DNA from: Pseudodesulfovibrio cashew
GTDB lineage: Bacteria; Desulfobacterota; Desulfovibrionia; Desulfovibrionales; Desulfovibrionaceae
DNA length: 64,000 bases
Direction: 5' to 3'
Assembly: GCF_009762795.1 (NCBI RefSeq)
Contig: NZ_CP046400.1
Location: 1,527,501 to 1,591,500, forward strand
Shown piece after piece: positions 1 to 64,000 of this stretch (its first letter is position 1; the number at the start of each line of letters is the position of its first letter). The notes beneath the pieces were generated by a model. The model was not told the origin of the DNA, searched no databases, and saw nothing but the letters and a program-made list of their open reading frames with translations. The translations under genes and the position numbers were made by a program.

Positions 1-1154
1 AGGTGCGGGACTACATCGCGCTGCTGGGCGAGCTCGGGCCGGACGCGGTCATCGCCGCGGACCCCGGCGTCATCCGCATGCTCGGGCGCGAGCTGCCCGA
101 GGTGCCGATTCACGTCTCCACCCAGGCCAACACGGCCAACTCCGAGTCGGTCCGCTTCTGGCGGGAGCTTGGCGCCAAGCGCGTCAATGTGGCCCGTGAG
201 CTGCGTTCCCAGGAGCTCCTGGAGATGCTCGCCATCGCCCGCACCGAGATGCCGGGCATGGAGCTGGAAATTTTCGTGCATGGCGCCCAGTGCATGGCCG
301 TGTCCGGGCGCTGCTACATGTCCGCCTACCTCAACGACCGGCCCGGCAATCTGGGGGAATGCTCCCACCCGTGCCGCTACGAGTACAAGCCTGCCGCCGT
401 GTCATTCGAGGAGCGCACCCGGCCCGGTGAGCAGCTCTGGGAGATCCGCGACTATCCCCTGGAAGACGGCGGCCAGTTCACCTTCGAAGAGGCTGACGAC
501 GAGTTTCGCTTCGAGCCCGAGGGCAGCGGGGAGACGCCGGAAACTCCGGTCGAGCCCGCCCTGACCCTGGCCCAGGAGACCGGCTCCTGGACCAAGTTCT
601 TCGCGGCCCAGGATCTCTGCCTGCTGCACTATCTGGAATGGTTCGCGCGCATGAAGGTCGCCTCGGTCAAGGTGGAGGGACGGACCAAGAGTTCCGCCTA
701 CCTGGCCCAGGTTACGGACGCCTACAAGACCGCGCTCCGCGACATCCCCAAGGGAGAGTTCAAGCCGGAGAAATATCTCTCGGAGCTGGTCAACGCCGCT
801 TCCAGGCCGCTGACCACGGGCTTCTTCGACCCGGACCGGCGCGGGGCCATCGCCCTGCCTCCCGATGAAGGAGAGAAGCGCCCGGTCCTGGCGCGCGTGC
901 TCGAAAAGGCTGGCGACGGCAGGTGGCTGGTTCAGGCCAAGTCGCGCTGGGAAACGGACCGGGACATGGAACTGCTCCTGCCCGGCCTGGTGCGCCCGCG
1001 CATCTCGCCCGAGGACTACGGAGTGGAAAACGACCTCGGGCAGGGACTGGACATACTCCATCCCGGCCAGAAGGGCGTGCTCATCTGCGACCACCCGGAG
1101 ATCGGGCCCGGCCTGTTCATTCGCAAGCCGTGGGATTTGGAGCACCTCGACTAG
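1..1154 (+). CDS. Peptidase U32 family protein, 5' end outside window
   Basis: Open in frame from the first bases (codons begin at base 3), so the N-terminal part, probably about 80-100 residues, lies before the window. The visible 383 residues carry the U32 family block EIFVHGAQCMAVSGRCYMS with its two cysteines (a near match to the family pattern), followed by GECSHPCRYEY, a further Cys pair. U32 proteins include collagenase-like proteases and the tRNA uridine hydroxylation proteins TrhP/YegQ, and the conserved cysteines fit the latter type. The C-terminal part (KVEGRTKSSAYLAQVTDAYK) matches the TrhP/YegQ-like C-terminal region. The exact substrate cannot be told from the sequence. Confidence 0.85.
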   Translation, partial: VRDYIALLGELGPDAVIAADPGVIRMLGRELPEVPIHVSTQANTANSESVRFWRELGAKRVNVARELRSQELLEMLAIARTEMPGMELEIFVHGAQCMAVSGRCYMSAYLNDRPGNLGECSHPCRYEYKPAAVSFEERTRPGEQLWEIRDYPLEDGGQFTFEEADDEFRFEPEGSGETPETPVEPALTLAQETGSWTKFFAAQDLCLLHYLEWFARMKVASVKVEGRTKSSAYLAQVTDAYKTALRDIPKGEFKPEKYLSELVNAASRPLTTGFFDPDRRGAIALPPDEGEKRPVLARVLEKAGDGRWLVQAKSRWETDRDMELLLPGLVRPRISPEDYGVENDLGQGLDILHPGQKGVLICDHPEIGPGLFIRKPWDLEHLD

Positions 1155-1183
1155 AGGGGCTCGATTCCGATTATTCTGAAACG

Positions 1184-1798
1184 CTAGAAACTTTCCGCCA
1201 TCTCCCGCGCCCGGGCAAGGTCCTCGGGGCGATTGACGTTGAAGAAGGAGAGCAGGTCCGGGTCGCCGCCGCGCAGCCGGGATACCGGCACTTCCTTGAC
1301 TCGTACGTGCTCGAAGAAGCGGATGATCTTGAAGTCTTCCCGCTCCAGTTGGGGAGTGATGAATTCCAGGCACCGCTTGGAGTAGATCGCGCACAGCGGC
1401 TCCCGGTAGCCGTCCTCCTTGAGGGGGATGACCACGTCGTCTTCGGGTGCGGCCTCGGCCAGCAGCAGCTCGACCAGCCCGGGCTGGAGAAAGGGCGCGT
1501 CGCAGGCCGCGAAGAAGCCGTGGCTCGCACGCATTGCGTCCAGCCCGGCATGGATGCCGGTCAGGGAGGAGCGCGCCGCGAAACGGTCTCTGGCCACGGG
1601 CAGGCCGTATGCGGCGAAGTTCGCCTCGTCGCGGGCGGCGATGAGAATTTCCGGGAAAATGGGGCGATAGACTTCCAGCAGCCGGTCCAGAATGGTCCTG
1701 CCACCGATGTCCAGCAGCGCCTTCTTGACGTTCCCCAGCCGCGTGCCGAGGCCTCCTGCCAGGATGACCCCCGCGATATCGAATCCCGTTTCCCTCAT
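1184..1798 (-). CDS. mobA: Molybdenum cofactor guanylyltransferase-type NTP transferase
   Basis: 204 residues, the normal length for MobA. The N-terminal nucleotide-binding loop LAGGLGTRLGNVKKAL (about residues 14-29) and the metal-binding ACDAPFL motif (about residue 98) are those of the MobA/GlmU-type nucleotidyltransferase fold. MobA attaches GMP to molybdopterin, giving the MGD cofactor needed by formate dehydrogenases and other DMSO-reductase-family enzymes in the cytoplasm. It converges on the U32 gene and is divergent from the hydrolase that follows. A different NTP transferase specificity, for example MocA-like, cannot be excluded. Confidence 0.8.
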   Translation of the reverse strand: MRETGFDIAGVILAGGLGTRLGNVKKALLDIGGRTILDRLLEVYRPIFPEILIAARDEANFAAYGLPVARDRFAARSSLTGIHAGLDAMRASHGFFAACDAPFLQPGLVELLLAEAAPEDDVVIPLKEDGYREPLCAIYSKRCLEFITPQLEREDFKIIRFFEHVRVKEVPVSRLRGGDPDLLSFFNVNRPEDLARAREMAESF

Positions 1799-1872
1799 GG
1801 GGGCGACAGTAGACCAATCGGGCCGCCATGGAAAGGGTCCACAAACGGTCCGCCGCCGTGTATAACGCCTCC

Positions 1873-2703
1873 ATGCGCATCCTTTTTTCGCTTCTCGGCC
1901 TTGCCGGTCTCGCCTACCTCGCCGCCGTCCTCTGGGTCTATGCTTCCCAGGGGCGGCTCCTGTTCTATCCTCGCACCGAGCTGGAAGGCACGCCGGACCT
2001 CATGGGCCTTGCCTACGAGGACGTCCGGCTGAGCAACGCCCTGGGCACGCACCTTCACGGCTGGTGGGTTCCCCATGAGACGGCCCGGTTCACGGTGCTT
2101 TTTTCCCATGGTAACGGCGGCAATGTCTCCCACCGGTTGGAGACGTTGCGTCTTTTCCATTCGTTGGGGCTGTCCACGCTGCTCTACGATTATTCCGGCT
2201 ACGGGCAGAGCGGCGGCGAGCCGTCCGAGACGGCCATGCGCGCCGACGCGCGGGCGGTCTGGGACTGGCTGACGCAGGAGCGGGGCGTGGCCCCGGAGCG
2301 AATCATTCTCTTCGGGCGTTCCCTGGGCGGCGCGGTCACGGCGCGGCTGGCGTCCGAGCTTGCGGCGGAAGGCGTTTCCCCCGCCGGAATGGTTCTGGAG
2401 TCCACCTTTACCTCGGTGGCTGACATGGGCGCGCGCCTTTACCCCTGGCTGCCCGTGCGCCTGCTGGTCAAATACCGCTACGACAGCGCGAAGGCCCTGT
2501 CCGGGCTCCAGGTCCCGGCACTGTTCGCCCACGCCGAGGAGGACGAGATCGTGCCCTATGCGTTGGGTCGGGAACTGTATGAAGGGTATGATGGCCCCAA
2601 GGACTTTTTTCTGCTGCGGGGCGGGCACAACGACGGCTATTTGTTCATGGGCCCGGACTATCCTGAAGGATTGGACCGCTTCCTTGCGGGTCTGGAGAAG
2701 TAG
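1873..2703 (+). CDS. Membrane-anchored alpha/beta hydrolase
   Basis: 276 residues from ATG 1873. An upstream in-frame ATG at 1828 would add 15 residues in front of a well-formed hydrophobic N-terminus, so the later start is preferred. Residues 1-22 form a signal anchor or transmembrane segment. The fold follows with SHGNGGN (oxyanion region), the nucleophile elbow FGRSLGGAV, the acid in HAEEDEIVP and the histidine in RGGHNDGY. This is the BEM46/ABHD13-like group of serine hydrolases of unknown substrate, probably acting at the inner membrane. Confidence 0.8.
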   Translation: MRILFSLLGLAGLAYLAAVLWVYASQGRLLFYPRTELEGTPDLMGLAYEDVRLSNALGTHLHGWWVPHETARFTVLFSHGNGGNVSHRLETLRLFHSLGLSTLLYDYSGYGQSGGEPSETAMRADARAVWDWLTQERGVAPERIILFGRSLGGAVTARLASELAAEGVSPAGMVLESTFTSVADMGARLYPWLPVRLLVKYRYDSAKALSGLQVPALFAHAEEDEIVPYALGRELYEGYDGPKDFFLLRGGHNDGYLFMGPDYPEGLDRFLAGLEK

Positions 2704-2787
2704 GGGAGGCGTGCATGTCTTTGCCGTTCAGATCGCTGCTTCGGGCGGGAAAAAATGTCCTGAATGTCGAACGCTCGATGCGGTAAT

Positions 2788-2802
2788 ATGTTAAGATAAC
2801 AT
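2788..2802. repeat. Perfect AT-rich palindrome after the hydrolase gene
   Basis: ATGTTAAGATAACAT is a 6-bp inverted repeat around a 3-base centre and is followed by cTTTTTTaTTTTT. It may be a weak terminator of the hydrolase gene or a regulator site for the small gene starting at 2865. The stem is all A/T except for one G-C pair, so either reading is tentative. Confidence 0.4.
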
Positions 2803-2864
2803 CTTTTTTATTTTTCAGCACGGGTCTTGCTTTTTCTGTGCCGTACCGCACAAGGAGGAAGATT

Positions 2865-3152
2865 ATGCCCGCAATGGAACCGACGTCGGGGTTTGATCCC
2901 CGCATAGACCAACTGACCAGGAAGATACAGGAGCTCCGCGAGCGCCGTGGCGGCGCGCAGGGCGGCAGCGTTGACGCGGCCATGGACTCCGCAATGGACA
3001 TGGTCGAACGCAACACCGGACGGCGTGAGGCCCGCGAGGCCGGTTCCGCCCTCCAGGGAATTTCACTGGAACAATTCGCTCAGGGGACCGAGGCCCACAG
3101 CCTCGATCCCGGCAAGGTCGCCGATCTCATCGCCGACCCCTTCGAAGAGTAG
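2865..3152 (+). CDS. Small conserved-looking hydrophilic protein
   Basis: 95 residues. The start is set by AAGGAGG at 2850-2856, about 8 bases before ATG 2865; an in-frame upstream start at 2838 lacks such a site. The protein has no signal peptide or membrane segment. It starts with a likely helical part (DPRIDQLTRKIQELRERRGG), has a Gly-rich link and then a helical segment (DAAMDSAMDMVERN), and ends in a short acidic tail (DPFEE). Expected to be cytoplasmic. I do not recognise the family. It is monocistronic, with a strong terminator right after the stop. Confidence 0.65.
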   Translation: MPAMEPTSGFDPRIDQLTRKIQELRERRGGAQGGSVDAAMDSAMDMVERNTGRREAREAGSALQGISLEQFAQGTEAHSLDPGKVADLIADPFEE

Positions 3153-3170
3153 CGGCAAGGTCTTTACGAT

Positions 3171-3207
3171 ACACCGGATTCGCCGAAAATGGCGGGTCCG
3201 GTGTTTT
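3171..3207 (+). terminator. Intrinsic terminator of the small gene at 2865
   Basis: ACACCGGATTCGCC (3171-3184) pairs with GGCGGGTCCGGTGT (3191-3204) across a 6-base loop, followed by a T run (3203-3207). Transcription of the protein gene therefore ends before the RNA island that follows. Confidence 0.85.
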
Positions 3208-3372
3208 TGCTTGCCTTATGTGGTGAGCTGCAATATATTGTGATAATTCGTCCTTTCCTCTTTTCGCTGTCCCCGCGCGGTGATTCATACCTTTTTGAGA
3301 AGAATATCTATTTTTATCTCCAGCAGTGGCCACAGGTTGCGCTGATCAGCCCTTTTTTATCGCCGACACCCC

Positions 3373-3401
3373 TTGCGCGGTCCCTTCCGCAGGCGTATAA
3401 A
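3373..3401 (+). promoter_or_regulatory. Candidate sigma-70 promoter of structured RNA 1
   Basis: TTGCGC (3373-3378) and TATAAA (3396-3401) are separated by exactly 17 bases, which predicts a transcript start near 3408-3410, just before the first structured element. Nothing coding follows on this strand before the terminator at 3634. Confidence 0.6.
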
Positions 3402-3408
3402 TGAATCA

Positions 3409-3634
3409 AAGGCTGAGTTCCCCGCAAGACGGGGAAAGTTACAAAACCCAGACGGAGGGTGGGAGGAAATAGACACCGATTTCTTCTCTTTGAAATATGG
3501 CGAACAGAGTCGCCCCGCTCACAGAAAGAGCACCGTGCGCCAATAATACCGCATCAGGCCGTCATAAAGTGTATATTTTGAAATGTCTGGCCCTGATGCA
3601 AAGCCGGATAACCCGGCCCGGCGCACTTTTTTTT
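3409..3634 (+). ncRNA. Structured non-coding RNA 1, related to RNA 2
   Basis: About 225 nt between a promoter-like sequence and a terminator. Visible hairpins are TTCCCC/GGGGAA (about 3418-3436), ATTTC/GAAAT (about 3480-3496), GCGA-N6-TCGC (3500-3513), and a three-way junction closed by GTGCGCC/GGCGCAC (3535-3541 with 3619-3625). That junction holds a long GCATCAGG/CCTGATGC arm and the arm GCCGG-ataa-CCCGGC, and T8 follows at 3627-3634. It shares ACGGAGGGTG (3452-3461), the GCGA hairpin, an AAAGAG/GTGCGC segment and the tail with RNA 2 in the same order. I do not recognise it as 6S, tmRNA, RNase P, SRP or a common riboswitch. No gene follows closely on this strand, so a trans-acting RNA is more likely than a leader. 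Confidence 0.7.
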
Positions 3635-3752
3635 GGCCTTTGTCCGTTCTTGAAATCCCTTTTTTTGCCGTCCCGCTTAATCTTCTTCTCGCCTCAACCC
3701 GCCGTCCCTTCCTCTGGAGGAAGGATTCATCTTTTTCGCACTGCGCGGGGGG

Positions 3753-3780
3753 TGGACAAATTCCGCATGATGCTTATGTA
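3753..3780 (+). promoter_or_regulatory. Candidate promoter of structured RNA 2
   Basis: TGGACA (3753-3758) and TATGTA (3775-3780) are 16 bases apart and predict a start near 3788. This gives the second RNA its own transcription unit, separate from RNA 1, whose terminator is at 3619-3634. Confidence 0.5.
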
Positions 3781-3787
3781 TTGAGTA

Positions 3788-3989
3788 GAGGGAATCAGGG
3801 TCGGAAGGGATAGGCCCATGAGATATATCGAGGCAACCTTAACGGAGGGTGCGAAGCGATAAAACCTCACAAGACCATATATCAGCGAGACGAGTCGCGA
3901 CCCCAAAAAAGAGAAGTGTGCGCATGAAGCCCAGGGCTGCGGGGAAACAGCCAGGGACTGCCGGGTAATCCGGCCAGCGCACTTTTTTT
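3788..3989 (+). ncRNA. Structured non-coding RNA 2, related to RNA 1
   Basis: About 200 nt. GGGTCG (3798-3803) pairs with CGACCC (3898-3903). Inside lie GATATAT/ATATATC (3822-3828 with 3877-3883), GAGG/CCTC (3830-3833 with 3865-3868) and the ACCTT/AGGGT arm carrying ACGGAGGGTG (3842-3851), and a GCGA-N6-TCGC hairpin (3885-3898) that competes with the outer stem. The 3' part is a junction closed by GTGCGC/GCGCAC, with arms GGCTG/CAGCC and GCCGG-gtaat-CCGGC, ending in T7. It has the same order of blocks as RNA 1 at nearly the same spacing (43 against 48 bases from the ACGG block to the GCGA hairpin). No adjacent gene reads in the same direction. Confidence 0.7.
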
Positions 3990-4039
3990 ATGGGCTGTGG
4001 ACTTGATTATCTGAAGCGCAACTGAACGTGCTGAGATGC

Positions 4040-4226
4040 AGAGTCCGCAGCGAAGGTGCGGAAAAGGGGATGCAAGGGACATGGCTCCTTGCCCGCCGGA
4101 GGCGAAGTCTCCAGATATTCGCCGCCACAGGCGGCTTCGATCTCTGATTTTTATCTGAATTTAACTCTTAATTCATTTGCTATGCCCGAGAACCGCAGGA
4201 GCGCGGTCCCCGGGCTTGTTTTTTTT
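4040..4226 (+). ncRNA. Third structured element or transcript end in the RNA island
   Basis: Downstream of RNA 2 lie further hairpins: CCGCA/TGCGG (about 4046-4062), CAAGGga/tCCTTG, GGAG/CTCC and GCCGCC-aca-GGCGGC. An AT-rich stretch follows, and then a terminator: GCCCG (4184-4188) with CGGGC (4211-4215), inner ACCGC/GCGGT, and T8 at 4219-4226. The T run is only on the plus strand, so the terminator serves plus-strand transcription rather than the converging nitroreductase gene. It shares no sequence with RNA 1 and 2, and its 5' end is not defined. Confidence 0.4.
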
Positions 4227-4241
4227 GGGGGGGCAATATTT

Positions 4242-5030
4242 TTAGAGCCACTTTACCCGCGCCGGGTTCCTGGGCGGGATCAGCAGGTGCTTCTGTTTGG
4301 GCAGGCCGAGCATGAGCGCGCCGCACGCCTTGTACTCCTCGGGGATGCCCATGAGCTCCGCCAGTTCCGGGACCTGGCCGCAGGCCGAGGTCACCAGACC
4401 GCCCCAGCAGGCGCCGAGGCCCATGCCTGATGCCATGAGCTCCATGTAGGTCAGGGCGATGGCGCTGTCGGCAACGCCCCAGAGGTAGGCCTCGGGCGCG
4501 TACGCCATGGCCAGGGCCGTGCCGCCGCGCAGGACCATGTCCCGGCCCCGCTCAAGTCCCTCGGCGTATCGTTTGAGACGGTCCACGGTGGTCATCCACC
4601 CGGCGGTCAGCTCCTTGACGCGTTCAAGCTTTGCCGGGTCCTGAATCATCACCCAGGAAACATTTTGGGAGTTGGAGGCCGTGGGCGCGCGCCGGGCCAC
4701 CTCGATGAGCCGCTCCAGTTGTTCCCTCGGTATTGGCTCCTTGCGGAATCCGCGCACCGAGCGCCGGGAGAGGAGCAGGGCCTCCACCTCGTCCGCGCCG
4801 GGCCGGTTCTCCGGTACGGGCAGGAAATCCTCAGTGGGCATCAGGCTGTTGGAGAGCGCGCCCGTGGGACATACTGCGACGCAGTGGCCACAACGGATGC
4901 ACAGCTCCTTCGCCCGGTCGATGGCTTCGGGCAGCGCGCCCTTTTCCATTCGGATGAGGTAGACGGGACAGGCCTGTGCGCACAGGCCGTCGTGGTTGCA
5001 TTTGTCGGGGTCGATGGTGATCAGCGGCAC
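4242..5030 (-). CDS. Ferredoxin-nitroreductase fusion protein
   Basis: 262 residues from a GTG at 5030 with GGAGA 5 bases upstream; a longer in-frame reading to 5189 adds a Pro/Gly-rich unlikely peptide. Residues 1-75 hold two 4Fe-4S clusters (CNHDGLCAQACP and CIRCGHCVAVCP). From about residue 85 a nitroreductase domain follows with SRRSVRGFRKEPI (FMN phosphate contacts), RRAPTASNSQ and the C-terminal GLGACWGG region. Such fusions pass electrons from the clusters to FMN and reduce nitro-compounds, flavins or other small acceptors in the cytoplasm of anaerobes. The physiological substrate is unknown. Confidence 0.88.
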   Translation of the reverse strand: MPLITIDPDKCNHDGLCAQACPVYLIRMEKGALPEAIDRAKELCIRCGHCVAVCPTGALSNSLMPTEDFLPVPENRPGADEVEALLLSRRSVRGFRKEPIPREQLERLIEVARRAPTASNSQNVSWVMIQDPAKLERVKELTAGWMTTVDRLKRYAEGLERGRDMVLRGGTALAMAYAPEAYLWGVADSAIALTYMELMASGMGLGACWGGLVTSACGQVPELAELMGIPEEYKACGALMLGLPKQKHLLIPPRNPARVKWL

Positions 5031-5207
5031 GGTTTTCTCCTGGATGGGGTTGGAGCCCGGGGTGCCGGGCACGGCAACAATACCATCTGCCCGAGCGGAT
5101 GCAAGAGGGCACTGTCCGGTGCCCTGGTTCCTGGCCGGTAACTTTCCTGGGCGGCATGTGTCACGCAGACGTGGCGAACACCCCTTCACTTGTGCTATAC
5201 GTCACCC

Positions 5208-6347
5208 ATGATGAAAAGAACGCCCCTGCTCCTCGTGCTGGCCCTGTCCTTCTCCCTGCTGGCTGCCTGCGGCTCCGACCCGGCCCCCTCCGGCTCCGCC
5301 GCCAAGACCGCACCTGTCTATCAGCCCTCGGCCACGGCCACGGCCGAGCGCGCCAGTCTGCCGCGCGTGTACGAGGCGGTAGGCACGGTCAAGGCGCAGA
5401 CCGACACGCGGGTCGAGGCTCAGGTAACGGGCCGCGTCGCCCAGGTGCTCGTCAGGCCCGGCGACAAGGTCAAGGCGGGCGACAAGCTGCTCGTCCTGGA
5501 CAGCCGTGCGTCCCAGACCCGTCTGGAGCGTTCCCGGCAGGCAGCCCGGACAACTTCTTCCCTTACCGCCCAGGCCGAGGATTTCCTGAACGCGGCCAAG
5601 GCCGACTTCGACAAGAGCGAATCCACCTATCGGCGCATGAAGCAGCTCAACGAGCAGAAGGTGATCACCGAAGAGGAGCTGGAAAAGGCCGAGTCCGCCT
5701 ATCTCCAGGCCAAGGCCCGACTCGGGCAGGCGCGTGAGGGACTGGCCGCGGCCAAGGCCCGCCAGGCAGAGGCGTCCAAGGTGGTCCAGGAGGCCGAGAT
5801 AGGCCTGGGTTACACCACCATCATCGCTCAGGCGGATGGGGAGGTGGCCCGCAGGCTGGCCGAGCCCGGTGACCTCGCCTTTCCGGGCAAGGAACTGCTC
5901 TCCCTCCAGACCGGCGCAACTCTGAGGCTGGAGGCCATGGTCCGAGAATCCCTCATCGGGCGTGTGCGCATCGGCGAGACGTTGGGCGTGGATATCTCCG
6001 CACTGGGTAGCAGCGAGCCTATTACCGGCACCGTGGATGAGATCGAGCCCCTTGCCGACCCCGTGACCCGCTCCTTCCTGGTCAAGGTCCGGCTGCCCGA
6101 GCGGCCCGGCCTGTATCCCGGCATGTTCGGGCGACTGCTCATTCCGCTGGGCGAGCGCGAGGGCGTGCTCGTCCCTGTGGCGGCCCTCAACCGCGTGGGC
6201 CAACTGGTCACGGTCATGGTCAAGACGGAAGGCGGGTGGGAGCCTGTCTTCGTGCGCACCGGCGATGTCCACGGCGATCGGATCGAGATTCTGTCCGGGC
6301 TCTCCGGGGGCGAGACCCTGGGGCTGGGCGGGACGGAGGGCCGGTAG
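5208..6347 (+). CDS. RND efflux membrane fusion (periplasmic adaptor) lipoprotein
   Basis: 379 residues starting at tandem ATGs (5208/5211). The signal peptide ends in the lipobox LLAAC, so the protein should be anchored by Cys21. The order is beta-barrel/lipoyl half (VEAQVTGRVAQVLVRPGDKVKAG), a long alpha hairpin rich in Ala, Lys and Glu (about residues 100-200), the second lipoyl half (GYTTIIAQADGEVARR) and a beta-barrel domain. This is the HlyD/AcrA adaptor that links an RND pump to an outer-membrane channel. Its stop abuts the start of the pump gene. No TolC-like gene is next to it, so the channel must be encoded elsewhere. Confidence 0.92.
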   Translation: MMKRTPLLLVLALSFSLLAACGSDPAPSGSAAKTAPVYQPSATATAERASLPRVYEAVGTVKAQTDTRVEAQVTGRVAQVLVRPGDKVKAGDKLLVLDSRASQTRLERSRQAARTTSSLTAQAEDFLNAAKADFDKSESTYRRMKQLNEQKVITEEELEKAESAYLQAKARLGQAREGLAAAKARQAEASKVVQEAEIGLGYTTIIAQADGEVARRLAEPGDLAFPGKELLSLQTGATLRLEAMVRESLIGRVRIGETLGVDISALGSSEPITGTVDEIEPLADPVTRSFLVKVRLPERPGLYPGMFGRLLIPLGEREGVLVPVAALNRVGQLVTVMVKTEGGWEPVFVRTGDVHGDRIEILSGLSGGETLGLGGTEGR

Positions 6348-9300
6348 ATGGCTGCCGGTTCGGGCCGCACAAGCGGCATCATCCCCTCCATCGTTCGTTA
6401 TTTTCTCACCTCGCAGATGTCTGTGGTCCTGGCCCTGGCTTCCATCGCCCTGGGAGTGGCCGCCATCATGGTCACCCCGCGCGAGGAGGAGCCGCAGATC
6501 GTGGTGCCCATGGCCGATGTCCTGGTCCAGGTGCCGGGCGCGTCCGCCGAGGAGGTGGAGAAGCTGGTCACCACGCCGCTGGAGCGACTGCTCTGGCAGA
6601 TCGACGGTGTGGAGTACGTCTATTCCATCTCCCGGAAGGACATGACCGCCGTGACCGTGCGATTCTTCGTGGGCGAGGACCGCGAGGACTCGCTGATCAA
6701 GCTGCACAACACCATCCTCAAGAACGCGGACCTGGCACCGGCCATCGTCTCGGGCTGGGTGGTCAAGCCCGTTGAGATCGACGACGTCCCCATCGTGGCC
6801 CTGACCCTGCACGCGGACCACGGGTACGAGGACCGCTACACCGACTTCGACCTGCGGCGCATGGCCGAGGAGCTCTTCCACCGCCTGGCCGAGGTGCAGG
6901 ACGTCTCTCGCGTCTCCCTGCACTCCGGGCGCTCCCGCGAGGTGCGGGTGGAGATCAGGCCCGACCGGCTGGCAGGGTTCAACATTTCCCCGCTGGAGGT
7001 CTACCGGGCTCTCCAGGGTGCGGACCGCTCGCTCACGGCGGGCGACTTCGTGTCCGCCGACAAGGCCACCCGTGTCCTGAGCCAGTCCTTCCTGCTCTCG
7101 GCCGAAGAGGTCGCCTCCCTGGTGGTGGGCGTGTTCGACGGACGGCCCGTATACCTGCGTGACGTGGCCGAGGTCATCGACGGTCCGGAGGAGCCCGTTT
7201 CCTATTCGCGCATCGGCTTTTCCGACGTCTATCTTTCCAGGATCGGGAAGGAGGACGGCGCGGGAGCCCGGCCTGCGGTGACCCTGGCCCTGTCCAAGAA
7301 GAAGGGAACCAACGCCGTGACCGTGGCCGACGCCGTGGTCGAGCGGGTCAAGGAGCTGGAGCGGACCGTGCTGCCCAAGGGCGTGACCGTGACCGTGACT
7401 CGCAACTACGGCGAGACCGCCCAGGCCAAGGTCAACGAGCTGCTCTCCTCGCTGCTCTTCGCCATCGTCACCGTGGTGGCCCTGCTCGCTTTCGCTTTGG
7501 GCTGGCGCGAGGCTCTGGTGGTGGCCCTGGCCGTGCCCATGAGCTTTTCCCTGGCCCTGTTCGTCAACTACCTGCTCGGCTATACCATCAACCGCGTGAC
7601 GCTGTTCGCGCTCATCCTTTCCCTCGGCCTGGTGGTGGACGACCCCATCACCAACGTGGACAACATCCAGCGGCATATCCTGCTGGGCGTGCGCAAACCG
7701 CTGGACGCCACCCTGGAGGCGGTGAAGGAAGTCCTGCCCCCGGTCATCATGTCCACCCTGGCCATCATCGTTTCGTTCACGCCGCTCTTTTTCATCTCGG
7801 GCATGATGGGGCCGTACATGGCGCCCATGGCCGCCAACGTGCCGCTGACCGTTTCCTTCTCCACCGTGGCCGCCCTGACCGTGGTCCCGTGGATGGCCTA
7901 CCTGCTGCTCAGGAACCGGGCTCCGCTCTCCGTGGCTGACTCCGGCGGGAAAGGTGACGGCCAGGAAGAGGAAGGCAAGGGTGTCAACAAGCGGCTGCTC
8001 GCGGCCTACACGCGCGTCATCACGCCGTTCCTGGGCGCGGCCCGCAACCGCTGGCTGCTGCTTGTGGCCATCCTGGCCGGTCTCGGCCTGTGCGCCGGAC
8101 TGGTGCTGATGCGCCTGGTGCCGCTCAAGATGTTGCCCTTCGACAACAAGAACGAGCTGCAACTGGTGCTGGACATGGACGAGGGCGCCACCCTGGAGCG
8201 CACGGACAGGACTCTGCGCGACTTCGAGAGTTTCCTGCGCACCGTGCCCGAGGTGACGGACTTCGTGACCTATTCGGGCCAGCCCTCGCCCATGGATTTC
8301 AACGGCATGGTCCGCCACTATTACTGGCGCGACCAGCCCAACTTCGCGGACATCCGCATCAACCTGGCGGACAAGGACGAGCGCGACATGCAGTCCCACG
8401 CCATAGGTCTGCGGCTGCGCAACGAACTGCACGCCATCGCCAGGCGCAACGGGGCGAAGATCAAGCTGGTGGAGACCCCGCCCGGGCCGCCGGTAATCGC
8501 CACCCTGACCACCGAACTCTACGGCAGGCCGGGGCTGCCCTACGGTTCGCTCATTGACGGGGCCAAACATGTGGCCGGACTCATGGAGAATGAACCCGGC
8601 GTGGTCGACGTGGACGACTCCGCCGAGACCGACCGGGTGATGATCGATTACCGTCTGGACAAGGAAAAGGCCGCTCTGCACGGGGTGACCGCCGCCGACG
8701 TGGTCCAGACCCTGCGCCTGGCCCTGTCCGGGGACGCGCCCGTGACCGTGCATCTGCCCCATGAGCGCCAGCCCCTGCCCGTGCGCCTGGTCCTGCCCGC
8801 ATCCCTGCGGACCGGGCCGGAGACCTTGGGCCAGTTGCGCATGAAGACGCCCGGCGGGGCCATGGTGCCCCTGGCCGAGCTCGGCTCCTTCCGCGAAGTT
8901 CCGGCGGAGCAGCCCATCTATCACAAGAATCTCAGGCGCGTGGCCTATGTCTACGCGGATACTGCCGGCATCCCGCCGGGCGAGGCCGTGCTCGATCTCA
9001 AGGCGCGGCTGAAGAAGGACCCGCTGCCGCCCGGTGTGACCGACGACTGGGCGGGCGAGGGCGAGTGGAAGATCACCCTGGACGTGTTCCGCGACCTGGG
9101 CATCGCCAACGCCGCAGCCCTGCTCGGCATTTTCATCCTGCTGGTGGCCGAGACCGGCTCCTTCATCATGCCGCTGCTGATCATGTCCGCCATTCCCTTG
9201 ACCCTGCTCGGCATCCTGCCCGGCTTCTGGCTGCTCAACCTCATAGCGGGGGAGACCGTGGGCGGCTACGGCGATCCGGTCTTCTTCACGGCTACTTCCA

Positions 9301-9608
9301 TGATCGGCATGATCGCCCTGGGCGGCATCGTCATCCGCAATTCGCTGGTGCTCATCGAGTTCATCCAGTCCGAGGTGAAGCAGGGCAGGGACCTGAAGGC
9401 AGCCATCGTCCGCTCCGGGGCTGTGCGCATGCGGCCCATCGTGCTCACCGCCCTGACCACGGCCCTGGGCGCATGGCCCATCACCCTGGACCCGATCTTC
9501 TCGGGCCTGGCCTGGGCTCTCATCTTCGGATTGGTGGCCTCCACTCTCTTCACTCTGGTGGTGGTGCCCAGCGGCTACTATGCGCTCTATGGAAGCAAGA
9601 GCGCGTAG
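6348..9608 (+). CDS. RND-type efflux pump inner-membrane subunit
   Basis: 1086 residues, full length for an AcrB/MexB-like pump. The ATG directly follows the TAG of the adaptor gene, so the two are co-translated. It has an N-terminal transmembrane helix, a periplasmic porter domain, a transmembrane block with the proton-relay aspartates in LGLVVDDPITNVDN, a hydrophilic Lys/Glu-rich linker near residue 530, and a second copy of the half-structure ending in six helices. AcrB-like proteins normally read LVDDAIVVVEN at the aspartates; here the acidic pair is kept and the rest is changed, which suggests a subfamily away from the classic drug pumps. The substrate is unknown. Confidence 0.92.
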   Translation: MAAGSGRTSGIIPSIVRYFLTSQMSVVLALASIALGVAAIMVTPREEEPQIVVPMADVLVQVPGASAEEVEKLVTTPLERLLWQIDGVEYVYSISRKDMTAVTVRFFVGEDREDSLIKLHNTILKNADLAPAIVSGWVVKPVEIDDVPIVALTLHADHGYEDRYTDFDLRRMAEELFHRLAEVQDVSRVSLHSGRSREVRVEIRPDRLAGFNISPLEVYRALQGADRSLTAGDFVSADKATRVLSQSFLLSAEEVASLVVGVFDGRPVYLRDVAEVIDGPEEPVSYSRIGFSDVYLSRIGKEDGAGARPAVTLALSKKKGTNAVTVADAVVERVKELERTVLPKGVTVTVTRNYGETAQAKVNELLSSLLFAIVTVVALLAFALGWREALVVALAVPMSFSLALFVNYLLGYTINRVTLFALILSLGLVVDDPITNVDNIQRHILLGVRKPLDATLEAVKEVLPPVIMSTLAIIVSFTPLFFISGMMGPYMAPMAANVPLTVSFSTVAALTVVPWMAYLLLRNRAPLSVADSGGKGDGQEEEGKGVNKRLLAAYTRVITPFLGAARNRWLLLVAILAGLGLCAGLVLMRLVPLKMLPFDNKNELQLVLDMDEGATLERTDRTLRDFESFLRTVPEVTDFVTYSGQPSPMDFNGMVRHYYWRDQPNFADIRINLADKDERDMQSHAIGLRLRNELHAIARRNGAKIKLVETPPGPPVIATLTTELYGRPGLPYGSLIDGAKHVAGLMENEPGVVDVDDSAETDRVMIDYRLDKEKAALHGVTAADVVQTLRLALSGDAPVTVHLPHERQPLPVRLVLPASLRTGPETLGQLRMKTPGGAMVPLAELGSFREVPAEQPIYHKNLRRVAYVYADTAGIPPGEAVLDLKARLKKDPLPPGVTDDWAGEGEWKITLDVFRDLGIANAAALLGIFILLVAETGSFIMPLLIMSAIPLTLLGILPGFWLLNLIAGETVGGYGDPVFFTATSMIGMIALGGIVIRNSLVLIEFIQSEVKQGRDLKAAIVRSGAVRMRPIVLTALTTALGAWPITLDPIFSGLAWALIFGLVASTLFTLVVVPSGYYALYGSKSA

Positions 9609-9652
9609 CTCCTGCCGGAGCGATGTGTGACGGGACGTTTGATGGCGCGGGG

Positions 9653-10993
9653 CTAAGAGCCCTGACGTTCGCGGATGGCGTCCAGCCGTTTCCTGGCGGT
9701 GCGGTTTTCGGGGTCCAGGGACAGGGCGTGCTGGAAGAACGGCTCGGCGTCGTGGTACTGGCGCAGGTCGTAGTAGAGCAGCCCGATGTTGAGGGTCGCA
9801 CCCACGCTGCTCGAGAAAAAGAGCGGGTCCGACTTCAGGGCATGCTCGAAGCAGTGCAGCGCCTTGGACCGCTTGCCGCCCTCCCAGTATGCCAGCCCCA
9901 TATTGTAGTGGACCGCCGGGTCCTCACGGTCGATGCCCAGGGCCTTCTCGTAGACCTCCAGGGCCTCCTCCCAGCGTCCTTCGCCGCGCAGGATCACCCC
10001 GAGCCGGTTGAAGTGGGTCAGGTCGTCGCGGCCCAGGCGGCGCTTGGAGTCGATGACCCGATAGAGATATTTGACGGCCAGTTCCGGGGCCACGCCGAAG
10101 ACCGCGTCCACGATGCGCGTGGTCAGGTCGCCGACCATGGACCGGGTCTCGCGTTCGGCCACGGCCATGCCCTGCTCCAGGTACGCCTCGGCCTCCTCCT
10201 GCTCGTTGCGCAGCAGGTGCTGCTCGGCGATGTCGATCTTGCGCTCGGGGTTCAGGGGAGACATCTCGTCCAGGGTCTTCAGATAGGCCAGGGCGCGTTC
10301 GTCCTCCATGTCGCGGAAGGCCGAGGCCAGCTTGATCAGGGGGGCCATGTACATGGGCTTGGCCTCGTGGGCGGTCATGTAGGCCTGGACCGCCTGGTCC
10401 TCATCGCCGATGCGCATCAGCGCGTCGCCGCGCATGACCAACGCCTGCACGCTGCTCGGCTTGATGAGCAGGATGCGGTCGGCGGTGTCCAGGGCGCCGT
10501 CGAAGTCGCCGTTGTTGAAGCGTTCCTCGTAGCGGCCCATGAGCCGTTTGAGAAAGACCGGGGGGTTGAGGGTCTGGGCCATGGCCTGGATGACCGTGTT
10601 GGCGGACACGGGCTTGACCAGCACCCTGGCGACGCCCAGCTCGAAGAAATAGGCTACGGTCTCCTGGGTGGCTTCCCAGGTGAGCAGGATCATGGGCACG
10701 GCGGGCAGCTCGCGCCCCATTCGGATGAGAAAGTCGGTGGTGGGTTCGCCGCCCAGCATGCGTTCCACGAAGATCAGGCAGGGCACCCCGTCCCGGGCCA
10801 GCTCCCGGCACTTGCGCAGTGCGGGCTCCTGCGATGCGTAGGTGAAGAGCACCTCGCCCTTGAAGCCTATGTCGCGGTGGAAGATGGAGCGCAGGGTGCG
10901 CGCAAAGGCGGAGTCGTCGGAGAGATAGACGATGAATCCGTTCTCTTCTTCCAGGAAATGGCGAACGATGTTGTCGTAGGTTGCCTGCGCCAT
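9653..10993 (-). CDS. Pseudo-receiver domain protein with TPR repeats (paralogue 1)
   Basis: 446 residues. Residues 1-135 fold like a response-regulator receiver: VYLSDDSAF gives the acidic pocket, LLTWEA the Thr position and VLVKPVS the conserved Lys-Pro. At the phospho-acceptor position the sequence is LIFVERMLG, with Glu where Asp is normal, so phosphorylation is unlikely. From about residue 150 a run of TPR units extends to the C-terminus (ALEVYEKALGIDREDPAVHYNMGLAYWEGG is the clearest, with a similar unit after it). The role is probably scaffold or adaptor. The next gene upstream encodes a paralogue of nearly the same length on the same strand. Confidence 0.8.
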   Translation of the reverse strand: MAQATYDNIVRHFLEEENGFIVYLSDDSAFARTLRSIFHRDIGFKGEVLFTYASQEPALRKCRELARDGVPCLIFVERMLGGEPTTDFLIRMGRELPAVPMILLTWEATQETVAYFFELGVARVLVKPVSANTVIQAMAQTLNPPVFLKRLMGRYEERFNNGDFDGALDTADRILLIKPSSVQALVMRGDALMRIGDEDQAVQAYMTAHEAKPMYMAPLIKLASAFRDMEDERALAYLKTLDEMSPLNPERKIDIAEQHLLRNEQEEAEAYLEQGMAVAERETRSMVGDLTTRIVDAVFGVAPELAVKYLYRVIDSKRRLGRDDLTHFNRLGVILRGEGRWEEALEVYEKALGIDREDPAVHYNMGLAYWEGGKRSKALHCFEHALKSDPLFFSSSVGATLNIGLLYYDLRQYHDAEPFFQHALSLDPENRTARKRLDAIRERQGS

Positions 10994-11088
10994 GGTCCCC
11001 CCCCGCTCAGCGCCCGATTTCGGATACCACCTTCATTGATAGGCGATGGCCGGGGATGCGGTCAAGAACCTGAGAAAAACCGGGACGG

Positions 11089-12432
11089 CTATTTGCCCAT
11101 CGCTTCCCTGAGGGCTTTGTAGCGGGCCTTGATGCTCTTGTTGTCCGGGGCCAGTTCCGTGGCCGTCTCGAAAAAGAGCAGGGCCTCTTCCATGCGCCTG
11201 AGGTCGGCGTAGACCGTGCCGAGGTTGGCGGCGACCGCTGCGCTGTGCTTGAAGAATTCAGGGTTGGCCTCCAGGGCCTTGTCGAAGCACTTGGCCGCCT
11301 CGCGGTGCTTGCGCCCGTCGTAATAGGCCATGCCCATGTTGTAGAGCAGCCCTTCGTCTTTGGGTGAGATTTTCAGGGCGTGGGAGTAGTTCTCGATGGC
11401 CTCCTGCCATTTGCCCTGGCCGCGCAGGGCGATGCCGCGCTTGTTGAACAGGGTGATGTCGTCCTTGGAGAGGCTGCCCTTCTTGGTCTCGATGACCTTG
11501 GTCAGGTACTTCTCGGCAAGTTCGGGGGAGGCGGTTCCCACGGCCTCGGATATCTGCTCCGCCACGGAGCCGATCATGGTCATGGCCTCCTTGGTGGCAA
11601 TGTCGATGGCCTGGTCGAAATACTTTTCCGCCTGATCGTGTCGTTCGTTTTTGAGGTGAACCCTGCCGATGTCGGTTTTCCTTTCGATGTTCAGCGGGCT
11701 CAGTTTGTCGAGCCTGTTCAGGTAGCTGAGGTGTTGCTCGTCGTCGACACCGCGATAGGCCTCGGCGAGTTTTTTGAGCGGCTCCAGGTAGAGATGGGAG
11801 CTCTTGTGGGCCTTGAGGTAGCTCTCCACGGCCTTGGGGTGGTCTCCCTGCTCCAGGAAGACGTCGCCGCGCAGCATGAGCCCGGCCGGGGAGTCCGCCT
11901 TGATGGAGAGAATCTTGTCGCTCACCTCGAGGGCTTCCTTGAGCTTGCCTGCCGCCAGGAACCGCTTGCCGATGGACATGTATTCGCTGAGCTTGCCCTG
12001 CGGCCTGATGGTGAAGGCCATCTTCTCGATGATGTTGTTCATGGAGGCGGGCTTGGAGATGACGTTGTTCACGCCTATCTCGTAGAAGTAGGCAATATTC
12101 TCCCGCTTGGTCTCACCGACCAGGACGATGATCCTCAGGTCGGGCAGGAGCTGCTTCAGGGTGATGATGGTGTCGGTGCTCGGGCGGTCGTTCACGATCC
12201 GCTCGATGAAGACCACGGTCTCCACCTTGTCTTTGTCGCATTGCTGGATGCGTTTGAGCGCGGGCTGCACGGCCTCGAAGGTCCAGAGGCAGTCGCGCTT
12301 GGTGCCGATGATCTTGAAAATGGTCGAGGAGAGCGTCTTCTTGAAGTACGGATCCTCGCTCAACAGCACGACGGCGCCGTTCTGTTTTTCGAAATAATCG
12401 TATAGGATGCCGTCGTATTTTTTTTCCGCCAT
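11089..12432 (-). CDS. Pseudo-receiver domain protein with TPR repeats (paralogue 2)
   Basis: 447 residues with the same order as the gene after it: a receiver-like domain (VLLSEDPYF acidic pocket, VVFIERIVN at the acceptor site, VISKPAS Lys-Pro), then TPR units through residue 440. The acceptor position again reads I-E-R, and the Thr/Ser switch position reads VLVGET, so both the phosphorylation and the switch residues have drifted. Shared blocks such as SPLN(P/I)ERK and the two C-terminal TPRs show a tandem duplication; identity between the two is only moderate. It is transcribed first of the pair, with 95 bases between them. Confidence 0.8.
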   Translation of the reverse strand: MAEKKYDGILYDYFEKQNGAVVLLSEDPYFKKTLSSTIFKIIGTKRDCLWTFEAVQPALKRIQQCDKDKVETVVFIERIVNDRPSTDTIITLKQLLPDLRIIVLVGETKRENIAYFYEIGVNNVISKPASMNNIIEKMAFTIRPQGKLSEYMSIGKRFLAAGKLKEALEVSDKILSIKADSPAGLMLRGDVFLEQGDHPKAVESYLKAHKSSHLYLEPLKKLAEAYRGVDDEQHLSYLNRLDKLSPLNIERKTDIGRVHLKNERHDQAEKYFDQAIDIATKEAMTMIGSVAEQISEAVGTASPELAEKYLTKVIETKKGSLSKDDITLFNKRGIALRGQGKWQEAIENYSHALKISPKDEGLLYNMGMAYYDGRKHREAAKCFDKALEANPEFFKHSAAVAANLGTVYADLRRMEEALLFFETATELAPDNKSIKARYKALREAMGK

Positions 12433-12524
12433 GGTGTTCTCTTTCCGGGTTGGGGTCCGCTGGCAATGTTGGTCACAGGTTCGCCTGATGTCGATTATAA
12501 TCTACCCGGCAGCGGGCAGGAGGG

Positions 12525-13286
12525 TCACGAACCGGTCAGGGTGACGTGGTCTCCGGGCTCGGGGAGGAGCACTTCCAGGCCTTTCGCGGCGGCAGCGCGG
12601 CGCAGGATTTCGTCCCGCAGCCGGTGGCGCACGCGTCGGCGTACGTGAACCAGGGCCAGGATTCGGGCTCCGGCCTCCCCTGCAAAGTCGATGGAGGAGT
12701 CCACGGTGCCGTGGCCGGGCTTGTCCGGATCCAGGGAAAAGGACTCATGCACGATCATCCTACACCCCTTGGCCAGGGCTCGGGTAGCCTCGGTTGGCCT
12801 TCCGTCCCCGGAGTAGAAGACCGATTGGCCAGCGCTGTCCACTCGCAGGGACAGGCTCGGCACGGGATGGTCGCCAAGGGCAAAGGACAAGCGCATTCCG
12901 GAGAGTTCCGCAGTCCCCCCGTCGCGGCATTCCAGAAAGCGCAGTTCGAATTTCGCCCGGTCCAGGAGCGAGGTGTAAGCCATGTTCACGAGTTCCCTGA
13001 CGCGTTGCTCCACGCCAGATTGACCGAGGATGGTCAATGGCTCGGTCCTGCCGTCGTCCACGAAGCGGGCCAGGAGCTGCGGCAGGCCGAAGTAATGGTC
13101 GCCGTGAAAGTGGGAGAGGTAGACCGCGTCCAGCCCGGAAGGGTCCGCAGCCGCCCGCCAGAATGCCGCCGCGGCCGTGAAGCCGCAGTCCGCCAGCAGG
13201 GAGCAGGCTCCCGATTCGATGAGCAGGCTGGTGTTGGGCAGATCCTGGTCAAAGGCCTCGCCCACGCCGTTGAAGGTGATGCGCAT
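12525..13286 (-). CDS. Metallo-beta-lactamase-fold hydrolase, RNase Z-like
   Basis: 253 residues. The zinc-binding motif SHFHGDHYFG (about residues 58-67) and the later YSGDGRPTE aspartate loop mark the MBL fold, and a GHGTVDSS segment gives the third histidine. The N-terminal FNGVGEAFDQDLPNTSLLIE is like RNase Z/arylsulfatase-type enzymes that start at the first beta strand. At 253 residues it lacks the length and exosite arm of true tRNase Z, so a small-molecule or nucleotide phosphodiesterase is as likely. It is divergent from nothing; the next gene on the same strand starts beyond 13347. Confidence 0.75.
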   Translation of the reverse strand: MRITFNGVGEAFDQDLPNTSLLIESGACSLLADCGFTAAAAFWRAAADPSGLDAVYLSHFHGDHYFGLPQLLARFVDDGRTEPLTILGQSGVEQRVRELVNMAYTSLLDRAKFELRFLECRDGGTAELSGMRLSFALGDHPVPSLSLRVDSAGQSVFYSGDGRPTEATRALAKGCRMIVHESFSLDPDKPGHGTVDSSIDFAGEAGARILALVHVRRRVRHRLRDEILRRAAAAKGLEVLLPEPGDHVTLTGS

Positions 13287-13346
13287 GGCGTCTCCTCTGT
13301 TGTCGAAAGAAGAGTATAGACCAATGCCGTTCGCGTGGCAAAGACG

Positions 13347-14057
13347 CTACAGGAACCACTCGGGCACGTGGACGTAGCCGCGCGTGAGTTCCTTTTCCAA
13401 CCGTTGCCAGTCGGGTTCGAAGCTCGCCACCAGCGCCCAGTAGGCGGGGGAGTGGTTCAGGTGCCTTGTGTGGCAGAGCTCATGCAGGAGCAGGTGGTCC
13501 GCCAGCTCCACGGGGAGGAAGAGCAGCTTGGCGTTGACCGAGATGGTGCCGCGCGCCGAGCAGCTTCCCCAGCGTGTCCGTTGCCGCCGGACCCTGAGTG
13601 CCGCATAGGACAGCCCGGTGCGGGCACTCTGGCTCTCAAGCCGGGGGAGGAGAAACTCGCGGGCCTTGCGCGCGGTGAATCGCCTGAGCACCTCCAGCCT
13701 GCCCTCCGCGTCCTCCGCCGGTCCCGCGACCATGAGCCGGGAAGCGTTTTCGCTCAGGGTTACCCTGCCGGGGCGGTCTGCGTAGGCCACGGCGTATTCC
13801 CTGTCGCAGGCGGTGAAGCGAATAGTCCCCGGCGGTTCCGGAGTCCGTCCGGAGAGGTCCGCGCCGCGCGCCTCCAGTTGGGCGCGGGTCCGCTCGATCC
13901 AGGGCCGCTTGTCTTCCAGAATGGCCGGGACCTGAGCCGTGTCGAAGCGCTTGGGCACCACGACTTCGAGCCCCCTGCCGGGCACGAGCTTGACCAGGAC
14001 CCGCTTGGCGCGCGGGTGGGAACGGACGGTGAGGGGCAGCCCCAGGTAGCGGGTCAT
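13347..14057 (-). CDS. YgjP-like M48-type metallopeptidase (DUF45)
   Basis: 236 residues. The C-terminal zinc site HELCHTRHLNHS, with Trp/Arg-rich RRQRTRWGSCSARG before it, is the signature of the YgjP/DUF45 family. The N-terminal part (RSHPRAKRVLVKLVPG) matches the family's beta-rich start. There is no signal peptide, so it is cytoplasmic. Family members are often near type I restriction or housekeeping genes, and their substrate is not settled. Its ATG overlaps the stop of the DUF523 gene by four bases, so the two are translationally coupled. Confidence 0.85.
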   Translation of the reverse strand: MTRYLGLPLTVRSHPRAKRVLVKLVPGRGLEVVVPKRFDTAQVPAILEDKRPWIERTRAQLEARGADLSGRTPEPPGTIRFTACDREYAVAYADRPGRVTLSENASRLMVAGPAEDAEGRLEVLRRFTARKAREFLLPRLESQSARTGLSYAALRVRRQRTRWGSCSARGTISVNAKLLFLPVELADHLLLHELCHTRHLNHSPAYWALVASFEPDWQRLEKELTRGYVHVPEWFL

Positions 14058-14485
14058 TCCGATTCCAGGTCTTCTTCGGTCCGCACCCGAAAGCCGTTTT
14101 CCAGCAGCAGGGCGGCGAAGAAACCGTTGCCCGGGACGCGGGTGGAGGTGAAGGTGCCGTCATAGACGGTTCCGGTGCCGCAGGACGGGGAGCGGGCCTT
14201 GAGGATGGCCTCGTTGCATCCGGCCAGACGGGCCAGGCGTAACCCTTCCTCGGCTCCTCGGCGAAACTCTTCGGTCCGGTCGTTGCCCTCGGAGTCCACA
14301 ACCCGGCCGTCGCGGATCTCGCACGGCGGGCGCGGGGTAGGCAGCCCGCCGAACACCTCGGGGCAGAAGGGGATGGCCCGGCCCTCGCGGAGCAGCCGTT
14401 CCACGGCGTGCAGGGACTCGGTCTCCCCGTTGTAACGGCAGAACACGCCCGCAAGGCAGGCGCTGACGATGATCGGTTTTTCCAT
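14054..14485 (-). CDS. DUF523 family protein
   Basis: 143 residues, the typical size of DUF523. Conserved cysteines are in SACLAGVFCRYNG, FCPEVFGG and ARSPSCGTG, spaced as in family members, which suggests a metal or Fe-S site. It is first in a two-gene unit with the YgjP-like protease (4-base overlap). No biochemical function is established for the family as far as I know. Confidence 0.8.
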   Translation of the reverse strand: MEKPIIVSACLAGVFCRYNGETESLHAVERLLREGRAIPFCPEVFGGLPTPRPPCEIRDGRVVDSEGNDRTEEFRRGAEEGLRLARLAGCNEAILKARSPSCGTGTVYDGTFTSTRVPGNGFFAALLLENGFRVRTEEDLESE

Positions 14486-14549
14486 GGCGGAATTCTACCC
14501 TTGATCTTTTGCAACGCCAAGACCTATTGTGCTTGCCCGCGAGGTAAGC

Positions 14550-15710
14550 ATGACCGAAGATCAATTAAAGAAACGCCGAATGTACCTGTTCCTGCTGGTG
14601 CTGGCCGTGGGCGCGGGAGCCGCGTTCCAGGGCTGGCGTACGCTGCTCAACAACTTCGGCGTGGAGGTGGCGCACCTTTCCGGCCTGGACATGGGTATCG
14701 TCCAGTCCGTGCGAGAGGTGCCGGGTTTTCTGGCCCTGCTCGCCCTTTACGTCATTCTGATAATCAGCGAGCACCGGCTGGCGGCCCTGTCCGTCATCGT
14801 GCTCGGGCTTGGTGTGGCCGTGGTCGGGCTCTTCCCCTCCACCGTCGGGCTGGTGGTCACCACCCTGATCATGAGCTTCGGGTTTCACTACTTCGAGACC
14901 ATGAACCAGTCCCTGACCCTGCAATATTTCAATCGGACCGAGGCCCCCGTGGTCATGGGGCGTATCCGCTCGGCCGGGGCCCTGACCAACATCGTGGTGG
15001 GCGGCGTCATCTATGTTACGGCACGGTATCTGGAGTACTCCGAACAGTTCGCGCTGTTCGGCGGCCTGGCCGTGGCTGCGGGGCTGTGGGCGCTTACCCG
15101 GGATCCGTCCCGTACAGACCTCCCGATCCAGCATAAGAAGATGAAGTTCAAGGCCCGCTACTGGCTGTACTATACGCTGACCTTTCTCAGCGGAGCCCGG
15201 CGGCAGGTCTTCGTGGCCTTCGCGGTATTCCTCCTGGTGGAGAAGTTTCACTTTACCATCCGTGATATCACCGTGCTCTTCGTCATCAACAACATCATCA
15301 ACTACTTCGCCAATCCGATCATCGGCAGGGCGGTCAACCGGTTCGGGGAGCGGAGCGTGCTCAGCACGGAATACCTCCTGCTGACCCTGGTCTTCCTGGG
15401 GTACGCCTTCACCGAGTCCTCCTGGCTGGCCGGGGCGCTCTATGTCGTCGACAATATCGTGTTCAACTTTTCCATGGCCGTGAAGACCTTCTACCAGAAG
15501 ATCGCCGATCCCAAGGACATCGCCTCGGGCATGGCCGTGGGCTTCACGGTCAACCATATCGCGGCTGTCTTTGTGCCGGCGCTAGGCGGTCTGGCCTGGC
15601 TGGCGAACTACCGCGTCGTGTTTCTGGGGGCAGTGGGGCTGTCCCTGATTTCCCTTCTGCTGTCGCAGCTTGTTTCCGGACAGATTGCCCGTGCCGCCGG
15701 GAACGATTGA
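14550..15710 (+). CDS. Major facilitator superfamily transporter
   Basis: 386 residues from ATG 14550, chosen because GAGGT lies 5 bases upstream; an in-frame ATG-like start at 14529 adds 7 residues. About 12 hydrophobic segments are visible, with a cytoplasmic loop between helices 6 and 7 (DPSRTDLPIQHKKMKFKARY). The loop after helix 2 and the repeat of the pattern in the second half fit MFS topology. No substrate motif is recognisable. It stands alone, with a weakly defined promoter region between it and the divergent DUF523 gene. Confidence 0.8.
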   Translation: MTEDQLKKRRMYLFLLVLAVGAGAAFQGWRTLLNNFGVEVAHLSGLDMGIVQSVREVPGFLALLALYVILIISEHRLAALSVIVLGLGVAVVGLFPSTVGLVVTTLIMSFGFHYFETMNQSLTLQYFNRTEAPVVMGRIRSAGALTNIVVGGVIYVTARYLEYSEQFALFGGLAVAAGLWALTRDPSRTDLPIQHKKMKFKARYWLYYTLTFLSGARRQVFVAFAVFLLVEKFHFTIRDITVLFVINNIINYFANPIIGRAVNRFGERSVLSTEYLLLTLVFLGYAFTESSWLAGALYVVDNIVFNFSMAVKTFYQKIADPKDIASGMAVGFTVNHIAAVFVPALGGLAWLANYRVVFLGAVGLSLISLLLSQLVSGQIARAAGND

Positions 15711-15777
15711 CTTGCCGGGTAGGCAAGGTATTATGCGTATGGAAATTGTTACTCTTTAGCGACGGACAGACGGAAGA

Positions 15778-16320
15778 ATGAAAGGATTAGGTCAGGGGCT
15801 TCCCAAGGTTTTTTTACAGACGGGTGACTGCTTTTTCGGAGTGCAGCCGACATTGGTCACCACCGTCCTGGGGTCGTGCCTGGCCGTGACCATTCACGCT
15901 CCGGCCGTGGGCATGGGCTGTATCTGCCACGCCTTCCTGCCGGACAGCTCGGACGCCAAGCGGGGTTCCCACGATCCGCAGATCTGTCGCTACGTTGACA
16001 CCGCGCTCCAGAACATGCTCGAGACCATGGACAAGATGGGGGTTCCCCGCCGTGACCTGGTCATCAAGATGTTCGGCGGGGCGTCCGGCATCGCGGTCAA
16101 GGGGGTCGAATCCTCGTCCTACAACATCGGACGCCGCAATGTGGAGATGGCCCGCAAGCTGCTCCGCTTTGCGCGCCTCGACGTCCGGGTGGACGACGTG
16201 GGCGGCTCCCAGGGGCGCAAGCTCATGTTTCATACCCAGACCGGCGAAGTGTGGGTCAAGAAGCTCCGGCAGATGGACTATGACGCCCTGGGGCGGGACA
16301 CTCCGGGGATCAAGTTGTAG
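15778..16320 (+). CDS. cheD: Chemoreceptor glutamine deamidase CheD
   Basis: 180 residues. The catalytic block is present in order: LGSCLAVTIH (nucleophile Cys and nearby residues), GMGCICHAFLP (His) and KMFGGASG (Thr/Ser-Gly). CheD deamidates specific Gln side chains of methyl-accepting chemotaxis proteins to Glu and in some bacteria also partners with CheC. No other che gene is in the window apart from the Hpt protein directly downstream, so this may be a satellite of a chemotaxis cluster elsewhere. The start is an ATG after a GACGGA-type Shine-Dalgarno sequence. Confidence 0.93.
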   Translation: MKGLGQGLPKVFLQTGDCFFGVQPTLVTTVLGSCLAVTIHAPAVGMGCICHAFLPDSSDAKRGSHDPQICRYVDTALQNMLETMDKMGVPRRDLVIKMFGGASGIAVKGVESSSYNIGRRNVEMARKLLRFARLDVRVDDVGGSQGRKLMFHTQTGEVWVKKLRQMDYDALGRDTPGIKL

Positions 16321-16435
16321 GCCGGACCACGGCGAGCCTTCGCTGACAGGTACCGGGCATGGGCCCGGACCGGGCCTTATCCGACTGGGACGCCGGGGAC
16401 CGGAATCACGCAAAATCGAAGCGAGTCTCATTGCA

Positions 16436-16744
16436 ATGACGAAATTTACGGTAACCGTGGACGCCATGCTCGAGCCGATCATGGATCGGTATCTCGAACT
16501 GCGGCGGGAGGAACTCCTGCTCATGGAGCAGGCAGCCGAAGCGGGGGACGCGGAGGACGTGCGGATGCTGGGCCATAGGCTCAAGGGCACTGGCGCGTCC
16601 TACGGATTCGCCAGGCTCACCGAGTTGGGCGCGGCCATTGAGGATGCCGGCAAGACTGGAGCCATGGACCTTGCAAAGCCGCTCATTGCCGAGGTCCGGG
16701 GCTATCTGGACAACGTCTCGGTAGTTTTCGAGGAAAGGGGCTGA
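16436..16744 (+). CDS. Hpt domain phosphotransfer protein
   Basis: 102 residues, a single Hpt four-helix domain. The phospho-accepting His is in LGHRLKGTGASYGF. Start ATG 16436 is preferred because the longer in-frame reading runs into cheD in another frame. It sits 115 bases after cheD and is followed after two bases by a glycosyltransferase gene. It could relay phosphate in a hybrid kinase pathway or work with the chemotaxis system, but the partner kinase is not in the window. Confidence 0.85.
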   Translation: MTKFTVTVDAMLEPIMDRYLELRREELLLMEQAAEAGDAEDVRMLGHRLKGTGASYGFARLTELGAAIEDAGKTGAMDLAKPLIAEVRGYLDNVSVVFEERG

Positions 16745-16746
16745 CC

Positions 16747-17706
16747 GTGCGCATTCTCATGTTTGCCGTCAATGATCCGGCCGGGACCGCCATCCAGTTC
16801 GCCAAGGCCGTCAACAGGCACAGCGCGCATTCCGTGCGCCTGATCACGCTGGAGACCCGCTACACCCACGCCTGGGAAAAGGACCTGCACGTGCCGGACC
16901 TGGGGCCGGACGGCATGGAGGAGATTCGCATTCTCATGGAGGAGGCGGACGTCTTCCACTTCCACATGACCTGCGACGAGCGGCAGCCTTTCGGGCCGTA
17001 CCGGCCAATCGACTTCCTTCAGGGCAAGGCCGTGGTTCATCATCATCACGGACATCACGAATTTCGCTCACACCCGGAGGTGTTCCAGGCCAAGTACAGG
17101 GAGCGGGGCAGGAGCAATCTCCTCGTTTCCACGCCCGACCTGCTCAAACTGCTCCCCGGGGCGCGCTGGCAGCCCAACCTCGTGCCCATCGACGATCCGT
17201 TGTTCAAGCCGCTGGGCGGCCGTTTCGACGATCCCGGCAGGTTGAAGGTGTGTCATTCTCCCACCCGCAGAGACCTCAAGAACACCAAGGAGTTCCTGAG
17301 AGCCGTGAGCAATCTGGCCAGGCGAAAGGTGCATCTGAACGTGGACCTGATCGACGATGTGCCCAACGACCAGTGTCTGACCCGCAAGCGGCGCTGCCAC
17401 GTGCTCTTCGACCACATGCAGGGGTATTACGGCGTGAGCAGCCTGGAGGGATTGTCCCAGGGGCTGGCGGTCATAGCCGGGCTCGACGTCTGGAACCGGG
17501 ACCGCATCGTCGAGTTCACCGGGACGAGCGACCTGCCATGGGTCACGGCCCGCACCCAGCAGGAGTTGGAGGCTCGCCTGAACGAACTGAGCGCTGACCT
17601 GGGGCTTTGCCAGGCCATGGGCGACGAGGGGCGGCGCTTCATGGAGAAGTATTGGTCCGACAGGCTGGTGGCCCTGCGCCTTGTGGAATTTTACGAAGGG
17701 CTGTGA
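16747..17706 (+). CDS. Glycosyltransferase family 4-like protein
   Basis: 319 residues from GTG 16747, two bases after the Hpt stop. The sequence starts MRILMFAVNDPAGTAIQFAKAVNR and contains a His-rich HHHHGHHE segment in the first Rossmann half, then CHSPTRRDLKNTKEFL in the second half and a C-terminal GVSSLEGLSQGLAVIAGLD acidic motif, the GT4-type EX7E-like region. It probably transfers a sugar nucleotide to a surface glycan or protein, with substrate unknown. Clustering with cheD and Hpt raises the possibility of a flagellar or motility-linked role (inference). Confidence 0.65.
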   Translation: MRILMFAVNDPAGTAIQFAKAVNRHSAHSVRLITLETRYTHAWEKDLHVPDLGPDGMEEIRILMEEADVFHFHMTCDERQPFGPYRPIDFLQGKAVVHHHHGHHEFRSHPEVFQAKYRERGRSNLLVSTPDLLKLLPGARWQPNLVPIDDPLFKPLGGRFDDPGRLKVCHSPTRRDLKNTKEFLRAVSNLARRKVHLNVDLIDDVPNDQCLTRKRRCHVLFDHMQGYYGVSSLEGLSQGLAVIAGLDVWNRDRIVEFTGTSDLPWVTARTQQELEARLNELSADLGLCQAMGDEGRRFMEKYWSDRLVALRLVEFYEGL

Positions 17707-17924
17707 GTCCGGCTAGGGATTTGGCAAAGCCGATTCCGGCGGGCGGTATGGATAGGTTCGAGAACGGGATGCAAGAAAAGTTCAATGGTGAAGAGTGCTT
17801 CCTGTATTTTGGAAGTTGGTTTTTTTGCAGCAATGCCACAATCGGGCCTTTGTCGGCAGCCTGAGGCTTTGCCATCGCGCCCGCTTTCCAGTATACCCAC
17901 GGAATCCTTCCCGAGGAGACGCTT

Positions 17925-18671
17925 ATGTCCGATACCCGCTGGCAATACATCGCACCGACCGTTCTCGCCGTCCTTGTCTTTGCGGCGGGGCTGATTCTGC
18001 CGTGTGCGGCGCAAGCCGGGACAGGTGCGGACGAGACCTCCGGCTGGGTCCGGATGACCGTGGACCCCACGGTCCTGCCGCCTGTGCAGCCGCCGCTTAT
18101 GCCCGAGGAGAACGCGTCCGGCACCGCTTCCGAAGCCGATGCACCCCAGGCTGCCGTGCCGAATCTCCCGAAGGAGGGCGGAGAGGGCGACCTGCCGCCA
18201 GAACCCGTCCCCGGGGAAATGCCGGAGCCGACCGCACAACCGGCACCCGCTCCCGCCCCGGAACCGGCACCCGCCGCTTCGGCCGAGCAGCCTGAACCCG
18301 CTGTCCCGGTCGTGTCACCGGAACCTGCCACTCCAGAAACGATGGGGAGTGGAGTGGTCTCTTCAGTCAAGGCGGCCTATGCGGGCAATTCTCTGGTGCT
18401 GACCGTGTCCTGCGACAGGCCTACCGCCGACACGGGATACGTGAACCTGGACGGCCCGCGTCGTCTGGTGCTCGATCTGGTCGGCAAATGGACCGTCAAG
18501 ACCCGCAACGTGGTCCGGCTGCCCGGCGGCAAGGTCAAGTACGTGGTTCTCGGCGAACATCCGGACAAGCTGCGTCTGGTCGTGCACTTTCGCACCCCGC
18601 CAGCAGGCCGGCTTACGCCTCGCTTCACCCCCGGCACAAACCGGCTCGTCATCACCATCCCTCTCCCGTAG
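17925..18671 (+). CDS. AMIN domain-containing exported protein
   Basis: 248 residues. Signal peptide about residues 1-31 (hydrophobic VLAVLVFAAGLILPCAAQA). A long Pro/Glu/Ala-rich, low-complexity linker (about residues 45-135) follows. The C-terminal 110 residues form an AMIN domain: TVSCDRPTADTGYVNLDGP, then LDLVGKW, then GEHPDKLRLVVHF. AMIN domains bind peptidoglycan or position cell-wall and secretion proteins. There is no amidase or secretin domain attached, so this is a stand-alone periplasmic AMIN protein, monocistronic as far as visible. Confidence 0.8.
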   Translation: MSDTRWQYIAPTVLAVLVFAAGLILPCAAQAGTGADETSGWVRMTVDPTVLPPVQPPLMPEENASGTASEADAPQAAVPNLPKEGGEGDLPPEPVPGEMPEPTAQPAPAPAPEPAPAASAEQPEPAVPVVSPEPATPETMGSGVVSSVKAAYAGNSLVLTVSCDRPTADTGYVNLDGPRRLVLDLVGKWTVKTRNVVRLPGGKVKYVVLGEHPDKLRLVVHFRTPPAGRLTPRFTPGTNRLVITIPLP

Positions 18672-18688
18672 CCCGGATTCGCCCGCGC

Positions 18689-18743
18689 TGTAACACGATT
18701 GTAACAATCGAGTCATTCGATCGTAACCGGTCGCCTGTAGAAC
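18689..18743 (+). promoter_or_regulatory. Pho box with promoter before pstB
   Basis: Repeats TGTAAC (18689), TGTAAC (18700), AGTCAT (18711) and CGTAAC (18722) start exactly 11 bases apart, the phasing of PhoB half-sites. A -10-like TAGAAC (18738-18743) begins 10 bases after the last repeat, as in PhoB-dependent promoters where the box replaces the -35. It points towards pstB. Confidence 0.7.
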
Positions 18744-18806
18744 CGCCGAAAACACCCTGTTTTCCACAGGGGTGGTCCACTATTGCAATTCGGGAGAAAC
18801 ACCGGC

Positions 18807-19568
18807 ATGACGACAACAATCAAAGCGGCTTCCACAAACCTTGACTTCTATTACGGCGATTTCAAGGCACTGGAAGACATCAGCATCGAATTCGAGCTCA
18901 ATCGGGTCACGGCCCTCATCGGTCCGTCCGGTTGCGGCAAATCCACTTACATACGTTGCATCAATCGCATGAACGACCTGATCAACGGGACGCGGGTCGA
19001 GGGCAGGCTGACTCTGGACGGGGAGGACATCTACGCCCCCGGTATCGACGTGGTCTCCCTGCGGAGGCGCATCGGCATGGTCTTTCAGAAGCCCAACCCG
19101 TTCCCCAAGACCATCTTCGAAAACGTGGCCTACGGGCTGCGGGTCAACGGCATCAGCGACAAGCAGTTCCTTGAGGCGCGGGTGGAGGAATCTCTGCGCG
19201 GCGCGGCCCTGTGGGACGAGGTCAAGGACCGCATGCACACCTCGGCCCTGGGGCTTTCCGGAGGCCAGCAGCAGCGGCTGTGCATCGCACGGGCCCTGGC
19301 CATTGAGCCCGAGGTCCTGCTCATGGACGAGCCCGCCTCGGCCCTGGACCCCATCGCCACCCAGAAGATCGAGGACCTGATTCACGAGCTGAAGAAGGAA
19401 TTCACCATCATCATCGTCACCCACTCCATGCAGCAGGCCGCGCGCGTGTCCGACCGCACCGCCTTCTTCTACATGGGCAAGCTCATCGAGGTGGGGGACA
19501 CCAAGACCATGTTCACCAATCCCGCCAACAAGCAGACCGAGGACTACATCACGGGCCGCTTCGGTTAG
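18807..19568 (+). CDS. pstB: Phosphate ABC transporter ATP-binding protein
   Basis: 253 residues, the normal PstB length. It has Walker [10 protein letters not shown] (about residues 34-42), the Q-loop [10 protein letters not shown], the signature LSGGQQQR and Walker B VLLMDEP, and the PstB-typical RCINRMNDL helix. It energises high-affinity phosphate import through PstCA with PstS. Those genes are not next to it; only phoU follows, so pstB-phoU appear as a split pair. It starts at ATG 18807 after GGGAGA and is preceded by a Pho box. Confidence 0.96.
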
Positions 19569-19665
19569 GTCTGGTTTGCCATCAGAGGCGGGATGCGGTT
19601 ACATACGAACTAACGATAAACCGTACAGAACAACAGGGTCCGGACAGTCCGGACCGGAGGGATAC

Positions 19666-20331
19666 ATGGAACAACGCGCACATTTTTCCAAGAAGCTGGA
19701 GGACCTCAAGGTCAAAGTCCTGCGCATGGCGGCCCTTTCCGAATCGGCCGTGCACAAGGCCATCAAGGCCTATCTCGAGAACGACGCCGACCTGGCCGAG
19801 GAGGTCGTGATCGGCGACGACGTCATCAACGAGATGGAGGACGAGATCGACAACTTTTCCCTGGAGCTGCTCGCACTGGATCAGCCCATGGCCGTTGATC
19901 TGCGGACCATCGTCGGGGCCCAGCGGATCACCGTGAACCTGGAGCGGCTCGGCGACGAGGCCGTCAACCTGGCACACCGGGCCATTTTCCTGTCCACGAG
20001 GCCGCCCCTGCCGCACAACCCCAAGATGGAGTCTCTGGCCACCATCTCCAAGACCATGCTTTCCGATGCCTTCAAGGCTTACGTGGACGACGACGTGGCC
20101 CTGGCCGGGCAGATCTGCCGCATGGACGACAAGGCGGATGACCTCAATATCGCCATCCTGCGACAGTTGGTCAGCGAAATGGTTTCCGAGTCCCGCATTG
20201 TGGAGCGGGGAGTGCACGCCATCATGGGTGCCCGTCACATGGAGCGCATCGCCGACCTGGCTACCAACGTGGCAGAATCCGTGGTCTTCATTGTCGAAGG
20301 CACGAGCATGAAGCACTCCTGCAAGGGGTAG
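19666..20331 (+). CDS. phoU: Phosphate signalling complex protein PhoU
   Basis: 221 residues from ATG 19666 (GGAGGG 6 bases upstream). Two PhoU three-helix repeats with the metal-binding E-D/D-E-x-x-x-D pattern are visible (IGDDVINEMEDEIDN in the first, CRMDDKADDLN in the second). PhoU links the Pst transporter to a PhoR-type kinase and holds the Pho regulon off when phosphate is ample. It is cotranscribed with pstB and followed by a strong terminator. The PhoB-like regulator at 31952 is a candidate partner. Confidence 0.95.
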   Translation: MEQRAHFSKKLEDLKVKVLRMAALSESAVHKAIKAYLENDADLAEEVVIGDDVINEMEDEIDNFSLELLALDQPMAVDLRTIVGAQRITVNLERLGDEAVNLAHRAIFLSTRPPLPHNPKMESLATISKTMLSDAFKAYVDDDVALAGQICRMDDKADDLNIAILRQLVSEMVSESRIVERGVHAIMGARHMERIADLATNVAESVVFIVEGTSMKHSCKG

Positions 20332-20351
20332 GGCGACAACCTGTTTTCTTG

Positions 20352-20394
20352 GGAGGCCGGGGGAGAGTTTTTCCCCCGGCCTCCTCATGTTTTG
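20352..20394 (+). terminator. Terminator after phoU
   Basis: GGAGGCCGGGGG (20352-20363) pairs with CCCCCGGCCTCC (20373-20384) across a loop of nine bases. The T run after it is short and broken (TCATGTTTTG), but the 12-bp GC stem is very stable. Confidence 0.7.
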
Positions 20395-20546
20395 TTCCCG
20401 TCCGTGCTTGGTTCGGGGGCGTAAAGTCGCCGAGAAAAGAGTTTACACCGGTGTCTTTTTTAGATAGGAACAGGACTCTTATAAATATGGATCGAAGCTG
20501 TTTGCTTCAACCTGCCAAAATGGTTGGTTTTCCTGACATAGGCGTC

Positions 20547-20640
20547 AAGACGTCGGAAGCGGCCCCCGGGCCAACCGCGCGCCAGAGGCTCGACTGCCTC
20601 GGAACGAATCCCCTTTGGATGTGCTGGTACCGAACGTCTT
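20547..20640 (+). promoter_or_regulatory. Long-range stem in the rpsA leader
   Basis: AAGACGTCGG (20547-20556) pairs with CCGAACGTCTT (20630-20640, one bulged A) and encloses an inner GAGGC-N6-GCCTC hairpin (20585-20600). It lies 53 bases before the rpsA start. S1 autogenously represses its own mRNA in other bacteria, so a regulatory leader is plausible. A -10-like TATAAA occurs near 20479, giving a leader of about 200 bases. Confidence 0.45.
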
Positions 20641-20692
20641 AAAATATAAACGCGAAAATACATTGTCCGAGGTTCCGTTGTGGAGGTAACCC

Positions 20693-22462
20693 ATGGAAAA
20701 AACTACTGAATCTGTTGAAATGCCGGAAATGGAAATGAATTTTGCAGATGCTCTCGACGAGTATCTGAATTCTGATTTCGGCGACCTGGACGAAGGCACC
20801 ATCGTCTCCGGTGAAGTCGTCAAGGTGGACAAGGACTATGTCCTCGTCGACGTGAATTTCAAATCCGAAGGCCAGATCCCCGTGTCCGAGTTCACCGAGG
20901 CCGACGGCTCCATCGCCGTCTCCGTCGGTGAGAAGGTCGACGTCTACGTGGCCCGCAAGAACGAGGCCGAGGGCACCATTTACCTGTCCCGGGACAAGGC
21001 CAAGCGGATGCAGCTCTTCGACAAGCTCGAAGAAGTGCAGGAGAAGGACGGCGAAGTCATCGGCCGCATCATTCGTCGCATCAAGGGCGGCTACACCGTC
21101 GATCTGGGCGGCGTGGAAGCCTTCCTGCCCGGCTCTCACGTTGACCTGCGTCCCGTCCCGGACATGGACGCTCTGGTCAACCAGGAGTTCGACTTCAAGA
21201 TCCTGAAGATCAACCGCCGCCGCTCCAACGTCATCGTTTCCCGCCGCGTCCTCCTCGAGGAGATGCGCAGCGAACAGCGCGACAAGCTGCTCAGCACTCT
21301 GGAAGACGGCCAGGTCGTCACCGGTAAGGTCAAGAACATCACCGAATACGGCGTGTTCATCGACCTCGGCGGCCTCGACGGTCTCCTCCACATCACCGAT
21401 ATGTCCTGGAAGCGCATCAAGCATCCCAAGGAAATGGTCAACCTGGGCGACGATCTCGAACTGAAGATCCTCTCCTTTGACCGCGATGCGCAGAAGGTCT
21501 CCCTGGGCCTGAAGCAGCTCGTTCCCGATCCGTGGGAGAACATCGCCGAGAAGTACCCCCAGGGTTCCCGCTTCACCGGCACCATCACCAACCTGGCCGA
21601 CTACGGCGCGTTCGTCGAGCTGGAGAACGGCGTGGAGGGACTGGTCCACATCTCCGAGATGTCCTGGACCCGCAAGCTCCGCCACCCCTCCCAGATGGTC
21701 AAGGTCGGTGAAGAGGTCGAGGTCATCGTCCTCGGCGTCGATCCCGACAAGAAGCGCATCTCCCTCGGCATGAAGCAGATCTCCCCGAACCCGTGGGATG
21801 TCGTGGCCGAGAAGTACCCCGAGGGCACCGTCCTCGAGGGCGCCATCAAGAACATCACCGAGTTCGGCGTGTTCATCGGCATCGAGGAAGGCATCGACGG
21901 CCTGATTCACGTGTCCGACATCTCCTGGACCAAGAAGATCCGCCACCCCTCCGAGGTTTACAAGGTCGGCGATCCGGTCCAGGCCAAGGTCCTGACCGTG
22001 GACAAGGAGAACGAGAAGTTCACCCTGGGCGTGAAGCAGCTCACCGAGGACCCGTGGACTCAGGTCCCGGCCAAGTACCCCGTGGGCCAGATGATCACCG
22101 GTACCGTGACCAACATCACCGACTTCGGTCTCTTCGTCGAGGTCGAGGAAGGCATCGAGGGTCTGGTTCACGTCTCCGAGATCAGCCGCAAGAAGATCAA
22201 GTCCCCCTCCGAGATGTTCAAGGAAGGCGACTCCATCGAAGCCAAGGTCATCCACGTGTCCGCTGACGAGCGCCGTCTCGGCCTCTCCATCAAGCAGACC
22301 AAGGAAGAGCCCGCTGGCGGACGCAAGTCCAAGTCCTTCGGCTCCACCACCTCCGGCGACATCGCCGGTTCCACCTTGGGCGACCTGCTTCGCGAGAAGC
22401 TCGAGGAAGCCGCTGGTGAAATCCCCGTGGACGAGCCTGAGGCTCCCGCCGAGGAAGAATAG
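20693..22462 (+). CDS. rpsA: 30S ribosomal protein S1
   Basis: 589 residues, typical for S1, with six OB-fold S1 repeats; four with the canonical GxxxxGxxxxL pattern are easily seen (for example VKNITEYGVFIDLGGLDGLL, then ITNLADYGAFVELENGVEGL, then two similar ones), two more divergent at the N-terminus. S1 binds mRNA leaders and delivers them to the 30S subunit. It starts at ATG 20693 after GGAGG at a 6-base distance. It is followed 9 bases later by sppA. The acidic C-terminal tail (PEAPAEEE) is usual. Confidence 0.97.
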   Translation: MEKTTESVEMPEMEMNFADALDEYLNSDFGDLDEGTIVSGEVVKVDKDYVLVDVNFKSEGQIPVSEFTEADGSIAVSVGEKVDVYVARKNEAEGTIYLSRDKAKRMQLFDKLEEVQEKDGEVIGRIIRRIKGGYTVDLGGVEAFLPGSHVDLRPVPDMDALVNQEFDFKILKINRRRSNVIVSRRVLLEEMRSEQRDKLLSTLEDGQVVTGKVKNITEYGVFIDLGGLDGLLHITDMSWKRIKHPKEMVNLGDDLELKILSFDRDAQKVSLGLKQLVPDPWENIAEKYPQGSRFTGTITNLADYGAFVELENGVEGLVHISEMSWTRKLRHPSQMVKVGEEVEVIVLGVDPDKKRISLGMKQISPNPWDVVAEKYPEGTVLEGAIKNITEFGVFIGIEEGIDGLIHVSDISWTKKIRHPSEVYKVGDPVQAKVLTVDKENEKFTLGVKQLTEDPWTQVPAKYPVGQMITGTVTNITDFGLFVEVEEGIEGLVHVSEISRKKIKSPSEMFKEGDSIEAKVIHVSADERRLGLSIKQTKEEPAGGRKSKSFGSTTSGDIAGSTLGDLLREKLEEAAGEIPVDEPEAPAEEE

Positions 22463-22471
22463 AGATACATC

Positions 22472-23377
22472 ATGCGCACGGAGGCAACCCGAAATAGGTT
22501 CTCCCAGCGCCACCCCCTTGTCTTTGGGGTGATCATGATAATACTGGCCGTGGCCCTCTTCATGGGGGTCACGGCCTTTGCCCGTTACATGGGTTGGACC
22601 AACGGCGGCCTGGCTCTGGGCAAGGACCGGATAGGCGTGGTCCATATCGAGGGCATGATCATGGACTCCACCGAGGTGGTGGATTGGATTCGCACCCTCC
22701 GGCGCGACGACGCCATCAAGGGTGTGCTGCTCCGGGTCAACTCCCCGGGCGGCGCCATCGCCCCCTCCCAGGAAATCTACAGCGCGGTCACGGCGCTGGC
22801 CGCCGAGAAACCCGTGGTCGCATCCTACGGTTCGGTGGCCGCCTCGGGCGGGTACTACGCCTCGGTCCCGTCACGAATCATCGTGGCCAACCCCGGCTCG
22901 GTCACCGCGTCCATCGGCGTCATGGCTGAATTTTTCACTGCGGGCGAAGCCCTGTCGCGACTGGGCATCAAGCCCGAGGTGCTGACCACCGGCAAGTACA
23001 AGGCCGCCGGAACCCCCATGCGCGACCTGACCGACGCCCAGCGCGAGCAGCTTCTTGGCATGATGCGCGACCTGCACGAGCAGTTCGTGGACGACGTGGC
23101 CAAGGCCCGTTCCATGGACCGCACCGACGTGGCCGCCATCGCCGACGGGCGGGCCGTTACCGGACGACAGGCCCTGGCCCTCGGGCTGGTGGACATGCTC
23201 GGCTCGCGAGATCAGGCCATCGACAAGCTCAAGGACCTCTGCGGTATCGACGGCACCGCCGTCCTGGTGGAGGGCCCGGTCAAGGAAAAGACGTTCATGG
23301 AAGAGATCATGGGCGCCATCCACATAGACTTTACCAGCGCCACTTCCCTTGGCGGCTGGACCTTCTCCTACAAATAG
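22472..23377 (+). CDS. sppA: Signal peptide peptidase SppA, short form
   Basis: 301 residues with one N-terminal membrane helix (about residues 16-37). The catalytic Ser125 (VAASGGYYAS) and Lys177 (GKYKAAG) have the 52-residue spacing seen in Bacillus-type SppA, and the SPGG loop of the ClpP-like fold is at about residue 91. It cuts signal peptides left in the membrane. It lies 9 bases after rpsA and is probably cotranscribed. It is a single-domain (Gram-positive-like) enzyme, not the long E. coli form. Confidence 0.93.
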   Translation: MRTEATRNRFSQRHPLVFGVIMIILAVALFMGVTAFARYMGWTNGGLALGKDRIGVVHIEGMIMDSTEVVDWIRTLRRDDAIKGVLLRVNSPGGAIAPSQEIYSAVTALAAEKPVVASYGSVAASGGYYASVPSRIIVANPGSVTASIGVMAEFFTAGEALSRLGIKPEVLTTGKYKAAGTPMRDLTDAQREQLLGMMRDLHEQFVDDVAKARSMDRTDVAAIADGRAVTGRQALALGLVDMLGSRDQAIDKLKDLCGIDGTAVLVEGPVKEKTFMEEIMGAIHIDFTSATSLGGWTFSYK

Positions 23378-23450
23378 ACTCTCTACGTTTCGGCAATGGG
23401 CCAGGCATATCCCGCCAGGCTCAGGGCTATGGAATACGCGTCCGAAAAAA

Positions 23451-23486
23451 CCGCGCTGATCATATTTGACCGGCGCGGCTTGTTTT
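23451..23486. terminator. Bidirectional terminator between sppA and the GATase gene
   Basis: CCGCGC (23451-23456) pairs with GCGCGG (23473-23478). A run of A precedes it and T5 follows (23482-23486), so it can serve both converging genes. The stem is only six bases and its loop is long. Confidence 0.5.
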
Positions 23487-23503
23487 TCGGGTGGTGACGG
23501 GGG

Positions 23504-24235
23504 TTACGCCTGGGCTAGTTCGCCGAGACAGTATTGGACGAATCGGCGCATCAGGGAAGTTGACTCGGGAGTCTCCTTCACTTCGCTCAGCAAGGTGGTG
23601 GTTTGCCCGCCGCGCTCTTCAATTGCGTCGGCCTGGCGCGTGATGTAGGTGCGCATGGCCTCGGCCCCGAACTCGGGGTGGAACTGGACGCCCCAGGCGT
23701 GTTTCCCCGTGCGGAAGGCCTGGTGCGGCTCATGGTCGCTGGCGGCCAGCAGGGTCGAACCTGGAGGCAGGCGCAGGGCGCATTGATAATGGGTTGTATG
23801 ACCGGGGAAAGTGCCGGGAAGATCAGTGAAAAGCGGGTCGTCCGTAGCCTCGGGGCTGCAGCGGATGTCCATGGTTCCGATCTCCGGACCGCTCGGGTGA
23901 AAGCCCGCCTCGCCTCCCAGGGCGCGGGCCAGGAGCTGGTGTCCGAAACAGATGCCGAAGACCGGCAGGCCGTCACGCACTGCGTCGCGCAGCCAGGCCG
24001 CAGTGGTTTCGATCCAGGGCAAGGCTTCGTCGGTGACCATGTCGTGGGAGCCGGTGACGGCGCATCCGGCGAATTCGCCTGGGGAGGGCAGCGCCTCGCC
24101 ACCCTGAACGTTTACGGTGATCCACTGGCCGTGCTCCAGGCCCATGGCACGGGCAACCCAGTTTTCGAAGTCGCCCAGCTTTGAGGCCACGTCGGGAAAC
24201 GTCCCGCCGGTGCGGATGATCAGGAATGGTTTCAT
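23504..24235 (-). CDS. Class I glutamine amidotransferase, GMP-synthase-like
   Basis: 243 residues starting at ATG 24235; the longer reading (20 extra residues) begins in AT-rich non-coding sequence. The nucleophile Cys is in FGICFGHQLL and the triad His and Glu in GVQFHPEFG. It is a stand-alone GATase domain without a synthase partner, of the YfeJ/GuaA-like group found beside diverse genes, with ammonia acceptor unknown. The C-terminus is normal. It is divergent from the M48 gene. Confidence 0.8.
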   Translation of the reverse strand: MKPFLIIRTGGTFPDVASKLGDFENWVARAMGLEHGQWITVNVQGGEALPSPGEFAGCAVTGSHDMVTDEALPWIETTAAWLRDAVRDGLPVFGICFGHQLLARALGGEAGFHPSGPEIGTMDIRCSPEATDDPLFTDLPGTFPGHTTHYQCALRLPPGSTLLAASDHEPHQAFRTGKHAWGVQFHPEFGAEAMRTYITRQADAIEERGGQTTTLLSEVKETPESTSLMRRFVQYCLGELAQA

Positions 24236-24376
24236 ATATAACCTACAAAAATGTATGTAATTAATGATGTGATTTTTTCGAAAGGATGCGCCCAATGCCC
24301 CCTCGGTGTCAAGAAGGTCTCCGGCTTGAACTCTGGCCCGAACTTGAGGTATCCTTAGCTAAATTAGGAGTAGATT

Positions 24377-25750
24377 ATGGTTCCGAACATATTGTCGCCG
24401 AAGCTGACTCGCCGCCAGTTCCTCAAGGCCGGCTCCATGGCCGCCCTCGGGGTGGCCATGGGCGGTTGCGCCAAGAATCCGGTCACCGGCAAGAGCCAGT
24501 TCATGCTCGTGTCCGAGGAGCAGGAGATTGCCATGGACAAACAGGCGTCTCCCCACCAGCTTTCCGCCGACTACGGTCCGGTTCAGGACGGCGCCCTGAA
24601 CAGCTATGTGGCCGGTGTGGGCAAGTCCCTCTCCGACAGGAGCCATCGCCCGAACATGCCGTATTCCTTCCAGGTGGTGAACGCCAACTATATTAATGCC
24701 TACGCCTTCCCCGGCGGCACCGTTGCCTGCACTCGCGGCATTCTCGTGGACCTGGACAACGAAGCCGAACTGTCCGCTCTTCTGGGCCATGAGGTAGGCC
24801 ATGTCAACGCCCGACACACCGCCTCGCGCATGAGTACGCAGATGGTGGCCGGAACCCTGGCAGGTATCGGCGGGGCCTTTGTGGGCGCGCGCTATGGCGG
24901 AGAGTGGGGCGCTCTGGCCGGTGGGCTCGGCGGTATCGGCGTGGGCGCGCTTCTGGCGTCCTACAGTCGCGACGACGAACGCCAGGCCGACGCCCTGGGC
25001 ATGGAATACATGACCCGGGCGGGTTACAATCCGGACGGCATGGTCGGCCTCATGGATATGCTCAACGACCAGCACCAGCAAGAGCCCAGCGCCCTGGAGG
25101 TGATGTTCTCCACCCACCCCATGTCATCCGAGCGGCTGGCCACGGCCAGGAAGCGGGCCTACACCGAGTATATGGGATCCCGCGAGTACAGCTTCTACCG
25201 CGAGCGGTACATGGACAACACGGCGGAACTCCGCGCCATCGAACCTGCCATCAAAGACCTCCAGGAGGCGGAGAAGCTCCTGCGCGGCAAGAAGTACGCC
25301 GACGCCGAGGGAAAGTGCGCCGAAGCGCTCAAGATCGCGCCGGACGACTACGCGGGGCTGCTCCTCATGTCCAAGTGCCAAGTGGTCCAGGGCAAGTACG
25401 ACGAGGCCCAGCCGTACGTGGCAAGGGCCAAGGACGTCTATCCGAGCGAGGCCCAGGCCATGCAGCTCAGCGGCCTGCTCATGGTCAAGTCCAAGCACTA
25501 CGAGGCGGCCTTCGAGAATTTCGACGCCTATGAAAAGACCCTGCCCGGCAACCCCTACACGCCCTTCTACAAGGGCTATAGCCAGGAAGGCATGGGCCAC
25601 ACCGGGCAGGCCGCCCAGGAGTATATCCGTTTCCTGAAGCAGGTTAACTCCGGAGACCAGGCCAAGTACGCCTATTATCGCCTTGTCCAGTGGGGCTATA
25701 TCAAGGGCGCTGCCGAGCCCGTGGCCGATCCCTTCGCGGGGCTGGCCTGA
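24377..25750 (+). CDS. Tat-exported lipoprotein M48 metalloprotease with TPRs
   Basis: 457 residues. The N-terminus has a twin-arginine motif TRRQFLK, a hydrophobic run and Cys31 in AMGGC, so it looks like a Tat-exported lipoprotein. The zinc site HEVGH is at residues 138-142, with an Asp/Glu ligand region DDERQADALG downstream, as in the BepA/LoiP family of periplasmic proteases. From about residue 295 three TPR units follow (EAEKLLRGKKYADAEGKCAEAL is the first), again as in BepA. It probably degrades or helps assemble outer-membrane proteins in the periplasm. ATG 24377 has TAGGAGT upstream. Confidence 0.85.
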   Translation: MVPNILSPKLTRRQFLKAGSMAALGVAMGGCAKNPVTGKSQFMLVSEEQEIAMDKQASPHQLSADYGPVQDGALNSYVAGVGKSLSDRSHRPNMPYSFQVVNANYINAYAFPGGTVACTRGILVDLDNEAELSALLGHEVGHVNARHTASRMSTQMVAGTLAGIGGAFVGARYGGEWGALAGGLGGIGVGALLASYSRDDERQADALGMEYMTRAGYNPDGMVGLMDMLNDQHQQEPSALEVMFSTHPMSSERLATARKRAYTEYMGSREYSFYRERYMDNTAELRAIEPAIKDLQEAEKLLRGKKYADAEGKCAEALKIAPDDYAGLLLMSKCQVVQGKYDEAQPYVARAKDVYPSEAQAMQLSGLLMVKSKHYEAAFENFDAYEKTLPGNPYTPFYKGYSQEGMGHTGQAAQEYIRFLKQVNSGDQAKYAYYRLVQWGYIKGAAEPVADPFAGLA

Positions 25751-25779
25751 TCGGTCGTATTCCGCCCGGACTCCTCTGG

Positions 25780-25813
25780 AAAAGCGGCCTTCGAGGGCAG
25801 GCGGCGCTTTTAT
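25780..25813 (+). terminator. Terminator between the M48 and TlpA genes
   Basis: AAAAGCGGCC (25780-25789) pairs with GGCGGCGCTTTT (25800-25811, one bulge), followed by ATTT. It separates the protease gene from the thioredoxin gene. Confidence 0.6.
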
Positions 25814-25862
25814 TTGCCGGACATCTCTGGTATGCTCCGCGAACACTTTTGCGAGGTAGGTT

Positions 25863-26375
25863 ATGAACTATTTCAAGCGGCTTGCCGCATTGTCGGCGCT
25901 TTTGCTCCTGCTCATCGCCTGTTCCGGTGGCGCTCCCGAGGAGACCGAGGCCAGCTCGGCCCCGCCCGAGTCGCCTGCGGAACGGTTCCCGGCCATGGAT
26001 GTCGCACAGTTGGACAACTATCTGACGGCCAACAAGGGCAAGCCCACAATGCTCATCTTCTGGGCTACCTGGTGCCCGTCCTGCAAGCAGGCCATCCCGG
26101 AGATGGAGAAGCTCGCCCAATCGCACGGTGACAAGGTCAACGTGATCACCGTCTCCGTGGATGAGCGGCGCGAATTGCTGACGCGCTACTTCCAGGACAA
26201 GGAGCAGCCCCTGCCCGTTTATTGGGGCGGCGAGGACCTCGTCCGGAAGTTCGGCGTGGAGGCCATCCCCACCCTGGTGCTCTTCAACAAGAGCGGAGAG
26301 CCCGTGTTTTCAAGGCCCGGAGCCTTCCCCTACTCCATGCTCACGGCCATGGCCGACAAGCTGAATGCGGAGTAG
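25863..26375 (+). CDS. TlpA-like thioredoxin lipoprotein
   Basis: 170 residues. Signal peptide with lipobox LLIAC (Cys20), then a short Glu/Pro-rich linker, then a thioredoxin fold with the WCPSC active site (Cys71 and Cys74) and the cis-Pro AIPTL loop. It is a periplasmic disulfide or thiol reductant, most likely maturing c-type cytochromes or other exported proteins. A GNAT gene follows after three bases. Other members carry WCxxC in the same setting, so the reducing role is inferred from the family. Confidence 0.87.
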   Translation: MNYFKRLAALSALLLLLIACSGGAPEETEASSAPPESPAERFPAMDVAQLDNYLTANKGKPTMLIFWATWCPSCKQAIPEMEKLAQSHGDKVNVITVSVDERRELLTRYFQDKEQPLPVYWGGEDLVRKFGVEAIPTLVLFNKSGEPVFSRPGAFPYSMLTAMADKLNAE

Positions 26376-26378
26376 CCG

Positions 26379-26837
26379 GTGATCCGCAAGGCACGCATAG
26401 AAGACGTCAAGGCTATCCACGGACTGCTCATGCATCGCGAGGAGCACGAGGGACTGGTCCTGCCGCGTTCGTTCAGCCAGTTATATTCCCACCTCCGGGA
26501 TTTTTTCGTGGTGGTGGACGATGACGGCAAGGTCATCGGGTGCTGCGCCCTGAACATCATCTGGGATAACCTGGCCGAGATCCGCTCCCTGGTGGTGGAC
26601 CCTGTCCACAGGGGAAAACGCCTCGGCCGCAAGCTGGTGGAGGCGTGCCTGAGCGAGGCCGTGACCCTGGGGATCTACAAGGTCTATACCCTGACCGAGC
26701 AGACGGCGTTCTTCGCTCATCTCGGCTTCGAGCCCGAGGACATGGACCAGCTCAACCAGAAGGTCTTCACCGACTGCCTCAATTGTCCCCGCTTTCCCGA
26801 TCATTGCAACGAGGTTGCCATGATCATGAATCTCTAA
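26379..26837 (+). CDS. GNAT acetyltransferase, ArgA/N-acetylglutamate synthase-like
   Basis: 152 residues from GTG 26379, three bases after the TlpA stop. Acetyl-CoA binding is seen in SLVVDPVHRGKRLGRKLVEACL (motif R/Q-x-x-G-x-G/A with the RGKRLG variant) and the preceding strand IGCCALNIIW. Residues 1-30 and the C-terminus (CLNCPRFPDHCNEVAMI) match the short N-acetyltransferase of ArgA/ArgO-type in Desulfovibrio. It may be the stand-alone N-acetylglutamate synthase of the arginine pathway; this is family-based and not proven here. Confidence 0.78.
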   Translation: MIRKARIEDVKAIHGLLMHREEHEGLVLPRSFSQLYSHLRDFFVVVDDDGKVIGCCALNIIWDNLAEIRSLVVDPVHRGKRLGRKLVEACLSEAVTLGIYKVYTLTEQTAFFAHLGFEPEDMDQLNQKVFTDCLNCPRFPDHCNEVAMIMNL

Positions 26838-26856
26838 CCCTGCATGAAAAAACACC

Positions 26857-27384
26857 ATGGCGCATAAACTCACCCCGTTCATCACGGCGGAACAGATATC
26901 CCAACGCGTTGCCGAGCTCGGCAGCGAGATTACGACTAGCTACGGCAAAGGCGGTTCGCTGGTCTGCATCTGCGTGCTCAAGGGCGCGTTTCTCTTTTAT
27001 TCCGATCTGATCCGAAAGATCGACCTCGGCATCGAGGTGGACTTCGTTCGCCTGGCCAGCTACGGCACGGCCACATCCCGCGGCGACGACATCGTCTTTT
27101 CCAAGGACCTGGAGATTTCCATCGAGGGCAAGGACGTGCTCGTCGTCGAAGACATCGTGGACACCGGCCACTCCATGGACTTCCTGCTGCATGTGTTGCG
27201 CGGAAGAAAACCGAAGAGTTTGAAAATCTGTTCGCTTATTGATAAGCATGAGCGCAGGGAGAAGAAGGTCGCCGTGGATTTCGCGGGCTTCAAACTGGAC
27301 GACGGGTTCATCGTCGGCTACGGCCTGGACTACGCCGAACGCTACAGAGAGTTGGACGGAATTTACGAATTGTCCACGGAATAA
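26857..27384 (+). CDS. hpt: Hypoxanthine phosphoribosyltransferase
   Basis: 175 residues. The PRPP motif VLVVEDIVDTGHSM (about residues 91-104) with acidic pair, the early SLVCICVLKGAFLF loop and the late VGYGLDYAERYR segment give the class. It salvages hypoxanthine and guanine to IMP and GMP. The gene follows the GNAT gene by 19 bases and precedes the zinc-ribbon gene by 21 bases, so all three lie in one likely transcript starting at tlpA. Confidence 0.93.
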   Translation: MAHKLTPFITAEQISQRVAELGSEITTSYGKGGSLVCICVLKGAFLFYSDLIRKIDLGIEVDFVRLASYGTATSRGDDIVFSKDLEISIEGKDVLVVEDIVDTGHSMDFLLHVLRGRKPKSLKICSLIDKHERREKKVAVDFAGFKLDDGFIVGYGLDYAERYRELDGIYELSTE

Positions 27385-27405
27385 GGATAATCGGAGTAAT
27401 ACATT

Positions 27406-28737
27406 ATGATCGTCACCTGCCCGAATTGCCAGACCCGCTACAACCTGCCCGACGACAAGGTGCCGGCTGGAGGCGCCAAGGTCAAATGCTCCAAGTGCGC
27501 CCACGTGTTCAAGGCGGAACTGCCGCCGTCCACCCCCGAGGAGGAAGTGGAGAGCCTGCTGGAAGAGCAGGCTCCGGCCACGGACACGCAGGCGGGTGAC
27601 GATTTCGACGAGACCTTCAACGAAATGGCCGCCGGGGCCGGAGGGGAACCCTCGGAAGAGCCGGGCGATGAACTCGGCGATGAGGAGGGTGCGACAGCGC
27701 CTGCAGAGCCTGCCTCCGACGACGCCGGGCCCGAAGAATCCATGCCCGGCATGGACGATCTTTTCGACGAGGTGGAGGATGCCTCCGAGCCTGACGAATC
27801 TCCCGAAGCTCCCGAGTCCGAAGACGATTCTCTCTTCGAGGAGGAAGAGGATGCCGGGAGCATGGCCGACGATGTGGAGGCCCTGTTCGGCGACGACGAA
27901 GAAGACGACACCGACGATCTCTTCGCCGATGACGAGGAGGATGAAGGCGGGACCGATGTGGACGATCTCTTCGGCGATGACGAAGAGGAGGAAGAGGAAC
28001 CGGGTGATGCCGGCGCTCCGGTTGAGGATGATCTTTTCGCGGAAGACGACTTGGAAGACGAGGGCCTCGAAGATGAGGAAGGCGAAGAAGATGCCTTCAA
28101 AGGCAAGACGGATTTCGGCCTTGATGAGACTGCCGAGGAACCCAAAAGCAACCGCAAGCAGTTGGGATGCCTTGTCATTCTCCTGGTTGTCCTCCTTGGT
28201 CTCGGTGCCGCGATATATTTCCGGGCCTGGACTCTGCTCGGGGTCGACCTGGGCACCTACTTTCAGAACGTGCCGTACATCGGCAAGCTGTTCATGGAAG
28301 AGACCGGTGGCGATGGCGAGACCGCGCCCGGGGAATCCCCGGCCGACCGGGTCCGCAAGATAGAGCTCCGCAACGTCAAGCAGTACTACGTGGCCAACGA
28401 GAAGACCGGCAACCTGTTCGTGGTCGAAGGCAAGGCGGTGAACAAGTTCACCACGCCCAAGGAACGGATAAAAGTCGAGGTGGTTCTCTATGACGGCACG
28501 GGCAACGTGCTTACCTCCAAGTCCTTCCTGTGCGGCAACGTGCTTTCCCAGTTCCAGCTGCAGGTGCAGACCCGCAAGGAGATCGAGGAAGGGCTAGCCA
28601 GCGAAGTCGGCATTCTTTCCAACAACACCTTCCTCAGGCCCGGGGCGTCCACGCCCTTCATGGCCGTGTTCTTCGAGCCCCCGGCAGGGGTCAAGGAGTT
28701 CCTGGTCAAGGTGGTCGACGTGGGTGATCCCGAGTAA
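27406..28737 (+). CDS. Zinc-ribbon (MJ0042) membrane protein with DUF3426 domain
   Basis: 443 residues. The start is CPNCQTRYNLPDDKVPAGGAKVKCSKCAHVF-type zinc ribbon (residues 5-35), then about 210 residues of Asp/Glu-rich low complexity, a transmembrane helix (CLVILLVVLLGLGAAIYFRA) near residue 255, and a DUF3426 domain (LRNVKQYYVANEKTGNLFVV) at the C-terminus. The zinc ribbon would be cytoplasmic and DUF3426 periplasmic. Widespread in deltaproteobacteria; function unknown. The acidic stretch gives a Ser-rich shadow on the other strand that is not a gene. Confidence 0.8.
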   Translation: MIVTCPNCQTRYNLPDDKVPAGGAKVKCSKCAHVFKAELPPSTPEEEVESLLEEQAPATDTQAGDDFDETFNEMAAGAGGEPSEEPGDELGDEEGATAPAEPASDDAGPEESMPGMDDLFDEVEDASEPDESPEAPESEDDSLFEEEEDAGSMADDVEALFGDDEEDDTDDLFADDEEDEGGTDVDDLFGDDEEEEEEPGDAGAPVEDDLFAEDDLEDEGLEDEEGEEDAFKGKTDFGLDETAEEPKSNRKQLGCLVILLVVLLGLGAAIYFRAWTLLGVDLGTYFQNVPYIGKLFMEETGGDGETAPGESPADRVRKIELRNVKQYYVANEKTGNLFVVEGKAVNKFTTPKERIKVEVVLYDGTGNVLTSKSFLCGNVLSQFQLQVQTRKEIEEGLASEVGILSNNTFLRPGASTPFMAVFFEPPAGVKEFLVKVVDVGDPE

Positions 28738-28761
28738 ACGGGAGCACCAGTAAAGAGAGCG

Positions 28762-28789
28762 GGGGAGGCGCTTGCGCGCCTTCCTTTTT
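28762..28789 (+). terminator. Terminator after the zinc-ribbon gene
   Basis: GGGAGGCGC (28763-28771) pairs with GCGCCTTCC (28776-28784) over a four-base loop, and T5 follows. It ends the tlpA-hpt-zinc-ribbon transcript before the ATP synthase genes. Confidence 0.75.
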
Positions 28790-28882
28790 GTTAAAAAGGA
28801 ATACCGCTCAGGCCAGGCGTGACACCGCTTTCCGGAGGGTGAGGCACTTTGGGAGAAAAAGCACAAATATGCCAGAAACGCA

Positions 28883-28938
28883 TTGACGCGAAACCGGCCC
28901 CTGTGTTACTTCTCCTCCACTTGTGAAGGATTGCACGA
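28883..28938 (+). promoter_or_regulatory. Promoter and Rex-like operator of the F0 genes
   Basis: -35 TTGACG (28883-28888) and -10 TTACTT (28906-28911) are 17 bases apart. Just past the expected start lies TTGTGAAGGATTGCACGA (28921-28938), which matches the Rex consensus TTGTGAAA-N2-TTTCACAA at 13 of 16 informative positions. A repressor bound there would block the promoter. The two-half-site form supports Rex over a chance match, but Crp/Fnr-type HcpR sites look alike. Confidence 0.6.
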
Positions 28939-28996
28939 AATGGTTTTTCCGGGTCGTGGCCCGGTCAGGGTGAAACTACTTCACAAGGAAGCGAAC

Positions 28997-29299
28997 ATGT
29001 TCTTTTCAAAAGACGGACGATGGAAAAATGTAGTGCAGGTCGGCGGAACGGCCAGCACCATGGGACTGCACATTGTGTCGGCCATCATCGTCGGACTGAC
29101 GTTCGGATACTTTCTGGACGATTATTTCGGGACCAAGCCCTACCTGATCATGATCTTTTTCGTGCTCGGGGTGCTCGCAGGCTTCAAGGCGGTTTTCGAG
29201 GATTTCCGGAAGCTACAACGGCGTCAGGAAGAACAGCAACATGGTTCTTTGAAACAGGAAGGGAAAAAGAGTGCTGGAGATGATCAATCAGAAGCTTGA
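28997..29299 (+). CDS. atpZ: AtpZ/AtpI family membrane protein
   Basis: 100 residues from ATG 28997 (AAGGAAG upstream). Two membrane helices (GLHIVSAIIVGLTFGYFLDD with its FGTKPY loop, and LIMIFFVLGVLAGFKAVFED) are the AtpZ/AtpI-family F0 assembly signature. It ends in a Lys/Glu-rich tail. It is first in the cluster and its 3' end overlaps the next gene by 29 bases. A role in c-ring assembly or Mg2+/Ca2+ handling is known for relatives; here it is by family only. Confidence 0.8.
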   Translation: MFFSKDGRWKNVVQVGGTASTMGLHIVSAIIVGLTFGYFLDDYFGTKPYLIMIFFVLGVLAGFKAVFEDFRKLQRRQEEQQHGSLKQEGKKSAGDDQSEA

Positions 29300-29696
29300 G
29301 CCGCTGCTCGTGAAGTGGGGCTTTCAGCGTACTGATACGCGTATCGTCGTCCGCAATCAGATTTACGTGTCGCTGGGGACCTCTCTAGTGATCGTGCTGG
29401 TAACACTGTTCTCCCGGTGGTCTCTCGCTTATGCGGCTGGGGCGGTGCTCGCCCTCATCAACTTCTGGACGCTTGCCCGCGTTGTCCAGACGTTGGTCTA
29501 CGAGCCAAAAGGCGGACCATTCAAACTGTTTGTCATATTCATGGTGAAGATGACTCTGAGCGGGCTGGCCTTGTACTGGCTAATAGGAGTTGAACGCGTT
29601 CCCCACTGGGGGTTGATATCGGGAATAGGCACCGTGCCTTTAAATATCACGGTGACGGGCCTGATGCAGCTGGGGAACAAAAAGCCTAGATTGTAA
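29271..29696 (+). CDS. atpI: ATP synthase subunit I
   Basis: 141 residues. GTG 29271 is preferred to ATG 29280 because GGAAGG lies 7 bases before it. It overlaps atpZ. Four membrane segments are visible, and the sequence YVSLGTSLVIVLVTLFSRWS and NFWTLARVVQTLV fits the AtpI family that helps assemble the c ring. It is followed by atpB after a 12-base gap. Confidence 0.82.
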   Translation: MLEMINQKLEPLLVKWGFQRTDTRIVVRNQIYVSLGTSLVIVLVTLFSRWSLAYAAGAVLALINFWTLARVVQTLVYEPKGGPFKLFVIFMVKMTLSGLALYWLIGVERVPHWGLISGIGTVPLNITVTGLMQLGNKKPRL

Positions 29697-29708
29697 GGAG
29701 GCTTGGAT

Positions 29709-30431
29709 ATGGGTTTTTCAGGCGGACTTCAGCATCCTCTGCTCTATGCTGACATGATCAAATCCGTTGGGCACTGGGGTGCTTCAATGGAACACGCCCT
29801 CGGCGTTGAGTCCATCAACCACGTGATTTACATGTGGATCGCGATGGCGATTCTTTTTTCTCTGGGTCTGATCGTCCGTGGCCGCTTGCAGCTGGTCCCC
29901 GGCGGTCTCCAGAATGTCATGGAGACCATCTTCGGCGGTCTGGAAGACTTCGTTGTCTCCAACCTCGGCGAGGAAGGTCGGCAGTTCATGCCGCTCCTCG
30001 GCACGATCTTCATCTTCATCCTGACCATGAACCTGATGGGCCTTATCCCGGGTTGTGACGCCGCCACGGCGAACATCAACACCCCGGCGGCCATGGCCAT
30101 CATCGTGTTCGTGTTCTACCAGTTCGTCGGTATCCGCAAATGGGGCGCCGGCTACATCAAGCACTTCATGGGTCCGGTCGGCTTCCTGGCGCCGCTCATG
30201 CTGATCCTCGAGCCCATCTCTCACCTTGCTCGTCCGCTCAGCCTGACGCTTCGTCTCTTCGGTAACATCCGCGGTGAGGAAATCGTCCTCGTCCTGATGT
30301 TCATGCTGGCTCCGATCTTTGGTTCCCTGCCGATGTACTTCCTGTTCATCCTGGCTAAGACCATCCAGGCATTCATCTTCTTCATGCTGACGATGCTCTA
30401 CCTGCAGGGCGCCATCGAACACGCTCACTAG
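29709..30431 (+). CDS. atpB: F-type ATP synthase subunit a
   Basis: 240 residues. The TTG at 29703 is only one base from the Shine-Dalgarno AAGGAGG (29695-29701), so ATG 29709 (7-base spacing) is the start. The essential Arg is in the block SLTLRLFGN, and the last helices ([20 protein letters not shown]) hold the half-channel residues. Subunit a forms the ion half-channels against the c ring. In Desulfovibrio the F1 genes lie elsewhere, and none are seen here. Confidence 0.95.
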
Positions 30432-30510
30432 AAGCGGGTTCACACCAATTATGGGGAAATGGTCCTTGGACCAAAACAATATTAAATGATTCCACTTGGA
30501 GGATTCACTA

Positions 30511-30819
30511 ATGAAAATCGCTAAGATTCTGTTCACCACCCTGGCTATGGTTCTGGTTGCTTCCGTTGCTTTCGCTTCCGAAGGTGCTGATCCCGTCATG
30601 TCCGCCAAAGCTTACGCCACTGCCATCGGCATGGGCATCGCCGCCGGTCTCTGCGGCATCGGCCAGGGCATGGGCGTGAAGGGCGCTTGTGAAGGTATCG
30701 CCCGCAACCCCGAAGCCGGTGGCCAGCTCTCCACCACCCTGATCCTCGGCCTGGCATTCATCGAGTCTCTCGCCATTTACGCCCTGGTCGTCAACCTGAT
30801 CCTGCTCTTCGTCGTCTAG
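30511..30819 (+). CDS. atpE: F-type ATP synthase subunit c, Na+-type ion site
   Basis: 102 residues from ATG 30511 (GGAGG upstream). A cleavable-like signal segment (residues 1-23) precedes two helices. The carboxylate is Glu85 in [13 protein letters not shown], and Gln52 is in [10 protein letters not shown]. Aligned by fixed spacing with Ilyobacter c (Gln32, Glu65, Ser66, Tyr70) all four polar ligands are present as Gln52, Glu85, Ser86 and Tyr90. Proton-type c subunits with Gln and Tyr usually have Ala in place of Ser86. So Na+ coupling is possible. The gene is the last of the F0 cluster. Confidence 0.93.
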
Positions 30820-30842
30820 TTTTAGACCGCAAAGATGTATAC

Positions 30843-30868
30843 AAAGGGAGACTTCGGTCTCCCTTTTT
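30843..30868 (+). terminator. Terminator after atpE
   Basis: AAAGGGAGAC (30843-30852) pairs with GTCTCCCTTT (30857-30866) around a TTCG tetraloop, followed by T. It separates the F0 genes from rex. Confidence 0.85.
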
Positions 30869-30879
30869 CACCCCTTTTC

Positions 30880-30897
30880 TTGTTAAAAGTTTCACAT
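30880..30897 (+). promoter_or_regulatory. Rex-like operator before rex
   Basis: TTGTTAAAAGTTTCACAT matches the Rex site TTGTGAAA-N2-TTTCACAA at 14 of 16 positions. It lies 40 bases before the rex start, so it suggests autoregulation. Confidence 0.65.
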
Positions 30898-30936
30898 GTT
30901 TGGCGCACACGTTGCGCCCTACGCGTTATTTGAGCC

Positions 30937-31569
30937 ATGAAAAGCGAACACATCCCCAAAGCGACCATAGGTCGGCTCGCCGTGTACATCCAGGTTCTGG
31001 AGAACCTGTTGCGAGATGGCACCGACGTGATCTCTTCGGAGAAGCTGGCCCGCGCCTGCTCGGTCAACTCCTCGCAGATCAGAAAGGATCTGGCTTACTT
31101 CGGTGAATTCGGAGTTCGCGGAGTCGGCTATTACGTCCAGGAGTTGATCACTTCCATCAAGCAGTCCCTGGGTATCGACAGGGTCTGGAAGTGCGCGCTC
31201 ATCGGTGTCGGCAACATGGGAGCGGCGCTACTGCGTCACCACGATTTCGAGCGGCGCGGTTTCAAGATCGAAGCCGCCTTCGACTGCGACCCCGACAAGA
31301 TCGGGCGCGAGTTCGAGAATCTGGAGATCGTCTGCCCCACGCACCTGAAGGAGCAGGCTCCCGAGATGGGATTGGAAATCGGCATTATCACCACGCCGCC
31401 GGACCGCGCCCAGCGGGCCGCCAATCACCTGGTGGACGCCAATATCCGTGGCATCATCAACTTTGCTCCGGCGCGGATCAACGTTCCTCCGCATGTTCCG
31501 GTCGAGTACGTCGACTTCTTTGACCACCTCTATTCCATCGCTTTCCAGATTACTCTGGGCAACGACTAG
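30937..31569 (+). CDS. rex: Redox-sensing transcriptional repressor Rex
   Basis: 210 residues. The winged-helix N-terminus (RLAVYIQVLENLLRDGTDVISSEKLA) is followed by a Rossmann domain with GVGNMGAALL (about residues 88-97) and the C-terminal swapped helix YIDFF/YSIAFQI-type region. Rex senses the NADH/NAD+ ratio and leaves DNA when NADH is high. The Rex of Desulfovibrio vulgaris, also next to its atp genes, has been reported to repress sat. Candidate sites occur before atpZ, rex and sat in this window. Confidence 0.95.
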   Translation: MKSEHIPKATIGRLAVYIQVLENLLRDGTDVISSEKLARACSVNSSQIRKDLAYFGEFGVRGVGYYVQELITSIKQSLGIDRVWKCALIGVGNMGAALLRHHDFERRGFKIEAAFDCDPDKIGREFENLEIVCPTHLKEQAPEMGLEIGIITTPPDRAQRAANHLVDANIRGIINFAPARINVPPHVPVEYVDFFDHLYSIAFQITLGND

Positions 31570-31595
31570 CTCGTCATATTTCTGAATTTGCATCG

Positions 31596-31628
31596 GGCGA
31601 ACCGCGTAAAGCGGTTCGCCTTTTTTTT
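31596..31628 (+). terminator. Terminator after rex
   Basis: GGCGAACCGC (31596-31605) pairs perfectly with GCGGTTCGCC (31611-31620), followed by T8. A very clear intrinsic terminator. Confidence 0.92.
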
Positions 31629-31890
31629 GCGCTCTGTGCGGTGCTGAAGGCAGAGTCCTTTCTCCCATTACCCATCAGATAGTGGGATTCAGGATTTGTG
31701 TATGACTCGGAACTGATTATTCCTAACATCTCCTCGAATCGGGATTCTAGAGATGAGTACACACGACTGCGAACGGCCTTCTCTGAAGAGCTCAGGCTGT
31801 TCGTTGTCAGCACAGATAATGTGGGAGGGTGTCCTTCTTGGTGATGCTGCGGAAGACTATGCATAGAGAGGGAAGTGGCGCCTGCTAAAA
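31629..31890. other. Gene-free stretch between rex and the phoB-like gene
   Basis: About 260 bases with lower GC than its neighbours. I see no gene with a Shine-Dalgarno and no strong hairpin here. The minus-strand open frame across it overlaps the convergent terminator and lacks a plausible start, so it is not called. Confidence 0.5.
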
Positions 31891-31928
31891 CAAACAGCTC
31901 CATGCCTACGATGAGGCATGGAGCTGTT
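31891..31928 (-). terminator. Terminator of the phoB-like gene
   Basis: AAACAGCTCCATGCC (31891-31905) pairs with GGCATGGAGCTGTTT (31914-31928), a 15-bp stem. On the minus strand it is followed by GTTTGTTTT, so it ends the response-regulator gene. Confidence 0.85.
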
Positions 31929-31951
31929 TGGGGTGTTTCTGGAAAGCGGGA

Positions 31952-32638
31952 TCAGGCCTTGAAACGATAGCCTACCCCGCGGACAGTCTCAATGAAGGAT
32001 GCGTAAGGTCCGAGCTTCTGGCGCAGGCGGCGGACATGAGTATCCACCGTGCGGGAGTAGCCTTCGAAGTGGGTGTCCCAGACCGTGTCCAGGAGGTTGT
32101 CGCGGGTCTGGACTTTGCCTGCGCCGGAAATGAGGACGGTGAGGAGCTTGAACTCCGTGGCGGTGAGGGAAATCTCCTCATCGTCCACACTGAGCTGGTG
32201 GGCTTCGAAGTCAACCCTCAGGCCGTTGCGCTCCCACTGCTTGGGGGCGTCGGGTTCGGGGGCGCCGGAGCGGCGCAGCACGGCCTTAATGCGCAGAATC
32301 AATTCGCGGGGTGAAAAGGGTTTGACCACGTAGTCGTCGGCTCCCAGCTCAAGGCCGACTATCTTGTCGACCTCTTCGCCCTTGGCAGTGAGCATGATGA
32401 CGGGGATACGCGAGAGTGAGGGGTCGCTTTTAAGTTGGCGGCATGTTTCCAGGCCGTCCATGCCGGGCATCATGAGATCGAGGAGAACGATGTCCGGCTT
32501 GAAGGCGGCAGCGAGATTCAGCCCGCCCTGGCCATCCTCGGCCACGGCAACGTCAAATCCGGCTGAGGCGAGATTGTATTTGAGCAATTCCCTGGTGTCA
32601 CGGTGGTCTTCGACAACCAGAACCTTCTGTGCAGACAC
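31952..32638 (-). CDS. phoB: OmpR/PhoB-family response regulator
   Basis: 228 residues. The receiver has its acidic pocket at VVEDHRD, acceptor Asp54 in VLLDLMMPG and the Lys in VVKPFSP. The C-terminal winged helix contains LTATEFKLLTVLI and the recognition part SRTVDTHVRRLRQKLG. Length and domain order match PhoB. No sensor kinase gene is adjacent, so the regulator is orphan in the window. The upstream region (32693-32746) carries 11-bp phased repeats like the box before pstB, which suits autoregulation in the Pho regulon. Assignment as PhoB rather than another OmpR-type protein rests on this context. Confidence 0.75.
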   Translation of the reverse strand: MSAQKVLVVEDHRDTRELLKYNLASAGFDVAVAEDGQGGLNLAAAFKPDIVLLDLMMPGMDGLETCRQLKSDPSLSRIPVIMLTAKGEEVDKIVGLELGADDYVVKPFSPRELILRIKAVLRRSGAPEPDAPKQWERNGLRVDFEAHQLSVDDEEISLTATEFKLLTVLISGAGKVQTRDNLLDTVWDTHFEGYSRTVDTHVRRLRQKLGPYASFIETVRGVGYRFKA

Positions 32639-32692
32639 GAGCGCTTCTCCTTCGGTGGAATGGATTGTTACGGCCTGCTATAGCCCATATTC

Positions 32693-32746
32693 TGTTAAGT
32701 CAGTGTTACGGGACCGTAACTTTATCGAAACGAAATGTCATATATT
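32693..32746 (+). promoter_or_regulatory. Pho-box-like repeats between the phoB-like gene and a small gene
   Basis: TGTTAA (32693), TGTTAC (32704), CGTAAC (32715) and CGAAAC (32726) start 11 bases apart. A -10-like TATATT begins 10 bases after (32741). So the box points towards the small plus-strand gene at 32922; on the other strand GTAACA/TTAACA repeats with TATAGC 10 bases beyond point to the phoB-like gene. The core also contains GTTACGG-GA-CCGTAAC as a palindrome. It may drive both directions. Confidence 0.6.
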
Positions 32747-32921
32747 TTTGGGCTTGTCGTTTCTGGCATGTCCAGGCAGCGAGGAAATGAGGCCCCCGGA
32801 TAAGTAGCGGGCCTAAAGCGTGTTCTTGGAAAAGTGCGGTAATTTACCCTTAAGAGGAATGGCGGGCGGACCGATAGTACAAGCAGGAAATGAAACTCGC
32901 ATAATACGGACGGAGACGATC

Positions 32922-33137
32922 ATGTATTACTACGGATTCGATAAGAAATTTCCCTCGGGAAGCAAGTACTGGTCGATATATGACGACCAACTCATCGGCA
33001 TGCTGTTTTCGAAGATCGTGAACAAGACGATGTCTCTGGAACAGCACGATGCAAACACCGAGGAGTTAGTAGACGAGATGGTCCACAACCTGTTCGATTT
33101 GTGCTTTTACATCAACAAGGATTTCCACGACTGCTAG
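32922..33137 (+). CDS. Small uncharacterised protein
   Basis: 71 residues from ATG 32922 (GGAGACGATC upstream). It begins with an aromatic-rich MYYYGFDKKFPSGSKYWSIY and is followed by helical segments DDQLIGMLFSKIVNKTMSL and VDEMVHNLFDLCFYINKD. No signal peptide or membrane helix. I do not recognise the family. It lies behind the phosphate-type promoter and ahead of the diguanylate cyclase gene, with a terminator between. Confidence 0.6.
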   Translation: MYYYGFDKKFPSGSKYWSIYDDQLIGMLFSKIVNKTMSLEQHDANTEELVDEMVHNLFDLCFYINKDFHDC

Positions 33138-33175
33138 CGGTGGTTTGATTACGTCTCGAGCTCCCGGGAAAGTTG

Positions 33176-33212
33176 CGGCAAGGACGGCATAACGCCGTGG
33201 CTTGCCGTTTTC
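33176..33212 (+). terminator. Terminator after the small gene at 32922
   Basis: CGGCAAG (33176-33182) with CTTGCCG (33201-33207), and an inner CGGC/GCCG arm, then TTTTC. It separates the small gene from the diguanylate cyclase gene. Confidence 0.75.
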
Positions 33213-33303
33213 TTTTGGAGACCAAGCAGGTTGACTCGGTTCAAGTCGGGTGCTTTGTTTTTCGGATGTCGCGGGGCTTTCCAGTATTCGAGGGGAGAAT
33301 AGG

Positions 33304-34536
33304 GTGAGGATGCAGGCGAAACTTACGGTTGTGTTGGTGGCCATTGGACTCTTTAGCTGCTGCACAGTGGGGTTCATGGCTTTTTATCTGGTCGAGCGCG
33401 ACTTTCAGCATGCCGCCCAGCGACAGGCGTTTCAAGGCTTCGTGCTGGACTTCAAGGACTACTGGACTACGTATGGCGGCTGGAAGGCGGCCCGCAGGGC
33501 CGAAACATTCGACAGTTTCGTGCGTCGAAATCACAGAAAGCACCTGCCCCGCGTCCCACGTGAAGGACAGCCGCTCGGAGACCGCTGGCTCAACCCTCCG
33601 TTCAGGTATGTTGTGATGGATGGAAAGGGGATGGTGATCATGGGCGCCGGGATATACGAAGAGGGGGCCATTGCTCCGGATGAAGTGCGCCAGCGAGCCG
33701 TTCCCATAGAAATAGGCGGTCAGGCCGTTGCATGGGCCGATAGAGTTGGCATGGCCTCGTTGAGTCCCCAGGATGTCCGCTATCTTGGGGCCGTGGGCGA
33801 ATCCCTGGTCAAGGGCGCAGGCATCGCCATCGGTCTGTCGATCATCCTGGGGCTTGTTTTCGGGCGCGGATTGAGCCGTTCGGTGAGCAAGCTCACCTCG
33901 GCCATCAGAAAGATGCAGGAGTCCAGGGAGGAAGAGCACCATGTGGACATACCTTCCGATGACGAGCTGGGGGAACTGGCGGATGCGTTCAATGCCATGA
34001 GCAGCGAGCTGGCCGTTGCACACAGAGAGTTGCGTCAGCTGAGCGTTCGGGACCCGCTGACGGCTTTGTACAACCGGAGGCACTTCGATGAGCAGGCCGC
34101 GCAACTTTGCCGGCAGGCAGACCGTTATGGCTCTCCCCTGTCTCTCATGATCGGTGATCTGGACCACTTCAAGCAGATCAATGACGAGTTTTCCCACAAG
34201 ATGGGAGACAAGGTGCTGCGGATCGTGGCGTCCATCATGACGGAAACCACACGGGAAAGCGACGTCGTTGCCCGTTTCGGCGGCGAGGAGTTCGTGGTGC
34301 TGTTCCCAAACACGTCATGCCCGCAGGCTGCCGTTTCCTGCGAGCACATTCGAAAAAGCATAGAAGCGTACCCTTGGCATGAACTGGACCCGAGGCTCGC
34401 GGTGACCATGAGCATGGGGGTGAGCGGGGAATCCTGTGACGGTGTCAACGGGCTGTTGTCCGCAGCGGACTCCCTGCTTTACCAGGCGAAGCGGGACGGC
34501 AGGAACCGGGTGGCCTGCCCGTCGGATCACGCCTGA
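33304..34536 (+). CDS. Membrane-bound diguanylate cyclase (HAMP-GGDEF)
   Basis: 410 residues from GTG 33304 (GGGGAGAA upstream); ATG 33310 is an alternative. A first membrane helix lies at residues 5-27, a periplasmic sensor part covers about 30-160, a second helix is near 178 (GIAIGLSIILGLVFG) and a HAMP segment follows. The GGDEF domain carries DLDHFKQINDEFSH and the active-site GGEEF, with the inhibitory I-site RESD five residues before it. It makes cyclic di-GMP and is probably product-inhibited. No known signal or partner is next to it; the DegT gene converges after five bases. Confidence 0.93.
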   Translation: MRMQAKLTVVLVAIGLFSCCTVGFMAFYLVERDFQHAAQRQAFQGFVLDFKDYWTTYGGWKAARRAETFDSFVRRNHRKHLPRVPREGQPLGDRWLNPPFRYVVMDGKGMVIMGAGIYEEGAIAPDEVRQRAVPIEIGGQAVAWADRVGMASLSPQDVRYLGAVGESLVKGAGIAIGLSIILGLVFGRGLSRSVSKLTSAIRKMQESREEEHHVDIPSDDELGELADAFNAMSSELAVAHRELRQLSVRDPLTALYNRRHFDEQAAQLCRQADRYGSPLSLMIGDLDHFKQINDEFSHKMGDKVLRIVASIMTETTRESDVVARFGGEEFVVLFPNTSCPQAAVSCEHIRKSIEAYPWHELDPRLAVTMSMGVSGESCDGVNGLLSAADSLLYQAKRDGRNRVACPSDHA

Positions 34537-34541
34537 CCGGA

Positions 34542-35705
34542 TCAGTCCGCCAGGCAGGTCTTGACCGCCGTGATCACGTCCTCCACGTCTTCGTCCGTCA
34601 GCTTGGGCGAGAGCGGCAGGCTGATGGTCTGGCGGCCGATGGCCACGGCGTGGGGGGTGTCTTCCAGCTTCCAGCCGAACCGTTCCTGATAGTAGGGGTG
34701 CTCCGGGACGGCCAGATAGTGAACGCCGCAACCGATGTTCTCACGGTTCATGCGCATCAGGAACTCGTCACGGTCGATGCCGCAGGGCACCGGGTCAATC
34801 AGCAGGGTGTAGAGATGCCTGGCGTGGCGGGTGCCCGGCTCTTCGGGCGCGGGCTGTCCCACGGGCAGGGTGCGGAAAGCCTCCTGGTAGCGGTCCCATA
34901 TCTCGCAGCGTCGGACAAAGCACTGCTCTACGCGCTTGAGCTGGTGGATGCCGATGGCGGCCTGGATGTCCATCATGTTGTATTTGAATCCGGCGTGTAT
35001 CACCTGGTAGTGCTTGTATCCGTCGTCCGAGAAACGTTTCCATGCGTCGGCGGACATGCCGTGCAGCCCCAGCACCTTGACGTTCCTGATGTCCTCTTCC
35101 TCGCGGGCGATGACCATGCCGCCCTCGCCGGTGCAGACGTTCTTGGTGACGTAAAAGGAGAAGCAGCCGAAATCGCCGAAGGTCCCGGCGTGTTGTCCTT
35201 TGTAGGTGGTCTCGATGGCGTGGGCGCAGTCCTCCACCACCTTGAGGCCATGTTCGCGGGCAATGGCCATGATGGGGTCCATGTCGCAGGCGCGTCCGGC
35301 GAAGTGGACCGGCAGGATGGCCCGGGTGCGGTCCGTGATCTTTTCGCGGATGCGATCCGGGTCTATGTTCATGGTCACCGGGTCCACATCCGCCAGGACA
35401 GGCGTGCAGCCGGCGTGGATGATGGCGTTGACCGAGGCGCAGAAGGTCAGCGGGGTGGTGATGACCTCGTCGCCGGGCTTCAGGCCCAGCGCCACGAGGC
35501 TCAGGTGCAGGGCTGCGGTGCAGGAGTTGCAGGCCGCAGCGTATCCCCCGCCGAGGTAAGCGGCGAAATCGGACTCGAACCGGGCCACCTTGGGGCCGGT
35601 CCCGAGCCAGCCGGACCGCATTGATGCAGCCACTTCGTCTATTTCGTCCTGCTCGATAAGCGGGGCTCCGAAAACCAGAAAATTATCTTTGGTACGAACG
35701 GGCAT
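34542..35705 (-). CDS. DegT/DnrJ/EryC1/StrS sugar aminotransferase
   Basis: 387 residues, PLP-dependent. The Schiff-base Lys is in FYVTKNVCTGEGG, and NSCTAALHLSLVALGLKPGDE and EDCAHAI are typical of the family. It transaminates a nucleotide-4-keto-sugar, giving an amino sugar for surface polysaccharide or lipid A. The closest relatives appear to be the ArnB/PseC-like group, but the sugar cannot be read from sequence. Next to it are no other sugar-modification genes; the PrsW gene is divergent. Confidence 0.85.
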   Translation of the reverse strand: MPVRTKDNFLVFGAPLIEQDEIDEVAASMRSGWLGTGPKVARFESDFAAYLGGGYAAACNSCTAALHLSLVALGLKPGDEVITTPLTFCASVNAIIHAGCTPVLADVDPVTMNIDPDRIREKITDRTRAILPVHFAGRACDMDPIMAIAREHGLKVVEDCAHAIETTYKGQHAGTFGDFGCFSFYVTKNVCTGEGGMVIAREEEDIRNVKVLGLHGMSADAWKRFSDDGYKHYQVIHAGFKYNMMDIQAAIGIHQLKRVEQCFVRRCEIWDRYQEAFRTLPVGQPAPEEPGTRHARHLYTLLIDPVPCGIDRDEFLMRMNRENIGCGVHYLAVPEHPYYQERFGWKLEDTPHAVAIGRQTISLPLSPKLTDEDVEDVITAVKTCLAD

Positions 35706-35835
35706 GTTCGCGATACTCCTTGGAAGGGTTGTGTGTGCGCGAGCAGTAGCAGATATTGCGCAAGGGGTAAATATCGACTAGTGACGGGGGGAGGCTGGCG
35801 CTGCCGCCAAAACCCCGGCCGCCAAAGGATATGGT

Positions 35836-36912
35836 TTGAATTTTCTGCTCCTGGCTTCCGCTCTCGCACCTTCCGCCATACTGCTCTGGCTGTTTCTCTC
35901 CAGCGACGAATATCCGGAGCCGCCCCACGTGGTCCTGACTACCTTTCTGCTCGGATTCCTGCTCGGTCCGGGGCTGCTGGTGTTCTTTGCATATCTGGAG
36001 CCGTTCATTGGCGGCCTGACTTCGACCAATCCCTACATCTACGGCGCTGGCGCGGCCTTTCTCATGGCCGCCGTGCCGGAAGAGATCGGCAAGTTTCTGA
36101 TCCTGCGCTGCTACGCCATCCCGCACCGGGAATTTGACGAACCCATGGACGGCATCGTCTACGGCGTGACCGCTTCCCTGGGCTTCGCCACCATGGAGAA
36201 TCTCATCTACGTGTACCAGGGCGGATTGCAGACAGCCCTGTGGCGAGCCGTGACTTCGCTCCCCTGCCATGCCATGCTCGGCGCCATCATGGGCTACCAT
36301 GCTGGCCGGGCGGTTTTTTCCACCCATACGCGGCGTTCATCCTATTTCAAGGCGCTGCTCATTCCGATCGCGCTTCACGGTCTGTTCGACCTAGCTCCCC
36401 TGACCTTTCGTGCAGCGGGCAAGCTTGGAACGCCCATCTCGCCCTGGGCCGGTTACGCACTGAGCCTGCTGTTTCTGGCGGTGGTCAGGCAGGAGGTGGT
36501 GCTCGCGGCCAAGGCCACGGGCACGCTCAGGGCCTGGCAGCGAAGGGGAAGGGGCCCCCGGTTCGTGTTCGAGGGTGCCTGGCGGCCGTTCAAAAAGGCG
36601 GGGCGGGCCGCAGTGGCTCCGGCCCAAAGCCTCGAGCGGAACATGGAGCGGCTGGGCCGGGAGGTGCTCGGCGCGGGGAACAGGGCAGCTTCCGCCCGCG
36701 TCATGGCGGTGATTTTCACCAGCGCCTGTCTGGTCTGCCTGGTCGCGCTGGTCTGGGTGGCGGCCACCGGCAGCCCCGGTTTGATGGAGTTATTCATATT
36801 GGGTGGGTTGTCCACCCTGTTCGGCATGCATGCGGTTAACTATCTGGTACGGACGGAAGAACCGGGATCGGCGGAATCGCCGAATACCGGGGGGCGACCG
36901 GACGGAGAGTAG
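35836..36912 (+). CDS. PrsW-like intramembrane metalloprotease
   Basis: 358 residues. TTG at 35836 is chosen because AAAGGA lies 7 bases before it; no better ATG is nearby. Eight or so membrane segments are visible. The metal-site motifs are present: VPEEIGKF, then MENLIY, then ALHGLFDLAP. PrsW cleaves the anti-sigma factor RsiW in Bacillus; family members in proteobacteria have unknown targets. It is divergent from the DegT gene and followed by hisI after 130 bases. Confidence 0.82.
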   Translation: MNFLLLASALAPSAILLWLFLSSDEYPEPPHVVLTTFLLGFLLGPGLLVFFAYLEPFIGGLTSTNPYIYGAGAAFLMAAVPEEIGKFLILRCYAIPHREFDEPMDGIVYGVTASLGFATMENLIYVYQGGLQTALWRAVTSLPCHAMLGAIMGYHAGRAVFSTHTRRSSYFKALLIPIALHGLFDLAPLTFRAAGKLGTPISPWAGYALSLLFLAVVRQEVVLAAKATGTLRAWQRRGRGPRFVFEGAWRPFKKAGRAAVAPAQSLERNMERLGREVLGAGNRAASARVMAVIFTSACLVCLVALVWVAATGSPGLMELFILGGLSTLFGMHAVNYLVRTEEPGSAESPNTGGRPDGE

Positions 36913-37042
36913 CGGTTTCGTCATGGTTGGTGACGATCGGGAAACGCCCTAATACCGCAGTTGCGCTTTGTTACAGCATTGGCTATGTAACCCTCCGGTC
37001 CAATCCCGGACCGGCAAGAATCATCTGATATGAGGTACCGCA

Positions 37043-37417
37043 ATGATCAGACCTGATTTCAAGAAAATGGATGGGTTGATACCCGCCATCGCCCAGGATG
37101 CCGAAACCGGCGAGATCCTGATGATGGCCTACATGAATGAACAGTCCTGGGACAAAACCCTGGAGACCGGCGAGGCCCATTATTGGAGCCGCAGCCGCAA
37201 GACGCTATGGCATAAGGGCGGTACCTCGGGCCATACGCAGAAGGTGAAGTCCATCCGCATCGATTGCGACGACGACACCTTGGTGCTTCTCATCGACCAG
37301 ATCGGCGGCGCGGCCTGTCACAAGGGCTATCGCTCCTGCTTTTATCGCGAACTCAAGGATGGCGAGGTGACGCAGTGCGCCCCTCTCGTCTTCGACCCCA
37401 AAGAGGTATATAAATAA
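37043..37417 (+). CDS. hisI: Phosphoribosyl-AMP cyclohydrolase
   Basis: 124 residues, single-domain HisI without a HisE part. Zinc and Mg ligands are in [16 protein letters not shown] and [13 protein letters not shown]. It catalyses the third step of histidine synthesis. The TAA stop shares a base with the ATG of hisG (TAATG), so the two are coupled. The remaining his genes are not in the window. Confidence 0.95.
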
Positions 37418-38295
37418 TGTCTGAACAATTTCTTCGACTCGGTGTCCCCAAAGGCTCCCTCCAGGAGGCGACCATAAATCTTTTCGCCAAGGCCGGATGG
37501 AAGATCAAGCTGCACAACCGCAACTACTTCCCTGACATCGACGACGACCGCATCAAGTGCTCTCTGGCACGCGCCCAGGAAATGTCCGTCTATGTGGAAA
37601 ACGGAACCTTTGACGTCGGTCTGACCGGCATGGACTGGATCAAGGAAAACAAGTCCGATGTCGTGGTCGTGGACGACCTGATCTATTCCAAGGTCTCCAA
37701 CCGCAAGGCGCGCTGGGTGCTCTGCGTCAGGGGTGACTCCCCCTACAAGCGGCCCGAGGACCTGGAAGGCAAGAAAATCGCCACCGAGCTGATGGGCTTC
37801 ACCAAGGAATACTTCTCCTCCCAGGGCATCAACGTGGACGTCTCCTTCTCCTGGGGCACCACCGAGGCCAAGGTGGTCGAGGGACTGTGCGACGGTATCG
37901 TGGAGATCACCGAGACCGGCACGACCATTCGCGCCAACGGCCTGCGCATCATCGCCGAGCTGATGCAGACCAACACTCAGCTCATCGCCAACAAGGAAGC
38001 CTGGGAAGATCCCGAGAAGCGCAAGCTTATCAAGGAGATCAACCTGCTTCTCCAGGGCGCTCTCCGGGCCGAGAAGATGGTCGGCCTGAAAATGAACCTG
38101 CCCAAGGACAAGCTGGCCGAACTGAACGGCTCCCTGCCTTCCCTGAACTCCCCCACCGTGGCCGAGTTGCAGGACCCCAACTGGCTCTCCGTGGAAATCA
38201 TGGTCGAGGAGAAGGTTGTCCGCAACCTGATCCCTCAGCTGGTGGAATTCGGCGCAGAGGGTATCATCGAATACCCGCTGAACAAAGTCATCTAG
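37417..38295 (+). CDS. hisG: ATP phosphoribosyltransferase, long form
   Basis: 292 residues, the long HisG-L type with its own C-terminal ACT-like regulatory part, so no HisZ is needed. The phosphoribosyl-binding loop GIVEITETGTTIRANG (about residues 155-170) and the first-step catalytic segment are present. It commits ATP and PRPP to histidine synthesis and should be inhibited by histidine. It overlaps hisI by the TAATG junction and ends before a strong terminator. Confidence 0.95.
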   Translation: MSEQFLRLGVPKGSLQEATINLFAKAGWKIKLHNRNYFPDIDDDRIKCSLARAQEMSVYVENGTFDVGLTGMDWIKENKSDVVVVDDLIYSKVSNRKARWVLCVRGDSPYKRPEDLEGKKIATELMGFTKEYFSSQGINVDVSFSWGTTEAKVVEGLCDGIVEITETGTTIRANGLRIIAELMQTNTQLIANKEAWEDPEKRKLIKEINLLLQGALRAEKMVGLKMNLPKDKLAELNGSLPSLNSPTVAELQDPNWLSVEIMVEEKVVRNLIPQLVEFGAEGIIEYPLNKVI

Positions 38296-38318
38296 GCTTT
38301 CCCGACAGACGCAACAGG

Positions 38319-38350
38319 GGCCGGGTGGACATAGTCCACCCGGCCTTTTT
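38319..38350 (+). terminator. Terminator after hisG
   Basis: GGCCGGGTGGA (38319-38329) pairs with TCCACCCGGCC (38335-38345) with a five-base loop, then T5. The following 275 bases up to the TRAP gene hold no other gene. Confidence 0.9.
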
Positions 38351-38625
38351 GTGTTTGGCCGGTCTGTTCGGCCCGTATCGGAAGGGCGGTTTGGGAGCGG
38401 AACTCCGTTTATGTCAAACGCACGAGGAAAATTCGGTGGCAGGCGGTTTGTTTTTTACATTCAAGGGGAGGTTTGCTAGGTTTCGACACCTTTTGCGGGT
38501 CAGAGCAGGAGGGCGCCCGAACGGGCGGATTCCATGTCAGGACAATCGCCGTTGCGCGGCGTCGACATATTTCGGGGGAGTGCGCTTCCCCACGGGTTTT
38601 TCGTGCATAAGGAAGGTCATTTCAA

Positions 38626-39174
38626 ATGGGTGCGTTAACCGGAATCATCCGAACTATCGACCGGCTCAATCTCTGGGTCGGCAAGCTGGCGGGGTATGTG
38701 GCCCTGCTCATGGTGCTCGTGGTCACCACCGACGTGATCATGCGCTACCTGTTCAACATCACATTCGTGGCCGTGCAGGAGCTGGAGTGGCACCTGTTCG
38801 GTGTGCTGTTCCTCCTCGGCGCGGGCTACACGCTCATGGTCGACGGCCATGTGCGCGTGGACGTCTTCTATCAGCGCCTCTCCCCCAAGGGGCGGGCGTG
38901 GATCAACCTCATCGGCGTCCTGCTGTTCCTGCTGCCGGGCTGCTTCCTGGTGCTCGAAACCTCCTGGAAGTTCTTCCTGGAAGCGTTGAGGATCGGCGAA
39001 GGCTCCCCGGACCCGGGCGGGCTCCCGGCGCGCTACGTGCTCAAGTTTTTCATCCCGTTCGGCTTTTCCCTGGTCATGCTTCAGGGCGTCTCCATGGGAC
39101 TCAAGGCGTTCCTGGAGATCATCGGCAAGCCCTACGCGGATCCCAACGCCGAAGAGCAGGGGGAGGTGGTCTAG
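38626..39174 (+). CDS. dctQ: TRAP transporter small permease (DctQ type)
   Basis: 182 residues with four membrane helices. The Q-subunit signature is visible as LVVTTDVIMRYLFN and ELEWHLFGVLFLLGAGYTLMVDGHVRVDVF. ATG 38626 follows AAGGAAGG. It pairs with DctM, which starts directly after its TAG. The matching binding protein is on the other strand at 41447. Confidence 0.92.
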   Translation: MGALTGIIRTIDRLNLWVGKLAGYVALLMVLVVTTDVIMRYLFNITFVAVQELEWHLFGVLFLLGAGYTLMVDGHVRVDVFYQRLSPKGRAWINLIGVLLFLLPGCFLVLETSWKFFLEALRIGEGSPDPGGLPARYVLKFFIPFGFSLVMLQGVSMGLKAFLEIIGKPYADPNAEEQGEVV

Positions 39175-40497
39175 ATGATGGAAGCGCTTCCCCTGATCAT
39201 GTTCGCGGTGCTGACCATCCTGCTGATGTTCGGCTTTCCCGTGGCATTCACCCTGCTCGGCACCTCCCTGACCTTCGGCCTGATCGGCTTCGGCTGGGAT
39301 TTCTTCAATCTGCTGCCCCTGCGCATCTGGGGCACCATGAACAACTTCACGCTCATCGCGGTGCCGCTCTTCGTATTCATGGGCGTCATGCTGGAGCGAT
39401 CCGGGCTGGCCGAAGACCTGCTTGAGACCATGGCCCTGCTCTTCGGGCGCATGTGCGGCGGCCTGGCCGTATCCGTGGTTATCGTGGGCATGCTGCTCGG
39501 CGCGTCCACCGGCATCGTCGGCGCCACTGTGGTGACCATGGGCCTCATCTCCCTGCCGACCATGATTCGTCGCGGCTACCAGACCGAGTTGGCCACGGGC
39601 GTGATCTCGGCCTCGGGCACCCTGGGGCAGATCATCCCGCCGTCAATCGTGCTCGTGCTGCTGGGCGACATCATCGGCGTGTCCGTGGGCGACCTGTTCA
39701 TGGGCGCTGTCATCCCCGGCATGCTCCTGGTGGGCCTGTACTGCGTCTACATCATCGTCTACTCGCACTTCAACAAGACCTGCGCCCCGACCATTCCCGA
39801 CGAGGAGTGGGCGGAGATCAAGGCCGCCGGATTGTGGACCCGCGTGGTCAAGGCACTGGTGCCGCCCCTGCTGCTCATGACCTGCGTGCTCGGCTCCATC
39901 TTCGCGGGCATCGCCTCGCCCACCGAGGCCGCCGCCGTGGGCGCTTTCGGCGCCATCGTGCTCTCGATCCTCAACGGGCGCTTCACCTTTCAGAAGCTCA
40001 AGGAAACCATGCGCAGCACCATGGTGCTGACCTGCATGGTCTTCATCATCCTGGTGGGCGCGGGCGCGTTCGGCCTGGTCTTCCGCGGCCTGGGCGGCGA
40101 CCACGTCATCCGCAGCTACATCACCCATCTGGCCTTCGACAAATGGACGGTCATGTTCATCGTCATGGGCATCATCTTCGTCATCGGCTTCTTCCTGGAC
40201 TTCATCGAGATCACCTTCATCCACATTCCGGTGCTGGCTCCGATCATGAAGGACTTCGGGTTCGATCCGCTCTGGTTCGCCATCCTGTTCGCGGTGAACC
40301 TCCAGACCTCGTTCATGACACCGCCCTTTGGCTTCTCGCTCTTCTTCCTCAAGGGCGTGGCTCCGCCGGACGTGAGGACCGGGCAGATATACAAGGGCAT
40401 CATTCCCTTCGTGTTCCTGCAGCTCCTCGGTCTGGGGCTGGTGGTCGCCTTCCCGGAGATAGCCACCTGGCTCCCCCGGGTGGTCTTCAGCAACTAG
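39175..40497 (+). CDS. dctM: TRAP transporter large permease (DctM type)
   Basis: 440 residues, about 12 membrane segments. Family blocks include the N-terminal GFPVAFTLLGTSL, then GASTGIVGATVVTMGLISLP and the GTLGQIIPPSI loop that carries the ion-binding/substrate site in SLC13-like folds. It forms the Na+-driven permease with DctQ. ATG immediately follows the dctQ stop. It is followed by a bidirectional terminator. Confidence 0.95.
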   Translation: MMEALPLIMFAVLTILLMFGFPVAFTLLGTSLTFGLIGFGWDFFNLLPLRIWGTMNNFTLIAVPLFVFMGVMLERSGLAEDLLETMALLFGRMCGGLAVSVVIVGMLLGASTGIVGATVVTMGLISLPTMIRRGYQTELATGVISASGTLGQIIPPSIVLVLLGDIIGVSVGDLFMGAVIPGMLLVGLYCVYIIVYSHFNKTCAPTIPDEEWAEIKAAGLWTRVVKALVPPLLLMTCVLGSIFAGIASPTEAAAVGAFGAIVLSILNGRFTFQKLKETMRSTMVLTCMVFIILVGAGAFGLVFRGLGGDHVIRSYITHLAFDKWTVMFIVMGIIFVIGFFLDFIEITFIHIPVLAPIMKDFGFDPLWFAILFAVNLQTSFMTPPFGFSLFFLKGVAPPDVRTGQIYKGIIPFVFLQLLGLGLVVAFPEIATWLPRVVFSN

Positions 40498-40516
40498 CCG
40501 GACCACAGATAACAAC

Positions 40517-40550
40517 AAACGCCCCGCCGAGTATCCTCGACGGGGCGTTT
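40517..40550. terminator. Bidirectional terminator between dctM and the EF-hand gene
   Basis: AAACGCCCCG (40517-40526) pairs with CGGGGCGTTT (40541-40550), and an inner arm CGAG/CTCG is possible. It serves both converging genes. Confidence 0.8.
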
Positions 40551-40569
40551 CTCTTGTCTTTTGAGGCGG

Positions 40570-41133
40570 TTATTCGCCGTTCTTCTTTTTCCAGTCTTCC
40601 CACTCCTTCTGGGTGAGCTTGCCGTCGTTGTTACGGTCGGCTTCCTTGATGATGCGCTCGGCGTTGAGGGGATAGTGATGGGTGATCTCGGCGCGCATGA
40701 GCACCTTGTCGCCGTCCTTGTCGATCTCCACGAACCCGGTGGTGAAGTGGATGCGATTCAGGGCGCAGAACTGGACCCGGGCGTCGGCGCTGTGGTCCAC
40801 GTAGATCAGCTCCATGGACTGCTTGCCGGTCAGTCGGCCGGAGGCGGACTCGTTCTTGTTCTCCGCGATGATGATTCGTCCGTTGTCGTAGATGCCCACC
40901 AGCTTCTCGCGGGTCAGGACCTTCTTCTTGAAGTAGAGCTTGTAGCCGGTGAAGGTGTTGCCGTTCTGCACGTCGATGACGATGGCGCATTCGCTTTCGA
41001 TGACGCGGTCCAGGGTCTGGATTTTGGTTTCGCCTTTCCAGGTGCCCCGAAGTTCCGGGACCTGCTGGGCATAGGCGGTTGCGGCCAGGAGGAGCAGGGC
41101 GGCCAGGACGGTGGTGAAAATGGTGCGCTTCAT
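40570..41133 (-). CDS. Exported protein with a C-terminal EF hand
   Basis: 187 residues from ATG 41133 (AAGGAG 7 bases upstream on the minus strand). Signal peptide about residues 1-22 (TTVLAALLLLAATAYA). A beta-rich part follows, resembling a lipocalin-like barrel (ELRGTWKGETKIQTLDR opens it). The C-terminus holds a canonical EF-hand loop DRNNDGKLTQKEW. It is periplasmic and probably calcium-binding, with function unknown. It is inserted between the TRAP permeases and their binding protein, on the same strand as the latter. Confidence 0.7.
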   Translation of the reverse strand: MKRTIFTTVLAALLLLAATAYAQQVPELRGTWKGETKIQTLDRVIESECAIVIDVQNGNTFTGYKLYFKKKVLTREKLVGIYDNGRIIIAENKNESASGRLTGKQSMELIYVDHSADARVQFCALNRIHFTTGFVEIDKDGDKVLMRAEITHHYPLNAERIIKEADRNNDGKLTQKEWEDWKKKNGE

Positions 41134-41260
41134 CAGTGAACTCCTTGAATGAGGGTGTGATTTGGCGAACCGTAACACGGACCCGACGGTTCGCGTCAAT
41201 AATAAATGCCCCGGGAACACCTCGCCCGACTGCTGACGGGCTGCCTGAATTCTGTATGTT

Positions 41261-41380
41261 CTCCCCGCGAAGCGGCCCCAAAGAGTTTAGGAAAAGGAGG
41301 GGATGGGGGTCCGGGGGAAGGGGAGGAAAGAACCCTTTGCAAAGGGTTTTTCCTCCCCTTCCTCCGGTCGCCGGAGGCAA
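41261..41380 (+). repeat. Dispersed hairpin repeat, copy A
   Basis: Starts with the CCGCGAAGCGG mini-hairpin, then AAGAGTTTAGGAA, a purine-rich arm (GGGGAAGGGGAGGAAA), the loop segment AACCCTTTGCAAAGGGTT, the matching pyrimidine arm (TTTCCTCCCCTTCC) and the CCGGAGGC end. The arms fold into a hairpin of roughly 25 bp. It lies between the EF-hand gene start and the terminator of the binding-protein gene. Copies B, C and D are at 50113, 57543 and 57288. Confidence 0.8.
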
Positions 41381-41390
41381 TCCACGAAAA

Positions 41391-41420
41391 AAAGGCGCGG
41401 GGAATATTCCCCGCGCCTTT
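41391..41420 (-). terminator. Terminator of the TRAP binding-protein gene
   Basis: A perfect 30-base palindrome starting AAAGGCGCGGGG. A run of A precedes it, so on the minus strand the hairpin is followed by seven Ts. Confidence 0.85.
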
Positions 41421-41446
41421 GCTTATTCAGTTGCGTGCCTGGGGCG

Positions 41447-42574
41447 CTATGCGTAGCGCTCGGCGATGGTGTCGAAGTAGGTGCGCGACGAGACGTCGGC
41501 CCAGGCGCCCCACTGTTCCTGGAACTTGTTGAAGGACGCGGCAACCTTGGTGGCCATGGGCGACTTGGTCGCCTCTTCGGCCACGACCTCGCGGGCCATG
41601 ACCCGCAGGTCGGCCAGGACCTGCTCCGGGAGGCGCTTGACCTGGACATTGTGCTTGGTGATGAGCTCTTCCAGAGCTGCGCCGTTGCGGGCTTCGAACT
41701 CGCACAGGCCTTCCATGTTGGTCTGGGCCGCGGCGGCCTCGAGGATGGCCTGGAGGTCCTTGGGCAGGGCCATGAACTTGTCCTTGTTGAACATGACGTC
41801 CAGGCAGCTGCCGCCTTCGTGCCAGCCCGGGGTGTAGTAGTACTTGGCGGCCTGGTAGAAGCCCATGCGCAGGTCATGCAGGGGGCCGACCCATTCGGTG
41901 GCGTCGATGACGCCGCGCTCCAGGGAGGTGAAGATTTCGCCGCCTGCCAGCAGGACCACGGTGCCGCCGGCGCGGGCAACAACCTTGCCGCCGAGGCCGG
42001 GGATGCGCATTTTCAGGCCTTTGAAGTCATCGATGGTGTTGATTTCCTTGTTGAACCAGCCGGCCATCTGAACGCCGGTGTTACCCATGGGGCGGCCGAT
42101 CAGGTTGAACTGGCCGTAGACCTCGTCCCACAGGTCGAGGCCGCCGCCGGAGTAGAACCAGGTGTTCAGACCCTGGGCGTTGAGGCCGAAGGGCACGGCA
42201 GAGAACCACTGGCACGCCGGGTCCTTGCCCGCCCAGTAGTAGGGGGAGCCGGAGCCGCACTCGGCGGTGCCGGAGGAGACGGCGTCGAACACGCCGAGGC
42301 CGGGAACCAGCTCGTTGGCGGCGTAGACGTCGATGACCATCTTGCCGCCGCTCATCTCCTCGACCTTCTTGGCCAGGGACTCGGCACCGGTCTGCAGGAT
42401 GGGGAACTTGGGCGGCCAGGTGGTGACCATCCGCCACTTGACGACCTTGTTGACCTGGGCCGGGGCGGCGGCCTGGTTGGCGGGTTTGTCTTCACCCTGG
42501 CAACCGGCGAGCAGCGCGGTGCCGCCGGCCAGGCCTGCGATGGCGGCCTTGCTCAGAAAATCACGACGTTTCAT
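41447..42574 (-). CDS. TRAP transporter solute-binding protein, TakP-like
   Basis: 375 residues from ATG 42574 (GGAGG upstream). The signal is twin-arginine with a lipobox: MKRRDFLSKAAIAG then LLAGC, so it looks like a Tat lipoprotein. The mature part has KWRMVTTWPPKFPILQTGAE and GNTGVQMAGWFNKEI, like the alpha-keto-acid/lactate-binding TakP/FcbT1 group (COG4663). Lactate or pyruvate uptake suits a sulfate reducer, but the ligand is inferred. It is transcribed towards the DctQM genes from the other strand. Confidence 0.85.
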   Translation of the reverse strand: MKRRDFLSKAAIAGLAGGTALLAGCQGEDKPANQAAAPAQVNKVVKWRMVTTWPPKFPILQTGAESLAKKVEEMSGGKMVIDVYAANELVPGLGVFDAVSSGTAECGSGSPYYWAGKDPACQWFSAVPFGLNAQGLNTWFYSGGGLDLWDEVYGQFNLIGRPMGNTGVQMAGWFNKEINTIDDFKGLKMRIPGLGGKVVARAGGTVVLLAGGEIFTSLERGVIDATEWVGPLHDLRMGFYQAAKYYYTPGWHEGGSCLDVMFNKDKFMALPKDLQAILEAAAAQTNMEGLCEFEARNGAALEELITKHNVQVKRLPEQVLADLRVMAREVVAEEATKSPMATKVAASFNKFQEQWGAWADVSSRTYFDTIAERYA

Positions 42575-42729
42575 CCTAACCTCCACGGTATAGACTGCGT
42601 TATCGGCCTTCTTGGGCCGGATTCTGTACTGTTGGTGAATACGTGCACCAATTGGCGGGGAATGGCAAGCGATCAGGGCGTTTCTGCGATTTCGTGCGGA
42701 TGTTGAGAGGGTGGATTGTTTTATTTAGG

Positions 42730-42758
42730 TTGACGTTTTGTGTGCGTGTGGATAAAAA
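42730..42758 (+). promoter_or_regulatory. Candidate promoter of umuDC
   Basis: TTGACG (42730-42735) and TAAAAA (42753-42758) are 17 bases apart, 32 bases before the umuD start. I see no E. coli-type LexA box; deltaproteobacterial LexA sites differ, so SOS control is possible but not shown. Confidence 0.5.
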
Positions 42759-42790
42759 TGTTTTACTAAAATTGACTATCGAGGTGAAAC

Positions 42791-43267
42791 ATGATTCCGA
42801 GCAGGCAGAAGGGAGAGGGATTTCCGGCCCTTGAGGAAACCGCGCCGTGGGCGATGGCCGTGGGGGCGTTGGCCTGTGCGCGGCACCGCCTGCCTCTGGC
42901 CGGGGAGGCCGTGCCCGCCGGGTTTCCGTCGCCTGCCGAGGAGTATCTGGAGCGGCCCCTGGACCTGAACGAGTACGTGGCGCCGCGCCCGGAGGCGACC
43001 TTCTTCGTCCGGGTGTCAGGGGACTCCATGATCGGGGCTGGCATCCATCATGGCGACCTCCTGGTGGTGGACCGCTCCCAGGAGCCGAGGCCCGGCAATG
43101 TGGTCATCGCCCTGGTCGATGGCGAGTTCACGGTCAAGCGATTGGTGCGGGAGGGCGAAGGGCTGGTGCTGGCCCCGGAGAACGAGGCCTACGCGCCTAT
43201 TGCGCTCACGCCCGAGACCGAATTCTCGGTATGGGGTGTGGTCCGTCACGTGGTGCACCGGGTTTAG
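42791..43267 (+). CDS. umuD: UmuD-like S24 family peptidase
   Basis: 158 residues. The S24 catalytic pair is visible: Ser in VSGDSMIGAG and Lys in GEFTVKRLV. A likely self-cleavage site Ala-Gly lies in VPAGFPS, ahead of the folded part. UmuD is activated by RecA to UmuD', the partner of UmuC in translesion polymerase V. It is followed by umuC after 69 bases. The N-terminal arm is longer than in E. coli UmuD (about 24 residues) but similarly disposed. Confidence 0.9.
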   Translation: MIPSRQKGEGFPALEETAPWAMAVGALACARHRLPLAGEAVPAGFPSPAEEYLERPLDLNEYVAPRPEATFFVRVSGDSMIGAGIHHGDLLVVDRSQEPRPGNVVIALVDGEFTVKRLVREGEGLVLAPENEAYAPIALTPETEFSVWGVVRHVVHRV

Positions 43268-43336
43268 CGGGTGCCATGACGGGATTCTCGTGGCGAGACC
43301 ATCCCGTTTCACCCGGGACCGGCGAGAGGCCAATTC

Positions 43337-44614
43337 ATGCCCGCTGCCTACGCGCTCATCGACTGCAACAATTTCTACGCGTCCTGCGAGCGGGTCTTTC
43401 GGCCTGAGCTGCGAGGTCGTCCCGTGGTCGTGCTCTCCAACAACGACGGGTGCGTCATCGCCCGGTCCGCCGAGGCCAAGGAGCTGGGCGTGGGTATGGG
43501 GACCCCGTATTTCAAGTGCCGGACCATGCTGGAGCGACAAGGCGTGGCCGTGTTCTCCTCCAACTATGCCCTGTACGGCGACCTGTCAGCCCGGGTCATG
43601 CGCGTGCTGGGCCGCTTTTGTCCCAGCGTGGAAATCTACTCCATCGACGAGGCCTTTGCCGACCTTTCGGGCGTGCCCGGCGGGGCGGCTGCGTTCTCCC
43701 GCCGGTTGCGGGCCACGGTGGAGGCGTGGACCGGCATCCCGGTCTCCATCGGCCTCGGGCCGACCAAGACCCTGGCCAAGCTGGCCAACCGGTTTGCCAA
43801 GAAGCAGCCACGCTGCCGGGGCGTGTTCGACCTGGCAGCCAGTCCGGACCCGGACCGGGTGTTGCGCTGGACCGACGTGGGCGAAGTCTGGGGCATCGGG
43901 CCACGCCACGCCAAGCGGCTTCGCAAGCTCGGGGTGCGTACCGCCCTGGACTTCCGGGAACTGAAGCGGGAGTGGGTGCGGCGGAAGATGACCGTGACCG
44001 GCCTGCACACCCTGCTGGAGCTGCGCGGGTTGCCCTGTCTGGACTTCGCCTCGGGGCCGCCGTCCAAAAAGACCATCGTGTCCTCACGTTCCTTCGGCCA
44101 CCCGGTTACCCGCCTGGAGGATCTCATGGAGGCTACGGCCCAGTATGCCACTCGCGCTGCGGAGAAGCTTCGTCGGCAGCGCTCGGTGGCGGGGCATGTG
44201 CTCGTTCATCTGGAGACCAATCGGTTTCGCCTGGGAGAGCCCCAGTACAATAACGCCGCGCCCGTGCCCCTGGCCGTGGCCACGGCGCACACCCCGGACC
44301 TGATCCGCGCTGCCCAGGCCGGGCTCAAGCGCATCTTTCGCGATGGTTACGCCTACAAGAAGTGCGGGGTCATGCTTTCCGGGCTGGAATCCGAGGATGG
44401 GCGCTGGCTCAGCCTGCTGGATCTGCCGCCGGACGCCCATGGCCGTCACGCGCCGCTCATGCGGGCCGTGGACGCGTGCAACTCCCGCTGGGGGCGGGAC
44501 ACGGTCAAGTTTGCGGCCTCTGGTCTGAACGGGACCTGGCGCATGCGCCGCGAGCTGTGTTCTCCGCGCTACACCACGGCGTGGGAGGAGCTGCTTACGG
44601 TCAAGGCCGGGTAG
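43337..44614 (+). CDS. umuC: Y-family DNA polymerase UmuC
   Basis: 425 residues, the UmuC length. It begins [19 protein letters not shown] with the first catalytic carboxylate region, continues with [13 protein letters not shown] (metal-binding Asp-Glu) and [18 protein letters not shown], and has a C-terminal little-finger and UmuC-specific part. It is the catalytic subunit of error-prone polymerase V, acting after DNA damage. It forms an operon with umuD and is followed by a terminator. Confidence 0.95.
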
Positions 44615-44677
44615 GGGGCATGCGTGGACGTATGTCGCTGTACAGTAAAAAATCTAGATTTGAAGCCGCCATAAGGC

Positions 44678-44718
44678 GGCCTCTGCTTCTGGTTCTCACA
44701 AAAGCAGAGGCCGTATTT
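44678..44718 (+). terminator. Terminator after umuC
   Basis: GGCCTCTGCTT (44678-44688) pairs with AAGCAGAGGCC (44702-44712) around a loop of about 13 bases, then GTATTTTA. Confidence 0.8.
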
Positions 44719-44758
44719 TAGTCTGACCGGTGCCCGGCGCTTTCCGAACGTTGCCGGA

Positions 44759-45514
44759 TCATTTCTCCCGGTGCACCGCGAAGGGCGAGAAGGCCTGCGC
44801 CACGGGCATTACTTCCAGGGAGTTGATGTTCACGTGGGCGGGCAGGGTGGTGGCCCAGTATACGATCTCGGCGATGTCCTCGCCCACGATGGGCTGCATG
44901 CCCTCGTAGACCTTGTCGGCCTGGATCTTGTCCCCGCCGAAGCGGATGACGGAGAATTCGGTCTCGCACAGGCCCGGCTCCACATTGGTCACGCGGATTT
45001 TGGTGCCCAGGAGGTCGGAGCGCAGGTTTTTTGAGAAGTGGTTCACGAAGGCCTTAGTGCCGCCGTAGCAGTTGCCGCCGGGGTAGGGGTAGGTCCCTGC
45101 CACGGAGCCGAGGTTGACGATGTGCCCCCGGTCACGTTCGACCATGCCGGGCAGCAGGGCGCGGGTCATGTACATGAGGCCCTTGATGTTGGTGTCGATC
45201 ATGGTCTCCCACTGGTCCAGGTCACACTCCTGGGCGGGCTCCATGCCTAGGGCCAGGCCCGCGTTGTTGACCAGCACGTCCACCTCGGCGAATTCGCCGG
45301 GCAGTCCGGCAACGGCGTCAAAGGCTGCCTGGCGGTCGCGAACGTCGTAGCAGAGGGTGTGCACCTGAGCCGGAGCCAAGGCCTCCTTGATCTGGGCCAG
45401 GCGTTCCTCGCGTCGTCCGGTGATGATTATTTTCCAGCCTTCGGCGGCGTAGCGCTCGGCCATGGCCTTTCCGAATCCGGCTGTTGCGCCGGTAATGAGT
45501 ACGGTTTTGGGCAT
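44759..45514 (-). CDS. SDR family oxidoreductase, YdfG-like
   Basis: 251 residues from ATG 45514 (CAGGAG 7 bases upstream). The cofactor loop is TGATAGFG, the NAG motif is NNAGLA and the active site is Ser in NLGSVAGT with Tyr-x-x-x-Lys in CYGGTKAF. YdfG-type enzymes oxidise 3-hydroxy acids such as serine or 3-hydroxypropionate with NADP+. The substrate here is unknown. The gene has no close partner and converges on the umuC terminator. Confidence 0.85.
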   Translation of the reverse strand: MPKTVLITGATAGFGKAMAERYAAEGWKIIITGRREERLAQIKEALAPAQVHTLCYDVRDRQAAFDAVAGLPGEFAEVDVLVNNAGLALGMEPAQECDLDQWETMIDTNIKGLMYMTRALLPGMVERDRGHIVNLGSVAGTYPYPGGNCYGGTKAFVNHFSKNLRSDLLGTKIRVTNVEPGLCETEFSVIRFGGDKIQADKVYEGMQPIVGEDIAEIVYWATTLPAHVNINSLEVMPVAQAFSPFAVHREK

Positions 45515-45568
45515 TTCCCACTCCTGTTTTGCGGTTCGGAGGCGAAAGTATCGTATTCGGCATGGCAT

Positions 45569-45941
45569 GGGAAGGCGGTTTTGGGGCCTCCGGGTTCTCT
45601 CTGCTGAAAGTAGGAAATTCGTTCTTTCTTTTTGTGCGGACAGAACAAAATACAGTCACTGACAGGTGTCCGCCCGGAGGAATGCGGTTTGGTTCATGAT
45701 AACGCTCGAGATATTTTGAAAAGTGCCTATAATAAGAATTAAATTCAATTTAACAAATATCAGTAAAAACAATGTTCAGGAGATCATCATTCTTGGCGCT
45801 GATTAGACATTTTTCGACAAATAGGTTAATACGGATCGTCCTTCCCTAAAATTATCACAAAGTTCAGAGAATTGAGAGTGCGCGTCGTGCGCCTGCGGGA
45901 GAGAAGGGCCTTATGGTTTATTTTCAGTTTATCGGGTAATT
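45569..45941. other. AT-rich upstream region of the liv genes
   Basis: 373 bases without a gene. It contains a perfect inverted repeat TTAAATT-C-AATTTAA (45739-45753), a possible regulator site or promoter element, and the leader of livG. The GC content drops clearly from its neighbours. Confidence 0.45.
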
Positions 45942-46697
45942 ATGGCGAATCTAGTTCTTGACGATATCTGTGTCCGCTTCGGGGGGTTGCAGGCCCTGAC
46001 CGATGTTTCCTTCTCCCTTTCCGAAGGCGAGGTGATCGGGCTGATCGGTCCCAACGGGGCGGGAAAGACCACGGTTTTCAACGTCATCACCGGAGTCTAT
46101 ACGGCTTCTTCCGGCAAGGTCTCCTACGACGGGAAGACCATCACCGGGCTGCGTCCCTACCAGGTCCTGTCCATGGGCGTCGCTCGCACTTTCCAGAATA
46201 TTCGGCTTTTCCAGAACATGACCGCCCTGGAGAACTGTATGGTCGCCCAGCATGCCCGCTCCAAAAAGGGTGTCATCGGAGCCATTCTGCGCTCGCCCTC
46301 CCAGCGTCGGGAGGAGGCGCGCATCCAGGAGAAGTCCCAGCAGGCCCTTGAGTTCATGGGGCTTGGCAGTATGGCCGACGAGGTGGCATCCAACCTGCCG
46401 TACGGCCATCAGCGCAGGCTGGAGATAGCCCGCGCCCTGGCCAGCGAGCCGCATACCATCCTGCTGGACGAGCCCGCCGCCGGTCTGAACCCCTCCGAGT
46501 CCATGGAGCTGATGAAGGCCATCGGACGGATCACCGACCTGGGGATCAACGTGCTCATGGTGGAGCACGACATGAAGGTGGTCATGGGCATCTGCAACCG
46601 CATCGTCGTTCTCGACCATGGTGTAATGATCGCGCAGGGGCTGCCTGAGGAAATTCAGCAGAACCCCGACGTGATCGAGGCATATTTGGGCCAGTAG
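45942..46697 (+). CDS. livG: Branched-chain amino-acid ABC transporter ATPase LivG
   Basis: 251 residues. Walker A GPNGAGKTT (about residues 36-44), a long insertion around SKKGVIGAILRSPSQRREEA typical of LivG, signature NLPYGHQRR and Walker B HTILLDEP. It energises uptake of branched-chain or related amino acids. It is first in a livGJHMF set. The Shine-Dalgarno is weak. The order, with an ATPase before the binding protein, is unusual but seen in deltaproteobacteria. Confidence 0.92.
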   Translation: MANLVLDDICVRFGGLQALTDVSFSLSEGEVIGLIGPNGAGKTTVFNVITGVYTASSGKVSYDGKTITGLRPYQVLSMGVARTFQNIRLFQNMTALENCMVAQHARSKKGVIGAILRSPSQRREEARIQEKSQQALEFMGLGSMADEVASNLPYGHQRRLEIARALASEPHTILLDEPAAGLNPSESMELMKAIGRITDLGINVLMVEHDMKVVMGICNRIVVLDHGVMIAQGLPEEIQQNPDVIEAYLGQ

Positions 46698-46734
46698 AGA
46701 GGCTGGCTTAACCGAACAACAAAAGGGAGAGAGT

Positions 46735-47859
46735 ATGAAACGCATTTTGTTCATGGCCTGCATTCTGATGCTGGCCGCATCCACCGCATTCGCGGGCGAG
46801 ACCCTGAAGATGGGCTCCATGAGCCCCCTGACCGGCCCCTACGCCGCTGACGGCAACGACATCGCCAACGGCGCACGCACCGCCATCGAAGTCATCAAGG
46901 CCGACGGCGGCATCCCCGGCTTCGACGACATCACCCTGTCCGCCCAGGACACCGCCTGCGATCCCCGCCAGGCCGTGGCCGCAGCCAACAAGCTGATCAA
47001 CGAGGAAGTCACCGGCGTTGTCGGCGCCTACTGCTCCAGCGCGACCCTGCCCGCCTCCGAGACTTTGGATGAGGAAGACATTGTCATGCTCACCCCCGCC
47101 TCCACCAACGAAAAGGTGACCGAGCGCGGCCTGAAGAATATTTTCCGCACCTGCGGCCGTGATGACGACCAGTCCAAGGCCGCCATCCGCTTCATGACGG
47201 ATTACCTCAAGGCCAAGAGCATCTACCTGGTGGACGACAAGACCGCCTACTCCCAGGGCCTGGCCGACAACGTGGAGAAGGGTAGCCCCGCCGCAGGCAT
47301 CAAGGTGCTCGGACACGACCACGTCAACCAGGGCGACAAGGACTTCTCCGCCGTGCTGACCAAGGTCAAGGCCGCCAACCCCGATGTCTTCTACGTGTCC
47401 CTGCAGAACTCCGCCACCGGCGCGCTGCTGATCATCCAGGCCAAGCGCATGGGCATCGACGCCGTGTACCTGGCTCAGGACGCCGTGTACCATCCCCAGC
47501 TCATCGAGATCGCCAAGAAGGACGCCAACGGCATGTACCTGACCTTCGGCTATGTTGATACCGACGCTCCTTCTTACCAGAAGTTCATCAAGGCCTACGA
47601 GCCCAAGTACGGCAAGCCCGGCGCCTACTCCGCCTATGCTTACGACTCCGCCATGGCCTACCTGCTGGCAGTGAAGAAGGCCGGTTCCACCGACCTGGCA
47701 AAGGTCCGCGAAGCCCTGCTGTCCATGGAATTCGACGGTGCCTCCAAGAAGTTCAAGTACATGGAGAACGGTGATTCCGGCTCCAACTACATTATTCGCC
47801 AGATCAAGGACGGCGAATACATCAACTTCTGGAATGCCCAGACCGGTGAGAAGTACTAA
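46735..47859 (+). CDS. livJ: Branched-chain amino-acid binding protein
   Basis: 374 residues, with a 22-residue signal peptide (MACILMLAASTAFA). The mature part has the type I periplasmic fold of LivJ/LivK/BraC: KMGSMSPLTGPYAADGND at the start and AYSAYAYDSAMAYLLAVKKAG near the end. It captures the amino acid in the periplasm and hands it to LivHM. It follows livG after 37 bases. A terminator-like hairpin lies behind it, so this gene is likely expressed at higher level than those downstream. Confidence 0.92.
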   Translation: MKRILFMACILMLAASTAFAGETLKMGSMSPLTGPYAADGNDIANGARTAIEVIKADGGIPGFDDITLSAQDTACDPRQAVAAANKLINEEVTGVVGAYCSSATLPASETLDEEDIVMLTPASTNEKVTERGLKNIFRTCGRDDDQSKAAIRFMTDYLKAKSIYLVDDKTAYSQGLADNVEKGSPAAGIKVLGHDHVNQGDKDFSAVLTKVKAANPDVFYVSLQNSATGALLIIQAKRMGIDAVYLAQDAVYHPQLIEIAKKDANGMYLTFGYVDTDAPSYQKFIKAYEPKYGKPGAYSAYAYDSAMAYLLAVKKAGSTDLAKVREALLSMEFDGASKKFKYMENGDSGSNYIIRQIKDGEYINFWNAQTGEKY

Positions 47860-47872
47860 ACTCGCTTGATAC

Positions 47873-47907
47873 GCGGGGCCCCGCACGGGGCCCCGCCAAC
47901 ATTTTTT
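47873..47907 (+). terminator. Intercistronic terminator or attenuator between livJ and livH
   Basis: GCGGGGCCCC (47873-47882) pairs with GGGGCCCCGC (47887-47896) around a GCAC loop. T6 follows six bases later (47902-47907). Partial termination here would favour the binding protein over the membrane parts. Confidence 0.65.
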
Positions 47908-47919
47908 CCCCAATACTCC

Positions 47920-48822
47920 ATGGAATATTTTCTGCAACAACTCATCAACGGTATTACCCTCGGGGGCGTATACGCGTTGATCGCCCTGGGCTACACCATG
48001 GTCTACGGCATCATCCAGCTGATCAACTTCGCCCACGGCGAGTTCTTTGCCGCGGGCGGCTACATGGGGGTCATCCTCATCAGCTACCTGGCGGGGCAGG
48101 GTGCGAGCCCCGTGCTGTGCATCGGCCTCGGTCTCGCCCTGACCATGGTCTACTGCGCCCTGCTGGCCATGGCCGTGGAAAAGGTTGCCTACAAACCCCT
48201 GCGCACCAGCTCCCGTCTTTCGGTGCTGCTTTCGGCCCTGGGCATGTCCATCTTCCTGCAGAACGGCCTGATGCTCACCCAGGGCGTCTACGACAAGGCC
48301 TACCCCACGGAGATGACCGCTGGCGGGTTCGAGTGGGGCAACGTGGTCCTGTCCTACATGCAGATCTACATTTTTCTGATCACCGGTGCGCTGCTCATCG
48401 GGCTGAACCTGCTGGTGTTCAAGACGCGCATCGGCAAGGCCATGCGCGCCACGGCCCAGGACAAGGTCATGTCCGCGCTGGTGGGCATCAATTCCAGCAA
48501 GATCATTTCCCTGACCTTCGCCATCGGTGCGGGCCTGGCTGCGGCCGCGGGCATCATGGTCGGCTTCTACTACGGCTCGGTGAACTACTCCATGGGGTTC
48601 GTGCCCGGCATCAAGGCCTTTGCGGCGGCGGTGCTCGGCGGCATCGGCAACATCACCGGCGCCATGGTCGGCGGCCTGATCATCGGCATGGTCGAAATTT
48701 TCGCCGCCGGCTATCTGTCGAGCGAATACAAGGACGTGTTCGCCTTCATCATTCTGATCGCGGTCCTCTATTTCAGACCCACCGGCATCATGGGAGAGAA
48801 CGTTGACGACACAAGAGTTTAA
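47920..48822 (+). CDS. livH: Branched-chain amino-acid ABC transporter permease LivH
   Basis: 300 residues, about eight membrane helices. The family N-terminal sequence FLQQLINGITLGGVYALIAL and the coupling-helix region (GKAMRATAQDKVMSALVGIN) are present. ATG 47920 is used, although its ribosome-binding site is weak; the open frame from 47866 would start upstream within the hairpin. Its end overlaps the start of livM by 20 bases. Confidence 0.9.
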   Translation: MEYFLQQLINGITLGGVYALIALGYTMVYGIIQLINFAHGEFFAAGGYMGVILISYLAGQGASPVLCIGLGLALTMVYCALLAMAVEKVAYKPLRTSSRLSVLLSALGMSIFLQNGLMLTQGVYDKAYPTEMTAGGFEWGNVVLSYMQIYIFLITGALLIGLNLLVFKTRIGKAMRATAQDKVMSALVGINSSKIISLTFAIGAGLAAAAGIMVGFYYGSVNYSMGFVPGIKAFAAAVLGGIGNITGAMVGGLIIGMVEIFAAGYLSSEYKDVFAFIILIAVLYFRPTGIMGENVDDTRV

Positions 48823-50026
48823 GAAACGCTGGACCTCATTCGGCATCGGGCTCATCTGGCTGTTCATTCTCCTGTGGCCGCTGCTGGGCATCAAGCCGGA
48901 CGGGCTGGAGTTCATCCCGTCCCTGACACTGTGGCTGAAGCTGGCCGTAGCCGCCCTGTGCGTCATGATCGTCTACGAGCTGAACCAGCGCGGTCTCTTC
49001 GAAGGCCTCAAGAGCGCGGGGGCCTCGCTCAAGGGCTCCACGGAAAAACTGTACGCGGCCACGCCCAACTGGTTGCTTGTCTGCATCGGCCTGGGCCTGG
49101 CCATCGCCTTCCCTGCCATGACCGGGCGCTACGGCCATGACGTGGCCTGCAACGTGCTCATCTACGTCTGCCTCGGGCTGGGCCTGAACATCGTGGTCGG
49201 CCTGGCCGGGCTGCTCGACCTCGGCTACATCGCCTTTTACGGAGTGGGGGCCTACACCTACGCGCTGCTCTCCATCCACTACGGCCTCGCCTTCTGGCTC
49301 TGCCTGCCCATCTCCGCCCTGCTGGCCGGCATCGCGGGTTGCATTATCGGCTACCCGACCCTGCGCATGCGCGGCGACTACTTGGCCATCGTCACCCTCG
49401 GCTTCGGCGAGATCGTCCGCCTCATCCTGAACAACTGGATGGACCTGACCAATGGTCCCAACGGGCTGTCGGACGTGAGTCGCCCGACGGTGTACTGGCC
49501 GGACTTCAGCAACGGTTTTTCCTTTGAGCTCATTATGGTCAAGAAGGTCTGGATGTTCTATTACGTCATCCTGGCCATCGCCATCGTCACCATCATCTGC
49601 GTCTACCGGCTCAACTATTCGCGCATCGGGCGCGCCTGGGAGGCCATCCGCGAGGACGAGACCGCGGCCGAGCTCATGGGCGTGAACACCTTCCTGCTCA
49701 AGCTGCTGGCCTATGCCATGGGTGCTGCCTTTGCCGGATTCGCCGGAACCTTTTTCGCGGCCCGCATGCGATTCGTCAGTCCCGAGTCCTTCACCTTCCT
49801 GGAGTCGGCCATGGTTCTTGCCATGGTAGTGCTGGGCGGCATGGGCTCCATCCCCGGCGTCATGCTCGGGGCCCTGGCGCTTATCGCGCTTCCCGAGGCC
49901 TTCCGCGACTTCGAACTCTACCGGATGCTGGTCTTCGGCGGCGTCATGACCACCATGATGCTCGTCCGGCCCAAGGGGCTGTGGCCCGCCAAGCGGGTAG
50001 GACGCCGCTCGGAGGAGATGGATTAA
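48803..50026 (+). CDS. livM: Branched-chain amino-acid ABC transporter permease LivM
   Basis: 407 residues with an N-terminal extension and about eleven hydrophobic segments. TTG 48803 is the start, behind GGGAGAG, overlapping livH. Blocks of the LivM family are visible: GLAGLLDLGYIAFYGVGAYTYALL and GFGEIVRLILNNW, then the coupling-loop segment GRAWEAIREDETAAELMGVN. It is the second membrane subunit. A dispersed repeat (copy B) lies between it and livF. Confidence 0.9.
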   Translation: MTTQEFKKRWTSFGIGLIWLFILLWPLLGIKPDGLEFIPSLTLWLKLAVAALCVMIVYELNQRGLFEGLKSAGASLKGSTEKLYAATPNWLLVCIGLGLAIAFPAMTGRYGHDVACNVLIYVCLGLGLNIVVGLAGLLDLGYIAFYGVGAYTYALLSIHYGLAFWLCLPISALLAGIAGCIIGYPTLRMRGDYLAIVTLGFGEIVRLILNNWMDLTNGPNGLSDVSRPTVYWPDFSNGFSFELIMVKKVWMFYYVILAIAIVTIICVYRLNYSRIGRAWEAIREDETAAELMGVNTFLLKLLAYAMGAAFAGFAGTFFAARMRFVSPESFTFLESAMVLAMVVLGGMGSIPGVMLGALALIALPEAFRDFELYRMLVFGGVMTTMMLVRPKGLWPAKRVGRRSEEMD

Positions 50027-50112
50027 TAACAACTCCAGATACGTCGGGAGAAAATGGCCGCGATCCCCGCATCGACCCCAGATTTAGACCCAACAGACCA
50101 ATTATCTCCTTA

Positions 50113-50242
50113 CTCCCCCGCGAAGCGGCTCCAAAAAGTTTAGGAAGGGAGAGAGGGGATGGGGGTCTGGGGGAAGGGGAGAGAGGGACAACCCTTCTCA
50201 AAGGGTTTCCCTCTCTCCCCTTCCCCCAGCCGCCGGAGGCAA
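50113..50242 (+). repeat. Dispersed hairpin repeat, copy B (in the liv operon)
   Basis: Same plan as copies A and C: CCGCGAAGCGG, then CCAAAAAGTTTAGGAA, the arm CTGGGGGAAGGGGAGAGAGG, loop AACCCTTCTCAAAGGGTT, the matching pyrimidine arm and the CCGCCGGAGGC end. It has CTGG/CCAG at the base of the stem where copy C has CCGG/CCGG. The GGAGGC at its end is the likely Shine-Dalgarno of livF (5 bases before the ATG). Confidence 0.85.
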
Positions 50243-50247
50243 TACGG

Positions 50248-50970
50248 ATGACTCAACAACAGCCCATACTCGAATTGAAGAACGTGGTCTCGGCCTATGG
50301 TCGGATCAAGGCCCTGAAGGGCATCTCGCTCAAGGTGTTCCCCGGTGAGATCGTCACCATCATCGGCGCCAACGGTGCCGGCAAGTCCACCACGCTGATG
50401 ACCATCTGCAACGTGGTCCACGCGGTGGAGGGGGACATTTACTACGAGGGCAAACGCATCAACGACGTGGCCTCGGACCTGTTGCCTCCCATGGGGTTGT
50501 GCCAGGTTCCCGAAGGCCGCCGCATCTTCCCGCGCCTGTCGGTCATGGAGAACCTCGACATGGGGGCCTTCTTCCGCACGGACGCGAGCGGCATCAAGGA
50601 CGACATCGAGCGGGTCTTCGAACTCTTCCCCAAGCTCAAGGAGCGGCGCAAGCAGCTCGGCGGCACCCTGTCCGGCGGCGAGCAGCAGATGCTGGCCATG
50701 GGCCGCGCTCTGATGAGCCGTCCCAAGGTCCTGCTTCTGGACGAGCCCTCCATGGGGCTGGCACCGCTGTTGGTGCAGCAGATCTTCGACATCGTCAAGA
50801 TGATCAACGAGCAGGGCGTGACCGTGGTCCTGGTCGAACAGAACGCCAACCTCGCCCTGCAGTGCGCCCGGCGTGGATACGTCCTGGAGACTGGCTCCGT
50901 GGTCATGGAGGACGAAGCCTCCAAGCTGCTCACCAACCCGGACATCCGCAAGGCGTATCTCGGCGAGTAG
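50248..50970 (+). CDS. livF: Branched-chain amino-acid ABC transporter ATPase LivF
   Basis: 240 residues. Walker A GANGAGKSTT (about residues 38-47), LSGGEQQM signature and VLLLDEPSMGLAP Walker B. ATG 50248 follows GGAGGC supplied by repeat copy B. It is the second ATPase of the Liv system, the last gene of livGJHMF, and is followed by a clear terminator. Confidence 0.95.
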   Translation: MTQQQPILELKNVVSAYGRIKALKGISLKVFPGEIVTIIGANGAGKSTTLMTICNVVHAVEGDIYYEGKRINDVASDLLPPMGLCQVPEGRRIFPRLSVMENLDMGAFFRTDASGIKDDIERVFELFPKLKERRKQLGGTLSGGEQQMLAMGRALMSRPKVLLLDEPSMGLAPLLVQQIFDIVKMINEQGVTVVLVEQNANLALQCARRGYVLETGSVVMEDEASKLLTNPDIRKAYLGE

Positions 50971-50992
50971 GCGCAAGACATATGGTACAGGC

Positions 50993-51026
50993 AAAGCCCC
51001 TTCGGAGCATTCCGAAGGGGCTTTTT
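50993..51026 (+). terminator. Terminator after livF
   Basis: AAAGCCCCTTCGGA (50993-51006) pairs with TCCGAAGGGGCTTT (51011-51024) over a GCAT loop, followed by TT. Confidence 0.9.
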
Positions 51027-51041
51027 CTTGTGTGTCCGGCG

Positions 51042-52262
51042 TTATGCAGCGGCGCAGAGTGCGAGGAAATAGGCACCGAGCGCACTCAGGGCAATGGCGG
51101 GGTGCGGTCCGACGAGGCGCCTGCTCAATTGCCAGCAGACCAGTATGGCGGCCACGGAGACGAAGAGAAATTTGACGAACAGCCCCACCGGCCAGGTCAC
51201 AACCAGGAGTTGCAGGCCGACGACAATGGGCAGGTGGAGCAGGTAGATATCATAGGAGCTCCTGCTCAGGCTGCTTTTCAGCGGTCCTGGCGAATTTCCC
51301 CAGCGCAGTGCGGCCTTAATCAGTACGCCTGTCCAGGCCATGGCGGCGAAGGCCCGCAGGGTGGCGTGCAGCAATCCCAGGGACAAGGGCGCGGGGCCGG
51401 TCAACTGGATGAACGTCCTGCTCCAGGCGAGGAAGGCCACGTCCAGAGCCAGTGCGGCCATCAGCCAAAGCCAGAGCGGGTTGGGGATGGCTGTGCTGCG
51501 AAACCAGCCTGTGTGGTTGGCCACGACACCGAGCAGAAAGAAGGTCAGATACAATCCAAGGCGGGTTGGCTGGAACATCAGGTATCCGCCGATCTTCGCC
51601 CAGGCCCAGTCCGGGACAGCCAGGTTGATGGCCGCATCCGACAGGGCGGATATCGCACAGGCCAGGAACATGTACAGGAGAATGCGTCCGGGACCGGTTT
51701 CGAGCTTATCCAGGGAGCGGAACAGACCGGGGAGGGCGTTTCGCAGTGCGGCGTAGAGGAGAAAGAAGATGAGCAGCAGGGAAATGAACCACAGGTGCCA
51801 TTGCGAAAAATCGAAGGCGTGAGGAATGGCTGTTTTTGCGGAATCCAGCAGCAGCAATATCGGCTTCCAGGCGGTAGTAAGCTGGAAGATCCAGAAATGA
51901 AGGAAGCCCTGCTCCGAATGCGTTTGCCCGATAAAGCCGATATAACTGATCACTGGCACGAACAGCAGAGCCAGCAATAGGAAAGGAATGCCTAAGCGGC
52001 GGAATTTGGCCTTGATGAATCCCATGGTGCCATGGCGGCGCATGGACTCCGGGGCGAAATAGCCCGCCAAGAGGAACAGTGCAGGCATGCAGAAAAGATC
52101 GAAGAAAAGGATGATGAGTGTGTAGGCGGGTTCCTTGGGAAATTCCTGCACGGACCACCAGGGGATGATCTCGGCATAGGAACAGGCCGCATGCAGGATG
52201 ACGACGAAGAGGACGACCACAGTGCGGACGACGTCGAGAAAAATCACTCGTTCCGTTTGCAT
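51042..52262 (-). CDS. Acyltransferase-3 family membrane protein
   Basis: 406 residues, about ten membrane helices, from ATG 52262 (GGAGAA upstream). The start RVIFLDVVRTVVVLFVVILHAA carries the R/D and H pair typical of acyltransferase-3 proteins (O-acetyltransferase of sugars or lipids). Function is unknown at substrate level. It overlaps the TetR gene by 19 bases and is read after it in the same direction, so the regulator probably controls it and its own gene. Confidence 0.82.
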   Translation of the reverse strand: MQTERVIFLDVVRTVVVLFVVILHAACSYAEIIPWWSVQEFPKEPAYTLIILFFDLFCMPALFLLAGYFAPESMRRHGTMGFIKAKFRRLGIPFLLLALLFVPVISYIGFIGQTHSEQGFLHFWIFQLTTAWKPILLLLDSAKTAIPHAFDFSQWHLWFISLLLIFFLLYAALRNALPGLFRSLDKLETGPGRILLYMFLACAISALSDAAINLAVPDWAWAKIGGYLMFQPTRLGLYLTFFLLGVVANHTGWFRSTAIPNPLWLWLMAALALDVAFLAWSRTFIQLTGPAPLSLGLLHATLRAFAAMAWTGVLIKAALRWGNSPGPLKSSLSRSSYDIYLLHLPIVVGLQLLVVTWPVGLFVKFLFVSVAAILVCWQLSRRLVGPHPAIALSALGAYFLALCAAA

Positions 52263-52945
52263 AATGTTCTCCTTGGGTTCCAATTTGGGGCGATGAGCGC
52301 GTTCGCCTCGAAGGCGTGCTTCATCTCGCGGAGTCCAGCCAGGGAAAACCGGCACACGTGCTCCGCCAGGTGTTGGTGATACGCTTCCATGCCGGGATGG
52401 TCCGGATGAACCCGTCTGTATACGACCCAGGTCGAGGAGTAGTAGATGATTTGGCTGAACACACTGACCGCACTGTCCTGTAGCAGCCAGCGCGGGGCGT
52501 CCTTGCCAATCAATTCCCCCACCAGGTCCAGGATGGCTTCGTTTTGCCCGACCATATGCTTATCGATGAGTTCGTTCAGAAATTCGGAAGGCTGAGCCAT
52601 TTCGTTGTTGAAGATGGCCAGGATCTCGCTGCCGACCTCTCCCCCGGCAAAGAGCATGGCGCAGTAGCTGCGCACCAGATCGCACAACCGCTCTTCCGGG
52701 GTTTTGTTGTTTTCCGAACTGCCAAGTAGCCGCATCCTGTTTCCCAGCTCGGCGAACATCAGCTCGAGAATGGCCTGGTAGAGTTTTTCCTTGCCGCCGA
52801 AATAGTAATTGATGGCGTTCATGTTGCTGCTGTCGGCCCGTTTGCAGATTTCCCGCACTCGGGCTCCGGCGTATCCGTATTGCGCAAACACGCTGATTCC
52901 TGCCAGAAAAAGTTTGTCTCGTGTCGTGGTCGCTTCCAAGCCCAT
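52244..52945 (-). CDS. TetR-family transcriptional regulator
   Basis: 233 residues. The N-terminal helix-turn-helix is LAGISVFAQYGYAGARVREICKRA-type, with the recognition segment INYYFGGKEKLYQAIL. The C-terminal domain resembles the CerR/DUF1956 subgroup. A perfect inverted repeat lies just before its start (52961-52998) and probably is the operator. It precedes the acyltransferase with a 19-base overlap, giving a two-gene autoregulated unit. Confidence 0.88.
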   Translation of the reverse strand: MGLEATTTRDKLFLAGISVFAQYGYAGARVREICKRADSSNMNAINYYFGGKEKLYQAILELMFAELGNRMRLLGSSENNKTPEERLCDLVRSYCAMLFAGGEVGSEILAIFNNEMAQPSEFLNELIDKHMVGQNEAILDLVGELIGKDAPRWLLQDSAVSVFSQIIYYSSTWVVYRRVHPDHPGMEAYHQHLAEHVCRFSLAGLREMKHAFEANALIAPNWNPRRTLCKRNE

Positions 52946-52960
52946 GAATGTGCAGCCTCC

Positions 52961-52998
52961 GATTTAATGCGTTTGTATTAATTCAATTGCATTAAATC
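52961..52998. promoter_or_regulatory. Operator palindrome of the TetR unit
   Basis: GATTTAATGC (52961-52970) and GCATTAAATC (52989-52998) are exact inverted repeats separated by 18 AT-rich bases, 16 bases before the TetR start. The spacing suits two TetR dimers or one wide site overlapping the promoter. Confidence 0.7.
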
Positions 52999-53187
52999 GG
53001 CAGACTGTCAACGGGCCTCGGGGAAAATATATTGCGGATCGGTGGCGTGCTTAGGTCGACAGTGAGGGAGGATAAGCCTGTCGGAGCATTTCACCCGGGT
53101 GAGGGAAGAAGAGGGGGTGTAAATCAGGAATTGACCATAGAACCACCAGATTCATCAGCCACAGGGGCCTGCCGACGGACTGAAAGC

Positions 53188-53223
53188 AAAAGCCCCTGCG
53201 CCGATATTCGGCGCAGGGGCTTT
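53188..53223 (-). terminator. Terminator of the ppiD-like gene
   Basis: AAAGCCCCTGCGCCGA (53188-53203) pairs with TCGGCGCAGGGGCTTT (53208-53223, loop TATT-like). It is A-rich before the stem, so it reads well on the minus strand. The 190 bases between it and the operator hold no gene I can support. Confidence 0.85.
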
Positions 53224-53245
53224 GATGGTATCGTTTCGCCGGTTG

Positions 53246-55132
53246 CTAGTTGAGCAGATCCGGGCGGGTGATCTCGATGGATGCCTTTTCGCGCAGGCCG
53301 GTCATGAACCCGTTGAGGGTTTCGTTCTCGTAGTTGCGCGAAGCCTGGGCGATCCAGGCCTGCTTCTGCTGTTCCCAGACGGCGTTAGAGGCGGGGATGC
53401 GCTTGCCGAGGCGGGCGACAACGATGCCTGCCGGGGTGACGAAGGGCTCGGCAAGCCAGTTGTTGTCCTTTGCGCCGAAGGCGGCGTTGGCAAGGTCAGG
53501 GCTCTGTCCGAGGTCGGGTACGTTGCCGTTGCGGGCGAAGGGATCGGAGGCCTTGATGCGGGCTTCGAGGCCGTCGGTCTCGCCAGCCTTGAGCTTGGCC
53601 AGGATGTCCTCGGCGGCCTTCTGGGCCAGGACCGTGGCTTTCTCCTGCTTGAGGTTGTTGGTGATCAGCACTTCGACCTGCTCAAGCGGCATGGGCGCGG
53701 CAGGAATGTCCTTGGCCTTTTCCACAAGCATATATCCGCCGTCCACGGCGATGGGAGTCTGGTGGGCCTCGCCCTCGGGGATGGCCATGATCACCTTGGC
53801 GGCCTCGGGGGTCATGCCGAAGGCCTGGGGCAGGAACTTCTCGGGCATGGGTCGGGAGGTCACGGCGAGCATGCCGAGCTCATCGCCGATGGCGTCGAGC
53901 TTCATGCCGGAGACCATGCGGTCCATGGCCTGGTCAAGCAGGTCTGTGACCTTCTCCGAGGCCTTTTCCTCGGCGAGGATCTGACGGATGTCTTCCTTGA
54001 CCTCGTCCAGGGTCTTGACCTGGGCTTCCTTCTTGTCCTCGACCTGAATGATATGCCAGCCGAACTGGGTCTTGACCGGCTCGGAGATGCCACCCTTGGG
54101 GGTGGCGAAGGCGGCCTCTTCGAACTCGGGCACCATGGCCCCGCGCGCGAACCAGCCGAGCTCGCCGCCGTTGGGGGCCGAGGGGCCTTCGGAATACTTC
54201 TTGGCCAGGGCCGCGAAATCCTTGCCCGATTTGGCCAGGGCGTAGATGTTGTCTATCTTGGCTTTGGCATCCTTCTGTTCGGTCTCGGTGTCGGAGTCCT
54301 TGACCATGATCAGGATGTGACGGGCCTTGACCTGCTCCTGCTGGACCATGGAGTCCTTGTGGGCCGCGAAGTAGTCGGCGATTTCCTCGTCGGACACTTT
54401 CTGGTAGGTGGCCAGGTCCTTGGGAGTGAAGGTCAGGTAACGGACCTGAACCTGCTCGGGAACCATGAACTTGTCTTCGTTCTCGTTGTAGAATTTCTTG
54501 ACCTCGTCCTCGGTCACCTCGGTCTGGGCGAGGAATTGGGCCGGGGAGGACAGGATGTAGTCGATGGTGATCTTCTCGTTGACCCAGTCATAGATCTGCC
54601 GTGCCTGGGCCGGGGTGACCTGGCTGGTGGCGCGGATCATGTCCTGGACCTTGCCCGAGATATATTCGTTCTTGAAGTTGGCTTCGAACTGGGCGGGAGT
54701 CATGCGGACGCCGCGCAGTGCCTGCTGGTAGAGGTTTCGGTCGAACTGGCCCTGCTGGTTCCAGAAGACGGACAGGCGGGTGATGGCCGCGAAGACCTCT
54801 TCGTCCGAGGCGGAGATGCCGAGCTTGGCCGCCTCGCCCAGGAGGAGCCGGGAGTTGATCAACTCACCCAGGATCATCTGTTTGAACTGGGGGGACTGCA
54901 GCTGGGCGGAAGTCACGTTCGGATTGGACTTGCGCAAACCCTCTGCGGCGCGCTGGAAAGCGTCCTCGAATTCAGCCCGGGTAATGACCTGGTCGTTGAC
55001 GGTGGCCATGACCGGGTCGTTGCCGGTGTCAAGACCGCTCATGCCGAACGCGAAGACAAAGACGACGATGATGACGGCGAAAAGGATCTTGATGATCCAA
55101 CCCGAAGCGTTCTCACGCATTGCTTCAAGCAT
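53246..55132 (-). CDS. ppiD: PpiD-like periplasmic peptidyl-prolyl isomerase
   Basis: 628 residues, close to PpiD (623 in E. coli). One N-terminal transmembrane helix ([17 protein letters not shown], about residues 14-30) anchors it, then a SurA-like N-terminal chaperone part starts with [17 protein letters not shown] parvulin domain is at about residues 265-365 ([14 protein letters not shown] opens it and [10 protein letters not shown] closes it), with a long helical C-terminus. It assists folding of exported proteins at the inner membrane. It is read just before aconitase, separated by 67 bases from the aconitase stop. Confidence 0.9.
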
Positions 55133-55199
55133 TGGTACTCCAAAAATGCTTTTCCCGGTCGTCCGGCATGTTGCCGGACGACCGGATTTCTATGTCAGA

Positions 55200-57122
55200 T
55201 TACGATTGGTTCTGTCGGACTGCGTTGAGCAGGCCACCTGCCTGGATAATCTCCAGTTCCTTTTTGGTCAAATCATTTGTGACCGCGACGGTCTCTCCGG
55301 AGGCCGTGGTGATCTCGATGGTGCCGCCGGGAGTCATTTCGCTGGCCGGGATTGTCAGCTCGTCGCCCTGGGTGAGCTTGTCGTAGTCCGCCGGGTTCAC
55401 CAGCAGCAGCGGCAGGATGCCGAAGTTGACCAGGTTGGCGCGGTGGATGCGGGCCAGGGACTTGACAATGACCGCCTTGACGCCCAGATGGCGCGGGCCG
55501 AGGGCCGCGTGCTCGCGGCTGGAGCCCTGGCCGTAGTTCTCGCCGCCCAGGATGACGCCGGTGCCGTGCTCTTTCATGCGGGCCACGAAGTCGGCGTCCA
55601 CGCGCGAGAAGATGTACTCGCTGATGGCCGGGATATTGGAGCGCAGGGCCGTGATCTGGGCTCCGGCGGGCAGGATGTGGTCGGTGGTGATGTTGTCCTC
55701 GACCTTGAGCAGGACCTTGGCAGTAACTGTGCTCGGCAGTTCCTCGAAGTCCTCCAGGGCCACGATGTTGGGGCCGCGCAGGATCTCAACTGCGGCCTTG
55801 TCCTCGGGCGGGAAGACGAACAGGTCGCGGATGGAGGGCACGTCCTCGGGCAGGGTGACCCGCTCGGGAGCCGGTCCCCAGGTTGCGGGATCGGTGAACT
55901 CGCCGTCCAGGGCGAGGCGCGCGGCGGTCTGGGCGCTGGCCAGGTAGACCTGACCGTCCAGGGTGCCGGAGCGGCCCTCGAAGTTGCGGTTGAAGGTGCG
56001 CACGGAAACGCCGGCGGTGGTCGGCGAGCCGCCCATGCCGATGCAAGGACCGCAGGAACATTCCAGCAAGCGCGCGCCGGCATCCAGCAGCGGCTCGATC
56101 AGTCCCTCGCGGGAAAGCATCTTCATCACCTGCTTGGAGCCGGGGGAGATAAGCAGGTCGGTCTCGGCCGGGGTCTGCTTGCCGGACAGAATCTGGGCCG
56201 TGTTCTTCAGGTCGGAATAGGAAGAGTTGGTGCAGGAGCCGATGGCCACCTGGTCGATCTTCTTGCCTGCGAGGTCGGCGACCTTGCAGACCTGGTCGGG
56301 CATGTGCGGCTGGGCCACCAGGGGCTCCAGCTCGGAAAGGTTGATCTCGATGACTTCGTCGTACTCGGCGTCCTCGTCGGCAACCAGCTCGATCCAGTCT
56401 CCGCCGCGTCCCATCTTTTCCAGGAAGTCCTTGGTCTTGTCGTCGGACGGGAAGATGGAGGTGGTGGCGCCCAGTTCGGCGCCCATGTTGGTGATGGTCG
56501 CGCGGTCAGGCACGGACAGGGCGGCCACGCCGGGACCGGCGTACTCGAAGACCTTGCCCACGCCGCCCTTGACGGTCAGGCGGCGGAGCAGCTCGAGGAT
56601 GACGTCCTTGCCTGCGGCCCAGCCGGTCAGCTCGCCGGTCAGCTGGACCTTGACCACCTTGGGCATGGGAATGAAATAGGCTTCTCCGGCCATGGCCAGA
56701 GCAACGGAAAGACCGCCCGCTCCCATGGCCATGGAGCCGATGCCGCCCGCAGTGGGGGTGTGGGAGTCGGAGCCGATCAGGGTAGCGCCGGGTTTGGCGA
56801 AGTTCTCCAGGTGGAGCTGGTGGCAGATGCCGGTGCCTGCCGGGGAAAAGACCGCGCCGGACTTGGCGGCCACGGTGCGCAGGTAGCGGTGGTCGTCGGG
56901 GTTGCGGAAACCCATCTGCAAGGTGTTGTGGTCCACGTAGGACACGGACAGGTCGGTGCGGACCTCGCCGATGCCGATGGCCTCGAACTGGAGCCAAGCC
57001 ATAGTGCCGGTGGCGTCCTGGGTCAGGGTCTGGTCGATGCGCAGCCCGACTTCCTTGCCGGGCACCATCTCGCCGGACACGAGATGCTTTTCAATGATCT
57101 TGTGGGTGATGGACTTGCCCAT
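55200..57122 (-). CDS. Aconitate hydratase, short form
   Basis: 640 residues, the size of the single-chain aconitases of anaerobes and archaea and shorter than AcnA/AcnB. Cluster cysteines are in AIGSCTNSSYSD and ECSCGPCIGMGG. The IRP-type residues GSDSHTPTAGG and the swivel-domain SSREHAALGPRHLGV are intact. It isomerises citrate and isocitrate, feeding 2-oxoglutarate for glutamate in an organism with a partial TCA cycle. It could also be a homoaconitase relative, but the residues favour aconitase. Confidence 0.92.
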   Translation of the reverse strand: MGKSITHKIIEKHLVSGEMVPGKEVGLRIDQTLTQDATGTMAWLQFEAIGIGEVRTDLSVSYVDHNTLQMGFRNPDDHRYLRTVAAKSGAVFSPAGTGICHQLHLENFAKPGATLIGSDSHTPTAGGIGSMAMGAGGLSVALAMAGEAYFIPMPKVVKVQLTGELTGWAAGKDVILELLRRLTVKGGVGKVFEYAGPGVAALSVPDRATITNMGAELGATTSIFPSDDKTKDFLEKMGRGGDWIELVADEDAEYDEVIEINLSELEPLVAQPHMPDQVCKVADLAGKKIDQVAIGSCTNSSYSDLKNTAQILSGKQTPAETDLLISPGSKQVMKMLSREGLIEPLLDAGARLLECSCGPCIGMGGSPTTAGVSVRTFNRNFEGRSGTLDGQVYLASAQTAARLALDGEFTDPATWGPAPERVTLPEDVPSIRDLFVFPPEDKAAVEILRGPNIVALEDFEELPSTVTAKVLLKVEDNITTDHILPAGAQITALRSNIPAISEYIFSRVDADFVARMKEHGTGVILGGENYGQGSSREHAALGPRHLGVKAVIVKSLARIHRANLVNFGILPLLLVNPADYDKLTQGDELTIPASEMTPGGTIEITTASGETVAVTNDLTKKELEIIQAGGLLNAVRQNQS

Positions 57123-57287
57123 ATCTTCTCCTGCAAATGCTAAATGTTATCGGAATACTCTCTCCAAAACCGCTCAAGGCGCTTCGTGGGTGGCCGACGC
57201 GATCCTCTCAAAACCGCGCCCGCTCGCCATGGCGGTATACTATCTGTCCTTTGAACCCTTCGGGCCTACCGGCGGTCGTCTCGCCGG

Positions 57288-57357
57288 CGGGGCGTCTCCG
57301 ACGGCTTAAGGAACCCTTTGAAAAGGGTTCCTTAAGAATCCTCCTAAACTTTTTATG
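57288..57357 (-). repeat. Dispersed hairpin repeat, degenerate copy D
   Basis: In reverse orientation relative to A-C: on the minus strand it reads AAAAAGTTTAGGA, then a palindromic TTAAGGAACCC / GGGTTCCTTAA hairpin around TTTTCAAA, then GCCGTCGGAGAC. The hairpin arms differ from A-C but the loop and both flanking blocks are the same kind. It lies upstream of the aconitase gene. Confidence 0.6.
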
Positions 57358-57542
57358 TTCGCTTAGCTCAGAGCCGTGCAAACATAATGGTCGTGCCTTT
57401 CTTGTGAAGGAGGAGTTGCGCCCATTTCGTTGCAGTTTGGCTTCGGCTTACGCCGAAGGGGTATACTGTAAAAGATCAAAATTTCATGTGCCGCCATGCC
57501 CTTTCCGACAGATTCATATGGGAATGAGCTTGCCCCTGAGAC

Positions 57543-57666
57543 CCTCCCCGCGAAGCGGCGCCAAAAAGTTTGGAAAGGGAGAGGGGATGGGGGTCCGGGG
57601 GAAGGGGAGAGGGACAACCCTTCTCAAAGGATTTCCCTCTCCCCTTCCCCCGGCCGCCGGAGGCAT
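57543..57666 (+). repeat. Dispersed hairpin repeat, copy C
   Basis: CCGCGAAGCGG, CCAAAAAGTTTGGAAA, arm CCGGGGGAAGGGGAGAGGGA, loop AACCCTTCTCAAAGG, matching arm and CCGCCGGAGGC end. Its inner arms are two bases shorter than those of copy B on both sides. It lies between copy D and the 3' end of the coiled-coil gene. The 180 bases between D and C hold a small CTTCGGC-ttac-GCCGAAG hairpin (57441-57458) and no gene. Confidence 0.85.
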
Positions 57667-57670
57667 CTTC

Positions 57671-57982
57671 CTAAAACAAGAAGCCGCCCTTGACGCCTTG
57701 ACTGACGCCGGCTTCTTCCATGCCCAAGTTGATGCGATTGATCTTGTTGGTGCGGAACTTGATTTCCACGTCCAGGCGCAGTTTGTCCTGCTGCAGGGTG
57801 AAGATCTCCTCGTGGTGGAAGATCTTGTTGGCCGGGTCTTCGGCCTCCCTCAGTTCGCGGATGGTCTTCATGACCCTTTCCCGCTCCAGGGTCAGTTGGG
57901 CCACCTCGCCCTCCAGAACCTGGATGTCGTCGCTAAGCCGGGCTTCGCCGCTAGCGGATTTTGATTCTTCTGCGTGTGTCAT
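57671..57982 (-). CDS. Small coiled-coil protein
   Basis: 103 residues. Nearly the entire length from residue 18 is heptad-rich (IQVLEGEVAQLTLERERVMK and FTLQQDKLRLDVEIKFRT). No signal or membrane segment. It starts inside the 3' end of the EPSPS-like gene (32-base overlap), so it is coupled to it. I do not recognise the family. A dimerising partner for the upstream protein is possible (inference). Confidence 0.7.
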   Translation of the reverse strand: MTHAEESKSASGEARLSDDIQVLEGEVAQLTLERERVMKTIRELREAEDPANKIFHHEEIFTLQQDKLRLDVEIKFRTNKINRINLGMEEAGVSQGVKGGFLF

Positions 57983-59669
57983 CTTTCTTCTCTTTAACCG
58001 GCTTGGGCTTCATCTTGCCGGTGGGCAGCGAGTTGTAGAAGTTCCAGAACTCAGGCCAGGTGGCGGTGACTTCGAAATGGTTTTCCAGCTTGATGCCGGG
58101 CACGGCGTAAGCGGCCAGGGCGCAGCCCATGGACCAGACCGGGTCCGGGGAGAACCAGGTGCCGTCCCAGGAACGTTCACCGGGCTTGAGCTCGATGCCG
58201 TCTTCGGTTTCCTCGTAGGCCACGCCCATGCGGTCGAGGAGCTCCATCAGCGTGTCGTCCGCCTGACCCGAGAGGGTGGCTTCGGCAGGCTTGAGTGCCA
58301 GAGCCAGTGCCAGGGGCCGCAGCTCGGGCGTCTCCGCCAGGGAGATGGTCGCCTTGGTCGGCAGTTCTCCGTCCATGGTGGCGATGATGTTTTCGGTGGC
58401 CACGTCCAGGCGCAGGCCGAGAGCGCGGAGCTGTTCGAGCACGCGGTTCGCCTTGTCGGACTTGGGCCAGGCTCCTTCCACATTGATGGAGCCACCGGCC
58501 ATGACCGGCAGGGCCAGGAGCATGGAGCCCAGGGACACGGACAGGGGCAGGCTGGGCTGGGCGTCCACGGCGGGGATGCCGTCGGACACGGTGACCGCGT
58601 CCTTGTCCAGGGTAGCCTTGATGCCGCAGGTGTTGAGAACCCCTACAGCCTCGGCAACGCGCTCTCGCGCGGCCTGGTTCAGGCCGCGAATGGTCAGGCC
58701 GCCGGGATAGGACCAGGCGGCAAGGGTCAGAGCCGCTGCGAAATCGGGATCAATACCGCCGGGCAGGGTGATCTCCTCGTCCATGGCGCCGCCGCACTCA
58801 AGGCGGGCGGGCAGGCCGGGGTTGTTCGGGTTCATGGCCACCAGGCGTGCGCCGAGCTTGGGCAGGACCTTGTTCAGGGTGCCGATGTCCATGAGCTGCA
58901 GGCCGGGCTTGCCGGTGAACTTGCAGCGGCCCGCATGTGCCAGGGCCAAGCAGAGCAGCATGTAGAAGTTGAAGCTGTCCTCGCCGACGAAGATCATGTT
59001 GCCTTCGAAGCCCAGAGTCTTGTCTCCGTCGTTGCGGATGAAGTCATCATCCCAGGAGATGGGCGCGCCCGCCTGCTTGAGGGCCTTGGCCAGGTCCTTG
59101 TTGGGGGCATTCATGGTTACGGGGGCGAGCTTGACTGCGGCTCCGGCGCTGGCGGCCAGGGCGAGCAGCATGCGGGTGTGGCGGAAGGAACGCGGGCCGC
59201 TAATGCCAGCCTGGATGGGCTCCACGCGCGGGGCAAGCTTGTAGCCTTCGCCTGTGAATTTCTGGCGCGCGTCGGCCAGGGAGAACTGGTTGAGCAGGGT
59301 GAAGAGCTGCTTGGAGAGTTTGGCATCCAGACCGAGTTCTCCGGAGCGATTGTCAAAGGCGCCGCGCAGCAGTTTCTCGAGTTTGGGGTCGACCAAAGAT
59401 TTCTGCCGGGACTTGCGCCATGCTCCCTCCTTGCGGATAAGGTACGCGCGCTTTTCCAGCAGGTTCAGAATCTGGTTGTCGATGTCGGAAATGTCGTCAA
59501 AGCGGTGGTTCGCTATGACCTCGGATTTGTCCAGGTCGTTGTCGGAACCGCCCTTGTTCATGGGGCGGTGCGAACCGCCTTTGTTGAATTTGCGAGGACC
59601 CCGGGAGGGATCACGTCGCGGGCGGTCGTCGGAGGGACCACCCCAGTCGTCTTTACGGATTTTGATCAT
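57951..59669 (-). CDS. Chorismate-mutase-like/EPSP-synthase-like fusion, probable pseudoenzyme
   Basis: 572 residues from ATG 59669; an upstream ATG-free extension to 59711 is less likely. Residues 1-45 are basic and Gly-rich (RPRRDPSRGPRKFNKGG). Residues about 58-132 look like an AroQ-type chorismate mutase helix bundle (DIDNQILNLLEKRAYLIRKE). From about 145 to 550 the two-domain EPSPS fold can be followed (ISGPRSFRHTRMLLALAA; LPGGIDPDFAAALTLAAW). The substrate motifs are altered: the usual K-S/T-x-R loop, GN-x-G-T-x-x-R, S-x-Q and KESDR are replaced. The tail is basic (RRRIKIR). It is unlikely to be aroA; the role is unknown. Confidence 0.65.
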   Translation of the reverse strand: MIKIRKDDWGGPSDDRPRRDPSRGPRKFNKGGSHRPMNKGGSDNDLDKSEVIANHRFDDISDIDNQILNLLEKRAYLIRKEGAWRKSRQKSLVDPKLEKLLRGAFDNRSGELGLDAKLSKQLFTLLNQFSLADARQKFTGEGYKLAPRVEPIQAGISGPRSFRHTRMLLALAASAGAAVKLAPVTMNAPNKDLAKALKQAGAPISWDDDFIRNDGDKTLGFEGNMIFVGEDSFNFYMLLCLALAHAGRCKFTGKPGLQLMDIGTLNKVLPKLGARLVAMNPNNPGLPARLECGGAMDEEITLPGGIDPDFAAALTLAAWSYPGGLTIRGLNQAARERVAEAVGVLNTCGIKATLDKDAVTVSDGIPAVDAQPSLPLSVSLGSMLLALPVMAGGSINVEGAWPKSDKANRVLEQLRALGLRLDVATENIIATMDGELPTKATISLAETPELRPLALALALKPAEATLSGQADDTLMELLDRMGVAYEETEDGIELKPGERSWDGTWFSPDPVWSMGCALAAYAVPGIKLENHFEVTATWPEFWNFYNSLPTGKMKPKPVKEKKDDTRRRIKIR

Positions 59670-59812
59670 GCGTCTTACCGTCTTCCTTATAATGATATGG
59701 TTCCCCACCAAGGGGGAAAGGCTTCTCTATCGTGAAAGTGGAATTGATGCAAGCGCGATGAAAAGGGGGTTTCCGGTGGCCTCGGAAGGCCGATTACAGC
59801 GGGATGGGCACC

Positions 59813-60664
59813 TTATGGGGTGGGCCGTAGCCGCTTGTTGCTGGAGGCGGATCGCAGGCCCCGCAGGGTAACCGCGCCGATCACGATCGTGCCTCCGGCT
59901 ATGGCCCAGATTCCGGGGAGTTCGCCATAACCAAGTGCAACCCAGACCGGGTTGAAGATGGGCTCCAGCATCATGATCAGGATGGCTTCCAGAGCCCCGA
60001 GCCGCTTTATGGCCCAGACGTAGAACGCCAGGGATACTCCCTGCTGGATTATGCCAAGGTAGGCAATGCCCAGCCATCCTGCAGGATCGGGCGTTGCGTG
60101 CAACAGGAAGGGCAGGCCGCAGAGAAAAGTCAGGGCATGGCCGAGGATGACCGACTCCACGGGCGAAGCGTCCTTCTGAGCACGCATGCACAGGGTGAAG
60201 ACGGCGTAGGAGAGGCCGGTGCCGATGGCAATGAGATTGCCCCACAATCCTGTTGGCGTGAGCTTGTCCAGGAAGAAGAGTGCCATGCCGCCGATGGTTA
60301 CGGCGATGAACAGCCAGTCCCCATGCCGTGTTTTTTCCCTGAGCAACCAGGGAGCGAGCAGGGCCACGTAGACCGGCGCCGTGTAGGCCAGAAGAATTGC
60401 GTTGGCCGAAGTGGTCAGCTTGGTGGCGACTACGTTGGTGATCAGCAGCCCTGCGTACCCCAATGCAGCGCCGAGTCGGACGGGGGAAAAGCGGAAGGAA
60501 AGCCTCTTCCTGAAGAGCACGAGCAGGGTCAGGGCGGCGAGTCCGCTGCGCAGTCCGGTGATGGCCATTGGATTGAGCTCAGCCAGCTTGATCGCCAGCC
60601 CGCCGGAGCTCCAGATAAGCGCTGTGAACGCCATGAGCAGGATGGCCCTGTTTTTGTCAGACAA
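59813..60664 (-). CDS. EamA/DMT-family transporter
   Basis: 283 residues, ten membrane helices in two EamA repeats (LLMAFTALIWSSGGLAIKLAEL starts the first, VESVILGHALTFLCGLPFLL and LEPIFNPVWVALGYGE lie in the second). These drug/metabolite transporters export amino acids, purines or other small metabolites. No substrate motif is visible. It is monocistronic, divergent from nothing on the left, and its 5' end faces the sat terminator. Confidence 0.85.
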   Translation of the reverse strand: MSDKNRAILLMAFTALIWSSGGLAIKLAELNPMAITGLRSGLAALTLLVLFRKRLSFRFSPVRLGAALGYAGLLITNVVATKLTTSANAILLAYTAPVYVALLAPWLLREKTRHGDWLFIAVTIGGMALFFLDKLTPTGLWGNLIAIGTGLSYAVFTLCMRAQKDASPVESVILGHALTFLCGLPFLLHATPDPAGWLGIAYLGIIQQGVSLAFYVWAIKRLGALEAILIMMLEPIFNPVWVALGYGELPGIWAIAGGTIVIGAVTLRGLRSASSNKRLRPTP

Positions 60665-60821
60665 GGTCGAAGCCTCGCTTGTGAAAAATGGTATTTGCTT
60701 TGAAGGCAGTAGGTTAACGCCAATCGCTCGTCAAGAGGAATGGCCCTGAATAAAGGGGGTTTGTGGTTTGTGAAAAATAGGGTTTACCAACCCGGCGGGA
60801 CCTTCGGCTGTTGGACGCAAA

Positions 60822-60851
60822 AAGGGGAGGCTGCATAGGCAACCTCCCCTT
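60822..60851 (-). terminator. Terminator of sat
   Basis: AAGGGGAGG (60822-60830) pairs with CCTCCCCTT (60843-60851), with inner TGC/GCA pairs. A-rich sequence precedes it, so it gives a T run on the minus strand. Confidence 0.8.
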
Positions 60852-60880
60852 GAATGGTCTGCTGAAAGCGACCGGTGGAC

Positions 60881-62167
60881 TTATTTCATGTCCTGACCGG
60901 AAGCGGCCTTCTGCATCTTGACCTCGACCTTTTCGGTCAGGCCAGCGTAGTAGTCGCGCAGGATGTCGAGGACTTCGTCACGACCGAAGTGGTCGACAAC
61001 TTCAGCGCCTTCGGACAGAGCCTTACGCAGCTTGGTGCCGGACAGGATGACGCGGTCTTCCTTGGTGTGCGGGCAGGTGCGCATGGAGGCCATGCCGTCG
61101 CACTTGTAGCAGTAGAAGGTCCAGTCGATGTTCATCGGCTGGCAGAGCAGGGCCTTGCCCGGTTCGGGGCAGGCTTCGTTGACGTAAGGAATCCTCTTGA
61201 AGATATCCTGAGCCTCGAACAGGCCGTAGAAGTCGCCGACGCCGGCGTGGTCACGACCGATGAGCATGTTGTTGATGCCGTAGTTCTGGCGGAAGGTGGC
61301 GTGGATCAGGCCTTCGCGGGGACCGGCGTAGCGCATGTCCAGGGGGTAACCGGCGTTGATGACGTTCTCGGGAACGAAGTAGCCGTCGATCAGGGTCTGG
61401 ATGCACTTGATGCGGACGTCACCCGGGATGTCGCCCGGCTTCAGGTTACCGATCAGGGAGTGGATGACACAACCGTCACACACTTCGATGGCGATCTTGG
61501 CCAGGAATTCGTGGGAGCGGTGCATGGGGTTACGCAGCTGCAGAGCGGCAACCTTGGACCAGCCGCGCTTTTCCATTTCGGCGCGGATCTGCTTGGGGGT
61601 CAGGTACACGCCGGGGAAACGCTCAGCGTAGTCGCCCTCGGAGAGGACTTTGACGGGACCGGCCAGGTTGTACTTGCCCTGAGCCATGACCATCTGGACG
61701 CCCGGGTGGTCTTCCATGGCGACTTCCCAGAACTTGTCGTCAGCGGAGTCTTCGCCCTCGCCCTTGTAGACGAGTTCGCATTCCCACTTCTTGTCGGCTT
61801 CGGTCATCTCGTACTTTTCTTCGATCTTCATGGTGGCGTAGATGGTGCCATCGGCAGCCTTCAGGGCCACTTCGTCGCCGACCTTGACGTCTTCATCATC
61901 GGTATCCAGGGTGATGGGGATGGGCCAGAAGGTGCCATCAGCCATCAGGAACTTTTCACAGACGCCGGCCCAGTCGGCCTTGGTCATGAAGCCGTTCAGC
62001 GGAGAGAAACCGCCGATACCCATCATGATCAGGTCGCCCTTGGCGCGATCGGAGATATCGAGGGTCTTCAGGCCTTCGGCCTTCTTGATTTCAGCATCGA
62101 GCTCAGCGCCTTCGAGCAGGCAGCAGACGAGACCTTTTCCACCGTGAGGTGCTACGAGGTTGGACAT
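60881..62167 (-). CDS. sat: Sulfate adenylyltransferase (dissimilatory type)
   Basis: 428 residues, the homo-oligomeric ATP sulfurylase of sulfate reducers. The ATP-binding motifs [12 protein letters not shown] and [12 protein letters not shown] are intact, and zinc-type cysteines lie in [18 protein letters not shown]. It activates sulfate to APS in the cytoplasm, the first step of sulfate respiration. It is divergent from aprBA across 612 bases. A Rex-like operator overlaps its probable -35. Confidence 0.97.
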
Positions 62168-62287
62168 TTAAGCCTCCTAAAAAATATAATTTTAAATGAA
62201 ACCTTAGCCTTAATACATGGTGTGCGAACCCTTACCGCCCGATACCATGATCATTTCCCACGAACAGGGTCAGCCTTTAATGTCTGT

Positions 62288-62305
62288 TTGTGAAAGTCGT
62301 GTCAA
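62288..62305 (-). promoter_or_regulatory. sat promoter overlapped by a Rex-like site
   Basis: Read on the minus strand, TTGACACGACTTTCACAA contains a perfect -35 (TTGACA) and the exact right half TTTCACAA of the Rex consensus; the left half is poor (12 of 16 informative positions match overall). The site is 121 bases before the sat start. HcpR, a Crp/Fnr-type regulator of sulfate genes in Desulfovibrio, has a similar half-site. Confidence 0.55.
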
Positions 62306-62630
62306 GCGCTTTTTTCCGGAAGAAGTGTCTCTTCTAATAATTGTAATACGGCAGACCAGACAGGTAGAGAAACTCGTAAAAAAGTCTAGAAAAATCGTCC
62401 GATGTAGGCTTTTTTTAACGTTATATTTCAGACTGTTGGCGTAGGATAGTGATATCCACCTGCGAAAGAGAAAAAAGTCTTGCTAACAGTAGTTTTTTTA
62501 CTCTAAAACCGTGGTGGTTTTATATGGAAACGGCTCTGTTGTGCGGCTTTTCACGTCCGACCGGTGTTAAAGGCCAAATGTGCACTGCCGGGCCTTCGAA
62601 AACCATTGACATAGGTAATTCGGCCACCGC

Positions 62631-62680
62631 TTGTTCAAAAATTCACTTTCGCATTGACAAGGGGTGTCTGTCTTGCTAAT
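62631..62680 (+). promoter_or_regulatory. Candidate promoter and weak Rex-like site of aprBA
   Basis: TTGACA (62654-62659) and GCTAAT (62675-62680) are 15 bases apart, about 100 bases before aprB. TTGTTCAAAAATTCACTT (62631-62648) just upstream matches the Rex consensus at 11 of 16 positions, a marginal fit. The region between the sat and apr promoters contains no gene I can support. Confidence 0.45.
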
Positions 62681-62779
62681 TCCCAACTTCCGCACTCTTT
62701 AAACTGAGCGCAGATTTTTTTGTTTAGGTAGAGGACGTCGGTTTAGTATGAATAATAAAACCCTTTAGGAGGAGAAGTT

Positions 62780-63280
62780 ATGCCGACTTTTGTTAACCCG
62801 GAAAAATGTGACGGCTGCAAAGGTGGCGAAAAGACCGCCTGCATGTACATTTGCCCGAACGATCTTATGATCCTGGATCCTGACGAAATGCGGGCTTACA
62901 ACCAGGAACCTTCCGCTTGCTGGGAGTGCTACTCCTGCGTCAAGATTTGCCCCCAGGGCGCTATCGAAGCTCGTCCCTACGCTGACTTCGCCCCCATGGG
63001 TGGTACCTCCATCCCGATGCGTTCTGCTGAAGACATCATGTGGACCATCAAGTTCCGTAACGGTTCCGTGAAGCGCTTCAAGTTCCCCATCCGCACCACC
63101 CCTGAAGGTTCCATCAAGCCTTACGAGGGCAAGCCCGAACCCGGCGATCTGGACTCCGAGCTCCTGTTCACCGAAACCGAGCTGAAGAGCCCCATTGCTT
63201 CCATCGCCGAAGAGGCTCCCGTCACCGACGCCGACCTCAAGAAAGAATGGAAGATGGAAGACTACGCCAACCTGGTCTAG
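62780..63280 (+). CDS. aprB: Adenylylsulfate reductase subunit beta
   Basis: 166 residues. Two 4Fe-4S clusters are carried by CDGCKGGEKTACMYICP and CWECYSCVKICPQG. The C-terminal tail wraps around AprA in known structures and is present in full (PIRTTPEGSIKPYEGKPEPG). It passes electrons, from the Qmo complex in sulfate reducers, to the FAD of AprA. It starts at ATG 62780 after AGGAGGAG. aprA follows after 68 bases. Confidence 0.97.
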   Translation: MPTFVNPEKCDGCKGGEKTACMYICPNDLMILDPDEMRAYNQEPSACWECYSCVKICPQGAIEARPYADFAPMGGTSIPMRSAEDIMWTIKFRNGSVKRFKFPIRTTPEGSIKPYEGKPEPGDLDSELLFTETELKSPIASIAEEAPVTDADLKKEWKMEDYANLV

Positions 63281-63348
63281 TACCGAGTTGTTTGTTTGCT
63301 TGTCTGAATTAGACTATTTGAACCAAGTATAAGACTAGGAGAAATATT

Positions 63349-64000
63349 ATGCCTCTGCTTCCCATGAAAGAAGCTTCCAAGGGTGTTGCTCTCGCCGAGC
63401 CGGAAATCGTCGAAAAATCCGTTGATATCCTGCTTGTCGGCGGTGGCATGGGTAACTGTGGTGTCGCTTTTGAAGCTTGCCGCTGGATCGAAAAGGTCGA
63501 CCCCTCCATCAGCATCGAACTCTGCGACAAGGCCGCTCTCGAGCGCTCCGGCGCCATCGCCCAGGGCCTGTCCGCCATCAACACCTACTGCGGTGAGAAC
63601 GACCCGGACGATTACGTCCGCATGGTCCGCACCGACCTCATGGGCCTGGTCCGCGAAGACCTGATCTTCGACCTCGGCCGTCACGTTGATGATTCCGTCC
63701 ACCTCTTCGAAGAATGGGGCCTCCCCGTTTGGGTCAAGAAAGACGGCAAGAACCTCGACGGTGCCAAGGCCAAGGCCGAAGGCCTCGCCATCCGCAACGG
63801 CGCCGACCCGGTCCGTTCCGGTCGCTGGCAGATCATGATCAACGGTGAGTCCTACAAGTGCATCGTTGCTGAAGCCGCCAAGAACGCTCTGGGCGAAGAC
63901 CGCTACGTCGAGCGCGTGTTCATCGTTAAGATGCTCCTGGACGCCAACGAGCCCAACCGCATCGCCGGTGCCGTCGGTTTCTCCACTCGCGAAAACAAGA
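63349..64000 (+). CDS. aprA: Adenylylsulfate reductase subunit alpha, 3' end outside window
   Basis: 217 residues are visible from ATG 63349 (AGGAG upstream); about two thirds of the usual 660-residue protein lies beyond the window. The FAD-binding start VDILLVGGGMGNCG and the early INTYCGENDPDDYVRMVRTD segment are those of dissimilatory AprA. It reduces APS to sulfite and AMP with FAD and electrons from AprB. No frameshift is seen in the visible part. Confidence 0.96.
   Translation, partial: MPLLPMKEASKGVALAEPEIVEKSVDILLVGGGMGNCGVAFEACRWIEKVDPSISIELCDKAALERSGAIAQGLSAINTYCGENDPDDYVRMVRTDLMGLVREDLIFDLGRHVDDSVHLFEEWGLPVWVKKDGKNLDGAKAKAEGLAIRNGADPVRSGRWQIMINGESYKCIVAEAAKNALGEDRYVERVFIVKMLLDANEPNRIAGAVGFSTRENK

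Follow-up and report, generated by a model that had tools for sequence, protein, structure and literature searches.

A stretch of 64,000 nucleotides from Pseudodesulfovibrio cashew, hereafter the window, carries on its + strand two related, predicted small-RNA genes, and the question raised by this locus is what kind of RNAs they encode and how such RNAs would act. The pair is flanked on one side by genes for an alpha/beta hydrolase and a small unassigned protein, and on the other by a convergent gene for a nitroreductase with ferredoxin domains. A previous sequence-only reading of the locus took the two RNAs for a duplicated, trans-acting RNA that it could assign to no named family. For Desulfovibrionaceae, one of the major families of sulfate reducers, little turned up on regulation by RNA, and conserved, self-standing RNAs in bacteria without detectable Hfq or ProQ would offer a handle on RNA regulation in such organisms.

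Here, we describe a comparative analysis of the two RNAs, RNA 1 and RNA 2, and of their relatives. We conclude, with a probability of roughly 0.62, that they are paralogues within a family of structured small RNAs that lies outside Rfam, is confined to Desulfovibrionaceae as sampled, possesses its own promoters and junction terminators, and probably acts in trans. Comparison between genomes supports the homology of the RNAs, their predicted promoter boxes, the compensated helices, the changing gene neighbours and the wide distribution of the family; expression and action in trans are inferred, and the term trans-acting, fairly inferred as it is, should be read in that sense. The parts of the previous interpretation that stand on Rfam searches and comparison are the homologous structured RNAs, their separate promoters, the absence of a gene directly behind them in the window and the lack of a named family.

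Results

Architecture of the two RNA genes

RNA 1 (3408-3634, + strand, about 227 nt) and RNA 2 (3787-3989, + strand, about 203 nt) score 66.5 and 59.8 bits, respectively, with a core covariance model that had both of them in its training set. The starts at 3408 and 3787 are estimates from the promoter positions, and the re-derived ends agree to within about one base with those read earlier from the sequence. All of the elements that the two RNAs had been said to share could be located in the window. By comparison across relatives, the RNA 1 promoter comprises TTGCGC (3373-3378), 17 bases and TATAAA (3396-3401), and the RNA 2 promoter comprises TGGACA (3753-3758), 16 bases ending in TGCT and TATGTA (3775-3780), both on the + strand. 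Alignments of relatives place the conserved strand, ACGGAGGGTG, at 3452-3461 (+) in RNA 1 and at 3842-3851 (+) in RNA 2. It is followed by a signature hairpin, recognized by covariation, which in RNA 1 reads GGCGA-ACAGAG-TCGCC (3499-3514, +), that is, a GCGA-N6-TCGC core (3500-3513) extended outward by one G-C pair at 3499/3514, and in RNA 2 GCGA-GACGAG-TCGC (3885-3898, +).

Each RNA ends in a predicted three-way-junction terminator enclosing two inner hairpins, at 3535-3634 (+) in RNA 1, from covariation and folds, and at 3918-3989 (+) in RNA 2, from folds. The RNA 1 basal stem pairs GTGCGCC (3535-3541) with GGCGCAC (3620-3626), within which GTGCGC occupies 3535-3540 and GCGCAC 3621-3626; the RNA 2 stem pairs GTGCGC (3918-3923) with GCGCAC (3977-3982). 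A GCCGG/CCGGC arm lies at 3603-3607/3613-3617 in RNA 1 and at 3960-3964/3970-3974 in RNA 2, and the T runs, on the + strand like the arms and stems, are at 3627-3634 and 3983-3989.

The assignment of a separate promoter to each RNA is upheld by the relatives. The two-box pattern of RNA 1 is present in 32 of 32 RNA 1-type copies (31 with 17-base spacing and one with 16), and that of RNA 2 in 20 of 31 RNA 2-type copies (19 with 16-base spacing), as against 6% and 4%, respectively, of 125-mers drawn at random from these loci; both patterns were written after the alignments had been seen. Promoter boxes were matched in 23 of 49 copies from other genera. A generic scan of the window listed neither promoter nor either terminator, the latter because the loops are too large for the rule of the scan. 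From comparison and folding, then, each RNA is predicted to have its own sigma-70-type promoter and an intrinsic terminator that closes a three-way junction, as befits an independent small RNA.

RNA 1 and RNA 2 are paralogues

In a DNA search of 60 relatives, 33 matched, all of the same genus, Pseudodesulfovibrio, and the 47 loci fetched from this genus, together with the window, contain 32 RNA 1-type and 31 RNA 2-type sites. Two copies are present in 28 of 30 same-genus genomes among the matches listed. The relatedness of the two RNAs was assessed with profiles trained on one type only, with the window left out, against 48 sequences; all cross-detection figures come from these single-type profiles, since iterated profiles could have mixed the types. 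The single-type profiles detected the opposite-type copies of the window at E 2.8e-10 and 1.6e-9, which bears out the claim that the RNAs are related, and at E 1e-4 or better they recovered 19 of 31 RNA 2-type and 31 of 32 RNA 1-type sites, matching nothing beyond other-type sites in the 48 sequences. A two-sequence search of the window copies alone gives E 1.3e-4, so the evidence for homology rests mostly on the relatives. On this comparison, RNA 1 and RNA 2 are judged to be paralogues.

The pair is arranged in the order RNA 1, RNA 2 within 1 kb in twelve loci and within about 2.2 kb in three more; in many other relatives the two are separated by some 12 to 137 kb or sit on separate contigs, an arrangement that favours independent units. 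A tree of the core sequences groups one g32 copy and one g34 copy with RNA 2 (support 0.96 and 0.87), and the second g34 copy with RNA 1 (support 0.91), suggesting that the split between the types is older than these genera. This tree is weak, being built on about 80 bases, and it places one RNA 2-type copy (L077) and five RNA 1-type copies (L051, L071, L076, L077 and L078) outside the main cluster of their type. Thus the description of the pair as a duplicated RNA holds as far as paralogy by cross-detection is concerned, and the duplication itself seems, on this weak tree, to be ancient rather than local.

Conserved helices and a junction terminator

The folds are better than those of 200 of 200 shuffled sequences for RNA 1 and of 195 of 200 for RNA 2. 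In the signature hairpin 95.2% of alignment cells are paired (71 distinct sequences), 50 cells carry changes on both sides as compared with 12.1 in shuffles, and the closing pair is A-U in 39, G-C in 23 and C-G in 9 of the 71. Two of five covariation measures for this hairpin are not exceptional; the observed number of pairs with both-side changes was reached by 19 of 500 shuffles, and that of further pair types by 172 of 500. Thirteen sites, including RNA 2 of the window, gave no hairpin in the automated extraction, the rule for which demanded a loop starting with A.

The 3' domain of RNA 1, aligned for 28 of the 32 copies with the most diverged (L071, L076, L077 and L078) left out, has 91.7% of cells paired and 12 pairs changed on both sides; none of 500 shuffles reached any of five measures, and sliding the partners drops pairing to 22-42%. 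The terminator stem is replaced wholly between genera, as in GTGCGCC/GGCGCAC, GTGAGCCGA/TCGGCTCAC, GAGATTCGCC/GGCGAATCTC and GATTTGCC/GGCAAATC; its automated extraction gave no stem or a plainly wrong one at some other sites. For 19 representative segments, the ends of which were picked by eye, the basal stem was compared with that of shuffled sequences. At most 4 of 300 shuffles were as good in 14 segments, while the numbers were 17 for RNA 2 of the window, 12 for the first copy of L117, 18 for L109 and 7 for L137; the test failed for genus g17, with 177 of 300.

A strict rule for a three-way junction was satisfied by single folds of 31 of 32 RNA 1 and 19 of 31 RNA 2 sequences, as compared with 27% (RNA 1) and 22% (RNA 2) when the inside of the stem was shuffled. 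The remaining twelve RNA 2 folds form an extra pair or two past the stem and then two hairpins, and the RNA 2-type copies L072-L075 carry GCCT/AGGC as the last arm in place of GCCGG/CCGGC. RNAalifold on the RNA 2 alignment returned two helices with 10 pairs and no both-side change, which we attribute to misaligned arms.

The compensatory changes in these helices are those of a structured RNA family. The earlier statement that sequence differs while pairing is kept is therefore sustained by covariation in the signature hairpin and the 3' domain and was not borne out for the 5' regions. In single-sequence folds, the conserved strand has a mean unpaired value of 0.27 in RNA 1-type, 0.42 in RNA 2-type and 0.43 in other-genus copies, as compared with 0.44, 0.48 and 0.45 for all bases; the strand is thus not predicted to be especially open.

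The family is found in Desulfovibrionaceae

Of 199 genomes in the taxonomic family, 81, representing 14 of 44 genera, were hit by a model made from RNA 2-type copies. With the core covariance model, built from 72 sequences, 107 of 247 genomes of the order Desulfovibrionales were matched, in 24 of 51 genera, under the strict filters used for all large genome searches, which lose weak matches. All 107 fall in one family, Desulfovibrionaceae. Twenty of the 24 genera were matched below E 1e-4, and the matches in g28, g47, g50 and g52 are weaker; in genus g52 no match is listed for 18 genomes, and that of a further one (G290) is weak, at E 8e-4. The most matches in one genome were five (G152). In a sample of the phylum, 9 of 247 genomes were matched at E 0.01. 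Three of these, from Desulfovibrionaceae, lie below 1e-14; the six others fall between 0.001 and 0.007, where chance would give about 2.5 matches and the E-values of the core model are rough, so that in this sample matches stand clearly above noise only in members of Desulfovibrionaceae.

Several choices define these sets. Extraction yielded no core at 3 of 112 sites and misplaced the anchor in a few RNA 1-type rows; the cross-genus core alignment holds 72 of 109 core references, the others being misplaced or close relatives that were left out; and one weak antisense match in L144 was dropped from the 50 matches used downstream.

An exact pattern matched 17 stretches of a genome collection, 16 from Desulfovibrio-type bacteria and one labelled only Proteobacteria. 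Viral spread of the family was considered and rejected, as one exact pattern matched 0 stretches among viral contigs. Members occur in the cultured strains Pseudodesulfovibrio pelocollis SB368 and Solidesulfovibrio alcoholivorans DSM 5433, which makes searches for a partner and for targets feasible.

In a genome of genus g21, a c-di-AMP riboswitch (RF00379, 97.9 bits; L137:646-781) was observed to precede a tandem pair of family members by about 2.2 kb.

Relation to described RNAs

The earlier reading could match the RNAs to no named family, and in a search of the window with Rfam 15, 0 of 4227 families reached the gathering score. Three sub-threshold matches nearby had E 1.9 or worse, and none of them overlapped RNA 1 or RNA 2. 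The 6S RNA (RF00013), likewise a stand-alone RNA of about 200 nt, was rejected as an identity: the 6S RNA of this genome is at a separate locus (G000:C1:630091-630274), and the window does not reach the gathering score of that family. No description of these RNAs was found in the literature searched, which excluded most subscription journals and supplements. The family is thus one that is not in Rfam 15 and for which the literature searched yielded no description; as a family of bacterial small RNAs it is of a known kind, its terminator being unusual and its setting one without detectable Hfq or ProQ.

In having two related small RNAs side by side with separate promoters, the locus resembles PrrF1/PrrF2 and OmrA/OmrB. 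These pairs depend on Hfq, however, which was not detected in the Desulfovibrionaceae genomes tested. RNA 1 and RNA 2 are also, unlike those pairs, strongly diverged from one another, and on the weak core tree the pair seems to predate several genera.

Discussion

Candidate partners of the RNAs

Hfq was detected in none of eight Desulfovibrionaceae genomes (G000, G016, G233, G078, G219, G099, G086 and G164), in a search that found it in 5 of 14 control genomes, and ProQ in none of the same eight, with ProQ/FinO detected in 1 of the 14 controls (E. coli). A published survey of strain G20, which is outside these eight genomes, reports an 'Hfq-binding' RNA in that strain (PMC11124144).

The most conserved elements of the family are the ACGGAGGGT strand, an AAATA-like A-rich box and the hairpin with a loop ending in GAG. 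All three recur in the two paralogues and beyond the genus, so a single shared binding partner is most likely; the divergent 5' part and arms would equip each RNA for a role or targets of its own. With neither Hfq nor ProQ found in the genomes tested, the partner of these probably trans-acting regulators would be something else, for which CsrA, another RNA-binding protein or the ribosome would be candidates. We entertain, tentatively and at clearly lower confidence than the conclusion given at the outset, a broader version in which the RNAs would form a family-wide global regulatory pair in bacteria without Hfq and ProQ, the near-invariant strand and GAG hairpin would bind the common partner, and the unusual multi-branched terminator would form part of the functional structure. 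Exact pairing of the conserved strand to genome targets was tried and rejected: its exact complement occurs at 5 genome sites, one of them in RNA 2, as against 7 for the reversed control, and there is no enrichment.

Among the rival explanations, the best supported is that CsrA binds at one site; next comes binding of the ribosome through GGAGG. If the RNAs bound and titrated CsrA in the manner of CsrB/CsrC or RsmY/RsmZ, they would join a well-known class of paralogous small RNAs, including RsmX, with which they share an ANGGANG-like site and a CsrA gene in the genome; CsrA was found in 12 of 12 genomes. ANGGANG is the core of CsrA sites, the conserved ACGGAGG fits it, and the motif averages 1.03-1.18 per RNA as compared with 0.37-0.47 in shuffles, with RNA 2-type copies carrying on average 2.87 ANGGA versus 1.44. 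CsrB/CsrC and RsmX/Y/Z, however, carry many sites, whereas about one is conserved in RNA 1 and RNA 2, which are without an Rfam match and in which GGA is slightly above shuffles (5.97 versus 5.50, 5.55 versus 4.77 and 6.18 versus 5.20); a many-site sponge was rejected on these counts. The one hairpin tested over the conserved strand (ACC/GGT) has 71.4% of cells paired and no both-side change, and four g52 genomes possess CsrA yet gave no RNA match. We therefore regard titration of CsrA as improbable.

An RNA linked to the ribosome or to translation, in which GGAGG would mimic a Shine-Dalgarno sequence and bind the 3' end of 16S rRNA, appears to us slightly less probable again. On visual inspection, the variants retain either GGAGG or GGGGG, both able to pair with CCUCC, and a start codon at a usable distance behind GGAGG was not seen to be kept. 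The flanks of GGAGG (mostly C before it and mostly GT after it) are conserved as well, however, and they do not extend pairing with the anti-Shine-Dalgarno sequence.

Gene neighbours and a possible role in cis

A cis-acting leader or riboswitch-terminator would require a downstream gene, and the trans-acting reading had included the remark that no gene lies directly behind the RNAs. In the window this is so: RNA 1 leads only to RNA 2, which has its own promoter, and RNA 2 is followed by 252 bases and then a gene on the opposite strand. Across genera the neighbours vary, and no conserved same-strand downstream gene was found. Such a gene is present at part of the RNA 2 loci, seven Pseudodesulfovibrio loci having RNA 2 32-99 bases before a same-strand efflux-type gene, and in genus g19, where an HD-GYP gene comes immediately after the RNA in 5 of 5 loci examined. 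A role in cis is thus possible in some lineages; as an account of the RNAs as a whole it is very unlikely, and the c-di-GMP neighbours add little to it, since GGDEF domains number 25-44 in each of the four genomes counted.

Least credible of all is a short coding gene in place of an RNA: open frames 57-95 codons in length do overlap this region, but none of six frames in or next to the RNAs has a Pfam match, on which ground a protein-coding identity was rejected, the start codons of the overlapping frames are not maintained in relatives (alignments judged by eye), and the helices covary.

A general link to c-di-GMP genes was also considered and set aside. GGDEF, EAL or HD-GYP neighbours occur at 22 of 88 loci, which fall in about four lineages, and with 25-44 GGDEF domains in each of the four genomes counted the link is weak. 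In genus g19 (L114, L115, L116, L143 and L144) the RNA is flanked by a divergent MerR-like gene and an HD-GYP gene in 5 of 5 loci examined.

Two further features were observed around the pair in the window. Downstream of RNA 2, a further GC-rich hairpin with eight consecutive T after it (4184-4226, + strand) precedes the convergent nitroreductase gene and is possibly a terminator or another short RNA. Adjoining RNA 1, the frame at 2862-3149 encodes a protein of 96 residues without a Pfam match, and proteins that by eye resemble it are encoded beside RNA 1-type copies in other species.
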